Source: Blastocatellia bacterium
GTDB taxonomy: Bacteria; Acidobacteriota; Blastocatellia; Pyrinomonadales; Pyrinomonadaceae
NCBI GenBank assembly: GCA_003168335.1
Contig: PMSM01000010.1
Span: 781,588 to 845,587, forward strand
Reading direction: 5' to 3'
DNA length: 64,000 nucleotides
Below, piece by piece: positions 1-64,000 of the stretch (position 1 is its first letter; each line of letters starts with the position of its first letter). A program made the translations under genes and the position numbers. The notes below the pieces were generated by a model that searched no databases, was not told the DNA's origin, and saw only the letters and a program-made list of their open reading frames with translations.

Positions 1-380
1 ATCGTAGCGCGAACTTTGTCAGGCTCGTCATAGCAATGAAACGCGACGTAAATAAACTTCGAGTCATAGCCAAGCATTACCTCTGTCGGCCTGGACGGCA
101 CGATGTTGTCGCCCGGCTCGACCTGGTAGAAATCTTTCAGCACGATTGCCTGCTTCCAGACTTCGTCATCGAGTTTGCCGTCGATCACCGGAGCTTTGTC
201 GAATTTCGGCATGCGGATCGGCTGGGCCTTCTCTGGCGGTAGAACAAATCCGGCCTTTCCGGGGGCGGGGTCAGCTTTTGGCACGCTTGAAGACGCTGCA
301 TTCTTGGAAGCCGACGGTTGGCCGAGAGCCACAATTGCGCTTAGCGCCATAATCGTCAGAAGCAGCAATGCCTTTTTCAT
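1..380 (-). CDS. Secreted protein with CBM9-like domain (3' end outside window)
   Basis: The ATG is at 380 on the minus strand and the reading frame stays open to the window edge, so only the first 126 codons are present. Residues 1-20 form a signal peptide (MKKALLLLTIMALSAIVALG). After a Pro/Ala-rich linker comes a motif reading PVIDGKLDDEVWKQA, then Y-D-S-K-F-I-Y-V-A-F-H-C-Y-D. This is the start of the carbohydrate-binding family 9-like domain found at the front of large secreted DUF5916-type proteins in Acidobacteriota and Bacteroidota. The rest of such proteins is often an outer-membrane-barrel-like domain, not visible here. The domain call rests on the motif; substrate is unknown. Confidence 0.8.
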   Translation of the reverse strand, partial: MKKALLLLTIMALSAIVALGQPSASKNAASSSVPKADPAPGKAGFVLPPEKAQPIRMPKFDKAPVIDGKLDDEVWKQAIVLKDFYQVEPGDNIVPSRPTEVMLGYDSKFIYVAFHCYDEPDKVRAT

Positions 381-532
381 GAGGACCAATTCTCGTAACA
401 GCAGTAAGGGACGGGTTACTAATTTCAGTGTGCGGTATTAACGAAACAGTTGACTTACCGGTTCCGCAATTAGGACGTTTCGAAACGGTCAAGTGTTAAT
501 CGATTTCCCGAAGGTTCTTTCGCGAGCAGAGA

Positions 533-922
533 TCACGCAGCTATTTCGCGGTTCCCGATGTCTTTGTTGGCCTCATTCGCACTGCCGTCGCAACAAATCT
601 TGTAGCGTTTGATCTTCGAATTCAACGTCGTGTGCTTGACGCCGAGGAGGCGCGCGGCGGTGGCCTGATTGCCACCAGTTCTTTCCAAAGCAGTCCGAAT
701 GAGATCAGTCTCAAACCGTTGTACTTCGTCATGAAGTCTGATGCTTTGGCCGCGTGACGGCTGGGCGCTCCGGAGTGAATCCACCGCGCCGAGCAGCGTC
801 AGTGCCACTTCTCTCAGGGCATCGAGCCGGTTATCAAGAGTCGCCTCGCGCAGAAGCATGGAACTCTGTCCGGCCGGCGCTGACGAAAGTCCTTCCCCTT
901 TCCAAATCGTCGCCCTACCCAT
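533..922 (-). CDS. Small Fis-type helix-turn-helix regulator
   Basis: This is a 129-residue protein. The last third (about residues 70-112) is a Fis/HTH_8 DNA-binding domain: L-I-R-T-A-L-E-R-T-G-G-N-Q-A-T-A-A-R-L-L-G-V then a recognition helix ending K-I-K-R-Y-K-I. That domain is normally the C-terminus of NtrC-family sigma-54 activators, and the full activator at 58678-60078 has a very similar one. Here there is no AAA+ ATPase or receiver, so it cannot activate sigma-54 by itself; it may be a nucleoid or accessory factor. An AGGAGG ribosome site sits 6-7 bases before the ATG. The N-terminal half matches nothing I recognise. Confidence 0.75.
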   Translation of the reverse strand: MGRATIWKGEGLSSAPAGQSSMLLREATLDNRLDALREVALTLLGAVDSLRSAQPSRGQSIRLHDEVQRFETDLIRTALERTGGNQATAARLLGVKHTTLNSKIKRYKICCDGSANEANKDIGNREIAA

Positions 923-971
923 TTGCCGCCTCCTGGTCCTGGTAGCTAAAAGACACTATCTGAGATACGCC

Positions 972-2126
972 TCACTTCCCGAGTAGTTCCCTAAAGAAGG
1001 CAACTGCCCGTTCATCCCCTGTCTGGCCGAGCATTTGAATCGCAACCTTACGCACCTGCATCTTCGGATGGCTGCGCGCCGTGCGAATCAAAATCGGAAT
1101 GGCTTCATCCTTTGGACGACGGCTAATCGCGATTACCGCCTGCTTTTGGATCTCAGTTTCAGGATCAGAGTCGAGCGTGTTGGTCAACGCGCCCAAACTC
1201 TTCTCGCCGGCGATCCGTCCCAGACTCGCGATGGCGCTCTTGCGCAACTCGAGTTCCTTTTCAGTTTCCGTAATGTGAATTAAATAAGTCGCCGCACCGT
1301 CGCGGTTGTCATTGCGGGCAATTCCGCTTAACGCGCGGCGCTTGAGCTCGCGCGCGGTCATGGTCTCGAAAAGATTCTCCAGCAAAGGCAAGGTCGCAGC
1401 GGCGCGGCTCGTGCCCAACGCCGAGATCGCCTGCTGGCGTGGCTCGCTCCCCTCCTGATTGTTGCGCACAATTTCCGCGAGCAAATTGTTCTTCGCCTGG
1501 CTCTCAGGCGTGTAGCCCAACCAATAGATGGCCCGCGAACGCACCGGTTCGGCGATCGGTCGTCGGATTAAGTCGGTGAGCATCGACTCGACCCGCGCAT
1601 CATCGTGCAGAGCAATCGCGAACGTCGCGCGATCCGCCAGACGGTTAATTTCGGGCGCCGACGAATCGATGAACGACTTCAAATAATTCAGACTCTCTTC
1701 GCTCGTGGCCCGGCCAGCCCAGTAAACCGGATAGCCGCTGAACTCGTGCGTGCGGCGCAGGTTGTAAACTTCGGCGCGAGTAAACAGATCGCGTTGCGTG
1801 TCAAAGAGAAGAAACAAACCCAACTCCCGAGTCTCGTACCGCGAATCGAAACTCATCGACGTCCCGTCCATCGAAAAGTAGACCCCGCCATTGCTGTCAA
1901 CGACTTCAAAGTCAACGGCCACGCCTGGTCGCGCTTCAAACTGATAGCCCACCCAGAAACGGCCTCCCTGTGCGCCGGCGCGGCCCTGAGTCACCGCGTT
2001 GTCGATCTTTGCTTTGAGACTGGCGCCCCCAACCGGGATAAAGCTCTTCGTCTGGGCCGAGACGCCCATTACCAACGTCAACGCGATGGCCGCAGCGAAG
2101 ATGATTTTTTCGAGGTTGTTCACCAC
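972..2126 (-). CDS. Secreted HEAT-repeat protein
   Basis: It has a signal peptide or N-terminal anchor (LEKIIFAAAIALTLVMGVSAQ), a beta-rich middle, and from about residue 150 onward repeated helical units such as AISALGTSRAAATLPLLENL and AVIAISRRPKDEAIPILIRTA, which are HEAT/PBS-lyase-type repeats used for protein binding. It is the last gene of a minus-strand run: ECF sigma, anti-sigma, HEAT protein, this gene. The start is uncertain: the frame also opens at a TTG at 2165, but that lies in a hairpin-like stretch, so I chose the GTG at 2126, nine bases after GGAAAG. Likely periplasmic; partner unknown. Confidence 0.75.
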   Translation of the reverse strand: MVNNLEKIIFAAAIALTLVMGVSAQTKSFIPVGGASLKAKIDNAVTQGRAGAQGGRFWVGYQFEARPGVAVDFEVVDSNGGVYFSMDGTSMSFDSRYETRELGLFLLFDTQRDLFTRAEVYNLRRTHEFSGYPVYWAGRATSEESLNYLKSFIDSSAPEINRLADRATFAIALHDDARVESMLTDLIRRPIAEPVRSRAIYWLGYTPESQAKNNLLAEIVRNNQEGSEPRQQAISALGTSRAAATLPLLENLFETMTARELKRRALSGIARNDNRDGAATYLIHITETEKELELRKSAIASLGRIAGEKSLGALTNTLDSDPETEIQKQAVIAISRRPKDEAIPILIRTARSHPKMQVRKVAIQMLGQTGDERAVAFFRELLGK

Positions 2127-2194
2127 AGTAGTCCGCTTTCCGTTCGGTTTAAAGTCGTCCGACAAACGTCAGGTTGGCGAGAAATCCATGACAC

Positions 2195-2273
2195 TTGTTT
2201 AGAGTGGGGCTAGCGCCCCACCAGCGCCCCACCAGCGCTCTACCAAAGCGGGCCGAAGCCCGCTGCTAAACAA
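2195..2273. repeat. Hairpin element, family A (GTTTAG...CTAAAC ends)
   Basis: The ends TTGTTTAG and CTAAACAA are inverted copies. Between them are two small hairpins, one at 2204-2221 (GTGGGGC/GCCCCAC) and one at about 2248-2264 (GCGGGC/GCCCGC). It lies between two HEAT-repeat genes. The same termini and the GCGGGC stem recur at 23495-23586, so this is a dispersed REP-like family. It may also act as a terminator or mRNA stabiliser for the gene upstream. Confidence 0.7.
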
Positions 2274-2284
2274 ACGTTGTGTGG

Positions 2285-3652
2285 TTACTGCTTCAGCAAG
2301 TCTTCAAGGAACTGAAGGACTTCGGGATCCTTGCTGCGGCTGAGCCAACCGATGGCGCGTTTACGTCGTTCCATCGGTGTCTGGGGGTTTTTGGCAATGT
2401 CGATCAGTTTTCGGGTGACGCGTGGGTCGTTTGAGCCGGCCAGCGAGCCGATGATCTGGTCCTTCACCTCGTCATTCTTTTCGTTATCATAAAGGCCGAG
2501 CAGAATGTCCACCGCCTGCTCGCCGCTCCGGCGCGCTACGGCGTTGATAGCCGCCTTGCGCAGCTCAATGTTGTCCGATCCCCTGGCGATTTCGAGCAGT
2601 TTGGCGCCGGCGCGTTCGCTCTTGCGACGAGACAATCCGCTGATCACTGACTTGCGAATCTCAATATTCTGATCCGCGTCGTATATTTTCAGCAGCGTAT
2701 CGACGGCGGGCTCACCGGGGCGGCTTGAGATGCTGGCGATGGCCGCTCTTCGTAACGGCACCGGCCGATTGCTGGTGGCGATTTCGCCGAGCACGCCCAT
2801 GGCGCGCTCGCTGGTGTGTTGGCTCAAAGCGTAGAGCGCCGCCTCAGAAATATCGGTCACCGTGGAATTGAGCGCAAAGTCTCGCAGCGCGTCGATTACG
2901 CTGTCGTCATTAGTCGCGCCCAGAACCGAAATTGCTTTAGCGCGCAGCTTCGGTTCCGGATCGTTCTTTGCGACGCCGAGAATCACCGGGGTCGCCGCCT
3001 TGCCGGCATACCGAGCAAGAAGAGAAAGTGCGGCTCCCTTGCAACGCACAGTCTGCGGCGATCCGGGCTTGAGCCACTCAGTCGCAACAGCGGTTCCTCG
3101 CGCAGGATCACTGTGGAAAAGTGCCTGCAGCACCTCGATTTTGAATTCGCATGGATCATCGTCGGCCGATTGTGAGTTGCCGGTTCCCACGCCGTAGCTT
3201 GTTCCCGCGCCGGATCCTGATCCCACGCCTGCGCCTTTGCCCAAGCCGCTGGGTGTCTGTGCAAACAACGTCTTCGCGTCGAAGTTCCAGGTAGTGTCTT
3301 GATACTTGTCTAAGAGGTCGTTAATCGCGTAGCTGGCCTGACTGTATTTGTTCAGCACGTCATCCGCGTAGACCATCGAATAGAGCGCCGCATCGATATC
3401 CTTCGCGTTTGAATACGTCAAGCCGTATGGACCGGCCTGGGGCAATTTCTCGTCGCCGATAAGGTCGTTTCTGCGACTGGCCGCATCGTTGGCGCCCTGC
3501 TGAGCGCGCGGAGCCGGCTGTTGAGCCGCGGCGGAGCGACTGAACCCGCTGACCGCGACGGTCAGGGCGAGGGCAATCGCGAACCAGAAGATCCGGCGCT
3601 GCGATACGCCGCGGTCATTTGATCTATATTTCATTGTCTGTGTCTCCGACAT
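2285..3652 (-). CDS. Secreted HEAT-repeat protein
   Basis: This 455-residue protein has a hydrophobic export signal (IFWFAIALALTVAVSG) and an Ala/Gln-rich linker. A Gly/Ser-rich low-complexity stretch lies near residue 155. From about residue 180 it has many HEAT-type repeats (for example AISSRPGEPAVDTLLKIYD and SVISGLSRRKSERAGAKLLE). I chose the ATG at 3652 because AGAGG precedes it; a TTG at 3688 would add 12 residues. It starts about 50 bases after the anti-sigma gene, so it is probably in the same operon. With the next gene it forms a pair of exported repeat scaffolds under ECF sigma control. Function is not known. Confidence 0.8.
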   Translation of the reverse strand: MSETQTMKYRSNDRGVSQRRIFWFAIALALTVAVSGFSRSAAAQQPAPRAQQGANDAASRRNDLIGDEKLPQAGPYGLTYSNAKDIDAALYSMVYADDVLNKYSQASYAINDLLDKYQDTTWNFDAKTLFAQTPSGLGKGAGVGSGSGAGTSYGVGTGNSQSADDDPCEFKIEVLQALFHSDPARGTAVATEWLKPGSPQTVRCKGAALSLLARYAGKAATPVILGVAKNDPEPKLRAKAISVLGATNDDSVIDALRDFALNSTVTDISEAALYALSQHTSERAMGVLGEIATSNRPVPLRRAAIASISSRPGEPAVDTLLKIYDADQNIEIRKSVISGLSRRKSERAGAKLLEIARGSDNIELRKAAINAVARRSGEQAVDILLGLYDNEKNDEVKDQIIGSLAGSNDPRVTRKLIDIAKNPQTPMERRKRAIGWLSRSKDPEVLQFLEDLLKQ

Positions 3653-3703
3653 AATTTGCCTCTTGTCTTGGGGGTTACCAATCTTCAATCGTCGGGCGAG
3701 CCT

Positions 3704-4618
3704 TCAGTAACTCTGTAAGGCCGCCACGATTTCTGTTCTTTGCACGCGGTCCTTAATAGCGCGCAACTCGCCCGGTGTCGTCTTGTCCGGCAGACTGGCG
3801 ATGTCGATCAGGAAAGGCTCCAGATCGCCGAGTAAAGTCTTGACCGGGAATTTGCCGCTCGTCTCAGCATCTCGACGCAGCACCACGTTCTGATCCAGCA
3901 ACCGGCGCGACATCGCCTTCTCATACGTCACATCGATTTCATCATCATCGTCGCCCAGATGGATGTTCCTGATTGCGCGCAGCAGGTTCTGGGCTTGCGC
4001 GATGTGATCCGCGGTGTCTTTGTCTTCAATTTCTGAGTAAGCAATATCTGAGAACAATACGTCCGACTGATCGGCGGCACGTACTCTGACCCGATTCGAT
4101 TCTGACGATACGTTCAGGTGGACAGGATCCGTTCGGACCACCGGTTTCACCGTTTCAATCTGGATCGGCGGATTCACCACGGCGACCGTGTTGTCGGGGG
4201 CCTGGACCCGCTCCGGGCCGCTTATTCCGGCGACCGGCGCCTGAGGCTGCGGTTGTGTTCTGAGATACATAACGCCAATCACCACTCCCACAATCAAAAC
4301 TGCCATCGCGCCTGCAAATCCGTAACGCGGCGCGGCAAATAGTCCAGTCAACCAGGCTCGCGGATTGGATTGTGAACCTGGAGTAACCGCGAGACCTTCG
4401 GCCGTGGTCCGCGCCTCGATCGCGTGCCACATCGAAGGCGAGACATTGAGCTCGCGATCATAGCGGGCAAAGATTTCCTGTTCCGCCGTCAGCGATTCGA
4501 ATTCGCTCGCGCAGCCGGCGCACGTGATCAGGTGCGCGCTGACTTGCTCGGCGTCTTGTTCGATCGCTTCACCGTCCATGTATTCTGCCAACAGAATCAG
4601 ACAGTCATCACACTTCAT
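3704..4618 (-). CDS. Anti-sigma factor with zinc finger and one membrane segment
   Basis: Residues 1-40 hold a zinc-binding anti-sigma domain: M-K-C-D-D-C at the start and H-L-I-T-C-A-G-C (the HxxxCxxC signature of zf-HC2/ZAS domains). A single transmembrane helix (GFAGAMAVLIVGVVIGVMYL) follows at about 108-128, then an outside domain of about 170 residues. ZAS proteins hold an ECF sigma factor inactive at the membrane until a signal releases it. The start codon is two bases after the stop of the sigma gene at 4621-5346, which suggests translational coupling and makes that sigma factor the partner. Confidence 0.88.
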   Translation of the reverse strand: MKCDDCLILLAEYMDGEAIEQDAEQVSAHLITCAGCASEFESLTAEQEIFARYDRELNVSPSMWHAIEARTTAEGLAVTPGSQSNPRAWLTGLFAAPRYGFAGAMAVLIVGVVIGVMYLRTQPQPQAPVAGISGPERVQAPDNTVAVVNPPIQIETVKPVVRTDPVHLNVSSESNRVRVRAADQSDVLFSDIAYSEIEDKDTADHIAQAQNLLRAIRNIHLGDDDDEIDVTYEKAMSRRLLDQNVVLRRDAETSGKFPVKTLLGDLEPFLIDIASLPDKTTPGELRAIKDRVQRTEIVAALQSY

Positions 4619-4620
4619 GA

Positions 4621-5346
4621 CTAAAACCTCACATACGGACTAATTCGGCGCCGCATTTCCGTTCGCGCCCGGTGCAAATCCGTCTTTAGTTTCGGAATCG
4701 AAAACCCGGTAATGTCCGCGATTTCTTCGTAACTGCATTGCTGAAAAACTTTCAGCGTAAAGACGACCCGTTTGTCGTCGTCGAGCAAAGCCAGCGAGCG
4801 CTGAATCAGCTCGTTCAACTCCTTGTTTAGAAGCTGGTTGACCGGCACTGGCTCACGGTCACTCAAGTCCAGCACCGATTTGTCTTCCAGATTGACGTGC
4901 CGATTGTCCCGCGCGCGTGCCCGCAACGATTCCCGCGCGACGTTCTTCGCGATGCCAAAGAGCCAGGTCGAGAGCTTGGTGTCCTGGCGCAGCGTGTGCA
5001 GGCTCCGGAAGGCCCGCACAAAGGTTTCCTGAGTCAGCTCTTCCGCCAGTCCTCGATCGGAAACGAGATCGTAGATAAAACTGATTACGGGTCTCGAATA
5101 CCTTTCAAAGATCAGACGAAAGGCTTCCTGGTCGCCCTGGGACGCGCGCGCAACTAGGTCTGCTGAACTATTCATCAGAGATGCCGCGAACGCTCCGGGC
5201 TGCCCTTCAAGGCCTAACTCCTGGGCCAGCCGTTTCATCATGTTCCGGTGTGTTAGTGAGCCGTGACGAACAAAGGTTTCAGGTTTTTTCCGTGCCTCTC
5301 CTGGAGGCTGCCACATAAAACGGGGCAAACCCTTGCCGGGTTTCAT
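4621..5346 (-). CDS. ECF RNA polymerase sigma factor (sigma-70 family, RpoE-like)
   Basis: Region 2 is clear: L-I-F-E-R-Y-S-R-P-V-I-S-F-I-Y, then L-A-E-E-L-T-Q-E-T-F-V-R-A-F-R-S-L and L-S-T-W-L-F-G-I-A-K-N. Region 4 has L-L-D-D-D-K-R-V-V-F-T-L-K-V-F-Q-Q-C-S-Y-E-E-I-A-D and a helix-turn-helix ending in D-L-H-R-A-R-T-E-M. It directs RNA polymerase to stress or envelope promoters and is probably held by the anti-sigma encoded two bases downstream. ECF factors are usually 180-200 residues; the 241-residue frame has about 57 extra residues, so the real start may be an inner ATG at 5241, 5238 or 5175. None has a strong ribosome site. Confidence 0.88.
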   Translation of the reverse strand: MKPGKGLPRFMWQPPGEARKKPETFVRHGSLTHRNMMKRLAQELGLEGQPGAFAASLMNSSADLVARASQGDQEAFRLIFERYSRPVISFIYDLVSDRGLAEELTQETFVRAFRSLHTLRQDTKLSTWLFGIAKNVARESLRARARDNRHVNLEDKSVLDLSDREPVPVNQLLNKELNELIQRSLALLDDDKRVVFTLKVFQQCSYEEIADITGFSIPKLKTDLHRARTEMRRRISPYVRF

Positions 5347-5477
5347 AGTGTCACGACTGACAAGTGATATTCTGGCGAGATGATTTTGGCGAGTAGTCGC
5401 GCGATCACCGACAGCGAACTCGTCGATGAATCGCTTCGCTTATTTGCGGGAGCGCGCTGAATCTTAGTGAGGCAAGG

Positions 5478-5864
5478 CTAAGCAGCTTTCAATGTGTCAC
5501 GGTCAGCCAGCAAGCGCTTGACTGTCGTCAGAAGGCTCTCCAGATCGATCGGCTTGGGCTCGTAGGCGTTGGCGCCCAGTTGTAGCGAGAAGGTCGCCGT
5601 GCCGGTGCCGAACGCTGTGGTCACCAGAATCGGTGTTTTTTCCAGCGAAGTGGTGTCGCGCACGCGGCGAACTACATGGACGCCATCAGCGCCCGGCATT
5701 TGAATGTCGGTCACGATCAGATCCGGCCTCAGGAAGAGAGCGGTATCGTAGCCGCGTACTCCGTCCTCCGCCTCCGTCACTTCATACCCGCGCCGCTCGA
5801 GTGCCATGCGCAACAGTTCGCGCGTTTCATCGTCATCTTCGATAATCAGAATTCTTTTGGACAT
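5478..5864 (-). CDS. Single-domain response regulator (CheY-like)
   Basis: This is a stand-alone receiver domain of 128 residues: I-L-I-I-E-D-D-D-E-T (acidic pocket), D-L-I-V-T-D-I-Q-M-P-G-A-D-G (phospho-acceptor Asp near residue 53), V-T-T-A-F-G (switch Thr) and Y-E-P-K-P-I-D (conserved Lys). There is no output domain, so it acts by protein contact or as a phosphorelay step. The start is the ATG of M-S-K-R-I-L-I; five codons upstream are also open. No kinase is adjacent. A terminator-like hairpin separates it from the upstream minus-strand gene at 6072-6533. Confidence 0.88.
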   Translation of the reverse strand: MSKRILIIEDDDETRELLRMALERRGYEVTEAEDGVRGYDTALFLRPDLIVTDIQMPGADGVHVVRRVRDTTSLEKTPILVTTAFGTGTATFSLQLGANAYEPKPIDLESLLTTVKRLLADRDTLKAA

Positions 5865-5997
5865 AATCATACCCGGCAAATTTCAGACTCAACTAACGGG
5901 GGCTGCTGTGTCCTGGTAGTAAACTCCTATTAGCGCGCGCATTCCGCGATCCGTCATGAAGAAACGAAGTAGCGACTGTGCGGCGAATGTACACACA

Positions 5998-6038
5998 AAA
6001 AGCGGGAGCCGAAAACCATTGGTCTCCGCTCCCGCTTT
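5998..6038 (-). terminator. Rho-independent terminator
   Basis: Read on the minus strand, an AAAGCGGGAGC / GCTCCCGCTTTTT stem closes a short loop and ends in a run of T. It lies about 35 bases after the stop of the secreted protein at 6072-6533. Confidence 0.75.
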
Positions 6039-6071
6039 AAGGCTGTAGATCTGAATCAGCTTATCGCTGAC

Positions 6072-6533
6072 TTAGTATCCGTAGTATCCATCCGAGTAGC
6101 CATTCTCAAACGCATCCCGGAAGTACCGCTGATACGTAGAACGATCACCTAAGCGCGAATTGTAATCCTTGGTAGCCTTTTGATAAGCACTGCTACGCTG
6201 AGGATTGTATCGATTACTTCTGCGGTCGTTACGGCCCGCCTTCATGCCTTCATTGTAGCCGGCATTGAGCGCCGTCTGCCGCAGTTCATAAGACCCGCCG
6301 TAGTTATTGTAGCCGTCTCCTTGTCTCCCACGACGACCGGGCCTGTTGTTATTGTTTCGATCATTACGATCCCCGCGGTTTCGGTCTTGTTGTGCGCGAT
6401 CATCGCGCTGCTGTCGATTTTGATTCTGATTGGGATACTGCGCCTGGGCTGTCGTGCTCGACATCATTACACTACCGAACAACAACAGTCCCAGGATTGC
6501 CCCTCCAATATTTTTTACGTTAGTAAGTTTCAT
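6072..6533 (-). CDS. Small secreted Asn/Arg/Tyr-rich protein
   Basis: The protein has 153 residues with a signal peptide (IGGAILGLLLFGSVMMSSTTAQAQ). A very polar Asn/Arg/Asp/Gln-rich linker follows (residues 32-75), then a C-terminal part rich in Tyr, Asn and Gly with repeats of the type A-L-N-A-G-Y-N-E-G-M-K-A-G and A-F-E-N-G-Y-S-D-G-Y-Y-G-Y. I chose the ATG at 6533 because GGAGGTAGG lies just before it; the frame runs 14 codons further upstream without that support. It has its own terminator. No function can be assigned; the GYxxG units suggest a small surface or envelope-associated domain. Confidence 0.75.
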   Translation of the reverse strand: MKLTNVKNIGGAILGLLLFGSVMMSSTTAQAQYPNQNQNRQQRDDRAQQDRNRGDRNDRNNNNRPGRRGRQGDGYNNYGGSYELRQTALNAGYNEGMKAGRNDRRSNRYNPQRSSAYQKATKDYNSRLGDRSTYQRYFRDAFENGYSDGYYGY

Positions 6534-6747
6534 GTTCCCTACCTCCAGTGGCTCTCTTGGCAATGAACATGCCACGCCTACTCTTACGTGAGAATGATCG
6601 AAGTTAGTTGCGTCTCTATCCCAAATCGTGTCGGCTTAGACGACATGGGCCGCGAAATGAGTTGTTACAGTGCAGTGCCAAGGTTGACTCTGCCCTTCTA
6701 AATGGCGTAGAAGCCTCGTGTTCCGCGTTTCTCAGACCGAGGTTCCT

Positions 6748-7152
6748 ATGGATAGTTCAGAGCAGGCCAATCATGCGGCGATCGAAGTCGAGCAACTCGT
6801 CCGTCAATTAAATGACGACTGGGTCAAAGCGATGGTGCGCGGTGATGGCGAGACCCTCGATCGCGTAATGGCGGATGACTTCCTCTTCACATACCCGCTG
6901 GAAGGTGATGACAAAGCACAGTTCATCGCCGACGTGACTTCGGGCGATCTTAAGATAGAGCACATTAGCCGTGAACAGGTCAGTGTTAGGGTCTTTGGCA
7001 GCACTGCCGTCTTGACGGCGCGTGATTCCGCGACGTGGCTTTATCACGGACGCGAACTCTCCGGCCAATATAAGATCGTTAAGGTCTTTACCGAGCGCGC
7101 CGGCCGTTGGCAGTTGTGTGCCATCCAGGCATGTCCGATGCAAGAACTTTAG
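6748..7152 (+). CDS. DUF4440 / SnoaL-like (NTF2-fold) protein
   Basis: This is a 134-residue NTF2-fold protein: a first helix V-R-Q-L-N-D-D-W-V-K-A-M-V-R-G-D, then L-D-R-V-M-A-D-D-F-L-F-T, and late strands V-R-V-F-G-S-T-A-V-L-T-A-R-D and Y-K-I-V-K-V-F-T-E-R-A-G-R-W-Q-L-C-A-I-Q-A. This layout is typical of DUF4440. Such small cone-shaped proteins bind small molecules or act as isomerases, but most have no known substrate. The start ATG follows GAGG by five bases; ten upstream codons are open but unsupported. rsmB starts 25 bases after it. Confidence 0.82.
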   Translation: MDSSEQANHAAIEVEQLVRQLNDDWVKAMVRGDGETLDRVMADDFLFTYPLEGDDKAQFIADVTSGDLKIEHISREQVSVRVFGSTAVLTARDSATWLYHGRELSGQYKIVKVFTERAGRWQLCAIQACPMQEL

Positions 7153-7177
7153 CTCGCCGGTAACCACCCATCCGATA

Positions 7178-8533
7178 ATGCCACTTTCGCCTGCACGTCG
7201 CGCCGCGTTTGAGATCCTGCGACGGGTCGAGGACGAAAGCGCCTACGCATCTTCACTGCTGGCCACGATGGATGAGCGCCTGCGAGATGATGATCGCGGG
7301 CTTTGTCACGAGCTGGTGCTGGGCGTACTAAGGCAGCAGTTGTGGCTCGATCGCGCCCTTGAACACTTCGCTAACCGTCGCCTGGAGAGCGTTGATTTGC
7401 CGGTTAGACTGGCCCTGCGTCTTGGTCTTTATCAATTGCGTTTCCTTTCGCGTATTCCACCGTCGGCGGCGGTTAATGAATCGGTAAATCTCGTGCGTGC
7501 GGCGGGGCTAAAGTCCGCGGCCACTTTCGCCAACGCGGTGCTGCGCCGCGCGACTCGCGAGCCGGATTACGATCCAGCGGCGCGCGTTTCGGATCCCATC
7601 GAGAAGCTGGCGCTTGAAACTTCTCATCCGTCATGGCTGATTGAGCGTTGGGCCAATGCATTCGGCTTTGCCGAAGCCGCAGCCCTGGCACGGGCTAACA
7701 ATGAACCCGCGCCAAGTGCCTTTCGTCTAACCGCCAAAGCGACCCGGAAGAAAGGCGAAGCGCAAAGAATTATTAACGAGCTGACAGCGGCGGGCGTAGA
7801 GCTACGGCGATCGAAGATTGCGCCCAACTCCTGGCGAGTGATGGGACACAGACCCGCGCTCCTTCGCAGTCTGACCAGCGACGGTCTGATTTACTTACAG
7901 GACGAAGCCTCGCAGTTAGTCAGCCATCTGCTCGACGCCCAACCCGGCGATCGCGTACTCGATGTTTGCGCAGCGCCTGGCAGCAAGACGACTCACATCG
8001 GCGCGCTGGCGCCTCAGGCAATGATCGTTGCCGGCGAGCTTTACGAACATCGTTCGCGCATTTTGCGAGAGTTGGCGGTAACCCAGGGCAATGACTCGAT
8101 TCAGGTGGTTGTGGCCGACGCTACGGTTGATTTGCCGTTCGCTGACGCTTCGTTCGATCGCGTGCTCGTGGACGCGCCCTGTTCAGGAACCGGCACGCTG
8201 CGGCGCAACCCGGAGATTCGCTGGCGAATTCAGCCTGCGGATATCGCCGAGCTGTCGTCAAAGCAGGGACGCATTCTCGCGCATGCCGCTGAGATGGTCC
8301 GGCCAGGTGGAATACTCTTGTACTCAACCTGCTCGCTTGAAAGGGACGAGAACGAGGCCGTGGCCGCGGAGTTCGTGAAAGAGCATGCCGGCTTCGTTCA
8401 GTTGCGGCTAGCCAACGCGCGGATTCTCGATGCCGCAGCTGATCTGGCCACCACGAGTGGCGCCATTCGCACTTGGCCGCATCGTCACGACGTGGACGGC
8501 TTCTTCATGATCGCGTTTCAACGCCCGGTGTAG
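7178..8533 (+). CDS. rsmB: 16S rRNA (cytosine(967)-C(5))-methyltransferase
   Basis: RsmB (Sun/Fmu family) methylates C967 of 16S rRNA. Residues 1-130 form the NusB-like RNA-binding domain (ARRAAFEILRRVEDESAYAS, LCHELVLGVLRQQLWLD). The Rossmann methyltransferase follows, with S-adenosylmethionine motif V-L-D-V-C-A-A-P-G-S-K-T-T-H near residue 260. The catalytic cysteines are in D-A-P-C-S-G-T-G-T-L-R-R-N-P and Y-S-T-C-S-L-E-R-D-E-N-E. At 451 residues it is close to the family length of about 430-450. The ATG at 7178 starts at the usual N-terminus; a longer open frame upstream overlaps the DUF4440 gene and is not coding. Confidence 0.95.
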   Translation: MPLSPARRAAFEILRRVEDESAYASSLLATMDERLRDDDRGLCHELVLGVLRQQLWLDRALEHFANRRLESVDLPVRLALRLGLYQLRFLSRIPPSAAVNESVNLVRAAGLKSAATFANAVLRRATREPDYDPAARVSDPIEKLALETSHPSWLIERWANAFGFAEAAALARANNEPAPSAFRLTAKATRKKGEAQRIINELTAAGVELRRSKIAPNSWRVMGHRPALLRSLTSDGLIYLQDEASQLVSHLLDAQPGDRVLDVCAAPGSKTTHIGALAPQAMIVAGELYEHRSRILRELAVTQGNDSIQVVVADATVDLPFADASFDRVLVDAPCSGTGTLRRNPEIRWRIQPADIAELSSKQGRILAHAAEMVRPGGILLYSTCSLERDENEAVAAEFVKEHAGFVQLRLANARILDAAADLATTSGAIRTWPHRHDVDGFFMIAFQRPV

Positions 8534-8628
8534 CGCAGCTCGGTTGCGGCTGTTTGCGCGCGGATGTTAGACTTCGCCCTGACCTGCGCCCGGATTGATT
8601 TGCGCCGTGAAAAGAGACTGAATCCATC

Positions 8629-9303
8629 GTGTCTTTCATAACTCAAGCGCTCACTGCGCTAAAACGAATCTTGATCGTGGTCGGAATTGCCATCGCTTTC
8701 ACCCTGGGGCTGCTTGGTGCTATTTATCTGTCGTTGCGAAGTTCCGAGACAAGAGTGCCCGACATCATCGGCAAGGACCGGACGGCTGCGGAGGACACTA
8801 TTAGCTCAGCAGGTTTGAATTTTCGCGTACGCGCCACGCGGCCAACCAGCGACGCAAAACCTGATACTGTTCTAATTCAGCTCCCGCATGCCGGAGAGAT
8901 CGTCAAGGTTGGACAAACTGTGGCGGTGGACATCAGCCGGCCCACGAAAGAAGGCGAGACTTCAACTACTGCTAATTCAAACACCAACACCGAAAAGAAG
9001 TCCGAAAACGTCAACGCCACTAATTCCAATACGAACTCAAACGATAACAAACAGAAAAAGAAGCCGGCCAACCAGAATGCCAATGACAACGCGAACGCGA
9101 ATGCGAATCGCGCGGCCAACCGAAACCGTAACAGCAATGGCAATGTTAACCGCGCAACGAATGGCAACCTGAACGCTAATCCGGCCGGGACCCCCGTTCA
9201 CAGCAACCTGAATTCCAATAGCGTACCCAGGGGAAACACGAACCGCGGCGCCGGTAATGTAAATACTAACCGCCGTCCGCCCGTCCCCGCGCCGACGCCT
9301 TAG
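8629..9303 (+). CDS. Membrane-anchored PASTA-domain protein with Asn-rich tail
   Basis: It starts with GTG. A transmembrane segment lies at about 12-35 (ILIVVGIAIAFTLGLLGAIYL). One PASTA domain follows at about 43-104 (R-V-P-D-I-I-G-K-D-R-T-A-A-E-D-T-I, ending G-Q-T-V-A-V-D-I). The remaining 115 residues are a low-complexity tail of Asn-Ala/Asn-Ser/Asn-Arg repeats. PASTA domains usually bind peptidoglycan fragments or beta-lactams, most often on PknB kinases or penicillin-binding proteins; here there is no enzymatic domain. The tail looks like a disordered spacer outside the membrane. It lies 95 bases after rsmB and 14 bases before rpe. Confidence 0.82.
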   Translation: MSFITQALTALKRILIVVGIAIAFTLGLLGAIYLSLRSSETRVPDIIGKDRTAAEDTISSAGLNFRVRATRPTSDAKPDTVLIQLPHAGEIVKVGQTVAVDISRPTKEGETSTTANSNTNTEKKSENVNATNSNTNSNDNKQKKKPANQNANDNANANANRAANRNRNSNGNVNRATNGNLNANPAGTPVHSNLNSNSVPRGNTNRGAGNVNTNRRPPVPAPTP

Positions 9304-9317
9304 CGTCTTGAAACGTT

Positions 9318-9980
9318 ATGATTGAGATTGCCCCGTCAATTCTTTCCGCGGATTTCACCCGCCTCGGCGAACAGATCAAGACTGTCGAGCGCGCGGGGGC
9401 GTCTTTGCTGCACGTGGACGTCATGGACGGACGTTTTGTGCCGAACATCACCGTTGGTTTGCCGGTGGTAAAAGCACTTTCCCGTGCAACCCAACTGCCC
9501 ATTGATGCGCATCTGATGATCGTCGAGCCGGGACGTTACGCCGAACAGTTCGTTAAAGCCGGGGCGCAAATGGTTTCAATCCACATCGAAGCCGACCCGC
9601 ACGCGCACCGCACGCTGTCGGCTATAAGATCTGCCGGAGGACTGGCGGGCATTGCCCTCAATCCCGCGACGCCACTCTCGGCTTTGGACGAAGCGGTTAA
9701 GTTTGCCGATTATGTTTTGGTGATGTCCGTTAATCCGGGGTTTGGGGGCCAGGAGTTTATTCCGGCCTCGCTCGACAAGGTTCGGCGCTTGCGAAAGATG
9801 ATCGATGAACGCGGATTGAAGACCCGGATAGAGATTGACGGCGGCATCGATAGCGACAACATCGCCGAGGTTACCAGCGCCGGGGCCGAGATAATTGTTT
9901 CCGGTTCAGCGATCTTCGGCGCGCCCGATCCCGCGATTGCGCTCCGAGAGCTGCGCGAGGCGACGGTTTTGTGGGTCTAG
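9318..9980 (+). CDS. rpe: Ribulose-phosphate 3-epimerase
   Basis: This TIM-barrel enzyme of the pentose phosphate pathway interconverts ribulose-5-phosphate and xylulose-5-phosphate. Seen here: I-A-P-S-I-L-S-A-D-F at the start, L-H-V-D-V-M-D-G-R-F-V-P-N-I (metal-binding His and Asp), D-A-H-L-M-I, V-L-V-M-S-V-N-P-G-F-G-G-Q-E-F and E-I-D-G-G-I (phosphate-binding loop). The length of 220 residues is standard. The ATG at 9318 is 14 bases after the previous stop. Confidence 0.96.
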   Translation: MIEIAPSILSADFTRLGEQIKTVERAGASLLHVDVMDGRFVPNITVGLPVVKALSRATQLPIDAHLMIVEPGRYAEQFVKAGAQMVSIHIEADPHAHRTLSAIRSAGGLAGIALNPATPLSALDEAVKFADYVLVMSVNPGFGGQEFIPASLDKVRRLRKMIDERGLKTRIEIDGGIDSDNIAEVTSAGAEIIVSGSAIFGAPDPAIALRELREATVLWV

Positions 9981-10121
9981 TCTGTACGGATTTCAGATTC
10001 TTGTTCGCGATTCTCTGAGCCAGGTGCCGGCCTTAATTAAGACTGGACCTTCCGGGTGGTAACTCAGGAGGCATCAGTTTACAATCCGAACCGTCACGAT
10101 TTGTTTTTGGAGGGTTTCTCA

Positions 10122-11738
10122 ATGTCTTTTCCTTTAGTGCAAAAAGTTACTCCCCGCGGCACGCTTCGTCTGATTTCGCTGGCTGTGGCGCTTTTTGCGA
10201 TAGCTGCATCGACGGCTGGGGTCACGCGTGCCCAGGGCAGCAAGAACCAGCCTTCTCAGACCGGGTTATCGAACCTGCAACGCATCGACATCATGCGTTC
10301 GAAACTCGAATCGATGCGACGCCCACTGGACAGCGCGATTGCGGGAATCAACGCCAAAGACTCCGGCGGCAAGGAAAAGAACCCTGACGATCCGCGGGAA
10401 CGTCTGCGCGGTCTGGAAAAGGAAGTTGGTTCGGTGCTGAGCGAGGTCAACGATCTGCGGGTTAAGGAAGAAAAGGCGGAAAAATACGACACTTCCAAGC
10501 TTGATGGGCTGGAAGCCTCAGTTACCGAACTGAATACCCGGGTTCAGGCGGCCCTGCAATCCACTGCCGCAGCGCGGACCGCGGGAAGCGAAACATCATC
10601 TGACTATCATCCGAAACCTCAGAAGGGTAAGCGGCGCATGTTTGGTTTGCTGCCCGGCAAAGGCAGTGACAAGTACGCCGAATTAGTCGGCACCGTGGAA
10701 AAGGGTCGTGATCGTGTACTTTTCATCGAGGCCGCCAGGGAAGTACGCAAGGGCAGTCACGAAACCGGTCGCTTGCTCTTCACCACGATCATTACGACGT
10801 ATCCCGACTCTCCTTACCTGCCTTTGGCAAAGCTGGCGATTGCCGATTCATTCTTTCTTGAAGGCACAACCAGTTCCCTGATTCAGGCGGGACAGGCGTA
10901 TCAGGACTGGCTCACGTTCTTCCCCACTGATCCGCTCACCTGCGACGCCATGATGAAAGTCGCAGAGACCGAGATGCGGCAGATGGGTTTGTCGGATCGC
11001 GATATCACGCACGCGCGCAAAGCCGAGCAGCGCCTGAAAGTGATGTTGCAGCAGTGTCCGCAATCAAGTCTCCGATCAGACGGTGAACTGCGACTACGCG
11101 AGACACAGGATAGCCTGGCGATGCACAGTCTGCAGATAGCCAGGTTCTATGGCGACCGGTATGAGGTCAGCAAGGGGGCCAAGGGGGGATTGAAGGGCGA
11201 GCAAAGTCGGTTACAGGAGATTGTTGATAAGTATCCGAACTTTTGCTTTATGGACGAAGTTCTGTTCCGGTTGGGCTGGACTTACCAGCAAGAGGAAGAG
11301 CCGGACGAGGCGGCAAAGCTTTTCCAGGAACTGGTGCGCGATTATCCGAACAGCGATTACATCGAGAAAGCAAAAGATCAACTGAACATTATTGGCGCAG
11401 CCATTCCCGAACCTGATCCAATCAGAAAGACAATGCCGACCTGTCCAAAGCTGTCGTTCACGCAGAACATGATCCAACAGATCAGCGGTAACGCCGACGT
11501 CACGACCAGCCACGACGGCATTCTGATCACCAAGAAAGGCGAAGGCACCGATCTAATCGACAAGGCAATTGCTAACAACGGGCAGATTCCGGATACAGCG
11601 CTGCAACCGGTTATTCAGCGCGCCCCGGCGCGGGCGCCGTTGACTCAACCGACACCGAACGGAACGGCGCCTGCTCAAGCCAATCCTGCTGCGACGCCGC
11701 GGCCGGGTCTGACTGCAACGCCTACGCCGAAGCCTTAA
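10122..11738 (+). CDS. Exported tetratricopeptide/BamD-like protein
   Basis: A 538-residue protein with a signal peptide (LRLISLAVALFAIAASTAGVTRAQ). A coiled-coil-like region spans about 40-150. From about residue 205 it has TPR/BamD-type helical repeats: A-R-E-V-R-K-G-S-H-E-T-G-R-L-L-F-T-T-I-I-T-T-Y-P-D-S-P-Y and F-R-L-G-W-T-Y-Q-Q-E-E-E-P-D-E-A-A-K-L-F-Q-E-L. The C-terminus is Pro/Ala/Thr-rich. BamD is normally about 250 residues and helps insert outer-membrane proteins, so this is a longer relative at best and could be a general periplasmic scaffold. GGAGGG precedes the chosen ATG by seven bases. Confidence 0.75.
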   Translation: MSFPLVQKVTPRGTLRLISLAVALFAIAASTAGVTRAQGSKNQPSQTGLSNLQRIDIMRSKLESMRRPLDSAIAGINAKDSGGKEKNPDDPRERLRGLEKEVGSVLSEVNDLRVKEEKAEKYDTSKLDGLEASVTELNTRVQAALQSTAAARTAGSETSSDYHPKPQKGKRRMFGLLPGKGSDKYAELVGTVEKGRDRVLFIEAAREVRKGSHETGRLLFTTIITTYPDSPYLPLAKLAIADSFFLEGTTSSLIQAGQAYQDWLTFFPTDPLTCDAMMKVAETEMRQMGLSDRDITHARKAEQRLKVMLQQCPQSSLRSDGELRLRETQDSLAMHSLQIARFYGDRYEVSKGAKGGLKGEQSRLQEIVDKYPNFCFMDEVLFRLGWTYQQEEEPDEAAKLFQELVRDYPNSDYIEKAKDQLNIIGAAIPEPDPIRKTMPTCPKLSFTQNMIQQISGNADVTTSHDGILITKKGEGTDLIDKAIANNGQIPDTALQPVIQRAPARAPLTQPTPNGTAPAQANPAATPRPGLTATPTPKP

Positions 11739-11823
11739 TTGTCATTCGTCTGGGCCAGGGAAATTTGCAAACCGCCATTAAGCCTCGCCGCAGGTCGCGG
11801 GGGGTGCTTACTTATTTCTTAAT

Positions 11824-12303
11824 ATGATGCCGAATTCCGTAGGCCTGCAGAACGAGCTGAGGCGGCGGCATCGAACTGCCATTCTGGTCGTCGCCGGTTT
11901 TCTCATTCTGGATGTCGCGCTCGTGGCAATCGCCTTCTTTGCCGCAGACCGTATCTTTCGACCAGGCGATCCTTCGATAGTTATGGGTTTGTGGATTGCG
12001 GTCCTGGTGTCTGGGCTGGGCGCCTTTGTGATCAGAAGAACGAAGTTTGCCGCGATGCGCCTGCAGGATGTTGCGGCCGTTAAAGGCGTGTCGGGCTTGT
12101 TGAAAACGTTGCAGGGCACGACCATTCAGATAGCCTGCATCGGGGGCGCGATCGCGCTGATGGGATTCGTGATCGCGATCCTGTTGGGCGATTGGACCAA
12201 CATGCTGCGCGCGGGTGGAGTGTCCGCGATCGTCCTGGTCTACTGCTTCCCCTTTCGGAGCGCCTGGGAACGCGTTGTGATGCAGCTGGCGCGGGAGGAC
12301 TGA
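11824..12303 (+). CDS. Small integral membrane protein, unknown
   Basis: The 159-residue protein has four predicted membrane helices: ILVVAGFLILDVALVAIAFF, VMGLWIAVLVSGLGAFVI, IQIACIGGAIALMGFVIAIL and AGGVSAIVLVYCF. Its N-terminus is basic. I recognise no family. It converges with pilT, whose stop lies ten bases downstream on the other strand. Confidence 0.65.
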   Translation: MMPNSVGLQNELRRRHRTAILVVAGFLILDVALVAIAFFAADRIFRPGDPSIVMGLWIAVLVSGLGAFVIRRTKFAAMRLQDVAAVKGVSGLLKTLQGTTIQIACIGGAIALMGFVIAILLGDWTNMLRAGGVSAIVLVYCFPFRSAWERVVMQLARED

Positions 12304-12313
12304 GTGAATATGC

Positions 12314-13414
12314 TCAAGTTGAAGCCGGACTGTTTGCTAAGCGCATGCCGTGACCTCCGGAGCTACTGAGCTGTTTGCCCGCGCTGCGCCGGCGCAGGAA
12401 GCTGGTGCCGTCTTCTTTCGAAATCAAGCCTTTCTGAATCAGCTCGTGAATGGCCCCTTCGAAAGTCATCATGCCGTGAGAGCGTCCGGTTTGCATCACC
12501 GATGCGATTTGATGTGTCTTGCCTTCGCGAATCAGATTGGCCACCGCGGGAACGTTTACCAGAATTTCAACCACCGGCACTCGGCCCTGGTGATCGGGTC
12601 GCGGCAGTAGTGCCTGGGCTACGACTCCTCGCAAACTCTCAGACAACATCACGCGAATCTGGGTCTGCTGACCTTCGGGAAAGACATCGATTACGCGATC
12701 GATGGTCTTGATTGCGCTGTTGGTGTGGAGCGTGGCAAAAACCAGATGACCAGTTTCGGCGGCCGTAATCGCTAGTGAGATCGTTTCCAGATCGCGCATC
12801 TCTCCCACGAGGATTATGTCCGGATCCTCTCGCAGGGCAGCGCGCAAAGCAGCGCCAAATGACTTGGTGTGACTCGCGAGTTCTCTCTGGCTGATCAAAC
12901 AACGGTGATTCTCGTGAACGAATTCGATCGGATCTTCGATGGTAATGATATGCGCTTGTTGTTTCTCGTTGATAGTATGAATCAGCGACGCCAGGGTTGT
13001 GCTCTTACCTGAACCGGTTGGACCGGTAACCAAAATCAAACCTTCAGAGGCATCGATCAGGCCGTTGAGCTGCTCCGGGAGATCGAGTTCATCGATAGTC
13101 TTGATGTTTTCCGGAATCAGCCGGAAGACCCCGGCTATCCCGTTCCTTTGCATGAACACGTTCACCCGAAAGCGTCCTACTCCGTGCAGCGGATAGCTCA
13201 AATCCAGGTCCCAGTTTTCCGTGAATAGTTGTTTCTGGTTTTCCGTGAGAATTTCAAAGATAAGACTATTACAAGTCTCTGCGGACACGTTGCGATAGTT
13301 TAGCTTCACCATATCGCCGTTGATCCGCATGTAAGGCGCGGAGCCGGAGGTCAGGTGGAGGTCTGAAGCACCTTGCTGCTTCATCTGCCTGAGAAGATCA
13401 TCTAGTCTGGCCAT
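12314..13414 (-). CDS. pilT: Type IV pilus retraction ATPase PilT
   Basis: This hexameric ATPase depolymerises type IV pili for twitching motility. Visible motifs: M-K-Q-Q-G-A-S-D-L-H-L-T-S-G-S-A-P at the N-terminus, Walker A G-P-T-G-S-G-K-S-T-T near residue 137, Asp box T-I-E-D-P-I-E-F-V-H, Walker B D-I-I-L-V-G-E-M-R-D, and His box H-T-N-S-A-I-K-T-I-D-R. The length of 366 is normal. It is divergent from the minor-pilin operon that starts at 13973, which supports a shared pilus function. Assignment to PilT rather than PilB rests on length and on M-R-D-L-E-T with the R-V-I-D-V-F-P sequence. Confidence 0.95.
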   Translation of the reverse strand: MARLDDLLRQMKQQGASDLHLTSGSAPYMRINGDMVKLNYRNVSAETCNSLIFEILTENQKQLFTENWDLDLSYPLHGVGRFRVNVFMQRNGIAGVFRLIPENIKTIDELDLPEQLNGLIDASEGLILVTGPTGSGKSTTLASLIHTINEKQQAHIITIEDPIEFVHENHRCLISQRELASHTKSFGAALRAALREDPDIILVGEMRDLETISLAITAAETGHLVFATLHTNSAIKTIDRVIDVFPEGQQTQIRVMLSESLRGVVAQALLPRPDHQGRVPVVEILVNVPAVANLIREGKTHQIASVMQTGRSHGMMTFEGAIHELIQKGLISKEDGTSFLRRRSAGKQLSSSGGHGMRLANSPAST

Positions 13415-13872
13415 ATTTCAATTCTCAATCTTCATCGGAGTAGGTGAGTTCCGGAGTAGGCAGCCCGAATACGCGCATCTACTGTCGGACTAATCGCGGC
13501 ACATCCACCAATCGTTAACTTGTGAAACCGAGGAAGCAGGACGTTGTGTCCTTAGGAAAGGAACCAAGCTGGCTCGTTCTCGTTATCATCGATCGACATT
13601 CATCGATCGCCCGTCTCAGCTTGGTCTTAAATGTCAGGCTCCAGCGAAACCGATCGGGAGCTGAAATTACTATAGCAAAAAGATCAGACCCACGCCTAGC
13701 CTTTTGTCAGGAGGCCCCGGCATTTTAGATTGGGCGCTGTTGCACCAGGGCCGGACTAAGACCCCAGAACATAAGTAGTGTCGTTCCCTCCCCTGTTACT
13801 CAAGGTGACATGATTTCTCTGGTTCACCAGCAATCCTCGAACAAATCCAGTGGTTTCATTAGCAATCGGCGA
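13415..13872. other. Intergenic region between pilT and the pilin operon
   Basis: I see no convincing gene in these 458 bases. A 9-bp inverted repeat (ACCAAGCTG at 13563-13571 and CAGCTTGGT at 13617-13625) encloses an ATCGATCG-rich core and could form a hairpin of about 63 bases. An open frame at 13522-13728 has no family signature. Confidence 0.5.
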
Positions 13873-13888
13873 TGGCACTGCCCTTGCT
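13873..13888 (+). promoter_or_regulatory. Sigma-54 (RpoN) promoter for the minor-pilin operon
   Basis: TGGCAC-N5-TTGCT occurs here. The GG (13874-13875) and GC (13886-13887) doublets are exactly ten bases apart, as the -24/-12 sigma-54 consensus needs. Transcription would begin near 13899, about 75 bases before the first pilin ATG. Pilin genes are known sigma-54 targets, and an NtrC-type activator is encoded at 58678-60078, although no direct link is shown. Confidence 0.85.
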
Positions 13889-13972
13889 CTTGCTCAGGGC
13901 TCGGCCTCCGAACGGGCGGCCACTAAGGACTTAGCAAAGAAGCAGTCGAATCGAGGTTGACAGGTGATAACA

Positions 13973-14620
13973 ATGAAAGCTCAGGTCGCCAAAGCTCAAA
14001 GCTGGCACTCGCACAGCGGCACGTCGATGGTTGAGGTCCTTGCCGTGGTCGCCATTGCAACGATCCTGACCGCGGTCGCTGTGCCGCAGGTCATTTCAGC
14101 GCGCCGGCTGATCCGCTCGGCCTCGTTGCCGCGCGAAGTCGCCAGCCAAATGCGATATGCCAGACAGCAGGCAATGTCACAGCGGCAGGCCTTTACTTTT
14201 CAATATGACGACTCGGCAAAGCAGATCACGATTATCGATCACCAGGCGACTGGATATGCCTTGCTGTCTGCTTCGGGCTATCCAAATACCGCGGGCAGTA
14301 TCACTGCCTTGACGATACCGTTAGGCGTCGGAGGGGGGCTTCCTGCTTCCGAAATTTCTTTCGGTGTCCCCACCGGAATCACCGTCACCTCTTTAGACGA
14401 CACCAGCACCCCGACCGCCCTCGCGTCCAACAAAATCACGATCACTTTTCAACCGGACGGCACGGTCCAGGATGCCAACGGCAATTATGTTAACCGCACT
14501 CTATTTTTCTACAACAACCAAATCCCCAACCAGACGGCGTGCGCGATCTCTGTTCTGGGATCTGCCGGGAGAATCAAGATCTGGAGGTACACCGCCAGTG
14601 CAAGTAAATATCTCGAATAA
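13973..14620 (+). CDS. GspH/FimT-type minor pseudopilin
   Basis: It carries a prepilin leader cleaved after Gly: H-S-G | T-S-M-V-E-V-L-A-V-V-A-I-A, with Glu at mature position 5 and a hydrophobic N-terminal helix. The region S-A-R-R-L-I-R-S-A-S-L-P and A-S-Q-M-R-Y-A-R-Q-Q-A-M-S-Q is typical of FimT/GspH proteins. The minor pilin would be processed by a prepilin peptidase (not in this window) and join the tip complex that primes type IV pili. AGGTG lies six bases before the ATG; a GTG three codons earlier is possible. It is first in the operon behind the sigma-54 promoter. Confidence 0.88.
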   Translation: MKAQVAKAQSWHSHSGTSMVEVLAVVAIATILTAVAVPQVISARRLIRSASLPREVASQMRYARQQAMSQRQAFTFQYDDSAKQITIIDHQATGYALLSASGYPNTAGSITALTIPLGVGGGLPASEISFGVPTGITVTSLDDTSTPTALASNKITITFQPDGTVQDANGNYVNRTLFFYNNQIPNQTACAISVLGSAGRIKIWRYTASASKYLE

Positions 14621-15161
14621 CGAATCCCGCCGCCGGCCGCTGCTGCGAAGACAACTTCATTCAGAATCAGGCGTTACGATTCTGGAGATGGTTGTGGCGA
14701 TGTTGATTCTGACTATCGGCCTGCTGGGACTGGCCGCGTCGATCGGCTATGCCGTCACTGTCAGCAACAAAGGGCGCAATCTTACCAACAGCAAGCTGCT
14801 GGTGGTTTCACTGCTCGAGCAAATGGAGACCTTGCGAAATACCGAGCAGTTGACCTTTGGTCAGATTGTGAATGAAGGTCAAACTATTGACAACACGGGG
14901 GCCACGCGTCAGTTCACTGGATTTCCCACCGCCTTCCAGCCCCTTTCGAACGATCCCGGCCCGGACGGTATTCTTGGGACGTCCGACGACGACTCAGCAT
15001 CGGTGGTACCGGGATACCAGCGCCAGGTCTTGATTAGCTTGTTGAACCCCAACCTCAAACGAGTCCAGGTAACTGTGCGTTACCCGGATGCGGGCGGCCA
15101 AATGCATGACCTGGTTGGCGTCAGCTATCTGAACAATGACACGCGGAGCAACTTTCGCTAA
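14598..15161 (+). CDS. PilV-like minor pilin
   Basis: The prepilin cleavage motif is S-E-S-G | V-T-I-L-E-M-V-V-A-M-L-I-L-T-I-G-L-L-G-L, with Glu at +5, followed by A-A-S-I-G-Y-A-V. The GLLGLA run is characteristic of PilV/GspI proteins. I placed the start at the GTG at 14598, which overlaps the upstream gene by 23 bases and follows GGAGG by ten bases; a longer frame upstream lies inside the FimT gene. The mature pilin of about 165 residues fits the family. Confidence 0.85.
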   Translation: MQVNISNNESRRRPLLRRQLHSESGVTILEMVVAMLILTIGLLGLAASIGYAVTVSNKGRNLTNSKLLVVSLLEQMETLRNTEQLTFGQIVNEGQTIDNTGATRQFTGFPTAFQPLSNDPGPDGILGTSDDDSASVVPGYQRQVLISLLNPNLKRVQVTVRYPDAGGQMHDLVGVSYLNNDTRSNFR

Positions 15162-15213
15162 GCGGAGCCCGAAAAGGAACCATCGGGCTCAAACAGAAAA
15201 CCGGAGGCAGTAC

Positions 15214-16281
15214 ATGTGTCCTAATCGCAAAATCAATCGGCAAGGCGGGTTCTCAATGATCGAGTTGATGATCTCCATGGCCACCATGACGATCGTTACC
15301 GGGGCGGCCTTTGCGCTGATTGGAAGCAGTATTAAGTTCTCCAGCGCCACCTATCACCTGACCGACACGGAACAGGGCCTGCGCACGGCGCAGGAGATTA
15401 TCAATCGCGACCTGACGACGGCGGGTGACGGCTTGAAAGGCATCGGCACAATTCAGGTTCCCCTGGTGTTTGTCCAGTCTTATCTGACCCAAACACCTGT
15501 GGTCATCTCCGGGAACCCAAATTACGTAAATATGGCTCTGGTTACCTCCGATGATAATGTTCCGGGAACTACGGCTGTGCCACAAGCGAGTCCGGCGGCG
15601 ACTGTCCTGGGCGGCACAGATCGTCTGACACTGCTGACCGAGGACTACACATCCTTTGCGCCGGTGACGGTGCTGGCCGGCAAGATCACCCAGTCAAGCC
15701 CCAACACCAACATCGTGGTCCTGGCTGCGGATATTGGAAAATTCCAGGCGGGAGAGGTGTACGCGCTCGTCGCGCAGAACAGCGCTGCATTCTTCGTCAT
15801 CTCGAGCGTCAACTCGTCGACGAATACTCTGACCGTGACCAACGGCGATATTTACTCAATTAACCAAACCGGCTCCGGAACTCCTATCAATGTGGTTTCA
15901 GTTGCCGGAACGGCGCCCTCGACGATTGTGCGAATCCAGATGATCCATTACTTCGTGAACTCGAACAACCTGCTTGTCCGGCGAGTGTTCGGCGTAAAGG
16001 GAGCAACCTTCGTTGACAACGTCATTGCAGAGCACATTACCAAAATGCAGTTTCGCTATATGGTCAACCTAATCGATGCGAACGGCTTTGTGCCGCAACC
16101 AACGACACAGCTTGCCACCTCGCAACAGCAACTGGCCGTCCGTGAGGTTGAAACGACAATCGCAGGCGAAACTCTGCGCGCCGTGAACGCGATCACCGCG
16201 AACAACAACACCGGTAAGCAAGTCATTTCGTCGACCACGGTGACCTCCGTTCGCAATCTGCAGTTCCGGCAAGCGTTATAG
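15214..16281 (+). CDS. PilW-like minor pilin
   Basis: The leader ends Q-G-G | F-S-M-I-E-L-M-I-S-M-A-T-M-T-I-V-T-G-A-A-F-A-L, again with Glu at +5. A 330-residue beta-rich domain follows, a typical PilW size. A ribosome site GGAGG precedes the ATG at 15214 by about seven bases. The gene lies 52 bases after the PilV-like gene and 68 bases before the PilX-like one, so the four form a FimT-PilV-PilW-PilX operon. Confidence 0.86.
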   Translation: MCPNRKINRQGGFSMIELMISMATMTIVTGAAFALIGSSIKFSSATYHLTDTEQGLRTAQEIINRDLTTAGDGLKGIGTIQVPLVFVQSYLTQTPVVISGNPNYVNMALVTSDDNVPGTTAVPQASPAATVLGGTDRLTLLTEDYTSFAPVTVLAGKITQSSPNTNIVVLAADIGKFQAGEVYALVAQNSAAFFVISSVNSSTNTLTVTNGDIYSINQTGSGTPINVVSVAGTAPSTIVRIQMIHYFVNSNNLLVRRVFGVKGATFVDNVIAEHITKMQFRYMVNLIDANGFVPQPTTQLATSQQQLAVREVETTIAGETLRAVNAITANNNTGKQVISSTTVTSVRNLQFRQAL

Positions 16282-16349
16282 GCCGGCCAGCGAATCAAGT
16301 TCCTAAATATTGCTTGAAGCCATTATCGATTAACAGGGAAGGATACGTT

Positions 16350-19300
16350 ATGAGCAAGAACTCTAAAACAAATCATGCGGCGGCAATTGCTGATCGCAGC
16401 AAAGAGCGCGGGGCCGCCCTGGCTACGGCACTGATCGTCATGTCCCTGCTCTCGGCCATCTCGATGACCGTGCTGGCGGTCGTGACTCACGAGGCAAGAA
16501 TCGCCGGCAGCGACCTGCAACGCACTCAGACTTTTTATGCCGCGGCTGCAGCCATCGAGAAAATGACCAGTGATTTTTGCGCAGTGTATGCCCGAACATC
16601 GCGGCCTACGACAACGGACTTTAATAACATCGCCGCTGCCTATCCCACCGAACTTGTCTCCGAAGGATTTTCGTTTACCAAAGCTGATGGAACGCCAAAC
16701 CAGTCGCTCAAAGTTGATCCGAACGGCGCGACGGGCACTGTGACTATTCCAAGCGGTCCATTTTCAGGTCTAATCGCGTCGGTGACGCCGTACCTGTTGG
16801 ACACGACGGCGACCCAGATCTCCACTGGGTCCCAGGTAGAACTTCAGCGCAAGATCAATAACTATCTGGTTCCCATTTTCCAGTTCGGCATGTTTAGTAA
16901 TGAAGACCTCGAGTTCCACCCGGGCCCGCCATTCGCCTTTAACGGCCGCGTCCATGCTAACGGGAACCTCTATATCAGTGGCACGATGACTTTCCTTTCC
17001 AAAGTGACCACGGCCAACGAGCTGGTGGTCGATGTGCTACGCAACGGCAACACGCACGCCCAATCGATGAATGTGACAGTGGGATCGGTCACTGTTCCGC
17101 TAACCGCGGGCAGCGTGGTAGGCGGCCCGAACTTTTCGGGAACCAGCAGCGGCCAGCGGGGTTACTTCCCTGTCGCACCGGCCGGCACGGCGAGCTCGAC
17201 CTGGAATTCAACTTCCATAGCGGCCGCTTCTGCAAGCGTCGCGAATCAATTCGGCGGACAGGTGCTGACCCGCACCACCGGCGGCGTGCCGCTGCTCCTG
17301 CCCATGCAGATCGAAGGAAATCAGGTGCGCGAGATTATCAAGCGCATGATGCCCAATGACAGCCAGATTCTTGATCAGTCTCGCTATCACTCAAAGGCGC
17401 AGATAAGAATTCTGATCGACGACGAGAACCCAACTACGACGGATGCTGCCGGTATCCCGGCAGGCCAGGGAGTCAATCTATCAACATTCGATCCCGTTCC
17501 GCTGCCAAACGTGTCGCCAACTCCATTGGCAACGGCCAACGGCGGCGGTAGAGCGTTGTGGCGCGTTAACGATACCAACACCAGCATCAGTAACAGCTAT
17601 AACGAGACCGCCACAACTTTCGTCAATCAGCAGCAGAACGGAACAGCCCGACAAGCGGATACCGTTCGCGGTATAAGGGTCCCGGCGTCAAAGAATATCA
17701 CCGGGGCTAACAACGCCAACCCGCTCCAAATTACCTGCAACGCACATGGATTTTCGAACGGCGATATCGTGGTTGTTAGCGGTGTGCAAGGCAACGCAAA
17801 TGCTAGTGGCGAGTACACCATCGGGAACGTAACCACCAACACGTTCACCTTGACTGGTCGCACAGGCGTTGGCGGCGGTACCTACACCGCGAACACTGGA
17901 ACTGTCTACGCGCTGCCGAAATCGCCCAACGGTACCGTCATTCCACGTGGCTCAGGAATCACCGGGCGCATTCTGATTCAGATAGTCGATACGAACGGAG
18001 TCGCGCGCGACGTCACCCAACAAATTCTCAGCATGGGAATGACTGAAGGCGAACCGAACGCGATAATTCATTTGCAGCGTCCGCTGTGGGCCGCGTTCAC
18101 GCAAGGCAGTAGGGATGCAAGCGGATTGAGTAATCTAGCCCTCAATGGCGACCCAGCCTACACAAACTCCCTGACCGACATCCTGAACAAGACACACCTT
18201 GGGGCCGACGGCGAGATCAAGACCGACGCTACTCATCCGGTTCAGAACAGTACTCTCGGGTATCTGACGGCAATCGTCGATGATACTGCTTCAGGAGTAA
18301 ACCCGCTGCGATCCGATGTGTCGATGACGATGAACATCGCGGACTGGGGCACCAGCGCCTGGAACACCAATGGTGAGTGGAACGCAGTTGTTCCGATCAA
18401 TGTCTATAACGTGCGCGAAGGCTACATCAATTCGTCCCTCAGTTCCAGCACAGTCTATGAGCGCGGCATTACCAATGTGGTTGAACTCAACATGCGCAAT
18501 CTGGCGCGTTGGCTGGATGGTGTTTACGACCTCAACTTGTTGGCAGGTACAAACGCGATCAGCGGTAACGTCGCCAGTCCCGACGGATACACGTTGTACG
18601 TCTCGGATCGTCGCGGCGACAAAGTGAAGTCTCTCGTTGACAGTGGGGTCACGGTCAATGCCACGAACGGCATGGTAGATAACGAAGACATCTACGGACC
18701 AAACAACACCCTCGATCCCGGCGAAGACGTACAGAATACGGGAGCGCTGGTGAAGGACATCACCGAACTACCAGATCCGGCGGCCTTAGCCGGTTCATAC
18801 GGTGCCGACATCAACAAACGAGCTTTGACGGTCTCGACATGGGCCAACCTGGTCGGAGGCGCCGGTGCAGACAAGAACAATCGCAAATACTTCCGTAACG
18901 CAGTGCGACTCTTCAACGGTGAGAACCTTCAGGTTAGTGGCGCCTCGGGAAAACTCTCCACTACCAAAGGCATTACCATTTCCACGGAGAACATGGTCTA
19001 CATCTGGGGCAACTACAACACTACGGGCATTAACAATGCGCCGCCTGATGGCACGTCATCACTCAACGACTCGACCACCACTTATTACTATCTCGGTAAT
19101 CAGGTTCCGACTTCGATCGTCTGTGATGCCTTCTTCCCGCTTTCGAAGACGTTCTTTGATAGCGAGACGTCGCTGTATCCCGACGCGTTGGGCAGCCGGC
19201 CGGCCGACAATTCGCCTACCGTAGCGCAAGAGACAGCCGTGCGGGCCGCGATCATTGCCGGCAATAACCTGTCGGCCTTGTCCGCCAGTCCTGATGCGGG

Positions 19301-19577
19301 CAACAGCGCCTCGGGCGAGTCGCGACTCTGTGGCGGCATGCATAACTTCCCGCGCTTTCTCGAGAATTGGGGTGCTCGCTGGAATTTCGTGGGCTCGCTA
19401 ATTCCGCTGTACCACTCGACCCAGGCAGTCGGGCAATACAACGCCGACGACGGGATCTACGGCGCGCCGATTCGTAACTGGGCTTTCGACGTAACGTTCA
19501 CAAATCCGAACAAGCTGCCGCCGGGAACACCTTTGTTCCAACACATAGAACCAACTGGCTTCAAGCAGGTCCTCTAA
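16350..19577 (+). CDS. Very large PilX-like minor pilin with C-terminal tip/adhesin region
   Basis: The N-terminus S-K-E-R-G | A-A-L-A-T-A-L-I-V-M-S-L-L-S-A-I-S-M-T-V-L-A-V is a PilX/GspK-type prepilin segment that lacks Glu at +5, as PilX members do. PilX is normally near 200 residues; this protein has 1075. The extra part is Asn/Thr/Gly-rich and beta-like. Around residues 457-503 it holds a unit reading I-T-C-N-A-H-G-F-S-N-G-D-I-V-V-V-S-G-V then T-F-T-L-T-G, which resembles the small FCCH-type beta-barrel repeats seen in phage tail and surface proteins. No PilY1 gene is next to it, so it may fill the tip adhesin role itself. GGAAGG lies seven bases before the ATG. Confidence 0.8.
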   Translation: MSKNSKTNHAAAIADRSKERGAALATALIVMSLLSAISMTVLAVVTHEARIAGSDLQRTQTFYAAAAAIEKMTSDFCAVYARTSRPTTTDFNNIAAAYPTELVSEGFSFTKADGTPNQSLKVDPNGATGTVTIPSGPFSGLIASVTPYLLDTTATQISTGSQVELQRKINNYLVPIFQFGMFSNEDLEFHPGPPFAFNGRVHANGNLYISGTMTFLSKVTTANELVVDVLRNGNTHAQSMNVTVGSVTVPLTAGSVVGGPNFSGTSSGQRGYFPVAPAGTASSTWNSTSIAAASASVANQFGGQVLTRTTGGVPLLLPMQIEGNQVREIIKRMMPNDSQILDQSRYHSKAQIRILIDDENPTTTDAAGIPAGQGVNLSTFDPVPLPNVSPTPLATANGGGRALWRVNDTNTSISNSYNETATTFVNQQQNGTARQADTVRGIRVPASKNITGANNANPLQITCNAHGFSNGDIVVVSGVQGNANASGEYTIGNVTTNTFTLTGRTGVGGGTYTANTGTVYALPKSPNGTVIPRGSGITGRILIQIVDTNGVARDVTQQILSMGMTEGEPNAIIHLQRPLWAAFTQGSRDASGLSNLALNGDPAYTNSLTDILNKTHLGADGEIKTDATHPVQNSTLGYLTAIVDDTASGVNPLRSDVSMTMNIADWGTSAWNTNGEWNAVVPINVYNVREGYINSSLSSSTVYERGITNVVELNMRNLARWLDGVYDLNLLAGTNAISGNVASPDGYTLYVSDRRGDKVKSLVDSGVTVNATNGMVDNEDIYGPNNTLDPGEDVQNTGALVKDITELPDPAALAGSYGADINKRALTVSTWANLVGGAGADKNNRKYFRNAVRLFNGENLQVSGASGKLSTTKGITISTENMVYIWGNYNTTGINNAPPDGTSSLNDSTTTYYYLGNQVPTSIVCDAFFPLSKTFFDSETSLYPDALGSRPADNSPTVAQETAVRAAIIAGNNLSALSASPDAGNSASGESRLCGGMHNFPRFLENWGARWNFVGSLIPLYHSTQAVGQYNADDGIYGAPIRNWAFDVTFTNPNKLPPGTPLFQHIEPTGFKQVL

Positions 19578-19653
19578 AAGCTGCTGCTCGTCAAGCAGCC
19601 ATCAGGCTGCGTCTGGTTTCAGTTCTCGGACTGAAACCCGGCGCAGCTTTTTT
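19577..19653 (+). terminator. Nested Rho-independent terminator after the pilin operon
   Basis: An outer stem AAAAGCTGC / GCAGCTTTT encloses two smaller hairpins, the second at about 19615-19638 (GGTTTCAG / CTGAAACC). It ends in six T residues at 19648-19653. Confidence 0.75.
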
Positions 19654-19750
19654 GTTGACTCTCCGGTCTGCGCGGCCCAGGCGTTGTAATCGCGCGATCA
19701 ACGCGGATATAGTCGCCACAGTTTTTTCATGCTGACTGCGCGGAGTCTCC

Positions 19751-19947
19751 TTGGGCCTGAGCATTGAAAGAATCGAAATCCTTTTGCTGATCGCGGCGGT
19801 GGTCGCGATGCTGGCCCGGCGTCTGCACGTGCCTTACAGCGTGGGGCTGGTCTTTGCCGGTGTGGCCTGGCTTTCTCGATCTTTGTTCAGGGAATGACTA
19901 TCAAACCGTTGATGAGGCGACTGGGTGAGATCACAACTCACGAGTGA
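19751..19947 (+). pseudogene. Internally deleted NhaP/CPA1-type Na+/H+ antiporter
   Basis: The first part reads E-R-I-E-I-L-L-L-I-A-A-V-V-A-M-L-A-R-R-L-H-V-P-Y-S-V-G-L-V-F-A-G, which matches the N-terminal helix of CPA1-family cation:proton antiporters. Directly after it, in a different frame, comes F-S-I-F-V-Q-G-M-T-I-K-P-L-M-R-R-L-G-E, which matches their C-terminal end (the conserved F-V-Q-G-x-T-I-x-P-L). The middle of about 350 residues is gone and the junction, near 19875-19890, is out of frame. What remains is about 65 codons with no ATG. The matches come from family knowledge, not a search. Confidence 0.78.
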
Positions 19948-20019
19948 GCCGGCATTCAGAAAGATCTCCGGAAATAAATCGAGGGCAATGGAAGAAGCGA
20001 TCAGGGCTCTCTGGCCTTC

Positions 20020-20258
20020 AGCCGTCTTCAGACGGCTTTCCCGAAGGGTTCATAGACCAGCGCTTTTAGCGCTGGGTCAGCTGAGCACCTTCATTATTAG
20101 CGCGCTTCCAGCGTGCCTGGAATTAGCAGCTTAAGTTTGCCGGCTAAAGCTAAAGACGTAAGCCCGTTGAAACGGGCTTTGGAAACCCTGTGGCACTCTG
20201 GACCGGGCGTCAAACGCCCGGTCCAGTACCCCTGCGGGAAAGCCGCGTGAACGCGGCT
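20020..20258. repeat. Cluster of five small hairpins (family G, TGAA/TTCA loops)
   Basis: Perfect short hairpins lie at 20020-20037 (AGCCGTC/GACGGCT), 20056-20077 (CCAGCGC/GCGCTGG), 20161-20179 (AGCCCGTT/AACGGGCT), 20201-20223 (GACCGGGCG/CGCCCGGTC) and 20241-20258 (AGCCGCG/CGCGGCT). Each has a few-base loop. They are spread through the noncoding DNA between the antiporter remnant and gcvT. Similar hairpins occur at 52835-52923. The rest of 19948-20424 holds no gene that I can see. Confidence 0.7.
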
Positions 20259-20424
20259 AACGAATGTTCGACTCTCCGCAGATCTCATGCTCCATACGAG
20301 TATGGTTCTAAAACGCATCGGCACCATGCTCTTAACTTGACGCTTCACAAACCACCATGCTAGGTTGCGGGTCTGCCTAACATTTAATAGTTTCTGATCC
20401 TTCGCCAGAAAGCAGAGCACGCGA

Positions 20425-21549
20425 TTGAACGCGCCCGCACTAGAACTGAAACGCACCCCGCTTAACAGCGCCCATCGCCGCCTGGGCGGACGCATGGTCG
20501 AGTTTGGCGGCTGGGACATGCCGGTCCAGTACCCGGCGGGGACGATGACTGAACATCTCCGCACGCGCACTCATGCCGGTTTGTTCGACGTCTCGCACAT
20601 GGGCGAGATCGAAGTGCGCGGTCCCGATGCGATTCCCTTCGTTAACCGGCTGACTTCCAACGACGCGGCAAAACTGATCGATGGCCAGGCGCAATACTCC
20701 GCGCTGACTACACCGGAAGGAACGGTCATCGACGACCTGCTGGTTTATCGATTTGCCGAGGATCGTCTGCTGTTAGTCGTGAACGCCGGGACGACAGAGA
20801 AGGATTGGGACTGGATCACGTCCCATCGCGGGGACGAAAAGGTCGAACTAAGAAACGTAAGCGCTGAGTACTGCCAAATTGCCGTGCAGGGTCCTGACGC
20901 CCTTTCGATCCTGCAGCCGCTCACGACAGTTCCGCTCGATGAGATTAAGTACTACCACTTTACCGAAGATAAAGTTGACGGTGTCGCGGCGATTGTCTCG
21001 CGCACGGGCTACACCGGCGAAGACGGGTTTGAAGTTTACGCGGCCGCGGACAAAGCCGAGCAACTCTGGAACAAGATTCTTGAAGCTGGAAAGTACGGCG
21101 AGGAATATGGCCTGCTGCCCTGTGGTTTGGCCGCGCGCAACACCCTGAGACTGGAAGCGGGAATGTGCCTGTATGGTCACGAGATCGACGAGACGACCAC
21201 CCTGCTCGAAGCTAACCTCGGCTGGATTTGTAAACTCAACAAGGGTGATTTTATCGGGCGCGAGCGCTTGGCTAAGCAAAAAGAGGAAGGCATCAAGCGC
21301 CAGCTCGTAGGCTTTGAAGTCACCGACCGCGGCATCGCTCGTGATGGACAAGATGTGCTGATCGACGGCCAGCGTGTAGGCCAGGTGACCTCTGGAAGTC
21401 CCGCGCCCTTCCTGAAGAAAAACATCGGCATGGCTTACATCCCCGTCGAGTCCGGCAGCGAAGGCGGCGCAATTGAAATCGACGTGCGCGGCCGACTGGT
21501 CGGTGCGCAAATCGTGCCGCTCCCGTTCTACAAGAGACCAAAGACCTGA
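20425..21549 (+). CDS. gcvT: Glycine cleavage system T protein (aminomethyltransferase)
   Basis: GcvT moves the methylene group from the aminomethyl-lipoyl H protein to tetrahydrofolate and releases ammonia. Seen: L-N-S-A-H-R-R-L-G-G-R-M-V-E-F-G-G-W-D-M-P-V-Q-Y, G-L-F-D-V-S-H-M-G-E, T-G-Y-T-G-E-D-G-F-E-V (folate-binding region) and G-L-A-A-R-N-T-L-R-L-E-A-G-M. The length of 374 is near standard. The start is a TTG at 20425 with only a weak AG-rich ribosome site; no upstream ATG exists in frame. It heads the order gcvT-gcvH-gcvPA-gcvPB. I looked for a glycine riboswitch before it and saw none. Confidence 0.95.
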   Translation: MNAPALELKRTPLNSAHRRLGGRMVEFGGWDMPVQYPAGTMTEHLRTRTHAGLFDVSHMGEIEVRGPDAIPFVNRLTSNDAAKLIDGQAQYSALTTPEGTVIDDLLVYRFAEDRLLLVVNAGTTEKDWDWITSHRGDEKVELRNVSAEYCQIAVQGPDALSILQPLTTVPLDEIKYYHFTEDKVDGVAAIVSRTGYTGEDGFEVYAAADKAEQLWNKILEAGKYGEEYGLLPCGLAARNTLRLEAGMCLYGHEIDETTTLLEANLGWICKLNKGDFIGRERLAKQKEEGIKRQLVGFEVTDRGIARDGQDVLIDGQRVGQVTSGSPAPFLKKNIGMAYIPVESGSEGGAIEIDVRGRLVGAQIVPLPFYKRPKT

Positions 21550-21748
21550 TTTCTTTGCGCTTTACAGTATTGTTTTTGCGCCTGGGCGTGAAACCAAAGT
21601 CGAGTTAGAGAATTTCGCGCCCAGGCGCAGAGGAGATCGAGAGGCGCAAAGCCAAATTGAGAGACCTCCGATGTTTGATTGAACCAGCGTGGATGGTTAG
21701 GTTATAAACAGAGTCGAAGTCGAAAATCCAAATCTTTATAGGAGCATC
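21550..21748. other. gcvT-gcvH spacer with a long-loop hairpin
   Basis: About 200 bases without a gene. TGCGCCTGGGCG near 21578-21590 pairs with CGCCCAGGCGCA near 21619-21631. A ribosome site (AGGAG) for gcvH follows near 21741. Confidence 0.5.
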
Positions 21749-22141
21749 ATGGCCAACGTCCCGGAAAATTTGCACTACAGCAAGGACCACGAATGGGTGC
21801 GTGTTGAAGGCGACACAGCCGTAGTCGGGATCACCGATCACGCGCAGGAGCAACTCGGAGACGTGGTTTACGTCGAACTGCCAAAGCCCGGCGAAGACTT
21901 TGCCGCCCACGAGTCTTTCGGCTCGGTCGAATCGGTTAAGGCCGTCTCAGAAATTTTCACCCCGGTCTCTGGCAAGGTTACCGAGGTCAACCAAACGCTG
22001 AATGACGAGCCTGAGAAAGTGAACCAGGACCCTTATGGCGAGGGTTGGATGATCAAGCTCAAAATGAGCAGCCGCGGCGAAGTTGACAGCCTTTTGACCG
22101 CCGCCGAGTACGAAGACTTTACGAAAGCAGAGAGTGAATAG
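21749..22141 (+). CDS. gcvH: Glycine cleavage system H protein (lipoyl carrier)
   Basis: GcvH carries the aminomethyl group on a lipoyl-lysine between the P, T and L proteins. The lipoylation site is in F-G-S-V-E-S-V-K-A-V-S-E-I-F-T-P-V-S-G, with Lys at about residue 64. The frame begins M-A-N-V-P-E-N-L-H-Y-S-K-D-H-E-W-V and ends in Y-E-D-F-T. The 130-residue length is typical. AGGAG precedes the ATG. The next gene starts three bases after the stop. Confidence 0.96.
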   Translation: MANVPENLHYSKDHEWVRVEGDTAVVGITDHAQEQLGDVVYVELPKPGEDFAAHESFGSVESVKAVSEIFTPVSGKVTEVNQTLNDEPEKVNQDPYGEGWMIKLKMSSRGEVDSLLTAAEYEDFTKAESE

Positions 22142-22143
22142 CA

Positions 22144-23490
22144 TTGCGTTACATTCCCAATTCGCCCGGCGAACGCGCCGAGATGTTGTCACAACTCGGC
22201 GCCGCTTCGATTGAAAGTCTTTTCGATTCGATTCCCGAAGATTTACGCCTGCGCCAACACCTGAACGTTCCGGCCGCGATGTCTGAGATCGAGCTGCTGA
22301 AAGCCTTCGATGAAATGGGTGTGCGCAATCAGTCCGCGGGGCGCGTGAGCTTTCTCGGCGGCGGGGCCTATTCCCACTACATTCCCACCATCGTCGATCA
22401 TTTGCTCTCGCGATCAGAATTTTTCACCGCCTACACGCCTTATCAGCCTGAGATTTCCCAGGGCACGCTGCAATCAATCTTCGAGTTTCAAACTCTGGTG
22501 TGCCAGTTGACCGGGATGGATATCGCCAACGCCTCGATGTACGACGGTTCGACGGCCATGGCCGAAGCCGTTTTGATGGCTGAGCGCGTCACCAGGCGCG
22601 CCAAGGTCGTGGCTTCGGCCGCGATCCATCCGCAGTACCTGGAAGTAGCGCACACCTACGTACAACATGCCGGGATAGAACTACAGCACGCGGCCTTTGA
22701 TCCAAATAGCGGACAGACGCCGATCACTGCGTTCGACTCAATCGATGATCAAACGGCCGCCATCGTCGTACAGTCGCCAAACTTTTTTGGCTGCATTGAA
22801 GATCTGGAAGCCCTGGCCGAGAAAGCGCACGAAAAAGGCGCGCTGCTGATCGTGACGGTTACGGAAGCCATGTCATTCGGACTGCTGCGTTCGCCGGGAG
22901 CGTGCGGGGCGGACATCGTCGTCGCTGAAGGACAATCGTTCGGCGTGCCGCTTTCGTTCGGCGGCCCGTACGTCGGATTGTTTGCGACGCGTGACAAGTA
23001 CGCGCGGCAGATTCCCGGCCGTTTGGTGGGCGAAGCTTATGACAAACGCGGACGACGGGGCTTTGTGTTGACCTTAGCCACGCGCGAACAACACATCCGC
23101 CGCGAGAAAGCCACTTCAAACATCTGCACCAATGAAGGATTAATCGCGCTCGCCGCAACCATTTATCTGGAGACGATGGGTCGTCGCGGCGTGCAGCAGG
23201 TGGCGCGCCAGTGCGCGCAGAAAGCGCATTACGCCGCACGCGAGATCGCGAAACTCAAAGGCTTCTCGCTTCCCTACTCCGCTCCGTTCTTCAACGAGCT
23301 TGTTGTCCGGGCACCGGTAGAAGCCTCGCCACTTCTCGACAAAATGGCGCGCGAGAAAGGAATCGATGGCGGTATTGCGATTTCGCGCTTCGATGCGAAT
23401 CGGCCCAATGATTTTCTGGTCTGCGTGACGGAAGTGAACACGCGCGAACAGATCGATGCGCTGGTCGCAGGACTGCGATCTCTAACGTAG
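22144..23490 (+). CDS. gcvPA: Glycine dehydrogenase (decarboxylating) subunit 1
   Basis: This is the N-terminal half of a split P protein, 448 residues, which with GcvPB decarboxylates glycine using pyridoxal phosphate. Typical features are R-Y-I-P-N-S-P at the start, F-L-G-G-G-A-Y-S-H-Y-I-P, E-F-F-T-A-Y-T-P-Y-Q-P-E-I-S-Q-G-T-L-Q and A-L-A-A-T-I-Y-L. The start is a TTG two bases after the gcvH stop, which suggests translational coupling. Confidence 0.95.
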   Translation: MRYIPNSPGERAEMLSQLGAASIESLFDSIPEDLRLRQHLNVPAAMSEIELLKAFDEMGVRNQSAGRVSFLGGGAYSHYIPTIVDHLLSRSEFFTAYTPYQPEISQGTLQSIFEFQTLVCQLTGMDIANASMYDGSTAMAEAVLMAERVTRRAKVVASAAIHPQYLEVAHTYVQHAGIELQHAAFDPNSGQTPITAFDSIDDQTAAIVVQSPNFFGCIEDLEALAEKAHEKGALLIVTVTEAMSFGLLRSPGACGADIVVAEGQSFGVPLSFGGPYVGLFATRDKYARQIPGRLVGEAYDKRGRRGFVLTLATREQHIRREKATSNICTNEGLIALAATIYLETMGRRGVQQVARQCAQKAHYAAREIAKLKGFSLPYSAPFFNELVVRAPVEASPLLDKMAREKGIDGGIAISRFDANRPNDFLVCVTEVNTREQIDALVAGLRSLT

Positions 23491-23494
23491 CTAT

Positions 23495-23586
23495 GTTTAG
23501 AGGCGGGCTACCGCCCGCCTGTGTTCATAGTTATGTTTAAAAGCGGGCTACCGCCCGCTTGGTCGGGCGGTAGCCCGACTCTAAAC
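23495..23586. repeat. Hairpin element, family A, between gcvPA and gcvPB
   Basis: It begins GTTTAG and ends CTAAAC, as the copy at 2195-2273 does. Inside are perfect hairpins at 23501-23520 (AGGCGGGC/GCCCGCCT), 23541-23560 (AAGCGGGC/GCCCGCTT) and 23562-23579 (GTCGGGC/GCCCGAC). It fills almost the whole gap between two subunits that must be made in equal amounts. Confidence 0.78.
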
Positions 23587-23602
23587 GATCGATTATTAAT
23601 TC

Positions 23603-25174
23603 ATGGATTCAAACATCACCAAAGTAGCCACGCACATCAGTCATAACGAGTCGCTGATCTTTGAACGATCACATCCGGGTCGCGCGGGCTTCAGTCTGCC
23701 ACCGCTCGATGTTCCGGAAACCGCGCTCGACGAAATCATTCCGGCCCACTTTCAGCGCGAAGACGATCTGGCGGGCATGCCGGAGGTCACTGAAGTCGAC
23801 GTGGTGCGTCACTTCACGCGCATGTCCACCTGGAATTACTCAATTGATCTCGGGCTGTATCCGCTCGGCTCGTGCACGATGAAATACAATTCGCGTCTGA
23901 ACGAGAAAGTCGCGCGCATCGCCGGCTTTGCCAATCTTCATCCGCTGGCTTCCGAAGGCGAAGCGCAGGGCGCGCTGCAGGTGGTTTACGAACTTCAGCA
24001 GCACCTCACCGAGATCACCGGGCTGCCCGGAATTTCTTTGCAGCCGGCCGCGGGCGCGCACGGCGAGATGACCGGGGTGATGATCATTCGCGCGTTTATT
24101 GATGCGCGCGACGGCAGGGAGAAATCGGCACAGCGTCGCACGATGCTGATTCCCGATTCGGCGCATGGAACTAATCCGGCGTCGGCGCATCTTTCGGGTT
24201 TCACGGTAAAAACGATTCGTTCAACCACGGAAGGCTTGACCGATCTCGATCACTTGCGTGAGCTTTGCGCGCATGGCGATGTCGCGGGCTTGATGTTGAC
24301 CAATCCCAACACGCTCGGCCTGTTTGAAAGAAATATTCAGCAGATTTGCCGCATCGTGCATGAGGCCGGAGGTCTGGTCTACATGGACGGCGCCAACATG
24401 AATGCTTTGGTCGGCGTCGCGCGCCCCGGCGACATGGGCGTCGATGTAATTCACCTGAACCTGCATAAGACTTTTTCGACGCCGCACGGTGGCGGCGGCC
24501 CGGGTTCGGGTCCGGTCTGTTGTACGAAAGAGCTCGAACCGTTCCTGCCGGTGCCCCGCGTGGTTGTCAGAACCCGGAGCGGTAGCGACGGGGTAGATTC
24601 ACCAGTCTTCAAACTGGATTTCAATCAACCGCAATCGATCGGCCGTGTTAAAGCCTTCCTCGGCAACTATGGAATGATGCTGCGTGCTTTGTCCTACATT
24701 CTTACGCACGGCTATGACGGTTTGCGCGAAGCAACCGAAGCCGCCGTGCTCAACGCGCGCTACATCGCCCACGGCCTGCTCGCAGACTATGAAAAGCCTT
24801 TCGACGCGCCGCCCATGCACGAAGTCGTGTTCACCGACAAGCGCCAGGCGCGCAAGGGCGTACACACGCTCGACATCGCCAAGCGGCTGATCGACTACGG
24901 CTTTCATCCGATGACGATCTATTTTCCCTTGATCGTGTCGGGCGCGATGCTGATTGAACCCACCGAATCAGTCGGGCGACAGGAACTGGATCAATTCATC
25001 GAAGCGATGCGATCGATCGCGCGTGAAGCGGTTGAAGATCCTGAATTGGTTTTAAACGCGCCACACACCACCCGCATCGGCCGCCTGGATGAAGCCGCCG
25101 CCGCCCGCAAGCCCGTGTTGAGGTGGAAGCCCAGGGAAGCTGATACCGAACCGCGAGCGGTAGCGCGCGGGTAA
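23603..25174 (+). CDS. gcvPB: Glycine dehydrogenase (decarboxylating) subunit 2
   Basis: This is the C-terminal half of the split P protein, carrying the pyridoxal-phosphate lysine in H-L-N-L-H-K-T-F-S-T-P-H-G-G-G-G-P-G. Other family motifs are Y-P-L-G-S-C-T-M-K-Y-N-S-R and the Q-P-A-A-G-A-H-G-E segment. At 523 residues it is slightly longer than the usual 480-500. The ATG at 23603 lies 17 bases after the family A hairpin element and has no clear ribosome site, so its translation may depend on the element or a longer transcript. Confidence 0.95.
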   Translation: MDSNITKVATHISHNESLIFERSHPGRAGFSLPPLDVPETALDEIIPAHFQREDDLAGMPEVTEVDVVRHFTRMSTWNYSIDLGLYPLGSCTMKYNSRLNEKVARIAGFANLHPLASEGEAQGALQVVYELQQHLTEITGLPGISLQPAAGAHGEMTGVMIIRAFIDARDGREKSAQRRTMLIPDSAHGTNPASAHLSGFTVKTIRSTTEGLTDLDHLRELCAHGDVAGLMLTNPNTLGLFERNIQQICRIVHEAGGLVYMDGANMNALVGVARPGDMGVDVIHLNLHKTFSTPHGGGGPGSGPVCCTKELEPFLPVPRVVVRTRSGSDGVDSPVFKLDFNQPQSIGRVKAFLGNYGMMLRALSYILTHGYDGLREATEAAVLNARYIAHGLLADYEKPFDAPPMHEVVFTDKRQARKGVHTLDIAKRLIDYGFHPMTIYFPLIVSGAMLIEPTESVGRQELDQFIEAMRSIAREAVEDPELVLNAPHTTRIGRLDEAAAARKPVLRWKPREADTEPRAVARG

Positions 25175-25312
25175 CACATGGGTCTCGCATCGAAAATGAA
25201 CCGGTATCACTGCTTCTCTTGCTAAACCGCGATGCCCGTTTATAATGACTCACTGTCAGAGTTAATAGACAGTAAGTCTCCCCAAATCAGAATCCGTCGT
25301 CAAAGAGATACG

Positions 25313-27085
25313 ATGATGTGCACCTTTAACATCCGTCGCCTGTCTAACTGTCTCGTAGTCCTCTCCTGGCTATTCCTGATTCTCCCGACGGCCACAGCGC
25401 AAACCAAACCAGAGAAGCAAACCCCGGATGACGTCATCCGCGTTGACACCACGCTGGTGCAAACCGACGTCATGGTCTTTGATAAGAAGGGCCATTTCGT
25501 CGACGGTCTGAAGCCCGATCAGTTTGAGTTGAAGATTGATAATAAGCCGCAACCCCTCGCTTTCTTTGAGCGCGTTTCATCCGCCAGTCAGCGCGAAGAG
25601 AGTAAGGCGCAAGCAAATAGCGGCGTTGCTGGGACGAATCCGGCAACCGCAACTCGCGGCAGGGTCCTGATCTTTTTCATCGACGATCTTCATTTAGCGC
25701 CGGCCAGTCTGGTGCGCACACGCAAAGCACTCTTCGAATTCATCGATCATGGAATGGGCGACAAAGACATCGCGGCCATCACGTCATCGAGCGGCCAGAT
25801 TGGATTCCTGCAGCAGTTTACGGATAACAAGGATGCGCTGCGCTCGGCGGTCGCCCGCCTCAACTATCGCGCTGATACCAAGATAGACACGGAAAACCCG
25901 CCGATGTCTGAATACATTGCGCTGAAGATTCGCGAGGGCGACGAACAAGCTATTAGTTATTACGCCCAGCAATTAATGCAGCAAAGTTGCTTCAAAGTAA
26001 ATCTCACCCTTATTTGTACGGTCTCTGCGCAATCGGCCAGAGAGATGGTGAAGGTGCGCGCTCAAGGGATCGTGACGACGGCCGCGCCCGACACAGATAA
26101 CACGCTGCGTCTGTTGGAGGGGTTGATGCGCAGCGCCGCCCAATTGCCCGGGCGCAAACTGGTTTTTGTCATTTCCGATGGATTCTATTTGAACGACGTC
26201 AAGACAGGCTCGCGGGACAAGATCAAACGGATCACGGATGCGGCCGGACGGGCTGGCGTCATTATTTACACTCTCGACGCGCGCGGCATCATCAGCGAGT
26301 CCCTCGATGTGACCAATGACCGGCCCATCGATTCAAAGGGCCTGACCGTCAGCTCAAGCATAGGTGAGATTTCCGCCTCGCAGGACGGCCTCAATGCCCT
26401 CGCCGGAGATACGGGAGGCCGAGCTTTTCGTAACACGAATGCCCCCATGTCTGAATGGGTGGGTAAAGTGCTGGATGAGACTTCCAACTATTACCTGCTC
26501 GCGTGGCGACCGAATACCGAGGAGCAAAAAAGGGGCAAGTTCAATCACATAAGCGCGAGCATAATCGGCCGGCCCGACCTCACCGTGCGTCTGCGCGGCG
26601 GATATTTTAAGACCGCGCCCCTGCCGATTTTGACGACCAGGAAAAAACCGGACAAGGATCCAACCAAGGCGCGCGAAGATGATATGCGCCTGGTCATAGA
26701 CGCTCCCGTTTCGCAGCGACAAATACCGACCGAGGTGGAACTCCGCCTCGCCCTGATGCCTGGTGTCGGCACCCGCACGATAGCCACCATAGAAATAAAT
26801 CGAGCAGCTCTGACGTTTGACCTCAACGACGGTAAGCGGGTAGCCGATCTGGATATTGGCGGAATCTTTTACGACGATAAGGGAAAACCCATAACCAGCT
26901 TTGTCGGCCGTTTGAAAATTTTTCCGCTGCCGGAAAACTCGTCTCCCGCACAGCCTAAACAGCCGGTCTATAACTTTGACGCCTGGTTGCCGCCGGGTCT
27001 CTACCAGGTCCGGGTGGGCGTGCGCGACATGAAGAGCGGAAAAATCGGCAGCGCCATGCAATGGATCACGGTGCCGAAAATGTGA
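25313..27085 (+). CDS. Secreted VWFA-related protein (acidobacterial type)
   Basis: A signal peptide (LSNCLVVLSWLFLILPTATA) is followed by I-R-V-D-T-T-L-V-Q-T-D-V-M-V-F-D-K-K-G-H-F-V-D-G-L-K, the hallmark opening of the VWFA-related domain family expanded in Acidobacteriota. The von Willebrand A-like fold spans about residues 110-330 (V-L-I-F-F-I-D-D-L-H, L-V-F-V-I-S-D-G-F-Y). A beta-rich C-terminus follows. The metal-site motif is D-D-L-H rather than the textbook D-x-S-x-S, which is common in this family. Function is unknown; such proteins are probably adhesive or protein-binding. The start is ATG 25313, with an open but unlikely extension to 25232. Confidence 0.85.
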   Translation: MMCTFNIRRLSNCLVVLSWLFLILPTATAQTKPEKQTPDDVIRVDTTLVQTDVMVFDKKGHFVDGLKPDQFELKIDNKPQPLAFFERVSSASQREESKAQANSGVAGTNPATATRGRVLIFFIDDLHLAPASLVRTRKALFEFIDHGMGDKDIAAITSSSGQIGFLQQFTDNKDALRSAVARLNYRADTKIDTENPPMSEYIALKIREGDEQAISYYAQQLMQQSCFKVNLTLICTVSAQSAREMVKVRAQGIVTTAAPDTDNTLRLLEGLMRSAAQLPGRKLVFVISDGFYLNDVKTGSRDKIKRITDAAGRAGVIIYTLDARGIISESLDVTNDRPIDSKGLTVSSSIGEISASQDGLNALAGDTGGRAFRNTNAPMSEWVGKVLDETSNYYLLAWRPNTEEQKRGKFNHISASIIGRPDLTVRLRGGYFKTAPLPILTTRKKPDKDPTKAREDDMRLVIDAPVSQRQIPTEVELRLALMPGVGTRTIATIEINRAALTFDLNDGKRVADLDIGGIFYDDKGKPITSFVGRLKIFPLPENSSPAQPKQPVYNFDAWLPPGLYQVRVGVRDMKSGKIGSAMQWITVPKM

Positions 27086-27164
27086 GGGAGCATCTGAATG
27101 GGTTGGGTGCCAACCCCGGCCGCGCTTTGGGGGCGGAAAAATCAAGTAAAGAGGAAAAACAACG

Positions 27165-27494
27165 ATGGCAGCGCAACAACCATGGACCGGCTTACAAATC
27201 GAAACGAGCTTCTTTCCCCTGTCATTTTTTCTTTATCTCTGTACACCGACCATTGTGATTGACGGCGTCGCGTGTCAAAGACCGTGGGGTTCTCATTCCT
27301 TTCAGTTGGCGCCGGGCATGCACAATGTCAGGATCTTTTTCAAATATCTACTCATGGACACCTGCGGGGCCAATGCAATTAACGTGGTGGTCCAGCCTAA
27401 CTGCATTCATCGCATCAAGTACGAGATGCCACCGTGGATGTTCTCGAAAGGTTCGATCAGAGAGTTGCCTCCACACGTTTTCGCTCAACAGTAA
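27165..27494 (+). CDS. Small hypothetical protein
   Basis: A 109-residue protein with a GAGG ribosome site eight bases before its ATG. It lacks a clear signal peptide. The middle (I-V-I-D-G-V, W-G-S-H-S-F-Q-L-A-P-G-M-H-N-V-R-I-F-F) resembles the way PEGA-like beta domains present a Pro-Gly-x-H strand. It has three cysteines and no other motif. It lies between two exported proteins but shows no family I can name. Confidence 0.6.
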   Translation: MAAQQPWTGLQIETSFFPLSFFLYLCTPTIVIDGVACQRPWGSHSFQLAPGMHNVRIFFKYLLMDTCGANAINVVVQPNCIHRIKYEMPPWMFSKGSIRELPPHVFAQQ

Positions 27495-27617
27495 AGGACC
27501 TCTGATCAAGTTGAGGAAGAGTTTGCCTTGAGCCGCGCAGCGCGGGTTTCGAAAACGTAAAACCGCTAACTTGTTCAGGGCATCCTAAATTCCACTAACC
27601 AAAGAAGGAGATTTCGA

Positions 27618-28028
27618 ATGTTCAACCCACTTGGCATGGATTTAATAACTCGACGCCTGCTGGCAACGCTCTTCATCTGCGCGTTCGCGGCCAGTTCGGT
27701 TTTCGCGGACGGCGTAAAAAAGAAAGTCCACTTTGCCCCAGGCACTTCGTCAACAACGATTAAGGGCACCGTGATCCGGGGGGAAAACGACCGCTATTAC
27801 ATCGGCGCGAAGGCCGGTCAGAAAATGACGGTGAAGGTTACTTCGACCGAGAAGAACGCCGTCTTTCAGATCTATTTCCATGGCGAGGAGGAGTCTTTGC
27901 CGGGCGCCGGCGATGGGGACGACGCCACGAACTGGTCAGGCGAGCTACCAATCGACAATGAATACGTTATCGTGGTGGGCGGCACGCGCGGGAATGCCAG
28001 CTATACTTTGACGATTTCAATTAAGTAA
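27618..28028 (+). CDS. Small secreted protein, PPC-like beta domain
   Basis: The 136-residue frame starts after a good AAGGAG site. A signal peptide (LLATLFICAFAASSVFA) is followed by a compact beta domain: T-I-K-G-T-V-I-R-G-E-N-D-R-Y-Y-I-G-A-K-A-G-Q-K-M-T-V-K-V-T and a last strand A-S-Y-T-L-T-I-S-I. This pattern resembles bacterial pre-peptidase C-terminal (PPC) domains. It would be a free-standing periplasmic or secreted binding domain. Function is unknown. Confidence 0.68.
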   Translation: MFNPLGMDLITRRLLATLFICAFAASSVFADGVKKKVHFAPGTSSTTIKGTVIRGENDRYYIGAKAGQKMTVKVTSTEKNAVFQIYFHGEEESLPGAGDGDDATNWSGELPIDNEYVIVVGGTRGNASYTLTISIK

Positions 28029-28039
28029 TTAACAAGTAG

Positions 28040-28477
28040 CTAGACTTCCCAAGTGGCTTCGGTTTTCGAGTCTTCGGCCGATCCTTCAGCCGGAACTCGC
28101 ATCAGCGCGAGTCGGTCGACGATGCGACCGTTGATGAGGTGTGATTCGATAATCTCCGGCACATCGGCAGCTTGGACCTGCGCATACCAAACGCCGTCAG
28201 GGTAGACCATCACGGCGGCCCCGATGGCGCAGAAGCCGACCGAAGCGCACTCAGTAAGCACGACGGTGCCTTTCGGGTTCTTGCCCTTCTTCGCCTGGCC
28301 CATCAGAATGCCGCGCGCCGTTAATTCGCGCTCGAATGCCAATTTCACCTCAGCGCTTTCTCTCGCCGAGCATGACTTTCCCGAGCAAACAAATACGTGA
28401 TGGCGAATAGGCGCGGTAGTAATCGGCGCCAGGGCACATAATTCTTCAGCGTTTTTGATGAATTCATGTTCGGCCAT
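28040..28477 (-). CDS. Thioredoxin-like [2Fe-2S] ferredoxin
   Basis: This 145-residue protein has the four-cysteine layout of thioredoxin-like 2Fe-2S ferredoxins: V-F-V-C-S-G-K-S-C near residue 34, then V-L-T-E-C-A-S-V-G-F-C about 46 residues later, with G-A-A-V-M-V-Y-P-D-G-V-W-Y as the following strand. These proteins pass electrons and are related to NuoE and to free ferredoxins of aerobes. The chosen ATG is 28477; six more codons are open upstream. Partner unknown. Confidence 0.82.
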   Translation of the reverse strand: MAEHEFIKNAEELCALAPITTAPIRHHVFVCSGKSCSARESAEVKLAFERELTARGILMGQAKKGKNPKGTVVLTECASVGFCAIGAAVMVYPDGVWYAQVQAADVPEIIESHLINGRIVDRLALMRVPAEGSAEDSKTEATWEV

Positions 28478-28671
28478 GCATTCCCATGCTAGCACGAGAG
28501 GGCCGCCTAAATCAGCCGCAAAGAATTATTGACTTAGTCTTTGCGCGCAATCGATTCCATTGTAAGATTGACGCGAACGGGCGACCGCTCGACAGACCGC
28601 ATCAAGCTTCACGGGCGGTCTTTGGTGCGGGCGCCTGATTTGATATTACGCACAATGGAACTTCGTTAACG

Positions 28672-30276
28672 ATGGCCGAACAGCAGGTAAATGGGCTGGT
28701 AATTCACGTCTCGTCGCTGAACGATCGGTCGACCGAGGTCGTGATGCAAGAGCGCATTCGCATTGGCGCTTGTGAAGATTGCGACGTGAAGATCCGTCTG
28801 CCGCAAGGCGCGTCAAGCACCGGACCTGTCATTGAGCTGGCCCGCACGAAAAACGTCTACCGCATCGTCAGCATTGATCCCAATCTGGAAGTAACGCTTA
28901 ACGGCCGATCAATCAAGCCTGAGAAAGGCATCCACGACGGAGACGAAATCTGGATCGGTCCATCCGGTCCATCGATTCATTTTTTTCCGATTGCCTCAAC
29001 TCCGGCCCTGGTCCCCGGCCGCCGCGACGGCGCGCACGTGGCGCCATTCATCGAGCAGGCGGCCATGGAAGCTTCGGCGACGAAGCGCCGCGACGACGCC
29101 AAGATCTTCCTCCGGGAATTCACGCGCGAACTGGTCCGCGAGATTAATCCTTCGACCAAAATCATTGGCTTCGCAATTTTGATCCTGGCCGTAGTTGGTC
29201 TGCTTTGGGTTGGCGTCCTGCAGTATAACGAGATGAGAAAAAACCGCGGTACGATTGCCGCCCAGCAGCAACAACTCATGGCCCAGCAGCAGCAACTGCA
29301 AAAGGCGAACGACCAATTGGGTGAGGTGGTAAAGTCCAACAAACGAATTCAGGACACCATCTCGTTGGGTGAGATGCTACGCGTTAATTACGGCGACGGA
29401 GTCTGCTTGATTTACGGCTCGTTCTATTTCGTCGAACCCGGAACCGGTCGTCCGCTTCGCTATCCTGAGACCCAGACCAACGAGTCGGGCGCTGCAGTTC
29501 AAAATGCGAATGAGGAGCCGGCGCTGACTCCAGAGGGCCACGGGCCCGTCGCAGAGTTTCCCTTTGCCGGCACCGGCTTTCACGTCGGCGATGGTTTTGT
29601 GCTGACTAATCGTCACGTGACGCAGCCGTGGCAAGCGGATGAGCGGGCTCAGAGCCTGAACAGCACCGTGAAAGGCGTGCCGCGCCTGAAAAAATTCATG
29701 GCCTTTTTTCCCGGCACCACTCAATCGATCTCTTTAAAGGTCAAGCAAGTCGCACGAGAAGACATCGCCGTCTGCACGATTGACACCAAGGACCTGCCGC
29801 CAAAGCTTCCGATTTTGCCACTCGAAAAAGATCCCGGCTCGGTCGCGGTTGGAAAACTGGTCGTGACGATGGGTTATCCGTCGGGGCCCGACCGGCTGCT
29901 GGCGCTTTTGGACGAGAGCGAAGCCCGTAGTATTCAACAACGATACGGCTCCGTAGAAGCGCAGCTCGGCTACCTGGCTGAGAAAAAGCTGATCCAGCCT
30001 TTGACGACCCAGGGAAACATCACAGATCTCGAAGCACGACGAATTGTTTACGACGCGCGCACGGGCGAGGGTGGGTCAGGCGCCCCACTATTTGGGCCAT
30101 CAGGGCGCGTGATAGGAATCACTTTCGCGATCTTTACAGAAAACACGGCCTCGAACTTTGCCGTGCCGATTCGGTCCGCGCTCACCTTGTTGGAGAAATC
30201 GGGATGGACGGGTTCTCCAAATTTGGACGCCGAGCAGAAAGAAGCGGCCGCCGCGAACCAAACGAATACTCGTTGA
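28672..30276 (+). CDS. FHA-like / transmembrane / trypsin-like serine protease
   Basis: The 534-residue protein has three parts. Residues 1-110 look like an FHA domain (R-I-R-I-G-A-C-E-D-C-D-V, V-T-L-N-G-R-S-I-K-P, D-G-D-E-I-W-I-G). A transmembrane helix lies at about 163-183, followed by a Gln-rich coiled coil. From about 240 on is a trypsin-like domain with His in L-T-N-R-H-V, Asp in R-E-D-I-A-V and Ser in G-G-S-G-A-P-L-F, so the triad looks complete. The FHA part would face the cytoplasm and the protease the periplasm, an arrangement that could couple phospho-signals to proteolysis. A terminator follows at 30446-30467. Confidence 0.83.
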   Translation: MAEQQVNGLVIHVSSLNDRSTEVVMQERIRIGACEDCDVKIRLPQGASSTGPVIELARTKNVYRIVSIDPNLEVTLNGRSIKPEKGIHDGDEIWIGPSGPSIHFFPIASTPALVPGRRDGAHVAPFIEQAAMEASATKRRDDAKIFLREFTRELVREINPSTKIIGFAILILAVVGLLWVGVLQYNEMRKNRGTIAAQQQQLMAQQQQLQKANDQLGEVVKSNKRIQDTISLGEMLRVNYGDGVCLIYGSFYFVEPGTGRPLRYPETQTNESGAAVQNANEEPALTPEGHGPVAEFPFAGTGFHVGDGFVLTNRHVTQPWQADERAQSLNSTVKGVPRLKKFMAFFPGTTQSISLKVKQVAREDIAVCTIDTKDLPPKLPILPLEKDPGSVAVGKLVVTMGYPSGPDRLLALLDESEARSIQQRYGSVEAQLGYLAEKKLIQPLTTQGNITDLEARRIVYDARTGEGGSGAPLFGPSGRVIGITFAIFTENTASNFAVPIRSALTLLEKSGWTGSPNLDAEQKEAAAANQTNTR

Positions 30277-30445
30277 GTAGCCGGCGGACTGCCCGCGGCG
30301 GGAGTCTTGCGCAACCGAATTAGCAGTGCAGCCATCTGAGGTCTGATCGCTGCAGGGGCGCTGGTATGTCGGTTGCTGACGGTTTTCAGCAGCGGAACAA
30401 ACTGCTCCGCCACTGCCTGCGGAAATCATAAAGCTGCAGGAACAT

Positions 30446-30467
30446 CGCTCCTTTCGGAGCGTTTTTT
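30446..30467 (+). terminator. Rho-independent terminator
   Basis: Stem CGCTCC / GGAGCG with loop TTTC and six T residues. It ends six bases before the first possible ATG (30474) of the next gene, one reason to place that gene's start at 30531. Confidence 0.85.
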
Positions 30468-30530
30468 CAAAGCATGAGCAGCAAAACTTATCGCCCAAAG
30501 AGAACGGACGCCTGGACAGGCATCGGACTG

Positions 30531-32780
30531 ATGTTTATTCGATCAATCTTGCTGTTGGTGGCGATTTCGCTCTGGGGTGGTCAGAGTGCTGCGCAATCAT
30601 CGAATCAGTTTGGCGCCAGGCAGTCTGCTCCGGCGAAGCCAACTGAAATCCCGCGGGCTGGCACTTTGCCCGCCGCGCTGGTCCCCGGCGCGGCTGAGAA
30701 CGAACGAGGCGACGCCAAGTCGTCGACGGAAGCGCGATCAGAGGATCGTTCAACTGAAACCGAGCCCTCCAATTCAGCTCAAACTCAGTTCCGAATCGAA
30801 CGCCTGCCGGTGGTGGGCGGAGCGGAATTACTGACCATCTTTGGCCGGCTGGATGGAATGCGCACTAGCGGCCTGGCCGCGCCGGAAGTCCCGCTGGTCG
30901 CCGTCTTGCGCGATACTCTGTCGGACAGCGATCCGGAGAATGATCGACTTCGTTATGTTTGGATGCTTACGTATACGCAGCCAACGATGATGAAACGGAT
31001 CGCTTCCGCCATTCCTTTTCTTTATCAACGTGTCGGAAATAAGAAGCAGGCCTCGAAGGGTCCACCGGACCCGCTCCTTGATTTTGCCAATACCAGCCGG
31101 CAAACGTGGAACCACTTCTTCTGGATGGGACTGCAAAATGTTTTCCTGGATAGTTATGGGATTCCGCTAAAGGCCGCCAGTCGCAGTTATCGTCGCAACG
31201 CGGCCGACTATCGCACGGCCCACGTCACGCAAGCGCTGTCGATTCTCAGCAACTATGAAAACCTGCGCCGGCGATCACGCGACGAAGGCGAACTGCTGGC
31301 CTTCAGTCAAGCTGCCATCATCAATTCGACGACGCCCGGCGACGGCGGGATCAATGATACGGCAACTCCGCTGTTACCTGCGCCCGCCTTTACTCCCGGC
31401 GAAATGCTCGAGCTGCGCGCGCGCCTGATCCTGTCGGGAAGAACGTTCGGCGGCCTTTTCGGGCCGGATAAGTTTAGCGACACTGTCGAAAAGTGGTCGA
31501 TGTCTTCCGTAGATACCATCGGCCACAACTGGGAGATGCTGCGACAGCGAGCTGAAGCCGAAGGGCTCTATTTTCAGCCCCTGACTATGCCGGACGGTCG
31601 CGCCACTCACGTGCTGCTCTGGATCTCACGGTCCGATCTGGCAACCCAGGCGAATCGATCTTTTGACCAGCGCTTTCTGAACATCGCGAACCCGTGGAAC
31701 GACACCCGCTTGCGCAACTGGAACGGCTATTCACAAACGCGTTACCTTGACCAGGACAATCGCCCGACCACTGCTGATAATCCGGGCGCGCGTTCGTTGG
31801 AGATGATTCCGCTGGCCCTTTATGGGCTCGATCACCCGAAGATTCCAGCCCTGTTGGTCGACTTTCGCGACAGCCGTAACCCGAAGAGACGCGAAATATC
31901 GCGTTTGGTTCTGAACGATCTGACCAGGAACATTTTCTCGCTCTCGAGTTTTGGCAATATCCCATACTTCCTTGGCCGCAGCGCCTACAATTTTGTCACG
32001 GGTCGTCGCGGCATGGATCTGAATCAACCCACGCGTTTGAACAGCTACTCGGAATTGACCTTGCTGCTCTCATTCAATAGCTCGGTCGATCCGCAGCTGC
32101 AGCGCGAGATCGAGCGTCGCCTGGAAATTGTCTCGGTTAATCCACTCAGCAACGATAGTCAGAGCGAGACTCAACTCGCGCGTCAGCAGTACGACGCTCT
32201 GATCGATTTCGCTCGCCGGCCTGATGGCCTGCCGGCTAAACTCGAACGTGATCGGCGAGCTGAAATGGTTGCGCTGCAACACGGATCGGCGGCCCGTTTC
32301 TTCATCAATCTCGGCAATGTGCTCTCGTGCGGCCGATACGTCCATCGTGAAAATGCGACGCCCGAACTTTCGGCGCGCCTGGAGGTGGCTCGTCGGATCG
32401 AACGCCACACCAACTTCCTCAGCAGAGTCGCCGGGTCTTCTCCCCAAACTGAAGTTGCCTGGGACATGAGCACGGTGAAGAGCTCGCTGCAGTTTCTTGC
32501 CGATCGCGGCGCCGGCGCAAACGGATCGGCCGCGCGGGCCGCGGCCTTGATCTTTCAACGTACCGATGACCGCGAAGCGCGCCGGCTGTGCCTGGACGCT
32601 CTCTACAAGATCAATAGCAAGACCGCCAAGAACGCACTGCTGCGCCTCTATCGCCAGGAGCAGCCTCAATCAGAATGGCGGCCGGCGATCGCCGAGCGCT
32701 TGCGTAAGGCCGTCGCCGCAGATAGTCGCAGGAGACCTGCCGAGGCCAGGGTGGTTCTTAGTCAGGTGGGCCAGCCGTGA
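30531..32780 (+). CDS. Secreted protein of unknown function, first gene of envelope operon
   Basis: Starting at 30531 the protein has 749 residues and an N-terminal export signal (MFIRSILLLVAISLWGGQSAAQ). The frame is open back to an ATG at 30474, just past a terminator, which I judge less likely. A polar, disordered stretch covers about residues 25-85. The rest is mainly helical with HEAT-like segments near the end (A-A-A-L-I-F-Q-R-T-D-D-R-E-A-R-R-L-C-L-D-A-L-Y-K-I). I know no family for it. Its stop overlaps the GTG of the hydrolase gene (GTGA), so the two are translationally linked. Confidence 0.75.
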   Translation: MFIRSILLLVAISLWGGQSAAQSSNQFGARQSAPAKPTEIPRAGTLPAALVPGAAENERGDAKSSTEARSEDRSTETEPSNSAQTQFRIERLPVVGGAELLTIFGRLDGMRTSGLAAPEVPLVAVLRDTLSDSDPENDRLRYVWMLTYTQPTMMKRIASAIPFLYQRVGNKKQASKGPPDPLLDFANTSRQTWNHFFWMGLQNVFLDSYGIPLKAASRSYRRNAADYRTAHVTQALSILSNYENLRRRSRDEGELLAFSQAAIINSTTPGDGGINDTATPLLPAPAFTPGEMLELRARLILSGRTFGGLFGPDKFSDTVEKWSMSSVDTIGHNWEMLRQRAEAEGLYFQPLTMPDGRATHVLLWISRSDLATQANRSFDQRFLNIANPWNDTRLRNWNGYSQTRYLDQDNRPTTADNPGARSLEMIPLALYGLDHPKIPALLVDFRDSRNPKRREISRLVLNDLTRNIFSLSSFGNIPYFLGRSAYNFVTGRRGMDLNQPTRLNSYSELTLLLSFNSSVDPQLQREIERRLEIVSVNPLSNDSQSETQLARQQYDALIDFARRPDGLPAKLERDRRAEMVALQHGSAARFFINLGNVLSCGRYVHRENATPELSARLEVARRIERHTNFLSRVAGSSPQTEVAWDMSTVKSSLQFLADRGAGANGSAARAAALIFQRTDDREARRLCLDALYKINSKTAKNALLRLYRQEQPQSEWRPAIAERLRKAVAADSRRRPAEARVVLSQVGQP

Positions 32781-35353
32781 AACGGTTCTTTTCGGAACAT
32801 GGCTTGCTCCAGAGGATTCAACCGACAGCCTTCGAGCACCTATCGCGCATCCTCATTCAATTCACCGGCATGGTGCTGCTGACGCTGGGCTTGCACGCTA
32901 CGGCCGCCGTGCAAGCCCAGACCAAGCGCGTCGTGGTGATCAAAGTCGACGGCCTGCCCTATGAACTGGTCGAGCGGTTTGTCCATGAGCAAGACCCGCT
33001 CACCGGCAAAAGTCTGCTGCCCTGGTTCGACAACGTCTTTTTCAAGAACGGCACTCGCATCACCAACTTCTATGTCCGCGGCATGAGCCTGTCGGCGCCG
33101 TCCTGGTCGACACTTGACACGGGGCAGCACCTGCAAATCAAAGGCAATGTCGAATTCGATCGCGACATTCTGCACACCTACGACTATCTGAATTTCATCC
33201 CCTTTTACTTCAAACAAGCCACCGGCGCGAATGAAGATATGCCGGGCACTGAAGTGCTCGACTCTCTGGGCCTGCCCATGCTGATCGATGGCTATGACAA
33301 TTACCAGCGGGTGCCGGGCTCGCAACTCTACGGTCGCGGGGCCCGCATAAGGACTATTGAACGGGCGGGTCAGGCAACGTTTCTGAAGAACCCAATCGAA
33401 CTTGCGGGCGAATTTATCAACGGCTTTGACCTGCGCGGCGTGGTTCCAGATCAAATAGAGCGAGAACTGATCGAGAGGCTCCAGGATCCGCGCGTGCAAT
33501 ATCTGGATCTTTACACTACCTCGTTCGATCACGTGGCCCATCATAATAATGACCGCGAATCTCATCTGGTTGCCCTGCGCGATATTGACTCTCTGGTAGG
33601 CCGGATCTGGACTGGAATCCAAAAGAGCCCGCTCGCTTCAGAAACGGTCCTGATCGTTCTTTCCGATCACGGCTTTAACACTGACGAGCGAGTGATCAGT
33701 CAGGGCTTCAATCTGGTGAAACTGCTCGGCAGCTACGCGGGCGGCGGACACCACGTCATAACCAAGCGGCGCCTGCTGATGGATTACTCGCTGAAAGCCA
33801 TCAACCCTTTCGTGCCGCCAATCACCACGACCGCCTCTCAGTCGTACTACCTGAAGAAACAGAGCGCCGAGTACCCGACCGCGCTTCTGGATTTCGACGG
33901 CAACGAGCGCGCCGGACTGCATCTTCGCAACAGCGACCTTAATGTCCTGCATATTCTGCTGCAGCAGCTGCAGCGCAAAGACCTGTTGCCGCAATTGCGC
34001 CAGGCAGCCACGGCGGCGTTCTTTACTGCTCTGGCGCGGGACCGGACGCGTTGGCAGGGCGAGCTCGATCAACTCGACGAAGAGATGCGTGCTTTGCGCC
34101 GAGCGACCGAAAAGCAAAGTGCCTTATGTGAATCGCAACCAAAGAAGTTCACCGTGGCAGATCGGGAGATGGGTCGCGACGACAATGCCCGGCGTATCTG
34201 CGTGCTGGCGGCGCAATGGACCGAGCAGGCAAAAGGCTACGGTGCCTACGTGGCGACGATGCGAAATCTCTCAGGCCTGCGACCGGAGACCTTCGATCCA
34301 TTCAAACTGAAGATCCCGGAACTGATTCCCGAGGATTCGATGGGCCAACGCAACTCGGTGCACGATCTCCAAAACTATGTCGTGGGCCCGGGACGCGACG
34401 GTCTGGTGTTGAAAAGTGATGGTTCGCTCGATCTCGAACGCAGCTTTCTGCGCATTAATTACCTGACTTTGATTCACGACCAGGAGGTGCGCAACAACCC
34501 TCAGCAGGGCGTCTCGAATCACCCGGTGGACTTTATCGCCACGCGAATTTCTCGGGCAGCGATCGCGCCGGCGCTCAGCGAAGATCTGCAGCCCGACGAC
34601 GACGTGGTGTGGCTTTACGGGGGCCCGGATCGTCAGGCCCTGGTGTTGCCACGCGGCGAAGCCCAGGGACAATTACGCTTGCGATATCTGCCGATCGCCC
34701 ATCTTACTGAGGATGAGCAGGGCGTAATTCGCTTTGATCGCGTTCCGTGGCAGCCGGGTCTGCCGCTGCGAATGCTGGACGATCCGCGGCTTGAGGTGCC
34801 CCTCAACGATCGCGTGGCCTGGCTGAATGACTGGCATACGGACGTTGAGTGGTTGCATGCAGTGCACAAGACGCAATACTCTAACGGGCTTATCGGGCTG
34901 CACGAACAATTCACGTTGTTCCCTGCTCCGGGCACGGATGTAAATGCGGCGGGACTATCAACTGATGAGAGATTGCTGCACCGCTTTAGGAGTCGTCAAC
35001 GACTACTGGTCGAAACCGATTTGCTGATCGCAGCCAACAATCATTGGAACTTTGACGTGCGCGGTTTTAATCCCGGCGGCAACCACGGATCGTTGTTTCG
35101 TATCTCGACGCACTCGACTTTGATGTTCGCCGGCGGCGAGGCCACGGGTATTTCGCGCGGTTTGGCTGTGACTGAGCCCTACGATAGCTTGAGTGTAGTG
35201 CCGACGATATTGGCGCTCACCGGAAAGCTTCAGAGCGACAATCAGCCGGTTGAGTCGCTGGCCAAGCGCGGCTTTACCAGGTTTCCCGGCCGGGTAATCC
35301 CCGAAGTCGCGGGACAGAATTTTGGCGCTCGCAGTTCTCAGTCGGCGCAATGA
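32777..35353 (+). CDS. Alkaline phosphatase superfamily hydrolase (nucleotide pyrophosphatase/phosphodiesterase type)
   Basis: An 858-residue exported protein starting with GTG. The metal and catalytic signature is visible in order: V-V-V-I-K-V-D-G-L (Asp ligand), S-A-P-S-W-S-T-L-D-T-G (nucleophile Ser/Thr loop), T-S-F-D-H-V-A-H-H (Asp/His), V-L-S-D-H-G-F (Asp-His) and G-G-N-H-G-S-L (late His). Members cleave phosphate monoesters or diesters of lipids, nucleotides or glycans. A roughly 250-residue stretch between D-H-G-F and the final His is larger than usual. The substrate is unknown; the next gene suggests a membrane lipid or glycan. Confidence 0.8.
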   Translation: MKRFFSEHGLLQRIQPTAFEHLSRILIQFTGMVLLTLGLHATAAVQAQTKRVVVIKVDGLPYELVERFVHEQDPLTGKSLLPWFDNVFFKNGTRITNFYVRGMSLSAPSWSTLDTGQHLQIKGNVEFDRDILHTYDYLNFIPFYFKQATGANEDMPGTEVLDSLGLPMLIDGYDNYQRVPGSQLYGRGARIRTIERAGQATFLKNPIELAGEFINGFDLRGVVPDQIERELIERLQDPRVQYLDLYTTSFDHVAHHNNDRESHLVALRDIDSLVGRIWTGIQKSPLASETVLIVLSDHGFNTDERVISQGFNLVKLLGSYAGGGHHVITKRRLLMDYSLKAINPFVPPITTTASQSYYLKKQSAEYPTALLDFDGNERAGLHLRNSDLNVLHILLQQLQRKDLLPQLRQAATAAFFTALARDRTRWQGELDQLDEEMRALRRATEKQSALCESQPKKFTVADREMGRDDNARRICVLAAQWTEQAKGYGAYVATMRNLSGLRPETFDPFKLKIPELIPEDSMGQRNSVHDLQNYVVGPGRDGLVLKSDGSLDLERSFLRINYLTLIHDQEVRNNPQQGVSNHPVDFIATRISRAAIAPALSEDLQPDDDVVWLYGGPDRQALVLPRGEAQGQLRLRYLPIAHLTEDEQGVIRFDRVPWQPGLPLRMLDDPRLEVPLNDRVAWLNDWHTDVEWLHAVHKTQYSNGLIGLHEQFTLFPAPGTDVNAAGLSTDERLLHRFRSRQRLLVETDLLIAANNHWNFDVRGFNPGGNHGSLFRISTHSTLMFAGGEATGISRGLAVTEPYDSLSVVPTILALTGKLQSDNQPVESLAKRGFTRFPGRVIPEVAGQNFGARSSQSAQ

Positions 35354-35362
35354 TAGTAATCA

Positions 35363-37558
35363 ATGGAACGTTCCCTCGATGATCGCGCGCTGATAGACAC
35401 CACCGGCTCACCGTCGGTCGCCAAGCGGTCAACCGCAAAGCGCTCAATAGCCTGGCTGCAAGCCGTGGCGTTTGTGCTCGGCGCTTTGCTCCTCGTTTAC
35501 GTCATTCGCAGGGTTGGAGTCCAACCAATCTTTTCCGCGTTGGGCCGTGTCGGTTTTGGATTCTTCTTCGTCGTCGCCATCAACGGGCTGCGCCATGTGC
35601 TGCGCACCATCGCGATGAGCCTGTCGGTCCCGCCCAAGCATAGACGCTTTACCTTTCCGCAGGCATTCGCGGCGCGACTCGGCGGCGAGTCGATGAGCTT
35701 CCTCACCTTCGCCGGTCCGTTGCTGGGCGAAGCCACCAAGGTGGCGTTGCTACGAAAACGCGTGCCCCTGGTTCACGGCGTGCCGGCCCTGGTCGTTGAT
35801 AACCTGCTCTACAACCTTTCCGTCGTGCTGGTGATCTTTGGCGGCGCCAGCCTGATGCTGTTCGCCTATCCCGTGCCGCCGCTCGCCCGCGAGATGCTGA
35901 TCCTGATTGCCTCGGTGGCGTTCCTTGGGCTAATCGCGGCGGCCATGGCCACGCGGCGCCGCGTCACGCTGCTTACCAACATCATCGACAGCCTTGGACG
36001 TCGAGGTTTCCGCCCCGGATTCCTGCGCAATCGCCGCCATCACATTTATCGCGTTGAGTTGACGGTGTACGGATTTTACCAGCGTCGTCGCGCCGCGTTT
36101 TTTTCCATGATTGGGCTGGACCTGACCTCACACGCGGCCAGCGTGCTGGAAGTTTACGTAACGCTCAAGATGCTTGGCTTTGTTCCCCACGTGGGCGCTG
36201 CCTACATCATTGAGTCGTTGACCAAGGTCATCAACTTTGCGTTTGGTTTCGTGCCGGCGACGATTGGCGTTTACGAAGGCGGCACAGAAATCATTCTGAA
36301 GAGTTTGGGTTTTGCCGCCGCCGCTGGCGTTACGCTGGCCATTGTGCGGAAGGCGGCCATTATCTTCTGGACCGTAATTGGTGTTTTCATTATCACGTGG
36401 CGCGCCGTGCCGAACGCCTGGCTCCGCGTCCTCGATCGCAGCCCTCGGCTACAAAAACTTATGGACAGTCTTGTACTTTCAAACCTTGCGCATCGCCCCG
36501 CGCGCACTGCCGTCAGCGTTGTCGGCATCGCCATCGGCGTCTTACTTGTGGTCTTCACCGTCGGTCTCACGCACGGCCTTTTACGAGAGCGCGGCCGGCG
36601 CGAAGCGAATATCGGGGCAGAGATCATGCTGCGACCGTCGGGGATGATCGCCCTCGCCGGCGCACAGACATTTTCCATGCCCGTCGCCCACGCTGCCGAA
36701 GTCGCGCGCATCGAAGGCGTCCGCGCCGCCGTGCCGATCGGTCAGAACGTTGACAAAAGCGACTCGGGTTTTGGCTCGCGCTTGATCGAAGGGATTCCAT
36801 TCGATCAGTACGCGGCGCTCAACGGACTGACAATCAAAGAAGGAAGAGGGCTTCAGGGTGGCGACGAAGTCATCGTCGACGCGGCCTGGCAGCAGGAGAA
36901 GAATGTCGCTGTTGGTGCGACGATGCAAATCTACGAACGACCGTTTCGCCTCGTCGGCACCTACGGGCCTCCCGGCGGAGGCCGGCTCAAGATTCCGCTG
37001 GCCACGATGCAGGAGCAGGTCGGCAGCGAACATCGCTGCAATACGATTCTGGTCGCCTGCGCAGATCCGGCGCGGCAGGAGCAGGTTGCCGCGCGCATCA
37101 AGGAACGGTTTCCCGACGATCAGATCATCCTTACCCGCGAACTGCCTGAGCTTTACATGTCCAGCGTGCCCGCGCTGAATGTCTTTCTAAAAGTCGTGGT
37201 CGGGGTGGCCACCACCATTAGCATGCTGGTGATTCTGCTGGCGATGTACACGACCGTGACTGAGCGCACGCGACAGATCGGCATTCTGAAATCGCTCGGG
37301 ATGTCGAAGCGTTCCATCGCCTGGGTGATCGAGCAGGAAGCGATCCTGGTGAGCTGCCTCGGGGTCACCCTCGGCGTGATGCTGACGCTGCTGATCCGGT
37401 TCCTCGTGATGAGATCGACGACCCTGGTGGTTGATATCGAGCCAAAATGGATCGCAATTTCTCTGGTGGTTGGTTTGATTGGCGGCTCGATCGGCGCGCT
37501 CTATCCCGCGCTGCGCGCGGCCAGACAGGATGCCGTTGATGCGCTGAGTTATGAGTAG
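35363..37558 (+). CDS. Fusion of YbhN/LPG-synthase-type membrane domain and FtsX/MacB-type permease
   Basis: The 731-residue protein joins two families. Residues about 30-350 form a multi-helix domain of the UPF0104/lysylphosphatidylglycerol-synthase membrane family (F-A-A-R-L-G-G-E-S-M-S-F, G-P-L-L-G-E-A-T-K-V, F-V-P-A-T-I-G-V-Y-E-G-G). Residues about 365-731 are an ABC permease of the FtsX/MacB type: first helix with S-V-V-G-I-A-I-G-V-L-L-V-V, a MacB-like periplasmic domain, then three helices (I-G-I-L-K-S-L-G-M-S-K, A-L-Y-P-A-L-R-A-A). I see no frameshift or stop near the join at about 36430. No ATPase partner gene is next to it. It starts ten bases after the hydrolase and closes the three-gene operon. 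Confidence 0.85.
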   Translation: MERSLDDRALIDTTGSPSVAKRSTAKRSIAWLQAVAFVLGALLLVYVIRRVGVQPIFSALGRVGFGFFFVVAINGLRHVLRTIAMSLSVPPKHRRFTFPQAFAARLGGESMSFLTFAGPLLGEATKVALLRKRVPLVHGVPALVVDNLLYNLSVVLVIFGGASLMLFAYPVPPLAREMLILIASVAFLGLIAAAMATRRRVTLLTNIIDSLGRRGFRPGFLRNRRHHIYRVELTVYGFYQRRRAAFFSMIGLDLTSHAASVLEVYVTLKMLGFVPHVGAAYIIESLTKVINFAFGFVPATIGVYEGGTEIILKSLGFAAAAGVTLAIVRKAAIIFWTVIGVFIITWRAVPNAWLRVLDRSPRLQKLMDSLVLSNLAHRPARTAVSVVGIAIGVLLVVFTVGLTHGLLRERGRREANIGAEIMLRPSGMIALAGAQTFSMPVAHAAEVARIEGVRAAVPIGQNVDKSDSGFGSRLIEGIPFDQYAALNGLTIKEGRGLQGGDEVIVDAAWQQEKNVAVGATMQIYERPFRLVGTYGPPGGGRLKIPLATMQEQVGSEHRCNTILVACADPARQEQVAARIKERFPDDQIILTRELPELYMSSVPALNVFLKVVVGVATTISMLVILLAMYTTVTERTRQIGILKSLGMSKRSIAWVIEQEAILVSCLGVTLGVMLTLLIRFLVMRSTTLVVDIEPKWIAISLVVGLIGGSIGALYPALRAARQDAVDALSYE

Positions 37559-37564
37559 GTGAGC

Positions 37565-37667
37565 TGGGAGTGCGGCGACTCATCGCCGCTTTGGTCGCCG
37601 CATTCAAACCAAAAGGCTGCGACAAGTGGCGGGCAAGAAAAAGGCGCTGACGAGTCCGCGCACTCCG
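37565..37667. repeat. Hairpin element, family B (GGAGTGC...GCACTCC ends)
   Basis: GGGAGTGCGG at the left and CCGCGCACTCC at the right are inverted copies. Inside are GCGGCGA/TCGCCGC stems. It begins a few bases after the stop of the fusion gene. Copies lie at 39038-39068 and 43177-43300. Confidence 0.72.
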
Positions 37668-37679
37668 AATTGATCTTCT

Positions 37680-38534
37680 CTACGAATCTGTCGCCGCCGG
37701 CAGTTCCTTCAGTCTCACCAGCTTGATGCCTTTTGCGAGGTGAAGCAGTTGCAGGACGCGTATGCCCCACCAGTTGAAATCAATTTCGTACCAGGCCAGA
37801 CCGTGACGCGCTGAGGTTGGATACGCGTGATGGTTGTTGTGCCAGCCTTCGCCCCACGTCAACAGCGCTACCCACCAACTGTTGCGCGAATTGTCGTTCG
37901 TGGCAAAACGGCGCCGGCCCCAGAGGTGAGTCGCGGAGTTCACGAGCCACGTTGCATGCAGTCCCAGGGTTACCCGCAGAAAAATCCCCCACAACAGCAA
38001 AGGCCAGCCGCCGACCGCGACCAAAACGATTGCCAATATTATCAAAGGCACGAAGTACACACGGTTGAGCGCCACGATGAAACGATCCTGCATCAGGTCA
38101 GGAGCGTAACGCTCCAGCACCTCCGGGCTGTGCTGTTGCGCTGTACCAGTCAGAATCCAGCCGATGTGTGACCACCAGCGACCTTCGACCGGAGTGTGCG
38201 GGTCACCGCCCGGTTCGTCGCTGTGTGCGTGATGAAGGCGATGCGTAGCCACCCAGTTAATGGGTCCACCCTCGAAGGAGAGCGTGGCGCAAATGATTAA
38301 GAAATACTCAACCGGCTTCGACACTTTGTAACTTCGGTGCGTCAGCAGGCGGTGATACGTCATGCCGACACCGAGACTCTGCGCTACCCAGGCAAGAACC
38401 GCGCAGACAATCAGACCACGCCAACTCCAATAAAAAAGCGCCGCAACGGCGCCGAGGTGAAAAACGATCATCCATATCGTGGTTGGCCAGCGAATTCCGC
38501 GGTGGCCATCGTTGACCTTAGTCTGTTTGTCCAT
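37680..38534 (-). CDS. Membrane acyl-CoA desaturase (delta-9 type)
   Basis: This di-iron membrane desaturase introduces a cis double bond into an acyl chain. The three His boxes are present: H-R-L-L-T-H-R, H-R-L-H-H-A-H and E-G-W-H-N-N-H-H. Four hydrophobic helices surround them, including I-W-M-I-V-F-H-L-G-A-V-A-A-L-F-Y-W near the start. The length of 284 residues is normal for bacterial stearoyl-CoA-type desaturases. I chose the ATG at 38534; a TTG five codons earlier is open. Confidence 0.92.
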   Translation of the reverse strand: MDKQTKVNDGHRGIRWPTTIWMIVFHLGAVAALFYWSWRGLIVCAVLAWVAQSLGVGMTYHRLLTHRSYKVSKPVEYFLIICATLSFEGGPINWVATHRLHHAHSDEPGGDPHTPVEGRWWSHIGWILTGTAQQHSPEVLERYAPDLMQDRFIVALNRVYFVPLIILAIVLVAVGGWPLLLWGIFLRVTLGLHATWLVNSATHLWGRRRFATNDNSRNSWWVALLTWGEGWHNNHHAYPTSARHGLAWYEIDFNWWGIRVLQLLHLAKGIKLVRLKELPAATDS

Positions 38535-38582
38535 CAAAAGTGCTTTCAAATTATCTTTCGTAATCAGGGGCCGCTGGTAAAC

Positions 38583-38960
38583 TCATACGGACGCCTGTGA
38601 ATGAATTAACCGGCGCACTCGATCTGAAAAGAGCACATCGATCTTTTGCGGCTCAATGACGGCGGTCACCTCACCGGGACCGTACGTTCCGTGGGTTAGA
38701 TGTTGTCCGGTCCGATAGGTGCGCGTGCGATCGTAGGGAGCACTGGCCTTGGCACTGGCGCCGGCAGAGCGAGGCCCGGTAGCAGGTTTAAACGAGCTGC
38801 GAAGGCCACACTTCGGACAGCTTACTCGAGAGATCTGGCCGCGCTTGGTAATGGTCGCTACAATGTGGCCGCGCTCCTCCTGACATTTAGCACAGAACTT
38901 GTCGACCCGAGCGCCAACGGCGTAGGTAGGCTTTTCCACCTTTCGCTCTTTCACTGGCAT
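38583..38960 (-). CDS. Zinc-ribbon protein with C-terminal CarD/DUF3553-like segment
   Basis: A 125-residue protein. A zinc ribbon of two C-x-x-C pairs (F-C-A-K-C at about 23 and S-C-P-K-C-G at about 48) is followed by a linker and then G-Q-H-L-T-H-G-T-Y-G-P-G-E-V-T-A-V, I-D-V-L-F-S-D-R-V-R-R-L-I-H. This last part resembles the small Tudor-like unit seen at the end of UvrD-type helicases and in CarD regulators. A nucleic-acid or RNA-polymerase contact role is plausible but unproven. Confidence 0.7.
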   Translation of the reverse strand: MPVKERKVEKPTYAVGARVDKFCAKCQEERGHIVATITKRGQISRVSCPKCGLRSSFKPATGPRSAGASAKASAPYDRTRTYRTGQHLTHGTYGPGEVTAVIEPQKIDVLFSDRVRRLIHSQASV

Positions 38961-39037
38961 GAGAAACAAACGCGGCTTGCCCGGTAATTACCGTGGCCCG
39001 AACGCGCCCCTCCTTAAATCAGCCTGATTGAACTTGA

Positions 39038-39068
39038 TTGGAGTGCAGCAGAAGTTGCTGCACTCCAA
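39038..39068. repeat. Perfect 13-bp hairpin, family B short form
   Basis: TTGGAGTGCAGCA at 39038-39050 pairs fully with TGCTGCACTCCAA at 39056-39068 around a five-base loop. It has the family B ends and lies after the RNA-binding protein gene, where it could serve as its terminator. Confidence 0.8.
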
Positions 39069-39089
39069 AAGGACGAAATAATCCGCTGG

Positions 39090-39497
39090 TTACCAGCGCG
39101 GCGCGCGATCATTGCGACCGCCACCGCCACCGCCACCACCGCCGCCGCCATAACCACCGCGTCCGCCGCCACCGCCACCGCTGCGGTTGCCACCATAGCC
39201 GCCGCCGCGTCCACCACCACCACCGCCGCCGCCGCGACCGCCGCGATCCTCTCTGGGCCGAGCTTCGTTGACGTTCAGGTTACGGCCGTTAAATTCCTTG
39301 CCGTTGAATTGCTGAATGGCCGCTTCGCCTTCTTCCTTGGTGGCCATTTCCACAAAACCGAAGCCGCGCGAACGACCTGTTTCGCGATCCTCGACGACGC
39401 TGGCTGATTCTACCGCGCCGGCCTGCGCGAAGAGTGTTTGCAGATCCTCGCTGGAAGTTTGAAAGGACAAATTGCCCACGTAAAGTTTCATTGACAT
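39090..39497 (-). CDS. Glycine-rich RRM RNA-binding protein
   Basis: One RNA recognition motif covers residues 3-80: RNP2 K-L-Y-V-G-N-L-S-F and RNP1 R-G-F-G-F-V-E-M, with F-N-G-K-E-F-N-G-R between. The tail of about 50 residues is almost only Gly and Arg with a few Tyr/Asn (RGG-like), ending N-D-R-A-P-R-W. Such bacterial proteins resemble plant and cyanobacterial glycine-rich proteins and are often cold-induced RNA chaperones. AAGGAGAG lies about 12 bases before the ATG. Confidence 0.93.
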   Translation of the reverse strand: MSMKLYVGNLSFQTSSEDLQTLFAQAGAVESASVVEDRETGRSRGFGFVEMATKEEGEAAIQQFNGKEFNGRNLNVNEARPREDRGGRGGGGGGGGRGGGYGGNRSGGGGGGRGGYGGGGGGGGGGGRNDRAPRW

Positions 39498-40031
<534 letters not shown>

Positions 40032-40889
40032 ATGCCAATTCGCCAATGGAAACTTGCGCGTCGTTCGTTGCCTTACGGCGAACACACTCTGGTGATGGGC
40101 GTGCTCAACATCACGCCGGACAGCTTTAGCGATGGCGGGCAGTTCTTTTCGCCGGATCGCGCTCTCACGCACGCCGAACAAATGATTGTCGCCGGCGCGG
40201 ACATCATCGACGTTGGTGGAGAATCGACGCGGCCTGGCTCGGCGTTCGTGTCTGAAGAAGAGGAACTGCGGCGGGTGCTGCCGGTCATTGAGAAGCTGGC
40301 GACTCAAACATCTACTCCCATATCGATCGACACCACCAAGCCTTTGGTCGCGCGCGCGGCGCTGGCCGCCGGCGCCGAGGTTGTGAACGACATCTCGGCC
40401 CTGCGATTCGATCCATTGATTGCTGATGAGGCGGCGAGAGCAGGCGCCGGACTGATCCTAATGCATTCGCGAGGCACGCCGAAAACGATGCAACAGTTGC
40501 CACCGGTCGAAGACATCCTGACCGAAGTGATCGCCGGATTGCGCGCGAGCATCATCGTCGCTCACAAACATGGCGTCGCGGCAGAGAGCATCGCGATCGA
40601 TCCGGGGATCGGTTTTGGCAAGACCGTGGAGCAAAATGTTGAGTTGATCGCGAAGCTCGATCAGCTTGCTCGTGAGTTCACGGAGTTCCCACTCCTGATT
40701 GGCACGTCACGAAAATCATTTATCGGCAAGCTGCTGGCCGGCGCTCCGGCGGACGAACGTCTTTACGGCACGATCGCCAGTATCGCCGCTTCCGTTCTAA
40801 AAGGCGCGCACATTGTGCGGGTTCATGATGTGCGGGCAGCGGTCGAAGCGGTGCGAATAGCAGATGCAGTTAGACTGACTGCTAACTAA
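40032..40889 (+). CDS. folP: Dihydropteroate synthase
   Basis: FolP joins p-aminobenzoate to the pterin diphosphate in folate synthesis and is the sulfonamide target. The family motifs are V-M-G-V-L-N-I-T-P-D-S-F-S-D-G-G, I-I-D-V-G-G-E-S-T-R-P-G, E-V-V-N-D-I-S-A-L, L-M-H-S-R-G-T-P, D-P-G-I-G-F-G-K and G-T-S-R-K-S-F-I. The length of 285 is typical. The ATG at 40032 lies shortly after a TGATG context without a strong ribosome site. Confidence 0.96.
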   Translation: MPIRQWKLARRSLPYGEHTLVMGVLNITPDSFSDGGQFFSPDRALTHAEQMIVAGADIIDVGGESTRPGSAFVSEEEELRRVLPVIEKLATQTSTPISIDTTKPLVARAALAAGAEVVNDISALRFDPLIADEAARAGAGLILMHSRGTPKTMQQLPPVEDILTEVIAGLRASIIVAHKHGVAAESIAIDPGIGFGKTVEQNVELIAKLDQLAREFTEFPLLIGTSRKSFIGKLLAGAPADERLYGTIASIAASVLKGAHIVRVHDVRAAVEAVRIADAVRLTAN

Positions 40890-40897
40890 CCGCAAAG

Positions 40898-41407
40898 TCA
40901 GAAGCCACCTTCGTCCGCCGACGGCCCATAGATTGCCGGCACCGGCACATCGAGCAAGCGCAGATAGACGCCAAGCTGGGCCCGATGATGGATCAAATGG
41001 CTCATCACGAAACCGCGCATCACCGCCACGCGCGGCATCGTCATGATCGTGTTGCCACCGCTAAGCAGCGACCACTTTCCGAACCAGCGTTCATCGCTCG
41101 CGCCGGCGAGTGTCGCTCGCGCGTCCGCTACGTTCTTATCGAAGGCTGCCAGCAAATCAGCAGTCGACTTCGCCTGCTCCATCCGAAAAGGCGGCGCGCC
41201 CGGAGGAGCGATGTCCAGTTCTTCCTTTTCGAAAGTGTGCGTCGTCCAACTGGGAATGTTGGCCAGGTGCGTCGCCAGGCCTCCGAGTGAACTGGATTTT
41301 TCGTGGGGCTTCCACTCAAACTTTTCCTCCGGAACTCGCTCCAGCGTTCGGCGCGTGTGCGCCATTTCCTGTTCGAACTCCGGCATTATCATTTCACTAA
41401 GACTCAT
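40898..41407 (-). CDS. DinB-family protein
   Basis: A 169-residue four-helix-bundle protein. The first helix is followed by W-K-P-H-E-K-S-S-S-L-G-G-L-A-T-H-L-A-N-I-P (first metal His), and near the C-terminus H-L-I-H-H-R-A-Q-L-G-V-Y-L-R (the other His pair). DinB-like proteins bind a divalent metal, and several act as thiol-S-transferases. Of two adjacent ATG codons I chose 41407, five bases after GGAGG. It converges with folP. Confidence 0.88.
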   Translation of the reverse strand: MSLSEMIMPEFEQEMAHTRRTLERVPEEKFEWKPHEKSSSLGGLATHLANIPSWTTHTFEKEELDIAPPGAPPFRMEQAKSTADLLAAFDKNVADARATLAGASDERWFGKWSLLSGGNTIMTMPRVAVMRGFVMSHLIHHRAQLGVYLRLLDVPVPAIYGPSADEGGF

Positions 41408-41525
41408 CATTCCCTCCACCAACTCAAACGGTTTAGGACTTAACAACGAATTGTCAGGACGTGTGATTATAAGTATGCTTGCCAATCTTCATCAAGCTGG
41501 TTCTTGTAAAGTAAACTATAAGGTC

Positions 41526-41587
41526 ACCCCCCTCGGGGCTACCCCGGCGAGGACCCCGGGTTTGCGCACGCAAGCTGACAGCTTGCG
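41526..41587. repeat. Hairpin element ahead of the first oxidoreductase
   Basis: A GC-rich imperfect palindrome (CCCCCTCGGGG, then CCCGGCGAGGACCCCGGG) is followed by a 9-bp stem CGCAAGCTG/CAGCTTGCG at 41569-41587. It ends eight bases before the ATG of the oxidoreductase, where a ribosome site would normally be. Confidence 0.6.
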
Positions 41588-41595
41588 CTACAAGT

Positions 41596-43176
41596 ATGAC
41601 TCAGAAATACGACGTCATTGTAATTGGCGGCGGTCACAACGGACTGGTCAACGCAGCGTATCTGGCGCGGGCGGGCAAGCGCGTGCTCGTGCTTGAGCGC
41701 CGGTACGTGCTCGGCGGCGCGGCAGTGACGGAAGAAGTTTTTCCCGGCTTCAAGTACTCAGTTTGCTCGTACGTCGTTTCCCTGCTCCGTCCAGAGATCA
41801 TTCGTGAACTTGACTTGCCTCGTCATGGGCTTGAGATCCTGCCACTCGACGGCACCTTCACGCCGATGCCAAACGGAGACCATCTCTGGCGGGTCAACGA
41901 TCACGCGAAGACGCGACGCGAGATCGCGCGACATTCAAGACTCGATGCCGAAGCTTACGACGAATATGGCAAAGCAATGATCGAGTTGGCGCATTTCGTC
42001 AAGCCCATAATGAACATGACGCCGCCGGATCCGGCATCGCTGAATCCAAAAGGCTTGCTTGACCTGTTGATGATGGGTCGTCGCTTTCAAAAGCTCTCGT
42101 CCGACGATAAGTACAACCAGGTGCAGTTGATGACGATGAGCGCCGTCGATTTTCTCGACCAATGGTTCGAGACCGATGTGCTCAAAGCGACGATGTCCGC
42201 TTCGGGAATCATCGGCACGTTCCTCGGTGTGCGCTCGCCGGGCACGGCTTACGTCTTGTTGCATCACTACATGGGTGAGATTGATGGTGCGTTCAGATCA
42301 TGGGGGCTGTCGCGCGGGGGAACGGGCGCCATCTCGAACGCGATTGCCGATGCGGCGCGAGAAGCCGGCGCCGAGATTCGCACCGAAGCTCCAATCGCAA
42401 AGATCATTTTGAAGAACGGCCAGGCCAAAGGAGTCGTCCTGGAAAACGGAGACGAAATTTACGCTGACCTCGTTTCATCGAGCGTCGACCCACGTCTGAC
42501 ATTCATGAAGATGGTCGGTGAAGAGCACCTGCCGGCTGACTTTGTTGACGACATCAAGCGCTACAAGTTTCGCGGATCTTCGGGCAAGGTGAACCTGGCG
42601 CTGGATGCTCTGCCCGACTTCAAATGCATGCCCGGCCCTGGGCCGCATCTGCGGGGAGCGGTTTCGATCTCGCCGAGCGTTGAGTACATGGAGCGCGCGT
42701 ATGACGATGCGAAGTACGGCCGTTACTCGCGTCGGCCTTACATCGACATGGTTATTCCGACGCTCACTGATCCATCAATTGCTCCGGCGGGAAAACATAT
42801 TATGTCGTGCTTTGTGCAGTACGCGCCCTATAACTTGAAAGAAGGAAACTGGGACGACCAGCGCGAAGAATTTGGCGACACGGTGATCGACACTATCGCC
42901 GAGCACGCGCCGAACATTAAAGACATCATCCTTCATCGTCAGGTCCTGACGCCGCTCGATCTGGAACGCGAGTTTGGTTTGTCGGAAGGAAATATCTTCC
43001 AGGGCGAACTAACGCTGGAACAGCTTTTCTTTTTGCGGCCCGCGCCGGGCTGGGCCCAGTACCGCTCGCCGATTCGCAATCTCTACATGTGCGGCTCAGC
43101 GACGCATCCCGGCGGCGGCATCATGGGCGCCAGCGGGCGAAATGCGGCGATGGAGATTTTGAAAGATTTGAAGTGA
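41596..43176 (+). CDS. Phytoene-dehydrogenase-like FAD oxidoreductase (PYROXD2-like)
   Basis: A 526-residue flavoprotein. The FAD Rossmann motif is V-I-V-I-G-G-G-H-N-G-L-V-N-A-A-Y-L-A-R-A-G, followed by V-L-E-R-R. The C-terminal motif is Y-M-C-G-S-A-T-H-P-G-G-G-I-M-G-A-S-G-R-N-A-A. It fits the group related to carotenoid desaturases and to animal PYROXD2. No crtB, crtE or other carotenoid gene lies near, so carotenoid synthesis should not be assumed. The ribosome site seems to be missing, perhaps displaced by the hairpin element just upstream. Confidence 0.88.
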   Translation: MTQKYDVIVIGGGHNGLVNAAYLARAGKRVLVLERRYVLGGAAVTEEVFPGFKYSVCSYVVSLLRPEIIRELDLPRHGLEILPLDGTFTPMPNGDHLWRVNDHAKTRREIARHSRLDAEAYDEYGKAMIELAHFVKPIMNMTPPDPASLNPKGLLDLLMMGRRFQKLSSDDKYNQVQLMTMSAVDFLDQWFETDVLKATMSASGIIGTFLGVRSPGTAYVLLHHYMGEIDGAFRSWGLSRGGTGAISNAIADAAREAGAEIRTEAPIAKIILKNGQAKGVVLENGDEIYADLVSSSVDPRLTFMKMVGEEHLPADFVDDIKRYKFRGSSGKVNLALDALPDFKCMPGPGPHLRGAVSISPSVEYMERAYDDAKYGRYSRRPYIDMVIPTLTDPSIAPAGKHIMSCFVQYAPYNLKEGNWDDQREEFGDTVIDTIAEHAPNIKDIILHRQVLTPLDLEREFGLSEGNIFQGELTLEQLFFLRPAPGWAQYRSPIRNLYMCGSATHPGGGIMGASGRNAAMEILKDLK

Positions 43177-43300
43177 TTTGGAGTGCGGTGGCAAGCGTAG
43201 CGCGACACCGCTTTGGATCGTCCGTCCATATCTAGAGGACAATCAACAATGCCACAAACCAAAGCGCCGTCGCCGCTTCGCTCTGCCGGCGCACTCCAAA
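43177..43300. repeat. Hairpin element, family B, between the two oxidoreductases
   Basis: The element begins directly after the stop of the first gene with TTTGGAGTGC and ends with GCACTCCAAA at 43291-43300. The longer arms (GGTGGCAAGCG... and ...CGCTCTGCCGG) also match with a few differences. It contains the start codon at 43249 and the first 17 codons of the next gene. Confidence 0.82.
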
Positions 43301-44880
43301 ACGACATCGTCATCATCGGCGCCGGCCATAATGGGCTGGTCACCGCGTACTATCTCGCCAAAGCGGGATTGAAACCGCTCGTCCTGGAACGACGCGGGAT
43401 CGCCGGCGGCGCGTGCGTCACCGAAGAATTTCATCCGGGCTTTCGCTGTTCGACGCTTGCCGGCAGCACTGGGCCACTGTCACCTCGGGTGGTCAAAGAT
43501 TTGCAGTTGGAACGTCTCGGTCTTGAGTTCATCAAACCCACGGTTCGCGTCTTCGCGCCACTCGCCAACGGTCATTCAATTTGCATCTACGAAGATGCGC
43601 AGCGCACGACTGATGAGCTGGCCCGCGTGTCGGCGAAGGACGCGACGAGTTATCCGGACTTTGTGTCGACGTTTGGGCGCATCGGTCGCGCTCTCTCGCC
43701 GTTGCTCCGGATGACGCCGCCGGATATCGAAAAGATTTCAAAGGGAGACCTGTGGGATCTCGGCAAGCTGGGTCTGGCGATTCGCGGTCTTGGTAAGAAA
43801 GACGAATATCGCCTGCTGCGCTATGGGCCGATGGCGGTCGCCGATCTCGCTGCGGAATGGTTCGAGACCGAGTTGTTGCGAGCCACGGTTGCGGCGCGTG
43901 GCATTTTTGGCGCCTTCGCCGGACCATGGTCGGCAGGGACAAGCGCAGCCGTTTTGCTACAAGCTGCAACCGATGGACACGCCATCGCGCCGGCGTCGTT
44001 CGTCAAAGGCGGCATGGGTGCTCTGTCACAGGCTCTGGCCAGGGCGGCGACTGAGGCCGGCGCGGAGATCCGCGCGGATACCGAAGTTGCGAGTGTTAGT
44101 GTCAAAGATGGCAAAGCCGCGGGAGTAGTACTTACAAGTGGCGCAGAGATCGAAGCGCGCGCTGTCATCTCAAATGCCGACCCGCGAACTACGCTTCTGA
44201 AGCTGGTCGACCCAGCGGAATTCGATCCCAGCTTCCTCATCAAGATTCGCAACTACCGCGCGCACGGCACGGTGGCAAAGGTGCATCTGGCGCTGTCGGG
44301 CTTGCCAAAGTTCCCGGCACTTTCAAACGGAGATTCAATCGAGAAACTTTCCGGGCGCATTCATATCGGGCCGGACATTGATTACCTCGAGCGCGCATTT
44401 GACGCGGCAAAGTACGGTGACATGTCGCCCAGACCATACATGGACATCCGCGTTCCTTCGCTCACGGATCCATCGCTGTCGCCGGCCGGAGCACACGTGA
44501 TGTCGATTCACGCACAGTTCGCTCCCCATCGTCTGCAGGACGGGGATTGGAATTCGCGGCGTGAAGAACTCGGCGACACAGTTGTGAACACGCTTTCAGA
44601 TTACGCTCCGAACTTGAAGGAGTTAATTTTGGCGCGACAAGTGATCACGCCTCTTGATCTCGAAAAAACTTATGGTTTAAGCGGCGGGCAGATTCATCAC
44701 GGCGAAATGTCTGTGGATCAACTATTCGCTTTTCGACCCCTGATAGGTTGGGCACGCTATCGTACGCCGATCAAGGGTTTGTATTTGTGCGGGGCAGGAA
44801 CGCATCCCGGCGGCGGCGTGACCGGGACGCCGGGTGCGAACGCCGCGCGCGAGATAATCAAGGACGTCAAGCGGAGATAG
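43249..44880 (+). CDS. Second phytoene-dehydrogenase-like FAD oxidoreductase
   Basis: A 543-residue paralogue of the gene before it. It has [38 protein letters not shown] and the C-terminal [23 protein letters not shown]. The same blocks sit in the same order in both, so this is a tandem duplication. An AGAGG site lies ten bases before the ATG. The N-terminal 17 residues ([17 protein letters not shown]) are encoded by the family B hairpin element and are not part of the flavoprotein fold. Confidence 0.88.
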
Positions 44881-44969
44881 TGTCCGACAAACTTCAGTTT
44901 GTCGATACCCTTATCGAGAGACGGCCAGAATGGAAGCTAAGTTAACGACAAACTGAAGTTTGTCGGACA
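44881..44969. repeat. Hairpin element, family D (24-nt perfect inverted repeat)
   Basis: The left arm (44881-44904) and right arm (44946-44969) are exact inverted copies with 41 bases between. Each arm is itself nearly palindromic (GACAAACT/AGTTTGTC). It begins on the base after a stop codon and ends three bases before the stop of the converging gene. A worn copy may be at about 2157-2181. Confidence 0.85.
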
Positions 44970-44972
44970 TCA

Positions 44973-46460
44973 CTACGATCTGTTAACCGGTCGCCAGCGT
45001 CTCTCTAAATATTCCGCAACCCGCGTCAGCGGGAACGTCAGGATCAGATAGAAGACCGCCACCACCGGCCAGATCGTCAGCGGCGCCGCATAACGGCTCG
45101 CCAGCTCCTGTCCCGTGCGCGCCAGTTCAGTCAAGCCAATCACCGAGACCAGAGACGAATCCTTCAACAAGGCAATTCCTTCGTTTGTCAGCGGCGGCAC
45201 CACGCGGCGGAAAGTTTGCGGCAGAATGATGCGCCGCATTGCCTGCGAGTACGTCATTCCCAGAGAGCGCGCTGCTTCCATCTGGCCGACGTCAATAGAC
45301 AAGATGCCGGCGCGGAAAATCTCTGAGATGTAGGCGGCGCAGTTGAGCGTGAGCGCGATAATTCCACTCATGAATGCCGGGAGATAGATTCCGAAGTAAG
45401 GCAGCACGAAATAAATGAAGAGTATTTGAACCAGTAGCGGCGTGCCGCGCATTACTTCGACATACAGCGCTGCCGGGGCCTTAAGCAGACGCGACGATTG
45501 CACCCGCATCAGCGCCAGCAGCAGGCCGATTGGCAAGCCCAGGCCCAAACTCAGCAGCGCAAGTTTTGCCGTCAGCCAGACGCCGCGCAGGAAAAATGAA
45601 AAGGTCCGGCGCACGATGCCAAGGTCAAAAACTTTCGGCTTGGTGCGCTGTGCTTCTTGTTGAGCTGCTCTTTCCGCCGCTTCCCCAAACCACTTCTCAT
45701 GAATGCGATCGTACTCGCCGGTCTCTTTGATCTTCTTCAGCGCCTTATTAATCTCGAGCCGCAAATCGTCGCTCTCCTGCCCCACCGCGATGCCAAACTT
45801 CTCATCGGTAAAACGGCGGCCCACCGGCTTCAGCTCACGAAAGCTTTGAAAGATCATGTATTTCAGCACGGGCGCGTCGGTGACCACCGCATCAATGCGA
45901 CGGTTGCGGAGATCGAGCAGCGCCAAATCGATCGTGTTGTACTTGGCGACCTTTACGCCTTCTCGTTTTTCCAGATCAAACTGCGCGGTGGTGTTGAGTT
46001 GCACCCCGACGGTCTGGCCTTTGAGGTCATCGGGCGTCGTGATGCCTTGTCGATCCTGGTTGACGACGATCAACTGTCCCGAGTCGTAGTACGGATCCGA
46101 GAAAAGCATCGACGCGCTGCGGTCAGGTGTAATCGTTACAGCCGACATCACCGCATCGAAGGTGCCGTTTTGCAGCGCGGGAAAGATCCCGTCGAAACTC
46201 GCATTGGTAAAGCGAGCTTTGACGCCGAGTTCGCGCGCGATGGCGGTGGCGAGATCAATGTCGAAGCCCGTGTACTGACCACCTTCAGCCGTTTCAAATG
46301 GAGGATAGGTGGCGTCCGTGCCAATGCGCAGTTCGCCGCTCTTGCGTACCCGATCGAGGGACGATTGCGCCAGCACCACAGCCTGGGAGAAAAGCAAAAG
46401 AAGCAGCACGGCCGTGACGCGCTGGAGGCTCATACTTAACTTGCGGCTCATTCGCTTCAT
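44973..46460 (-). CDS. Amino-acid ABC transporter: substrate-binding protein fused to permease
   Basis: A 495-residue fusion. Residues 1-32 hold a signal peptide; residues about 38-265 are a family 3 binding protein (G-E-L-R-I-G-T-D-A-T-Y-P-P-F-E, Y-T-G-F-D-I-D-L-A-T-A-I-A, V-M-S-A-V-T-I-T-P-D-R). From about 285 follows a His/Glu/Gln-type permease with several helices and the EAA loop (Q-M-E-A-A-R-S-L-G-M-T-Y-S-Q-A-M). Such one-chain GlnH-GlnP proteins occur in several phyla; ligands are polar amino acids such as glutamine. The ATG overlaps the stop of the ATPase gene (ATGA), so the two form a complete importer. Confidence 0.93.
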   Translation of the reverse strand: MKRMSRKLSMSLQRVTAVLLLLLFSQAVVLAQSSLDRVRKSGELRIGTDATYPPFETAEGGQYTGFDIDLATAIARELGVKARFTNASFDGIFPALQNGTFDAVMSAVTITPDRSASMLFSDPYYDSGQLIVVNQDRQGITTPDDLKGQTVGVQLNTTAQFDLEKREGVKVAKYNTIDLALLDLRNRRIDAVVTDAPVLKYMIFQSFRELKPVGRRFTDEKFGIAVGQESDDLRLEINKALKKIKETGEYDRIHEKWFGEAAERAAQQEAQRTKPKVFDLGIVRRTFSFFLRGVWLTAKLALLSLGLGLPIGLLLALMRVQSSRLLKAPAALYVEVMRGTPLLVQILFIYFVLPYFGIYLPAFMSGIIALTLNCAAYISEIFRAGILSIDVGQMEAARSLGMTYSQAMRRIILPQTFRRVVPPLTNEGIALLKDSSLVSVIGLTELARTGQELASRYAAPLTIWPVVAVFYLILTFPLTRVAEYLERRWRPVNRS

Positions 46461-47245
46461 TTCTCGCTCCCCGAACTGAGCGGCGCTTCTTCATCCTGAA
46501 AACTTCTCATGAACGCCCGCGTCTCTTCCCGCTGCGGGTTGTTAAATACTTCCTGCTGCGTGCCGGCTTCGACCGCATGCCCACCTTCAAAATAGATCAC
46601 CTGATCCGAGATGCGCCGGGCAAAGTTCATGTCGTGCGAGACGACCACCAGCGTTTTGCCCAGTTCGTCCAGGGCGCGCAACATGCGCGCGACTTCCTGG
46701 ATTAACTGCGGATCAAGAGCCGAGGTGGGCTCGTCAAACAGAATGACCTCCGGCTCCATCGCGAGCGCGCGGGCAATGGCCACACGCTGCTGCTGTCCGC
46801 CGGATAACTGCGCGGGATAGAAAGGTTCCTTCTCACTCAGGCCAACCTTGTTCAGATACTGGCGCGCGAGGTCGGTGGCCTGGCTGCGTTCCATGCCTTT
46901 GACGGTCATCGGCGCTTCGATCACGTTACCGAGCACCGTCAGATGTGGAAACAAATTAAAATTCTGAAAGACGATGCCGACGCGCTCGCGCAAGCGACGC
47001 GTCAAGTCTTTTTCTTCCGCGGTAGAAAGCTGCTTTTGTTCAGTCCCCAAAACTTCGACATCGCCTATCTTCAGACTGCCGCGGTCGAAACGTTCGAGCC
47101 GATTCATGCAGCGCAGCATTGTCGATTTGCCACAACCGGAAGGGCCCAGGATAGTAGTCAACTGCCCTTCCTGAATGGTGAAAGTGGCCTGATTGAGCAC
47201 GGTATTCTTACCGTATCGTTTGACCAGATTTGTGACTTCGATCAC
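46457..47245 (-). CDS. glnQ: Amino-acid ABC transporter ATP-binding protein
   Basis: This is the ATPase of the polar amino-acid importer. Walker A is G-P-S-G-C-G-K-S-T, the Q loop F-Q-N-F-N-L-F-P-H-L-T, the signature L-S-G-G-Q-Q-Q-R, Walker B V-I-L-F-D-E-P-T-S-A-L-D, and the H loop V-V-S-H-D-M. I chose the GTG at 47245, 11 bases after AGAAGGA; a TTG at 47272 is open but has no site. It overlaps the binding-protein/permease gene by four bases. The symbol is by family similarity; glutamine is only one likely substrate. Confidence 0.9.
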   Translation of the reverse strand: MIEVTNLVKRYGKNTVLNQATFTIQEGQLTTILGPSGCGKSTMLRCMNRLERFDRGSLKIGDVEVLGTEQKQLSTAEEKDLTRRLRERVGIVFQNFNLFPHLTVLGNVIEAPMTVKGMERSQATDLARQYLNKVGLSEKEPFYPAQLSGGQQQRVAIARALAMEPEVILFDEPTSALDPQLIQEVARMLRALDELGKTLVVVSHDMNFARRISDQVIYFEGGHAVEAGTQQEVFNNPQREETRAFMRSFQDEEAPLSSGSEK

Positions 47246-47608
47246 GGCTGTCGAGATCCTTCTTTGAGACAATTAGCCAACCGCCCGGAGCGGCAATTTT
47301 GTGTGCGGGAGTTTCGCACGGAAAGCGCGGAAAGGCAAAAGGAACCTGGCACGTGGTGTCTTAATCAAGTTTTCGTGCTTCCTTTTTAGCTTAGGCAAAC
47401 GATCCACGAAAACACACGAAAACCGCACGAACAAACCTATCCCCCGCTTCGCGTGGCTTCGTGGGCCGTTTTACCTGACCAGGCGATCTCTCAAATGAGG
47501 ACAACCCTGCAGCGGACGTATCCTTGCGTGCGCTCCCTGGACGTTTCCCGAGTGCCTTTTCACTTTTGCCTTGTCATGCTCCCCCTCGATCCTTAAACTA
47601 ATCGCCGC
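47246..47608. other. Intergenic region with degraded repeats
   Basis: I see no gene. Between about 47400 and 47470 there are CACGAAA copies and a CCACGAA/TTCGTGG inverted pair. A weak C/G-rich direct pattern precedes it. These look like eroded copies of a dispersed element. Confidence 0.45.
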
Positions 47609-48505
47609 ATGAACTCAGAATCGAAATCGCGCGTCATCCATGAGAATCTCGACACGACCTTTGTCAATCTCTGGGCATTGCTGCGCAGTTTGTCGCAGCG
47701 CGGCTTCATCGGTCGCGTGCGGGTCGAGTTGAAAGATTACACGGCGGACGTTTTCATGACGGGGTCGAACACGCCGCTGGTGCACGAAATAGATCGTGCC
47801 GCCGGCACCGATACTCTGGAAGAAGCCGCCCTCCATCGTCTGGTCTTGCGCGCGCGCGAAACTCCAGGGACGATCAGTGTTTTTGAAGGTGCCGATGAAG
47901 CTGTCGCCGTACAAAGCACCGCCACTCCGGAAACGGAAACCGGCGCCGTTAGTGCTCCTTCCGATGAACCGATTCTGACGCCGGAGATCGCAACGCGGGC
48001 AACACCGAACGCAACCCAGCTGTCGACCGAATCGAACCGTGAAGAGCAGAGGCTGGCAGCGTCAACGCTGGTTGCTGCGGCTCCGTTACGAGACGGGGAC
48101 CCGTCAGACGAGATTGAATGGGGAGCGCTGGTGCAGGCCACGGGCGAATTGATTGGCGCAGTTGAGCGCGCTTTGACGGGCGCCGACTTCGCTTCGCTCT
48201 TCAACACCGCGCGTTTAGAGCTGGCCGACGACTACACTTTCCTGGATCCGATGTCCGACGGTTTTGCCTATGCGAATTCCGTCGTGACCTTAAACAGTGA
48301 AGTGCCGGCGAACTCTTATGTTGCCGGACTAAGCGAGGCGTTGCATCGCGTGGTTGACCGGGTCGCCACCGGAGACCGCGCCCGGCGCGTGCGTGAACGG
48401 GTGGCGCTCGAGTTGTTTTCGGTCGCGCGAAAGCGCAACGAGATTCTGGCTTGCTCAGGTTTCCTGTCGCAGCTCGACCGCATCGCGGGAACGAAAGTCA
48501 TTTAA
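47609..48505 (+). CDS. Hypothetical protein, two-part
   Basis: A 298-residue cytoplasmic protein without a signal peptide or membrane helix. The first 95 residues form a compact part (V-N-L-W-A-L-L-R-S-L-S-Q-R-G-F-I-G-R-V-R-V-E-L, ending T-I-S-V-F-E-G). A Ser/Thr/Ala/Pro-rich linker covers about 98-155. The C-terminal 140 residues contain E-W-G-A-L-V-Q-A-T-G-E-L-I-G-A-V-E-R-A-L. The N-terminal part faintly recalls DUF4388-type domains in signalling proteins; I would not assign it. The universal stress protein gene starts about 60 bases downstream. Confidence 0.7.
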   Translation: MNSESKSRVIHENLDTTFVNLWALLRSLSQRGFIGRVRVELKDYTADVFMTGSNTPLVHEIDRAAGTDTLEEAALHRLVLRARETPGTISVFEGADEAVAVQSTATPETETGAVSAPSDEPILTPEIATRATPNATQLSTESNREEQRLAASTLVAAAPLRDGDPSDEIEWGALVQATGELIGAVERALTGADFASLFNTARLELADDYTFLDPMSDGFAYANSVVTLNSEVPANSYVAGLSEALHRVVDRVATGDRARRVRERVALELFSVARKRNEILACSGFLSQLDRIAGTKVI

Positions 48506-48566
48506 GGATTTCGAATTTCGGATTGCGGATTTGTTTCTTAGTGAAAGGGCAATTCGAAATCTCCTG

Positions 48567-49532
48567 ATGTCTTTCCGAAACATTCTTTTTCCGACCGACT
48601 TTACGCCCCATGCGCGTTCGGCGCTGAAATATGCCGCCTCGTTTGCGCGTGATGGCCGCGGGCGCGTGGTGTTGCTCAGTGTGCAGACCGCGAAAGTCCC
48701 AGCCAATTTAATGACCATCCCTGCGCGCCTGCTCGCAGACGACGAAACGCAGTGGCTCGGCGAGCTTCGCAGCCAGGTGCAAGACCTGCTTACCGATCCG
48801 CTCTTTGATGGATTGGAAGTCGAACCAGTCATCGTGGAAGGCGAACCCGCACACGAAATAGCCAATGCAGTGCGGGACTATGACATCGATCTGGTCACGG
48901 TGGTCACGCATGGACGTCGCGGACTGGCTCGGGCGTTGTGGGGTTCGACGGCGGAAGAGATCATCGCGGAAGCGCCTTGTCCGGTGCTCACCATCAGGCC
49001 GCCCCAGCACGACTTTGTCGAACATCGCGGGCACCAGACAGAGATTCGCTTGAATCGGATTCTGCTGGCGACGAATTTTCGCCCTTCATCCATCGCTGCT
49101 ACTCACCTGGCGCGCGAGTTAGCCGCAGCGACGAACGCCGAACTGCATGCGGTTTACGTTATCGGTGATTACTTCGAACAGATTTCCGTGATGTTTCCCG
49201 AGGGCGGGCATTCCGCTCTTACCCGCATGCGCGCCGAAATTAGAGATCGCATGCAGACGCTTGCCGGAGAAGGTGACGGCCGCGTCTTAACCCATATCGC
49301 GGAAGGTCGGCCCTATGCTGAGATTGTCAGGCTGGCGGAGGGAAGCGACGCGGATTTGATTGTGATCGGCACCAGCGTCCACGCTTCTTTGTTTGGCGGT
49401 GCTCCGGCGCTCGGCTCGGAGATTGAGAGGGTCGTGCGCAACGCTCCCTGTCCCGTTCTCTGCGTGCCATCGGGCCGCGTGGTCACTCCGCTGCCGGCTT
49501 TTGCGCGTCCGCAGCCGGTACCGCAGACGTAA
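48567..49532 (+). CDS. Universal stress protein with two Usp domains
   Basis: A 321-residue tandem Usp protein. Domain 1 begins F-R-N-I-L-F-P-T-D-F-T-P-H-A-R-S-A-L-K-Y and holds the nucleotide loop V-V-T-H-G-R-R-G-L-A-R-A-L-W-G-S-T-A-E-E. Domain 2 begins L-N-R-I-L-L-A-T-N-F-R-P-S-S-I and ends with G-T-S-V-H-A-S-L-F-G-G then E-R-V-V-R-N-A-P-C-P-V-L. Domain 1 has the G-x2-G-x-n-G-S pattern expected for ATP binding; the domain 2 loop is less typical. ATG 48567 is the normal start; a much longer open frame upstream overlaps the previous gene. Confidence 0.9.
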   Translation: MSFRNILFPTDFTPHARSALKYAASFARDGRGRVVLLSVQTAKVPANLMTIPARLLADDETQWLGELRSQVQDLLTDPLFDGLEVEPVIVEGEPAHEIANAVRDYDIDLVTVVTHGRRGLARALWGSTAEEIIAEAPCPVLTIRPPQHDFVEHRGHQTEIRLNRILLATNFRPSSIAATHLARELAAATNAELHAVYVIGDYFEQISVMFPEGGHSALTRMRAEIRDRMQTLAGEGDGRVLTHIAEGRPYAEIVRLAEGSDADLIVIGTSVHASLFGGAPALGSEIERVVRNAPCPVLCVPSGRVVTPLPAFARPQPVPQT

Positions 49533-49544
49533 AAAAGCAGACAG

Positions 49545-49685
49545 CAGGCGGCGGGACACAGGAGGCAGGAAAGCAACTCCTTTTGATAATTAGTCGGGCT
49601 CGGAATAACCAGCCGCGGTATCGCGACAAACAAAAAAGCAGCAGGCAGTACTGCCTGCTGCTTCGTGCCGTCTGCTTCCTGCATG
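49545..49685. repeat. GCAGCAGGCAG repeat region with a 28-bp perfect palindrome
   Basis: The stretch contains AGCAGACAGCAGGCGG, then a 28-bp perfect palindrome at 49636-49663 (half site AAGCAGCAGGCAGT), then further TCTGCTTCCTGCATGCTGCC units. It lies between two genes that converge, so it could stop transcription from both sides. Confidence 0.7.
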
Positions 49686-49689
49686 CTGC

Positions 49690-50166
49690 CTACTGCGTTT
49701 TTACAGTTGCTCCTTCGACCGGATAGCCGGCGCTCTTCCAGGCTGCCAGACCACCCAACAACGCTGCCGCATTATCGATTCCTTTGGTTTTGAGTTCGAC
49801 CACCGCACCGGCGCTCGTATGTTCGCTTGGTCAAGTACAGTAGGCCACAATCATCTTGTTGCGCGGCAGTTCGTCTATTCTCGCCAAAACAGTTCCCGTC
49901 GGCATGGAAATCGAGCCCGTGATGTGCTCGTCCTTGTAGGCATCTTCCGCGCGCGTGTCGATGACCAGCACGTCCCCTTTCTTCCACAGGTCGTGCAATT
50001 CTGTCGCGGTGATCCGGCGTGCAGTGTCAGCCGGCGGAGCCGCCGGCAGTTGAGGGGTCGCGGAGGTCTTTCGGCCCTGCGAGAGCAAGGTCTCGTTTGA
50101 ATTACAGGCTATCAACCCGCCAATTGCGACCAGGAATATTAACGAGGCCAAAGTGATGAATCGCAT
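49690..50166 (-). CDS. Probable selenocysteine-containing rhodanese lipoprotein (in-frame TGA)
   Basis: The frame opens at 50166 and reads a lipoprotein signal (LVAIGGLIAC, Cys 21), a linker, and a rhodanese domain: V-L-V-I-D-T-R-A-E-D-A-Y, H-I-T-G-S-I-S-M-P, then M-I-V-A-Y-C-T, TGA (49831-49833), P-S-E-H-T-S-A. It continues in the same frame for 46 codons and completes the fold with A-A-A-L-L-G-G-L-A-A-W-K-S-A-G-Y-P-V, to a TAG at 49690-49692. The TGA takes the place of the second Cys of the C-x-C-P-x-E-x-x-S-A active-site motif of related rhodaneses. The gene follows selB on the same strand. With Sec at residue 112 the protein has 158 residues; if TGA were a stop, the domain would end inside its active loop. 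Confidence 0.8.
49798..49833 (-). promoter_or_regulatory. Candidate bacterial SECIS element after the UGA
   Basis: On the mRNA the UGA begins at 49833. GACCA (bases 2-6 counted from the U) can pair with UGGUC (bases 32-36), and CGC with GCG around the loop CGGU (bases 24-27). Bacterial SECIS hairpins start at the UGA and have a small G-containing apical loop about 20 bases further on; both fit. The left side has about 14 unpaired bases, and other folds are possible, so the exact structure is uncertain. Confidence 0.5.
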
Positions 50167-50234
50167 ATGAAGTAATCCCTTCCGGCGCTGACGCGAGAAC
50201 TAATTTACAACTTTGCTGAGCAGATGCAAAGTCG

Positions 50235-50359
50235 CGGAATGAGGTCAGTACCACCTGCGTGAGCGGGTGGATCAGACATTCAACGGCGACGTTATGACCC
50301 GATCCTGTTGCTTGAGTGTCGCACCACCCGCTCACGCAGGTGGTACTGACCTCATTCCG
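50235..50359. repeat. Hairpin element, family C (36-nt perfect inverted repeat)
   Basis: The arms at 50235-50270 and 50324-50359 are exact inverted copies, each containing GAGGTCAGTACCACC; 53 bases lie between. It is inserted between selB and the rhodanese gene. A related element with GTCAGTACC...GGTACTGAC ends is at 61106-61239. Confidence 0.88.
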
Positions 50360-50383
50360 GCGAGAGTTAATGGCCGCGCCACG

Positions 50384-52288
50384 TTAAAGCACAATCCGGC
50401 GGTCACCTTCGCGGCGCGTCACGCGCTGGCGGTCGAGATATTCAAGCAGAGGAATCGCGTACTTGCGCGAGACGCCGGCAAGGTCCTTGAAAGCAGCCAC
50501 GTCAATTGCCCGATCAGTTTGCTTCGCGCCATGCGCACGCACTCTTTTGATTAGTTCGTCCAAAGCCGCCCGATGAAAAAACATCTCGCCATGGACCTTG
50601 ACCAACAGGCCCGCATCAATCAGCAATTGCAGAATCTTTCGTCCCTGCTGCGCCGCGGCGCCAGCGCCTACGAGCGCTTCATTCAGGCTCGGCGCCGCCA
50701 GACCCGCATCGCGATAGATCTTTTCCAAACGATCGCGCAAACCCGAATCTTCATTTGAAAGCTCGCGAGTGTGTTCACGCAGGCGCACAATCTCTTTCTC
50801 TGAGACCAGCGCCCCTTCCTTTTCTAAACTCGCGAGGACCCCGCGAAACACCTCTGGGAACGCGTGGGCAAAGAACCGCTCGCGTAAAACCTCTTTTGCC
50901 AATCCGCGCAAGAGCGGCTCGCGCTGGTGATGCGCGGCGATTTCGTGAAGGACCAGTCGCTTCAGTTCATTGAATCTTTCAGGACTTAACCAGACTCCTT
51001 CGGCATCAATGATCGCGCCGGCGGCCAAAGCCTGCTTTGCCGCGGTCTCGATTACTTCGTCGCGCCAGGCGGTGCGCGCCGCTAAATCACCTCGCCGCAG
51101 GCCGTGTTGATCCCCGCCGGCAACGAACACCGCCAGTTGCTTCGCGCGATCGCCGCTGAGAAGTGCATCGAGGCGTGCGCGCACCGCTGCGACATCTCGG
51201 AGACGATGCCGGGGTGGGAACGCATCGAGGATCAGGCCGCCTCCGATCGTAACCTGCGGAGAGTACGAACGAAGGATGAAGCGATCGCCGAGCGCGCCCA
51301 CGATCGGCGTCTCGGTCCGCAACTGAATGACACCGGACTGGCCGGGTTTGATCTCGCCGCCATCCGCCAGCACCCGCACGCGCGCCAGCACCTCTGCGGC
51401 GCCGAGGTGAACCCGAACGCGTTGCCGCGAGCGGAGCGGGCGCGACGCATTCTCCAGCAGTTGGACTGACGCATCGATGGCTTGAGTGGAGACCAGACGC
51501 TCGGACGGCGCCAGCACCATGCCGCGCTCGATAGCCGCGGCTTCCACCCCGCCCAGGTTGATGGCTGTGCGCTGACCGGCGATCGCCTGCGGAACCGGCG
51601 ACCCATGCACTTGCACGCCGCGCACGCGCACACGGGTGGCCGCGGGTAATAATTCCATTTCGTCGGCTTCCGCGATTTCGCCGGCGATCAAGGTTCCAGT
51701 CACGACCGCGCCAAACCCGCGCATCGTAAACGCGCGATCGATTGGCAGGCGCGTGACAAAGTCGGCCGAGCGCGCTGCGACTTCCAACCCTATCTCGCGC
51801 AGAGCTACTTTCAGCGCTTCAATTCCCTCGCCCGTCCGTGAACTGACCGCGATGATCGGCGCGCCTTCGAGAAATGACCCGGCCACCAGTTCTTCGGTTT
51901 CCGACCGGACCAACTGAAGCAATTCCTCGTCCACCAAATCTTTCTTGGTAAGCACCACCAGGCCTTTGCGCACGCCGAGCAGCCGGCAGATATCAAAGTG
52001 TTCGCGCGTCTGTGGCATCACGCCTTCATCAGCGGCAATCACCAGCGCAACCGCGTCGATTCCGTGCGCGCCCGCCAGCATGTTCTTGACGAAGCGTTCA
52101 TGCCCGGGAACATCGACAAATCCGACGCGCAGGTCCCCCAGATCGAGATCGGCAAAACCAATGTCGATCGTGATGCCGCGCCGCTTTTCTTCCGGCAGAC
52201 GATCGGCATCGACGCCGGTCAACGCGCGCACCAGTGCTGTCTTGCCGTGGTCGATGTGGCCCGCCGTCCCGATGATTATGGATTTCAT
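50384..52288 (-). CDS. selB: Selenocysteine-specific translation elongation factor SelB
   Basis: SelB brings selenocysteyl-tRNA to the ribosome at UGA codons that carry a SECIS hairpin. The GTPase motifs are G-H-I-D-H-G-K-T (G1), [11 protein letters not shown] (G2), D-V-P-G-H-E-R-F (G3) and T-K-K-D (G4). Beta-barrel domains follow, with [15 protein letters not shown] near residue 185. The last 200 residues are the winged-helix domains that bind SECIS RNA. The length of 634 fits. G-I-T-I-D-I-G-F separates SelB from EF-Tu. The start is ATG 52288 (GTG at 52303 possible); an AT-rich TATTATACT lies just upstream. No selA, selD or tRNA-Sec gene is seen in the window. Confidence 0.96.
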
Positions 52289-52384
52289 ACCGAGTTTGCC
52301 CACCCGATAGTATAATACGCGACGTTCTTTGGACCGATTACAATCAGATCACCTGTTCCGGTGGTCGTTTAAGGAGAAATCAAA

Positions 52385-52717
52385 ATGAAGAAAAGCGCAA
52401 AGCTTGCGTTCGGGATTTTGCTAGTCGTCGGCGCGGTGCTCGCCGGAGCAACGCAGTCTCCGAGCCGCAACGCCTCGGCTAATCCAGATTCGTTTATTCC
52501 TTGCCCGCCACATCTGGTCGCGCCTTACGGTGGCATGGGCGGCTGGTCGACAGTGAACGTACAGGCGAACTTCGCCCACGCGATGGTCACGCCACAAAGA
52601 ATGATGGTCTGTCAGTACCGCTTCGGCGCCGGGGCGACCTTTTTCGGAATTGAGAAGCCCTGTCCCGTCGGGTCGCGTTGCATCGCCGAGCGTGACGGAT
52701 TTCGCGTCCGACCTTAG
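52385..52717 (+). CDS. Small secreted protein, unknown
   Basis: A 110-residue protein with a signal peptide (KLAFGILLVVGAVLAGATQ). The mature part has four cysteines (S-F-I-P-C-P-P-H, M-V-C-Q-Y-R-F, K-P-C-P-V-G-S-R-C) that could form two disulfides. It is divergent from selB; a TATAAT lies at 52311-52316 without a clear -35. AAGGAGA precedes the ATG. No family recognised. Confidence 0.65.
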   Translation: MKKSAKLAFGILLVVGAVLAGATQSPSRNASANPDSFIPCPPHLVAPYGGMGGWSTVNVQANFAHAMVTPQRMMVCQYRFGAGATFFGIEKPCPVGSRCIAERDGFRVRP

Positions 52718-53119
52718 TTTGAGAGGATCATCCTCGATCGTTTTACGCTAAAAGAGCGAAGTGTCGAGCCGGAACCAACCGGCCTGCGCCGGCCGCCGGG
52801 GCACCAGCCCGCGCGTACGCAAGGGCTCATGTCTTCACGCTGAAAGCGTGAAATAAAATAGCCCAGGGCAACGCCCTGGGTTACAGGCACCAACAAGATT
52901 CCAAGAGCCCGCTTCAGCGGGCGACAGAAAAAAGCACGTCGATCGATTGCACACCGGTCTCTGTACGAGAACGATCTAAGATTCATTAATCACTGATCCA
53001 GCGGACTCCGGACGCCTTTGCCGCCACCGAACAAATCGTTGGACCGGAGCGCGCGGCACTGCGCCGACGAAACGTACCTGACGCAACAACAAACCACTTT
53101 GTGCGTTAGAATCAATTCC
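52718..53119. repeat. Intergenic hairpin cluster (family G)
   Basis: No gene is supported here. Hairpins lie at 52835-52851 (TCACGCT/AGCGTGA), 52861-52880 (CCCAGGGC/GCCCTGGG) and 52906-52923 (GCCCGCT/AGCGGGC). They share TGAA/TTCA-type loops with the cluster at 20020-20258. The stretch near 53030-53060 (AACAAATCGTTGGACCGGAGCG) looks like another dispersed repeat and creates a spurious upstream extension of the next frame. Confidence 0.65.
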
Positions 53120-53671
53120 ATGAAATGTCCAGTTTGCAAATCAACCGAACTAATTGCTGGTGAGTTAGACGAGAATCTCACTTCTTTGAACTGTCCGGAT
53201 TGCCGGGGAAATTGGATCCGCGGAGCCGAGTATTGGAAGTGGGTCGAACAGCACGGCTCGGAACTCGCGGAACGCGTGCACGAAACTGAAAGCTTGTCGC
53301 TGGTTGAACCCGGCCTGCCCATCGACTGTCCAGAGTGCCGCTTCCGCATGGTCAAGTACCTGGTCGGGCGCGGTCTGAGCTTTACTCTGGATCACTGTCA
53401 GGGCTGCAAAGGCATCTGGCTCGACCGGAACGAATGGGAAGCTCTGAAGAAGCGCAATCTGCATGACGATCTAAATACGATGTTCACTTCATTCTGGCAA
53501 AATGAGGCGCACCGAGAGGCCCGGAAGAAACGAATGGAAGATATCTACATCAGCAGATTCGGCGCAGACGACTATGCCGAGATTAAGCGGATCCGATGGT
53601 GGCTTGATACCAAGACGAATCGCGAGGAGTTGATCGCCTATCTCACCGATCGGGATCCCTTCGCCGCCTGA
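53120..53671 (+). CDS. TFIIB-type zinc-ribbon protein
   Basis: A 183-residue protein with two zinc ribbons: M-K-C-P-V-C-K-S with N-C-P-D-C-R-G-N-W-I (residues 1-33), and I-D-C-P-E-C-R-F-R-M with H-C-Q-G-C-K-G-I-W-L-D-R-N-E-W-E (about 70-115). The second is the zf-TFIIB signature (C-x-x-C-x-G-x-W-L-D-x-x-E). The remaining 70 residues are charged and helical. Members are common in bacteria and poorly characterised. ATG 53120 gives the native zinc-ribbon start. Confidence 0.82.
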   Translation: MKCPVCKSTELIAGELDENLTSLNCPDCRGNWIRGAEYWKWVEQHGSELAERVHETESLSLVEPGLPIDCPECRFRMVKYLVGRGLSFTLDHCQGCKGIWLDRNEWEALKKRNLHDDLNTMFTSFWQNEAHREARKKRMEDIYISRFGADDYAEIKRIRWWLDTKTNREELIAYLTDRDPFAA

Positions 53672-53703
53672 GGATCAGAGGTAATCGCGAGGAGGTTTGA
53701 AAA

Positions 53704-54064
53704 ATGTGGTCGGTTGCGACAGCCAACGCGAACATGACTTCATTACGAGGCATAACAGATCAAATGAGTGAAGTAGAGACAGGTAAGCTTTGGTATCACC
53801 CTAACCTGGATGTGTTTTCGGAATCGCTGGTTTTCTTCGTACGAGGCGGCGCGGAAGTCGCTGGAAAGCGAAGGCGGCTTTCTGCTCCCATACGAAAGAC
53901 ATTTCTTTGTCTGCGAAGCTGACGTGATCGAGGCGATGGGGCTGGAACCCGATGATCCCGACTGGGAGAAGATCGGACGCGACTGCGTTAAGCCACAGGA
54001 CAAAGACGCATACGAGAGACTGTTTGATAAGCGAGTACGTGTCGTGCGCGATCAGCGTGGCTGA
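53704..54064 (+). pseudogene. Small gene split by a +1 frameshift
   Basis: A GAGGAGG site precedes the ATG at 53704. The first frame gives a sensible start (K-L-W-Y-H-P-N-L-D-V-F-S-E-S-L-V-F-F) but then turns into basic nonsense and stops near 53920. From about 53840 the +1 frame carries the better coding pattern (Y-E-A-A-R-K-S-L-E-S-E-G-G-F-L-L-P-Y-E-R-H-F-F-V-C-E-A-D-V-I-E-A-M-G-L-E) to a stop at 54064. The two pieces together give a protein near 119 residues. This may be a real frameshift, a sequencing error, or recoding at the T/C-rich TTTTCTTC near 53830. Family unknown. Confidence 0.55.
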
Positions 54065-54086
54065 AGTTTTCGAGGCGGAGGAAGGA

Positions 54087-54758
54087 ATGTCTCAGAGAAC
54101 CGCACATCTCAGAACTCAAACCATTTTAGCGGCTACGGCAATCACGTTCCTGGCCGCAGGCGCTTTGATGGGACAGGCGGGAAGGCATCTGCCAAAACGT
54201 GTCGAAGCCTCTCCGTCACCGACACCGACACCTGGGCCATCTCCGCAGGCAAAGACGCCTGCCAAAGCGCAGTTCTTTCTGAAAGTCGTGAGCGACGTAC
54301 CTCAAAGTGTGTATTTGATATTTCCCTTTCCGGAAAAAATGGAGACGTGGACTGTCGATCGTTTGAAGAAATCACCGTTTCTGGATGTCACAGTAGGCGC
54401 GCCGGCTAACCATCGCGACGCGGTCAAACAAGCTAAAGAGGAGACGGAAGCCCTGGTCGTGTGGTTGCAACTGGAAGAGAACCCGCTGGGGAAGCCCGAG
54501 AATGTCGGTCGTCGCCCGGCCTCGGATGAAGTGTGGATTAACTACTCCATATTCGCTCCAGGTACAGGCAAACAAAGATATTTTGGCAGGGTCGTTTTGA
54601 GTCAAACATCTACCAGGGGTGTGGGGTCGGGCAGCGTTCTGCAGGCGTGTTATCCAACCGTCCACGGTGACGATCTCTTACTACTACAGGCCAGTCTTGA
54701 AGTGGCCGCTCGCATCATGGGTTCTCTGGACGTTCCGGTTCCGCCTGTCTGCCGGTAA
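54087..54758 (+). CDS. Secreted protein of unknown function
   Basis: A 223-residue protein preceded by GGAGGAAGG. Residues 10-32 form a hydrophobic signal or anchor (ILAATAITFLAAGALMGQAG). A Pro/Ser/Thr linker follows (S-P-S-P-T-P-T-P-G-P-S-P). The rest is a mixed domain: F-F-L-K-V-V-S-D-V-P-Q-S-V-Y-L-I-F-P, then A-L-V-V-W-L-Q-L-E and D-E-V-W-I-N-Y-S-I-F. Likely periplasmic. No family recognised. Confidence 0.68.
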   Translation: MSQRTAHLRTQTILAATAITFLAAGALMGQAGRHLPKRVEASPSPTPTPGPSPQAKTPAKAQFFLKVVSDVPQSVYLIFPFPEKMETWTVDRLKKSPFLDVTVGAPANHRDAVKQAKEETEALVVWLQLEENPLGKPENVGRRPASDEVWINYSIFAPGTGKQRYFGRVVLSQTSTRGVGSGSVLQACYPTVHGDDLLLLQASLEVAARIMGSLDVPVPPVCR

Positions 54759-54858
54759 TGAACTGCTCAAGGCTAACTCGTTGGTTGACCGGTCCTACCC
54801 GAGTCTCCTGATGGACACAGTAGGAACGCGTCAGCTCTCGCTGCTGAACAAACCCAAT

Positions 54859-55485
54859 ATGAGAATTCAGGAAGCCTACACTGATTGGGCGGCGACATAC
54901 GATCTGGATCGAAATCTGACGCGCGATCTGGACGAGATCATCACCCGTGAAACGCTGGGCAATCTGCGTTGTAACTCCATCCTTGAGATTGGCTGCGGGA
55001 CCGGAAAGAACACGGCGCTGTTGGCCCAAATCGGCCGGCACGTTTCGGCCCTCGATTTTTCAACGGGCATGATCGCAAAGGCCAGCGCGAAACTCTCGCT
55101 TGACCATGTGACCTTCGAGATGGCGGACATCACGCAGCCCTGGCCCTGTGAAGATCAGTCAATCGACATGGTCGTCTGCAACCTCGTCCTCGAACATATC
55201 CGAGACCTCTCGTTTATCTTTTCGGAAGCGTCTCGGGTGCTCCTTAAGACCGGACGCTTCTTTATTTCCGAACTGCATCCCTTCCGCCAATATCAAGGCA
55301 CCCAGGCGAACTTCCAGCGAAATCAGGAGACGACTCAGATCCCGGCGTTCGTGCATCACATCTCAGACTTCATCGAGGCAGCCGCTGCGAATAACCTGGC
55401 GCTCGCCAGCATGAAGGAATGGTGGCACGAGGAAGATCAAAACAAACCACCCAGACTGGTTTCATTCATGTTCGAGCAACGATGA
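54859..55485 (+). CDS. Class I SAM-dependent methyltransferase
   Basis: A 208-residue methyltransferase of the UbiE/Methyltransf_11 type. The SAM motif is I-L-E-I-G-C-G-T-G-K-N-T; motif II V-S-A-L-D-F-S-T-G-M; then D-M-V-V-C-N-L-V-L-E-H-I and R-V-L-L-K-T-G-R-F-F-I-S-E-L-H-P. I-Q-E-A-Y-T-D-W-A-A-T-Y-D at the start is typical for small-molecule methyltransferases. ATG 54811 would add 16 residues; neither start has a strong ribosome site. The substrate is unknown. Confidence 0.87.
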   Translation: MRIQEAYTDWAATYDLDRNLTRDLDEIITRETLGNLRCNSILEIGCGTGKNTALLAQIGRHVSALDFSTGMIAKASAKLSLDHVTFEMADITQPWPCEDQSIDMVVCNLVLEHIRDLSFIFSEASRVLLKTGRFFISELHPFRQYQGTQANFQRNQETTQIPAFVHHISDFIEAAAANNLALASMKEWWHEEDQNKPPRLVSFMFEQR

Positions 55486-55639
55486 GCAACCCGGCGTGAG
55501 ATGATTCGATTGCCAGCCTTATTTCCCGGAACGCAAACCGATATACATCGTGTAACGACTAACGGAGAGGTCACGTGGCTTCGTTCTATGGCGGTGAATT
55601 GACCCGCTTCTGAGAATGCTGGAGAAATTGGAGATTACT

Positions 55640-56059
55640 ATGAAGAAGACAGCACTAACGTTGGCCCTGATAATGGCAGCCGGCTTAATCGGCGGCGCAA
55701 TCACCGGCAGAATGAGCTACGCTGTGCCGGCTCAAGCCCAGCGCCCCGACCGGGCAGCCGACCGGATGGCTGAACTGGCGCCCGACCGCGTGAAAGGCGC
55801 CGATCGGTGGGAGTACTGTTCGCTCAGTAAAGCCCTGGTCGGTCAGAGTCGCGGGGGCCTCTACTGGATCACCTACTTCCGCAACGGCGGGGCCCAGGTA
55901 GTCGAAGCGGAAGAGTTAGCCACCGAACGGTATGGCCCGGCAAAGGCGATCGCAAAGTTAGGCGAAGACGGTTGGGAGATGGTTGGTGAAGGCCCGCTCG
56001 AGATGAGAGCCGGTGGAGTCAACGCCATCTACTTCAAACGACTAAAGACAGGTTCCTGA
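55640..56059 (+). CDS. Small secreted DUF4177-like protein
   Basis: A 139-residue protein with a signal peptide (TALTLALIMAAGLIGGAI) and a mature domain W-E-Y-C-S-L ... Y-W-I-T-Y-F-R-N-G-G and A-I-A-K-L-G-E-D-G-W-E-M-V-G. The pairing of W-E-Y near the start with L-G-x-x-G-W-E-x-V is the pattern of DUF4177 proteins, whose role is unknown. GGAG lies eight bases before the ATG at 55640. Confidence 0.7.
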   Translation: MKKTALTLALIMAAGLIGGAITGRMSYAVPAQAQRPDRAADRMAELAPDRVKGADRWEYCSLSKALVGQSRGGLYWITYFRNGGAQVVEAEELATERYGPAKAIAKLGEDGWEMVGEGPLEMRAGGVNAIYFKRLKTGS

Positions 56060-56206
56060 CCTTACGCAGGCTGTAAGTGCACTGCGACCGAGCGTTCCGG
56101 CGGAGATAAGCGTTTGTGTGCCATTCCAGCTTGCCCTACATTAATGGACAAGCACCCCCCGGTCCGAATTTCTCTGCTACAATTCGCCGCGCTGGAACTG
56201 AACAAT

Positions 56207-56680
56207 ATGAAAACGAATGGAGAGCGAAATCTCGATCGCGCATGGGCACTACTCTTTTCCCGTCTCGTCCTGGGATTGATCTTTTTCATGGCCGGCGTGT
56301 GGAAAGTTTTTCAGTTAGGTCCGCTGGAGCATGCGCGCAAGTATTTCCTGCCGTTCGCCGACACCTTCCTGCCCGTTTGGTCGTTGTGGTTTGTCGGCGT
56401 CACCGTTCCCTTCATCGAGCTGGTTGCCGGCGCCCTGGTTATTCTTGGCCTGCGCACGCGCGCGGCGCTCGTCGCGCTGGGGTTTGTCCTGGCGATTGTC
56501 ACCTTTGGCCATCTGCTGAAAGAGCCGCTCTATGAGTTTCACACTCACGTTATTCCGCGCCTGGCCCTGTTGTTATTTATCCTGCTGCTGCCGCGCCGCG
56601 ACGACCGTTTCTCAATCGATTATCTTTTGCGGCAAGTGCTGAAAAAAAGCAAGAGTGATGATGCGCGGGTAGTGTCCTGA
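56207..56680 (+). CDS. DoxX-family membrane protein
   Basis: A 157-residue protein with four membrane helices: ALLFSRLVLGLIFFMAGVWK, LWFVGVTVPFIELVAGALVI, AALVALGFVLAIVTFGHLL and VIPRLALLLFILLL. The first helix with R-L-V-L-G-L-I-F-F-M-A-G and the E-L-V-A-G motif in helix 2 mark the DoxX superfamily. Members occur in thiosulfate:quinone oxidoreductase and in redox membrane complexes. The last codons and the TGA lie inside the repeat element at 56672-56810, so the native C-terminus may have been changed. Confidence 0.83.
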   Translation: MKTNGERNLDRAWALLFSRLVLGLIFFMAGVWKVFQLGPLEHARKYFLPFADTFLPVWSLWFVGVTVPFIELVAGALVILGLRTRAALVALGFVLAIVTFGHLLKEPLYEFHTHVIPRLALLLFILLLPRRDDRFSIDYLLRQVLKKSKSDDARVVS

Positions 56681-56810
56681 TTTCAGCTTTTCTCTGCGTA
56701 GTCTCCGGACCTCTGCGTCTCTGCGTCTCTGCGGTGAATAAAAGCTGAAATACACTCACTGCTGAGACGCAGAGAACGCAGAGATGGCGCAGAGAATTCA
56801 AGTAGGACAC
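56672..56810. repeat. Inverted-repeat element with CTCTGCGT units (family F)
   Basis: It begins GTGTCCT and ends AGGACAC. Inside, TTTCAGCTTTT (56681-56691) pairs with AAAAGCTGAAA (56740-56750), and several copies of CTCTGCGT face copies of ACGCAGAG. Its left end contains the stop codon of the DoxX gene. Confidence 0.75.
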
Positions 56811-56843
56811 CACCGATGCGCACCTGTTAATGGTCGCGGATTC

Positions 56844-57152
56844 TCACTCGAAGTGACCGCTTCGCAGGCAGCCTAAGAGGTGATCAATGGTTCGCAGTAA
56901 GGCCCGGCCGTTCCGCTCCATGCGCGTTACAGCATCGCGCTGCGTCGCCGACAGCGTTGTCTGACGATCGCGCTCAAGCAACTGGCACAGCCCGATGATT
57001 ACATTTAGCGGCGTGTGCAGTTCGTGAGTCATTCCTTTCACGAAGTCTGTACCGGCGCCCTCCGCAGTCCGTACGACTTCATCGACGGGCGCGCGCTTGG
57101 GTGGGATATTGATAGCGGCCTTCACCTTTCCTGGTTCACGCGCGCGGAACAA
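56844..57152 (-). CDS. Stand-alone histidine-kinase DHp (HisKA) domain protein
   Basis: The 102-residue frame has the HisKA phospho-acceptor site F-V-K-G-M-T-H-E-L-H-T-P-L-N-V-I-I-G-L-C-Q-L-L (H near residue 43), followed by the second DHp helix (R-D-A-V-T-R-M-E-R-N-G-R-A-L-L-R-T-I-D-H-L-L). No ATP-binding domain follows. It starts at a TTG and may be a phosphotransfer protein, or a kinase that lost its C-terminal part. A receiver gene lies upstream on the same strand. Confidence 0.6.
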   Translation of the reverse strand: MFRAREPGKVKAAINIPPKRAPVDEVVRTAEGAGTDFVKGMTHELHTPLNVIIGLCQLLERDRQTTLSATQRDAVTRMERNGRALLRTIDHLLGCLRSGHFE

Positions 57153-57369
57153 GACGAAACCCCGGCCTGCGCGAACTTCTCCTTTTGTCGCTACAATTCA
57201 TCAATTCCTATGCCCGTTGGTCGAGAAGCAGATTTGCTGAACCTTTGACCATGAAGACCGCGGCGCGTTTTTCGGTGCGGCCACAGTCCTGCTCCACAAT
57301 CGGGCGGCGGTGCGAGCGGTTCCGGTACATAAGAGAACCTATGACTCGCTGGCGAATCATCCCGAAGAC

Positions 57370-57765
57370 TCAATCTTCCTGGTGCGGATGACACGGGAGA
57401 AAGCGTTTCAGTAAAGTGTAGAGCTGATCGAAATCGATCGGTTTGGTCACGTATTCGTCGCATCCCGCCGCCAAAGCGTCGGATCGAGACTCGGGAGAAT
57501 CGTGAGCAGAAACTGCGATAATTGGGATCTTGCTTACGTCCTTGTGCTGACGGATCAGTTTGGTCGCTGCCAACCCATCAAGCTTCGGTAAACTCAAATC
57601 CATCAGAATCAGTGCCGGCCGTTCTTGCACCGCCAGTTCGACGGCCTGCTGACCATCACTTGCTTCAACGACATCGTATCCAGCTATTTCAAGAAGCCTT
57701 CGCATCATGAAACGACTGTCCTCAAAGTCCTCGACCACCAGAAATAGTTGCTTCTCTCGCTTCAT
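57370..57765 (-). CDS. Single-domain response regulator (CheY-like)
   Basis: A 131-residue receiver: L-F-L-V-V-E-D-F-E-D-S-R, A-L-I-L-M-D-L-S-L-P-K-L-D-G (phospho-acceptor Asp near residue 56), I-I-A-V-S-A-H (switch Ser) and Y-V-T-K-P-I-D. No output domain. It precedes the stand-alone DHp protein on the minus strand and is divergent from the kinase-like gene at 57961, so it may be their phosphate partner. Confidence 0.9.
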   Translation of the reverse strand: MKREKQLFLVVEDFEDSRFMMRRLLEIAGYDVVEASDGQQAVELAVQERPALILMDLSLPKLDGLAATKLIRQHKDVSKIPIIAVSAHDSPESRSDALAAGCDEYVTKPIDFDQLYTLLKRFLPCHPHQED

Positions 57766-57960
57766 CAACGACCTCGGCGTCAGCGCTTCTCCTTCAAGAC
57801 CAAATTCCGGCTAAAGCAAAAAAGGCTTGTTGCCCGCATCACTAGCATACGCCCCCGACTTTTTGTTATCATGTCGCACGAAAACACGACACAAAAAGGT
57901 GGGGCAATTGAGTTTAATTCGTACACTTCTCCTCTTGGAATCCTCCACAGATATTCGACG

Positions 57961-58647
57961 ATGAAACCAGCACTCGCCAAGACCACGGAGAATAATGCCC
58001 TGGAAGATCTGGGTCGGGCGACTCTGCAAATCGTCCACGATCTGAAAAATCAACTTAACGGACTCAAATTGTACGCCACGTTCTTACGCAAGCGACTGGA
58101 ACGGGACGAGCGCTCCCCCGAAGAGCGCGAAACGCTGGCGAAATTGATCGCCGGCCTCGACCGCGCCGCGAGGGAAATGACGGCCCTGGTTCGTTACGCG
58201 CGACCGGTAGAATTGCACCGGCAGCCCCACGTTGATCTGCAAAAGATAATCTCGGCCGCTATCAGAGAGGTGACATCTCGGCATAGTACAGACTGCTCGC
58301 TGCACTGCGACCTTGAGAGCGGTAGATTCTGCGGCGACTTCGATCCCGTGGCGCTGTCTGAAGCCCTGAAGGCCTTAACCGATGAAGCAGTGAATAGTGT
58401 GCCGGCAAGCGAGGTGGGCGGACTCGCGCTGCACGCGCGCCGAGAAGGTCAAGCAAAATCATCGCAAGCTGTGATTGAGTGGCGCGGAGTCAAACTGGCC
58501 GGTCGCAATCATTCGTTTCGTTCGTCCGAGAGTTACGGCACCGTGCATACGGCGCAAGCGGCGAGGATCATCGAAGCTCATGGAGGGCGGTTCGAGTGTG
58601 ACGCAAATACGATTCGGGTCTGGCTGCCACTGTCCGAAATGATTTGA
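57961..58647 (+). CDS. Histidine-kinase-like protein with degenerate ATPase domain
   Basis: From ATG 57961 the protein has 228 residues. The H box is L-Q-I-V-H-D-L-K-N-Q-L-N-G-L-K-L-Y-A-T-F-L (NtrB-type H-D-L-x-N). The C-terminal half follows the HATPase layout but the N box reads A-L-T-D-E-A-V-N-S-V-P rather than N-x-x-x-N-A, and the G2 region F-R-S-S-E-S-Y-G-T-V-H-T-A-Q-A-A-R-I-I-E-A-H-G-G lacks the G-x-G. Kinase activity is therefore doubtful. A longer start at 57871 is possible. It is followed 30 bases later by the NtrC-type regulator, its likely partner. Confidence 0.78.
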   Translation: MKPALAKTTENNALEDLGRATLQIVHDLKNQLNGLKLYATFLRKRLERDERSPEERETLAKLIAGLDRAAREMTALVRYARPVELHRQPHVDLQKIISAAIREVTSRHSTDCSLHCDLESGRFCGDFDPVALSEALKALTDEAVNSVPASEVGGLALHARREGQAKSSQAVIEWRGVKLAGRNHSFRSSESYGTVHTAQAARIIEAHGGRFECDANTIRVWLPLSEMI

Positions 58648-58677
58648 TAATTGTCCACGCCGCAATTTATTGACTAA

Positions 58678-60078
58678 ATGACCAAGACGAAAAACAGAGA
58701 CATTCGCGTGCTCGTGGTCGATGACGAGCCGATGATGAGCGACTCGTTGCGGCAACATCTGACCGAAGAAGGTTACACGGTCGACACTGCGGCCAGCGGC
58801 GCGGAAGCTATCGACCTGTTTGACGGCGGCGCGTATCATCTCGCTATTTGCGATCTGCATCTCCCGGACCTGGACGGTCTGACCTTGCTGCGCCACATGA
58901 AAGACGCGAAGCCCGCAACTGAAGTGATCGTGATCACCGGCTACGATTTAGGAGTCCCGGCGGCAGTCGAAGCTATGAAAGCCGGCGCTTTCTATTTCGT
59001 CGAAAAGCCTTTCGAATTTGAAGAGCTGCTGCCGCTGATCGAAAAGGCGCTGGAGCGCCGCGAGTTGGTGGCGGAAACGGCCAACATGCGCCGCCAGCTT
59101 TCCACCCGGGCCGAATACTTCAACATCATTGGATCGTCAAAGCAGATGCAGATGATTTACGAAATGATCGAGTCAGTGGCCAAGTCTGACGCCAACGTTC
59201 TGATCGTCGGCGAATCGGGGACGGGCAAGGAACTTATCGCCAACGCTGTTCATTATAATTCTCTGCGCGCCAAAAAACCTTTCGTCAAAGTTAACTGCGC
59301 GGCCCTGCCGAGGGAACTTATCGAGTCGGAATTGTTCGGCCACGCCAAAGGCGCGTTCACCGGCGCGCACGCCGACAAGGAAGGACTGGTCCAACATGCC
59401 GCGGGCGGCTCGTTGATGCTGGACGAAATAGCCGAAATGCCCGTCGAGTTACAGCCAAAGCTGTTACGCGTGCTGCAGGAGAGGACCTGCCGGAAGATTG
59501 GCTCGGAAAAAAGTTATCCCGTAGACTTTCGCCTGATAACTTCGACGAATCGCCTGCCGGCCGACGCCATCCGCGACGGTCTGCTGCGCGACGATCTCTT
59601 CTATCGCATTTCCACGATCACGATCCACGTGCCGCCGTTGCGCGAGCGCATGGAAGATATTCAATTGCTCACCGATCACTTCCTCAAGTTGTATGCTGAA
59701 AAATACCAACGTGCGATTGCCGGCGTCTCACAGTCGGCTTATCAAAGATTGTTTGGCCATCCGTGGCCCGGCAACGTGCGTGAACTGCAAAACGTAATCG
59801 AGCGCGCCGTGTTGCTCGCGAAAGGTGAGCGCATCGAACCCCTCGATCTGCCTTTTGACAATGGTGGCCCCGCCGGCAGCGCCACGACGGCCCTGTCATG
59901 GGACGTGCCGCCGAACATGACGCTCGAAGATATCGAGAAGGTTGTCATCGAGCGCACTCTGCAGCGTACCGGCGGAAACAAACAAAAGGCCGCCAACCTG
60001 CTGGGCATTTATCGGCCACGGCTTTACAGTAAGATCAAGAAATACAAGATCGGGATCGAGACGATCAGCCAAAACTAA
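58678..60078 (+). CDS. Sigma-54-dependent response regulator (NtrC family)
   Basis: A 466-residue activator with the full three-domain layout. The receiver (8-122) has V-L-V-V-D-D-E-P and L-A-I-C-D-L-H-L-P-D-L-D-G (phospho-acceptor Asp near residue 59). The AAA+ domain (about 150-380) has Walker A G-E-S-G-T-G-K-E and the sigma-54 contact loop G-A-F-T-G-A. The C-terminal Fis-type helix-turn-helix has L-Q-R-T-G-G-N-K-Q-K-A-A-N-L-L-G-I-Y-R. It turns on promoters of the -24/-12 type; one perfect site is at 13873-13888. Confidence 0.95.
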   Translation: MTKTKNRDIRVLVVDDEPMMSDSLRQHLTEEGYTVDTAASGAEAIDLFDGGAYHLAICDLHLPDLDGLTLLRHMKDAKPATEVIVITGYDLGVPAAVEAMKAGAFYFVEKPFEFEELLPLIEKALERRELVAETANMRRQLSTRAEYFNIIGSSKQMQMIYEMIESVAKSDANVLIVGESGTGKELIANAVHYNSLRAKKPFVKVNCAALPRELIESELFGHAKGAFTGAHADKEGLVQHAAGGSLMLDEIAEMPVELQPKLLRVLQERTCRKIGSEKSYPVDFRLITSTNRLPADAIRDGLLRDDLFYRISTITIHVPPLRERMEDIQLLTDHFLKLYAEKYQRAIAGVSQSAYQRLFGHPWPGNVRELQNVIERAVLLAKGERIEPLDLPFDNGGPAGSATTALSWDVPPNMTLEDIEKVVIERTLQRTGGNKQKAANLLGIYRPRLYSKIKKYKIGIETISQN

Positions 60079-60103
60079 ACCACAAACAAAGGATTTTCCG
60101 ACT

Positions 60104-60502
60104 GTGCCAGCCAACCCTGAAGATCGCCGACAGTCTCCCCGACTAAATGCGACCCTCGACGCGCGCCTGGATTTCAGCGTGCTCATGCGCGACGCCGAAC
60201 CGAGCGCGGGCGGCGTCCAGCATCTGCGCGCTTGTGCCGGCCATACTGTGAATATCAGCGCCGACGGGCTCGGCGTAGTCCTGCACGCACAGAATATCGA
60301 CGAGCAGTATCTCTTAGGAGCCGAAGGGTCGATGGCGATCGAACTCGATTTGCCGAACGGATTGTCGATTGAAATTCAGGCGACACCCGTGCGTTACGAA
60401 AAGCTGGCAGAGGGCTATTTGATCGGCGCGCGGATCAGCGATATGAGCGAGCGAAATCGTGGGCTGTTCGAAGAGTACCTGCGGGAAATTGCTGAGCAGT
60501 GA
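60104..60502 (+). CDS. PilZ-domain protein (cyclic di-GMP receptor candidate)
   Basis: A 132-residue protein with the PilZ signature: E-D-R-R-Q-S-P-R (R-x-x-x-R) near the start and T-V-N-I-S-A-D-G-L-G (N-x-S-x-x-G) about 45 residues later. Both cyclic di-GMP contact motifs look intact. The GTG at 60104 with AAAGGA before it fits the family N-terminus; the open frame further upstream lies inside the regulator gene. It follows the regulator by 25 bases, so the kinase-like, NtrC-type and PilZ genes probably form one unit. Confidence 0.85.
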   Translation: MPANPEDRRQSPRLNATLDARLDFSVLMRDAEPSAGGVQHLRACAGHTVNISADGLGVVLHAQNIDEQYLLGAEGSMAIELDLPNGLSIEIQATPVRYEKLAEGYLIGARISDMSERNRGLFEEYLREIAEQ

Positions 60503-60504
60503 CT

Positions 60505-60622
60505 ATCCGCAGATTACACAGATTTCTCAGATTCATAAAAAGGTTAAGCAGTAATGCCCTCACCTGTATTCAGGCTGCCTCTTAAGGGTTTCCAATCTGT
60601 GTCATCTGCGAAATCTGCGGAT
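60505..60622. repeat. Inverted-repeat element (family E, CAGATT units)
   Basis: ATCCGCAGATTACACAGATT at 60505 faces an inverted copy ending in AAATCTGCGGAT at 60622. The same units appear at 63281-63393. It fills the gap between the PilZ gene and queD. Confidence 0.7.
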
Positions 60623-60628
60623 TCCGAA

Positions 60629-61012
60629 TCAATCGACCTGATAAGTAGCCACGCTCGTCGGCGTTTCAAAGCAACGCACTTTGTAAATCTGTACCCGGTC
60701 GTCGTCAATTCTGGCTGCGAGTCTTTCCAGCACAAACCGCGCGACATTCTCAGCCGAAGGATTCTGTTCTTTGACGAACGGTTCCAACTCATTGAGGTTC
60801 TTGTGATCGAGATAAGTGACCAGATCGTCCGCCGCTTCTTTCAACTCCACGAAATCAACCAACAGCCCGATGTGGTTCAGCTCTGAACCGCGCGCGTAGA
60901 TCTCGATCTTGTAGTTGTGGCCGTGCAGGTTTTCGCACTTCCCCTTATAGCCGCGCAGTTGATGCGCGCTGGAAAAGTTGCGTTCGATCATGACTTCGAA
61001 TTGCCCGGGCAT
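60629..61012 (-). CDS. queD: 6-carboxy-5,6,7,8-tetrahydropterin synthase (QueD)
   Basis: QueD converts dihydroneopterin triphosphate to 6-carboxytetrahydropterin for queuosine synthesis. The zinc histidines are in F-S-S-A-H-Q-L and N-L-H-G-H-N-Y; the catalytic Cys is in G-K-C-E-N-L-H. Later come L-V-D-F-V-E-L-K, L-D-H-K-N-L-N and N-P-S-A-E-N-V-A-R. The length of 127 residues is normal. Folate-type PTPS-III homologues look similar, so the pathway call is good but not certain. Confidence 0.93.
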   Translation of the reverse strand: MPGQFEVMIERNFSSAHQLRGYKGKCENLHGHNYKIEIYARGSELNHIGLLVDFVELKEAADDLVTYLDHKNLNELEPFVKEQNPSAENVARFVLERLAARIDDDRVQIYKVRCFETPTSVATYQVD

Positions 61013-61105
61013 GGTTACGTCCAAAGTCTAAAGTCCAGTGTCCAAAGTCGCAAGTCGCAAGTCGCGCGTCGCAACGTAACGGCCCGGATTGAGTTGCGTG
61101 ATGTG

Positions 61106-61239
61106 GTCAGTACCGGGAGCGGACCGGGGTCCCCGCGCGGGCAACCCGCGTGGGGTGGTGGTTGCGACCGGGTTATTGTCCTGACAAACTCGACTGTCGA
61201 CGGGATTGAGACCCGGTCGCTACCGCTCCCGGTACTGAC
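61106..61239. repeat. Hairpin element, family C, between queD and dinG
   Basis: GTCAGTACCGGGAGCGG (61106-61122) pairs exactly with its copy at 61223-61239. Inside are further stems CCCCGCGCGGG/CCCGCGTGGGG near 61131-61155 and GCGACCGGGT/ACCCGGTCGC. The outer end repeats the GTCAGTACC terminus of the element at 50235-50359. Confidence 0.82.
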
Positions 61240-61250
61240 TGCGTCGGAAA

Positions 61251-63248
61251 TCACGCGCCCGTCGATTGAACTGAAAAGCCCAAGTCAAACACGCGCGCTA
61301 GTTCCTGCAAATCAGAAGTCACCCGACACGGCGGCAGACTCTGCAAGAATGTCTGCCCGTACATCTTCGTCCGCAGACGCGGATCGAGCACGGCGAGTAC
61401 ACCGCGATCAGTCGTGCTGCGAATCAAACGACCCAGGCCCTGCTTCAAACTAATGATCGCCTGCGGCACGCTGTATTCATAAAAGCTCGAGCCACCCTGC
61501 TCTTCAATGTAACGCTGACGCGCGGCCACGACGGGATCGCTCGGGACGGCGAAGGGCAGCTTATCAATGATCACGCAGGACAGCTGTTCGCCGCGCACGT
61601 CCACGCCCTGCCAGAAACTCGCGGTGGCAAAAAGAACGGCGTTCGGCGTCGTGCGAAACTTTTTGAGCAAGGCGCCTTTCGAGGCGCTGCCCTGCACAAA
61701 GCATGGATACTCAATTTCCGGCGCCACCCGATCATACAGTTCATTCATACCCGACAGGCTCGTCGACAAAACAAAGGCGCGGCCTTCCGTCGCGTTGACG
61801 ATCTTGATGACTTCCTGGGCCGCGGCGCTGGCCCATTGCGGTGAACGCGGATCAGGCATTTGCGGCGGCAGATAAAGCACGGCCTGGTGCTCGAAATCGA
61901 AGATCGATTCGGCAATCATCTCTTCCGCTTGATCAAGTCCCAGCCGCTCGCGGATAAAATTGAAGTTGCCGGCGCTGGAAAGCGTGGCGGAAGTCAGGAT
62001 CACGGTCGGCACTTTCTCGAACAGCTTGTCCTGCAGCAAACCTGATACGTCGATCGGCGAAGCCCGAAGAAATACTCCGCGACCGCGTCGCTCGAGCCAA
62101 TACACGAATTTCTTGTCTTCGCCTTTGATAATAAAATTGAGATCGAACCGGAGTTGTCGCGCCCGGCGCACGATGCTTTCTGCATCAGCGGGAGGTTCCG
62201 GCAACCCATCAAGCGTCGTCTCCAGACGATTCAGTGCATTGTCGAGTGCATGATAGGAATCGGTCGACGCAGTCGCTGGGAGCGCAGACGTCTCGTCCGC
62301 TTCTGCGCCCTCGCTCATGGTCGGGCTACTGCCCCGCGGCGTCAGCGCGAATCTTCCTTCCAACCCACGCCCTTCGCGAAACGAAACCCAAAACGCATCG
62401 GCGAATCTTTGAATGCGCGAACTGATGTGGGTCAACTCTCTTTCTGCTTCCCGGTCTGCGAGCTTCAACCTGCCCGCGTCACGCAGCAGATCATCAATCT
62501 GATAAGTGGAAACCTGCGCCCCGAAGTATTCCGACGCCACATCTTCAATCTGGTGGGCTTCGTCCAGAATGACTGCCGCGTAATCAGGCAGCACTGATCC
62601 ATACGCACCATTGCGCAACGCCAGATCGGCGAAGAACAGATGATGATTCACGACGATGATGTCGGCGTCGATGGCCCGCTGACGCATGCGCGTGATAAAA
62701 CATGGTTCGAAATCCGCGCACTGCTGGCCCAGACAAGTATCAGAACGGGCATCGATGTGTCGCCAGAACGGAAGGTTCTCGGGAAGGTTGTACAGCTCTG
62801 CACGATCGCCGGTCGTGGTTTGGGTAACCCAGCGAAAAACTTCATCAAAGTGATCGATCTCATCCAGTCCTTCGAGGACGGGCATGCTTTCCGCGCTCTT
62901 GATGCGATGCAAGCACGCGTAGTTGTTCCGCCCCTTCATCACTGCGGCGCGAAATTTTGCGGGCAGCACATCAGAAAGAAACGGGATGTCTTTATCCATC
63001 AACTGCTCTTGCAGGTTCTTGGTTCCGGTTGAGATGACCACGCGCGCGCCGCTGCCGCAGGCCGCCGCGATCGCCGGCACCAGGTACGCGAGCGTCTTGC
63101 CGGTGCCGGTACCCGCTTCAACGATGAGGTGATGTTTTCGCTCAAACGCGCGCAGCACGGCCTCAGCCATTTGGATCTGGCCGGGGCGATGCTCGTACTC
63201 GGGGTGAGCTTTACTGATTAGGCCTTCGGGGCCGAAGATCTGTTCCAT
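61251..63248 (-). CDS. dinG: DinG/XPD-family ATP-dependent DNA helicase
   Basis: A 665-residue superfamily 2 helicase. Motif I is V-E-A-G-T-G-T-G-K-T; the DEAH box A-V-I-L-D-E-A-H-Q. Four cysteines consistent with an XPD-type iron-sulfur cluster lie between them: N-Y-A-C-L-H, D-T-C-L-G-Q-Q-C and F-E-P-C-F-I. C-terminal motifs are F-W-Q-G-V-D-V-R-G and Q-G-L-G-R-L-I-R-S. It unwinds 5'-3' during repair. I chose ATG 63248 over a GTG eight codons upstream. The stop lies just beyond the family C element. Confidence 0.93.
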   Translation of the reverse strand: MEQIFGPEGLISKAHPEYEHRPGQIQMAEAVLRAFERKHHLIVEAGTGTGKTLAYLVPAIAAACGSGARVVISTGTKNLQEQLMDKDIPFLSDVLPAKFRAAVMKGRNNYACLHRIKSAESMPVLEGLDEIDHFDEVFRWVTQTTTGDRAELYNLPENLPFWRHIDARSDTCLGQQCADFEPCFITRMRQRAIDADIIVVNHHLFFADLALRNGAYGSVLPDYAAVILDEAHQIEDVASEYFGAQVSTYQIDDLLRDAGRLKLADREAERELTHISSRIQRFADAFWVSFREGRGLEGRFALTPRGSSPTMSEGAEADETSALPATASTDSYHALDNALNRLETTLDGLPEPPADAESIVRRARQLRFDLNFIIKGEDKKFVYWLERRGRGVFLRASPIDVSGLLQDKLFEKVPTVILTSATLSSAGNFNFIRERLGLDQAEEMIAESIFDFEHQAVLYLPPQMPDPRSPQWASAAAQEVIKIVNATEGRAFVLSTSLSGMNELYDRVAPEIEYPCFVQGSASKGALLKKFRTTPNAVLFATASFWQGVDVRGEQLSCVIIDKLPFAVPSDPVVAARQRYIEEQGGSSFYEYSVPQAIISLKQGLGRLIRSTTDRGVLAVLDPRLRTKMYGQTFLQSLPPCRVTSDLQELARVFDLGFSVQSTGA

Positions 63249-63280
63249 TCTTTCTTGAGCTATCAGTGTCACGAAATACA

Positions 63281-63393
63281 GTCCGCAGATTTCACAGATT
63301 ACACGGATGCTTGAAACCTATGCTGCGCAACTATACTACGCCCATCGTTTTTCTTCTTGTCATCTAAGTAATCTGCATAATCTGTGGATTAAT
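63281..63393. repeat. CAGATT repeat units between dinG and recQ
   Basis: GTCCGCAGATTTCACAGATTAC (63281 on) and the inverted TAATCTGCATAATCTGTGGATT (to about 63390) are the same units as in 60505-60622. No gene is present. Confidence 0.6.
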
Positions 63394-64000
63394 TCAGGAT
63401 GAGAAAGTCTGACGCGGGTTGTTGCGTAGGTAGGCGGCGATCGCGCCCATGAACGTTTTTCCAAACTCCGCCAGCTTCCGCTCGCCGACGCCGCTGATGC
63501 GGGCGAACTCTACTTCATTCGCCGGATAGTATCGCGCCATCTGACGCAATGAAACGTCGGAAAAAATTATGTATGCCGGAACGTCACGCTTATCTGCGAG
63601 CTTCTTGCGCAGCCGCCGCAACCGGTCAAATAACGCCTCGTCGCAATCGATCTCTCCCGGGCGTTGACTGCGGCCGCGGTCACCCTGGACGCGATGTTTC
63701 TCAGCCCGAAGCTTTTCGGGCTTGAGGATCGACTTGGCCAGATTGATCTGCTGGCGCTGTTTGAGGGCGCGCCAGCCTTCATCGGTAACTTGCAGGACAT
63801 TGAATCTCTCGGTTAACTGGCTCAGGTAACCGAGGCGTACCAACTCTCTGCCAATCAGCTTCCACTCAGCCTGGCTATGTTCCTTGCCAATGCCATAGGT
63901 GGAGACAGTTTGATGATCCCACTTCGTTATCTTCTCGGTTTCGGCGCCAGTCAGTACCTCGGCAATTTGATTGATGCCGAAATCGAACCCACTCTTCTCG
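63394..64000 (-). CDS. recQ: ATP-dependent DNA helicase RecQ (C-terminal part; 5' end outside window)
   Basis: The frame is open to the window edge, so the helicase core is missing. The present part holds the winged-helix RQC domain (I-A-E-V-L-T-G-A-E-T-E-K-I, S-T-Y-G-I-G-K-E-H-S-Q-A-E-W-K-L-I-G-R-E-L) and the HRDC domain (L-F-D-R-L-R-R-L-R-K-K-L-A-D-K-R-D-V-P-A-Y-I-I-F-S-D, R-I-S-G-V-G-E-R-K-L-A-E-F-G). RecQ unwinds forked DNA and recombination intermediates. Confidence 0.93.
   Translation of the reverse strand, partial: EKSGFDFGINQIAEVLTGAETEKITKWDHQTVSTYGIGKEHSQAEWKLIGRELVRLGYLSQLTERFNVLQVTDEGWRALKQRQQINLAKSILKPEKLRAEKHRVQGDRGRSQRPGEIDCDEALFDRLRRLRKKLADKRDVPAYIIFSDVSLRQMARYYPANEVEFARISGVGERKLAEFGKTFMGAIAAYLRNNPRQTFSS

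Follow-up and report, generated by a model that had tools for sequence, protein, structure and literature searches.

The question raised by this locus is whether a TGA lying in a rhodanese reading frame is a stop or a selenocysteine codon and, in the latter case, what the resulting protein may do. The gene is located on the minus strand of the 64,000-nucleotide stretch of DNA analysed here (the window), at 49690..50166, with an ATG at 50166, a frame from 50166 to 49693 and a TAA stop at 49690-49692. Read with TGA as U, its translation is MRFITLASLIFLVAIGGLIAC...MIVAYCT-U-PSEHTSAGAVVELKTKGIDNAAALLGGLAAWKSAGYPVEGATVKTQ, a protein of 158 residues in which the single TGA is codon 112 (49831..49833, minus strand) and is followed by 46 codons up to the TAA. 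The sequence around it is Y-C-T-TGA-P-S-E, and Cys110 (49837..49839, minus strand) is the first residue of the C-x-U motif. The preliminary description had proposed a single frame leading from a lipoprotein signal into a rhodanese domain, and a TGA that occupies the place of the second Cys of the motif with the frame open for 46 codons beyond it. Coordinates and translation agree with both proposals. A signal peptide with the lipobox L-I-A-C21 lies at 50104..50166 (minus strand), and the Pfam Rhodanese model (PF00581) matches residues 53-145, across the TGA, with 54.2 bits (cut-off 22.2). The lipobox pattern fits 21 of the 32 homologous genes described below, as judged with a crude pattern and automatic starts. 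The window rhodanese is thus predicted, with high confidence, to be an exported, extracytoplasmic lipoprotein. One feature that weighs against a Sec reading is the third-codon-position GC content, which falls from 0.75 upstream of the TGA to 0.54 downstream.

Homologues were searched in 396 genomes from the phylum Acidobacteriota, 191 of which have a match at 1e-8, the weaker ones including other rhodaneses. The first 30 loci yielded 32 genes with the motif Y-C-x-[U/C], and the codon in the U/C column is TGA in 28 of them, TGC in three and TGT in one. All 28 TGA-bearing genes, which come from 27 genomes, have the TGA at the C-x-U position. The same holds for 20 of 20 genes from 19 further stretches. 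These stretches were selected because the match contained a TGA and do not exhaust the rows of that kind, so that only the place of the TGA counts as evidence there. At one of the loci (L146), the stop-to-stop frame contains an additional TGA ahead of the domain. Four others (L143, L145, L148 and L149) contain TGA C-x-U domains in stop-to-stop frames that extend past the domain, to 330-748 amino acids; these may be fusions, or the frames may simply run through TGA codons that are ordinary stops. Two TGA rhodaneses stand side by side in each of two genomes (G075 and G157), and a TGA copy adjoins a Cys copy in a third (G042), these arrangements being found among L017, L030 and L136.

An alignment of 30 of the 32 genes (A1; L035 and L038 were omitted) has Cys110, the U/C column, Glu115, Gly138 and Gly139 among its invariant columns, Cys110 being present in 30 of 30 rows. 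The mean identity of the 29 other rows to the window protein is 58.7% over residues 113-150, as against 37.6% over residues 49-111. The idea that the TGA is a decay stop or a sequencing error in a dead rhodanese gene, to which the truncated 111-amino-acid frame given by the ORF caller would be the pointer, has practically no chance of being right, given that 28 genes from 27 genomes, and 20 more from the further stretches, all have their TGA at one place, and that the protein is more conserved downstream of the TGA than upstream. Relatives with ordinary stops or frameshifts around this place, which the preliminary description had named as a sign of decay, were looked for among the homologues, in which the column holds either TGA, as in the window gene, or a Cys codon.

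The mechanical ORF list shows just the 111-amino-acid frame for this gene, and that truncated protein could itself be the real product, with the downstream part as a relic. This would correspond to the ordinary reading of a TGA, and the stem-loop of the window, described below, is not significant when taken alone. However, the helix and the G-G that follow the TGA are conserved, and 4 of the 32 genes have Cys instead of the TGA. Moreover, the motif occurred in its Cys form at 39 of 39 loci of a separate scan, which used a back-translated Cys pattern and could find Cys forms only, Cys forms being therefore favoured by design. A truncated product is, on these grounds, very improbable. In its best form, a tree built from 54 proteins (28 Sec and 26 Cys) requires at least 11 changes of the Sec/Cys label, and at least four changes are forced by the starred branches, the bootstrap being not fully settled. 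The tree leaves out 17 of the 40 Cys matches of L044-L082, which look like near-duplicates, as well as a spurious match of L056 at 1713; the sequences of L046 and L054 are identical to genes of G042 and G227.

The genome from which the window comes (5.16 Mb in 14 contigs, 96.6% complete) encodes the components needed to read UGA as selenocysteine. A tRNA-Sec was found with the Rfam model (67.3 bits, cut-off 47) and by ARAGORN as tRNA-SeC(tca), and selA (530 bits, cut-off 267.9), selB (TIGR00475, 381.6 bits, cut-off 242.25) and selD (359.7 bits, cut-off 125) all score over their cut-offs. The absence of tRNA-Sec, selA or selD, which according to the preliminary description would have spoken against a selenoprotein, is thus not what this genome presents. 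A second tRNA-Sec match (L002, 47.6 bits against the cut-off of 47) was rejected, as ARAGORN identifies it as a serine tRNA. The selD gene (L010, G000:C7:141967-142896) has its own TGA within S-C-S-G-U-A-A-K, and SelD itself is probably a selenoprotein.

Insertion of some other amino acid at the UGA by a suppressor or near-cognate tRNA would likewise conserve the downstream part. Against it stand the Sec system of the window's genome, the fact that Cys codons are the only other codons at the column, and two relatives that lack the Sec system and have Cys; we consider this reading to have a very small chance of being correct. The proposal of the preliminary description that the TGA encodes selenocysteine has gained from both lines of evidence, the presence of the Sec system and the occurrence of TGA or Cys at the column in relatives, and UGA112 is almost certainly read as selenocysteine, as far as comparative sequence analysis can tell.

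The relation between the Sec system and the state of the column was also followed across genomes. selA was found in 252 of the 396 genomes (at 1e-60) and in 40 of the 41 genomes with the TGA form (27 of 27 in the first set and 13 of 14 in the further set), these counts not being independent, since the genomes are related. In the one exception (G341, an assembly of 150 contigs), no selA match exceeded 23.6 bits, yet its tRNA-Sec (72.8 bits) and selB (309 bits) are both over the cut-off, so that an assembly gap is one explanation for the missing selA. Two TGA C-x-U rhodanese genes (L149 and L150) are carried by this genome. The four Cys genes lie in G086, G042, G189 and G227. The former two have selA and TGA copies besides the Cys copy, and in the latter two, where the Cys form was the only one seen, neither selA, tRNA-Sec nor selB was found over the cut-off. 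The Sec or Cys state thus appears to follow the presence of the Sec system. Such close relatives with Sec and Cys forms, with and without the Sec system, amount to a natural experiment on selenium in a rhodanese active site.

A SECIS-like stem-loop, supported by comparison of related sequences, starts 13 nt after the TGA (49797..49817, minus strand). Downstream of the TGA, no gaps are needed to align the 28 Sec sequences of the first set, and their consensus is a stem of up to 8 pairs, at a constant distance from the TGA, with a 5-nt loop whose second nucleotide is G. Bacterial SECIS elements are described as having a guanosine in a small apical loop (PMC1088965). In the consensus stem 75.0% of the cells are paired, as against 27-48% when the stem is slid along the alignment. 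The number of paired cells, the number of cells changed on both sides (13) and the covariation score were reached by none of 500 shuffles, in a test based on 26 distinct rows and with a tool that warns that related sequences can beat shuffles without any structure. The numbers of pairs with double-sided changes (4) and of further pair types (8) were within the range of the shuffles (88/500 and 239/500, respectively). The two innermost pairs never vary, and RNAalifold retains 4 pairs and gives a covariation term of -0.36. The 45 nt of the window do not fold better than shuffled sequences (z -0.36, with 55 of 200 as good); as this fold is not significant, the folding of a single sequence was rejected as proof of a SECIS element. 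With a simple SECIS rule, 5 of the 28 Sec genes gave no hairpin, at least two (L035 and L042) gave one other than the consensus, and 2 of the 4 Cys genes gave a hairpin. All 28 Sec genes use GCC for Ala119; at the same position of 44 Cys rows, which include the spurious L056 row and near-duplicates, GCC occurs 12 times, GCG 10, GCT 4 and GCA 3, and the rest encode other residues. The stem-loop itself is likely to exist, and it probably directs Sec insertion at the UGA.

The preliminary description had mentioned that rhodanese-like selenoproteins had been suggested in environmental surveys. Such proteins are indeed in print, with the C-x-U form among them: one review lists a CxU form as form 2 of COG0607 (PMC9312934), and another gives C-x-U as form 3 of the rhodanese-like selenoproteins, corresponding to NF041203 (PMC13188914). 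As C-x-U rhodanese selenoproteins are already covered in two reviews, the novelty of the present family is limited. NF041203 (rhodanese_LYCAU) describes a single rhodanese domain with Y-C-x-U, as seen here; no other NCBIfam model fits the window protein better, the same is true of all 10 relatives that were scanned one at a time, and at E 0.001 it hits every one of the 30 members of A1. However, the window protein (78.6 bits) and the 10 relatives (62.5-100.2 bits) all remain below its cut-off of 115. The window protein is therefore classified, from its sequence, as a predicted C-x-U rhodanese selenoprotein that is not a member of NF041203 by the curated rule, and automatic annotation may truncate it because of its score below that cut-off.

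Other known systems resemble it less closely. TsoB (NF045694), a rhodanese/DsbD fusion-like selenoprotein, also has a rhodanese domain with Sec, but its model covers 572 positions and its motif is UxxxxU (table in PMC13188914), whereas the window protein has 158 amino acids and one rhodanese domain and scores 25.9 bits against a cut-off of 805. The Sargasso Sea and GOS surveys likewise describe proteins that combine a rhodanese domain with a predicted Sec; they are of the types COG2897, cd01449 and COG0607, and the excerpts available from these surveys give no C-x-U motif (PMC1088965, PMC2398784). The single-domain rhodaneses GlpE and PspE are similar in fold and length (28.1 bits with the GlpE model, and a profile match to the GlpE structure 1gmx), but the window protein is below the cut-offs of both, which are 102 bits. 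GlpE and PspE are Cys enzymes and are not known to have this C-x-U motif. Selenoproteins of the Acidobacteriota have been little treated in the papers searched: one survey counted four selenoproteins of three families in Acidobacteria (PMC1794560) and another tested one Acidobacteriota genome and reported three selenoproteins (PMC12013277), rhodanese not being mentioned in the portions of either text that were consulted. No paper on this below-cut-off rhodanese branch was found in the literature searched. The window protein is a well-supported selenoprotein candidate from that phylum and belongs to a below-cut-off branch of the known C-x-U rhodanese selenoproteins.

Two more TGA rhodanese genes are present in the window's genome (L084, G000:C12:21415-21771, and L085, G000:C13:114682-115038). 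Their TGA is elsewhere in the active-site loop, in Y-C-A-S-P-T-U-N-A-S, which corresponds to a C-x4-U motif. Matches to this second branch at 1e-12 were obtained in 20 of the 118 genomes of the class. Among 24 loci that were read, 14 have a TGA at the column (L084 and L085 included), one has TGC (L122) and nine do not fit the pattern. The best NCBIfam match of L084 and L085 is TsoB, with 53.2 and 45 bits against the cut-off of 805, and neither has any match over cut-off; TGA-bearing relatives of the two genes occur in the family.

The gene next upstream of the window rhodanese on the same strand was said in the preliminary description to be selB, and this is correct: a gene for the Sec-specific elongation factor, with a TIGR00475 match over the cut-off, lies at 50384..52303 (minus strand), 217 nt away. 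The space between the two genes contains a palindrome (50235..50359), whose 28-base arm has 24 matches in the genome with up to 2 mismatches (control, 0), several of them as inverted pairs; it is a repeated extragenic palindromic element. The flanking genes of 20 neighbourhoods were compared using ORFs of at least 90 amino acids up to ~5 kb on each side. A SelB relative was found in one of them, from the same genus (L091, 66% identity, ~2.7 kb upstream), and in none of the other 19. The adjacency of selB, observed only in the window and in one genome of its genus, was consequently downgraded as evidence.

In a sister genus (g2), a gene for what we take, from its sequence, to be a Bcp-type peroxiredoxin lies just upstream of the rhodanese gene and on the same strand at 13 loci of the first set, next to Sec and Cys forms alike. 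It was found neither at the other 17 first-set loci nor in the window. Three more g2 genomes with a rhodanese match also carry it, which brings the count to 16 of the 16 g2 genomes examined; one further g2 genome (G038) has no rhodanese match. At 11 of the 13 loci the rhodanese start lies between a 4-base overlap with the Bcp stop and 55 nt after it, L035 and L043 having been left out because their automatic start is wrong. At four loci (L094, L095, L099 and L103), the rhodanese gene follows a gene of cluster c7, presumably purF-like, instead of Bcp. The Bcp neighbour in the sister genus suggests a peroxide-stress setting. No signal was seen by eye in the Bcp-type sequence, which looks cytoplasmic, and with an exported rhodanese this weakens the case for a direct partnership with Bcp, membership of both in one stress regulon being the better fit.

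The AlphaFold model of the window protein has a block of pLDDT 93-98 over residues 51-150, the first ~30 residues being of low confidence, and the PDB entries that match it best, 3tp9, 3nhv and 6mxv, are rhodanese domains. As judged by eye, the counterpart of the catalytic Cys is Cys110 when counted from the preceding strand and Sec112 when counted from the following helix; a profile alignment to 6mxv places Sec112 on the catalytic Cys. SelB and tRNA-Sec would decode UGA112 as selenocysteine, probably by way of a stem-loop in the coding sequence, and the active-site loop would hold Cys110 and Sec112 as a C-x-U pair. In the most likely mechanism, which would operate outside the cytoplasmic membrane, either of these two residues would accept a sulfane sulfur or an oxidising equivalent, its partner would resolve the intermediate through a Cys-S-Se-Sec bond (selenenylsulfide), and some reductant would reopen that bond.

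The alternative with the best standing accepts the selenocysteine and assigns the protein to sulfur or selenium transfer, as a persulfide or perselenide carrier, instead of redox chemistry. Its rhodanese fold is in keeping with such a role, and rhodanese domains carrying persulfide or perselenide are known. However, a second Cys stands two residues from the Sec column in 30 of 30 rows of A1, the signal places the protein away from the cytoplasmic synthesis of Sec, and a Bcp-type gene adjoins the rhodanese gene in the sister genus, although Bcp looks cytoplasmic by eye. We regard transfer as a serious contender that is nevertheless somewhat improbable, and a redox mechanism through the Cys110/Sec112 pair as having about an even chance. 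With motif, fold and location as the basis of the assignment, the protein would under the redox mechanism be a selenium-dependent persulfide/thiol oxidoreductase rather than a plain thiosulfate sulfurtransferase. A wider and more speculative picture, which we offer only tentatively, would be that of an extracytoplasmic Se-dependent persulfide/polysulfide reductase common in Acidobacteriota, which becomes a Cys enzyme upon loss of the Sec system, is tied to peroxide defence by the Bcp operon in one genus, and is accompanied by the C-x4-U branch, without signal, in the cytoplasm of the same cells.

Elsewhere in the window, an Acido-Lenti-1 RNA (RF01687) was detected at 52836-52880 on the minus strand, with 44.1 bits against a gathering score of 37.
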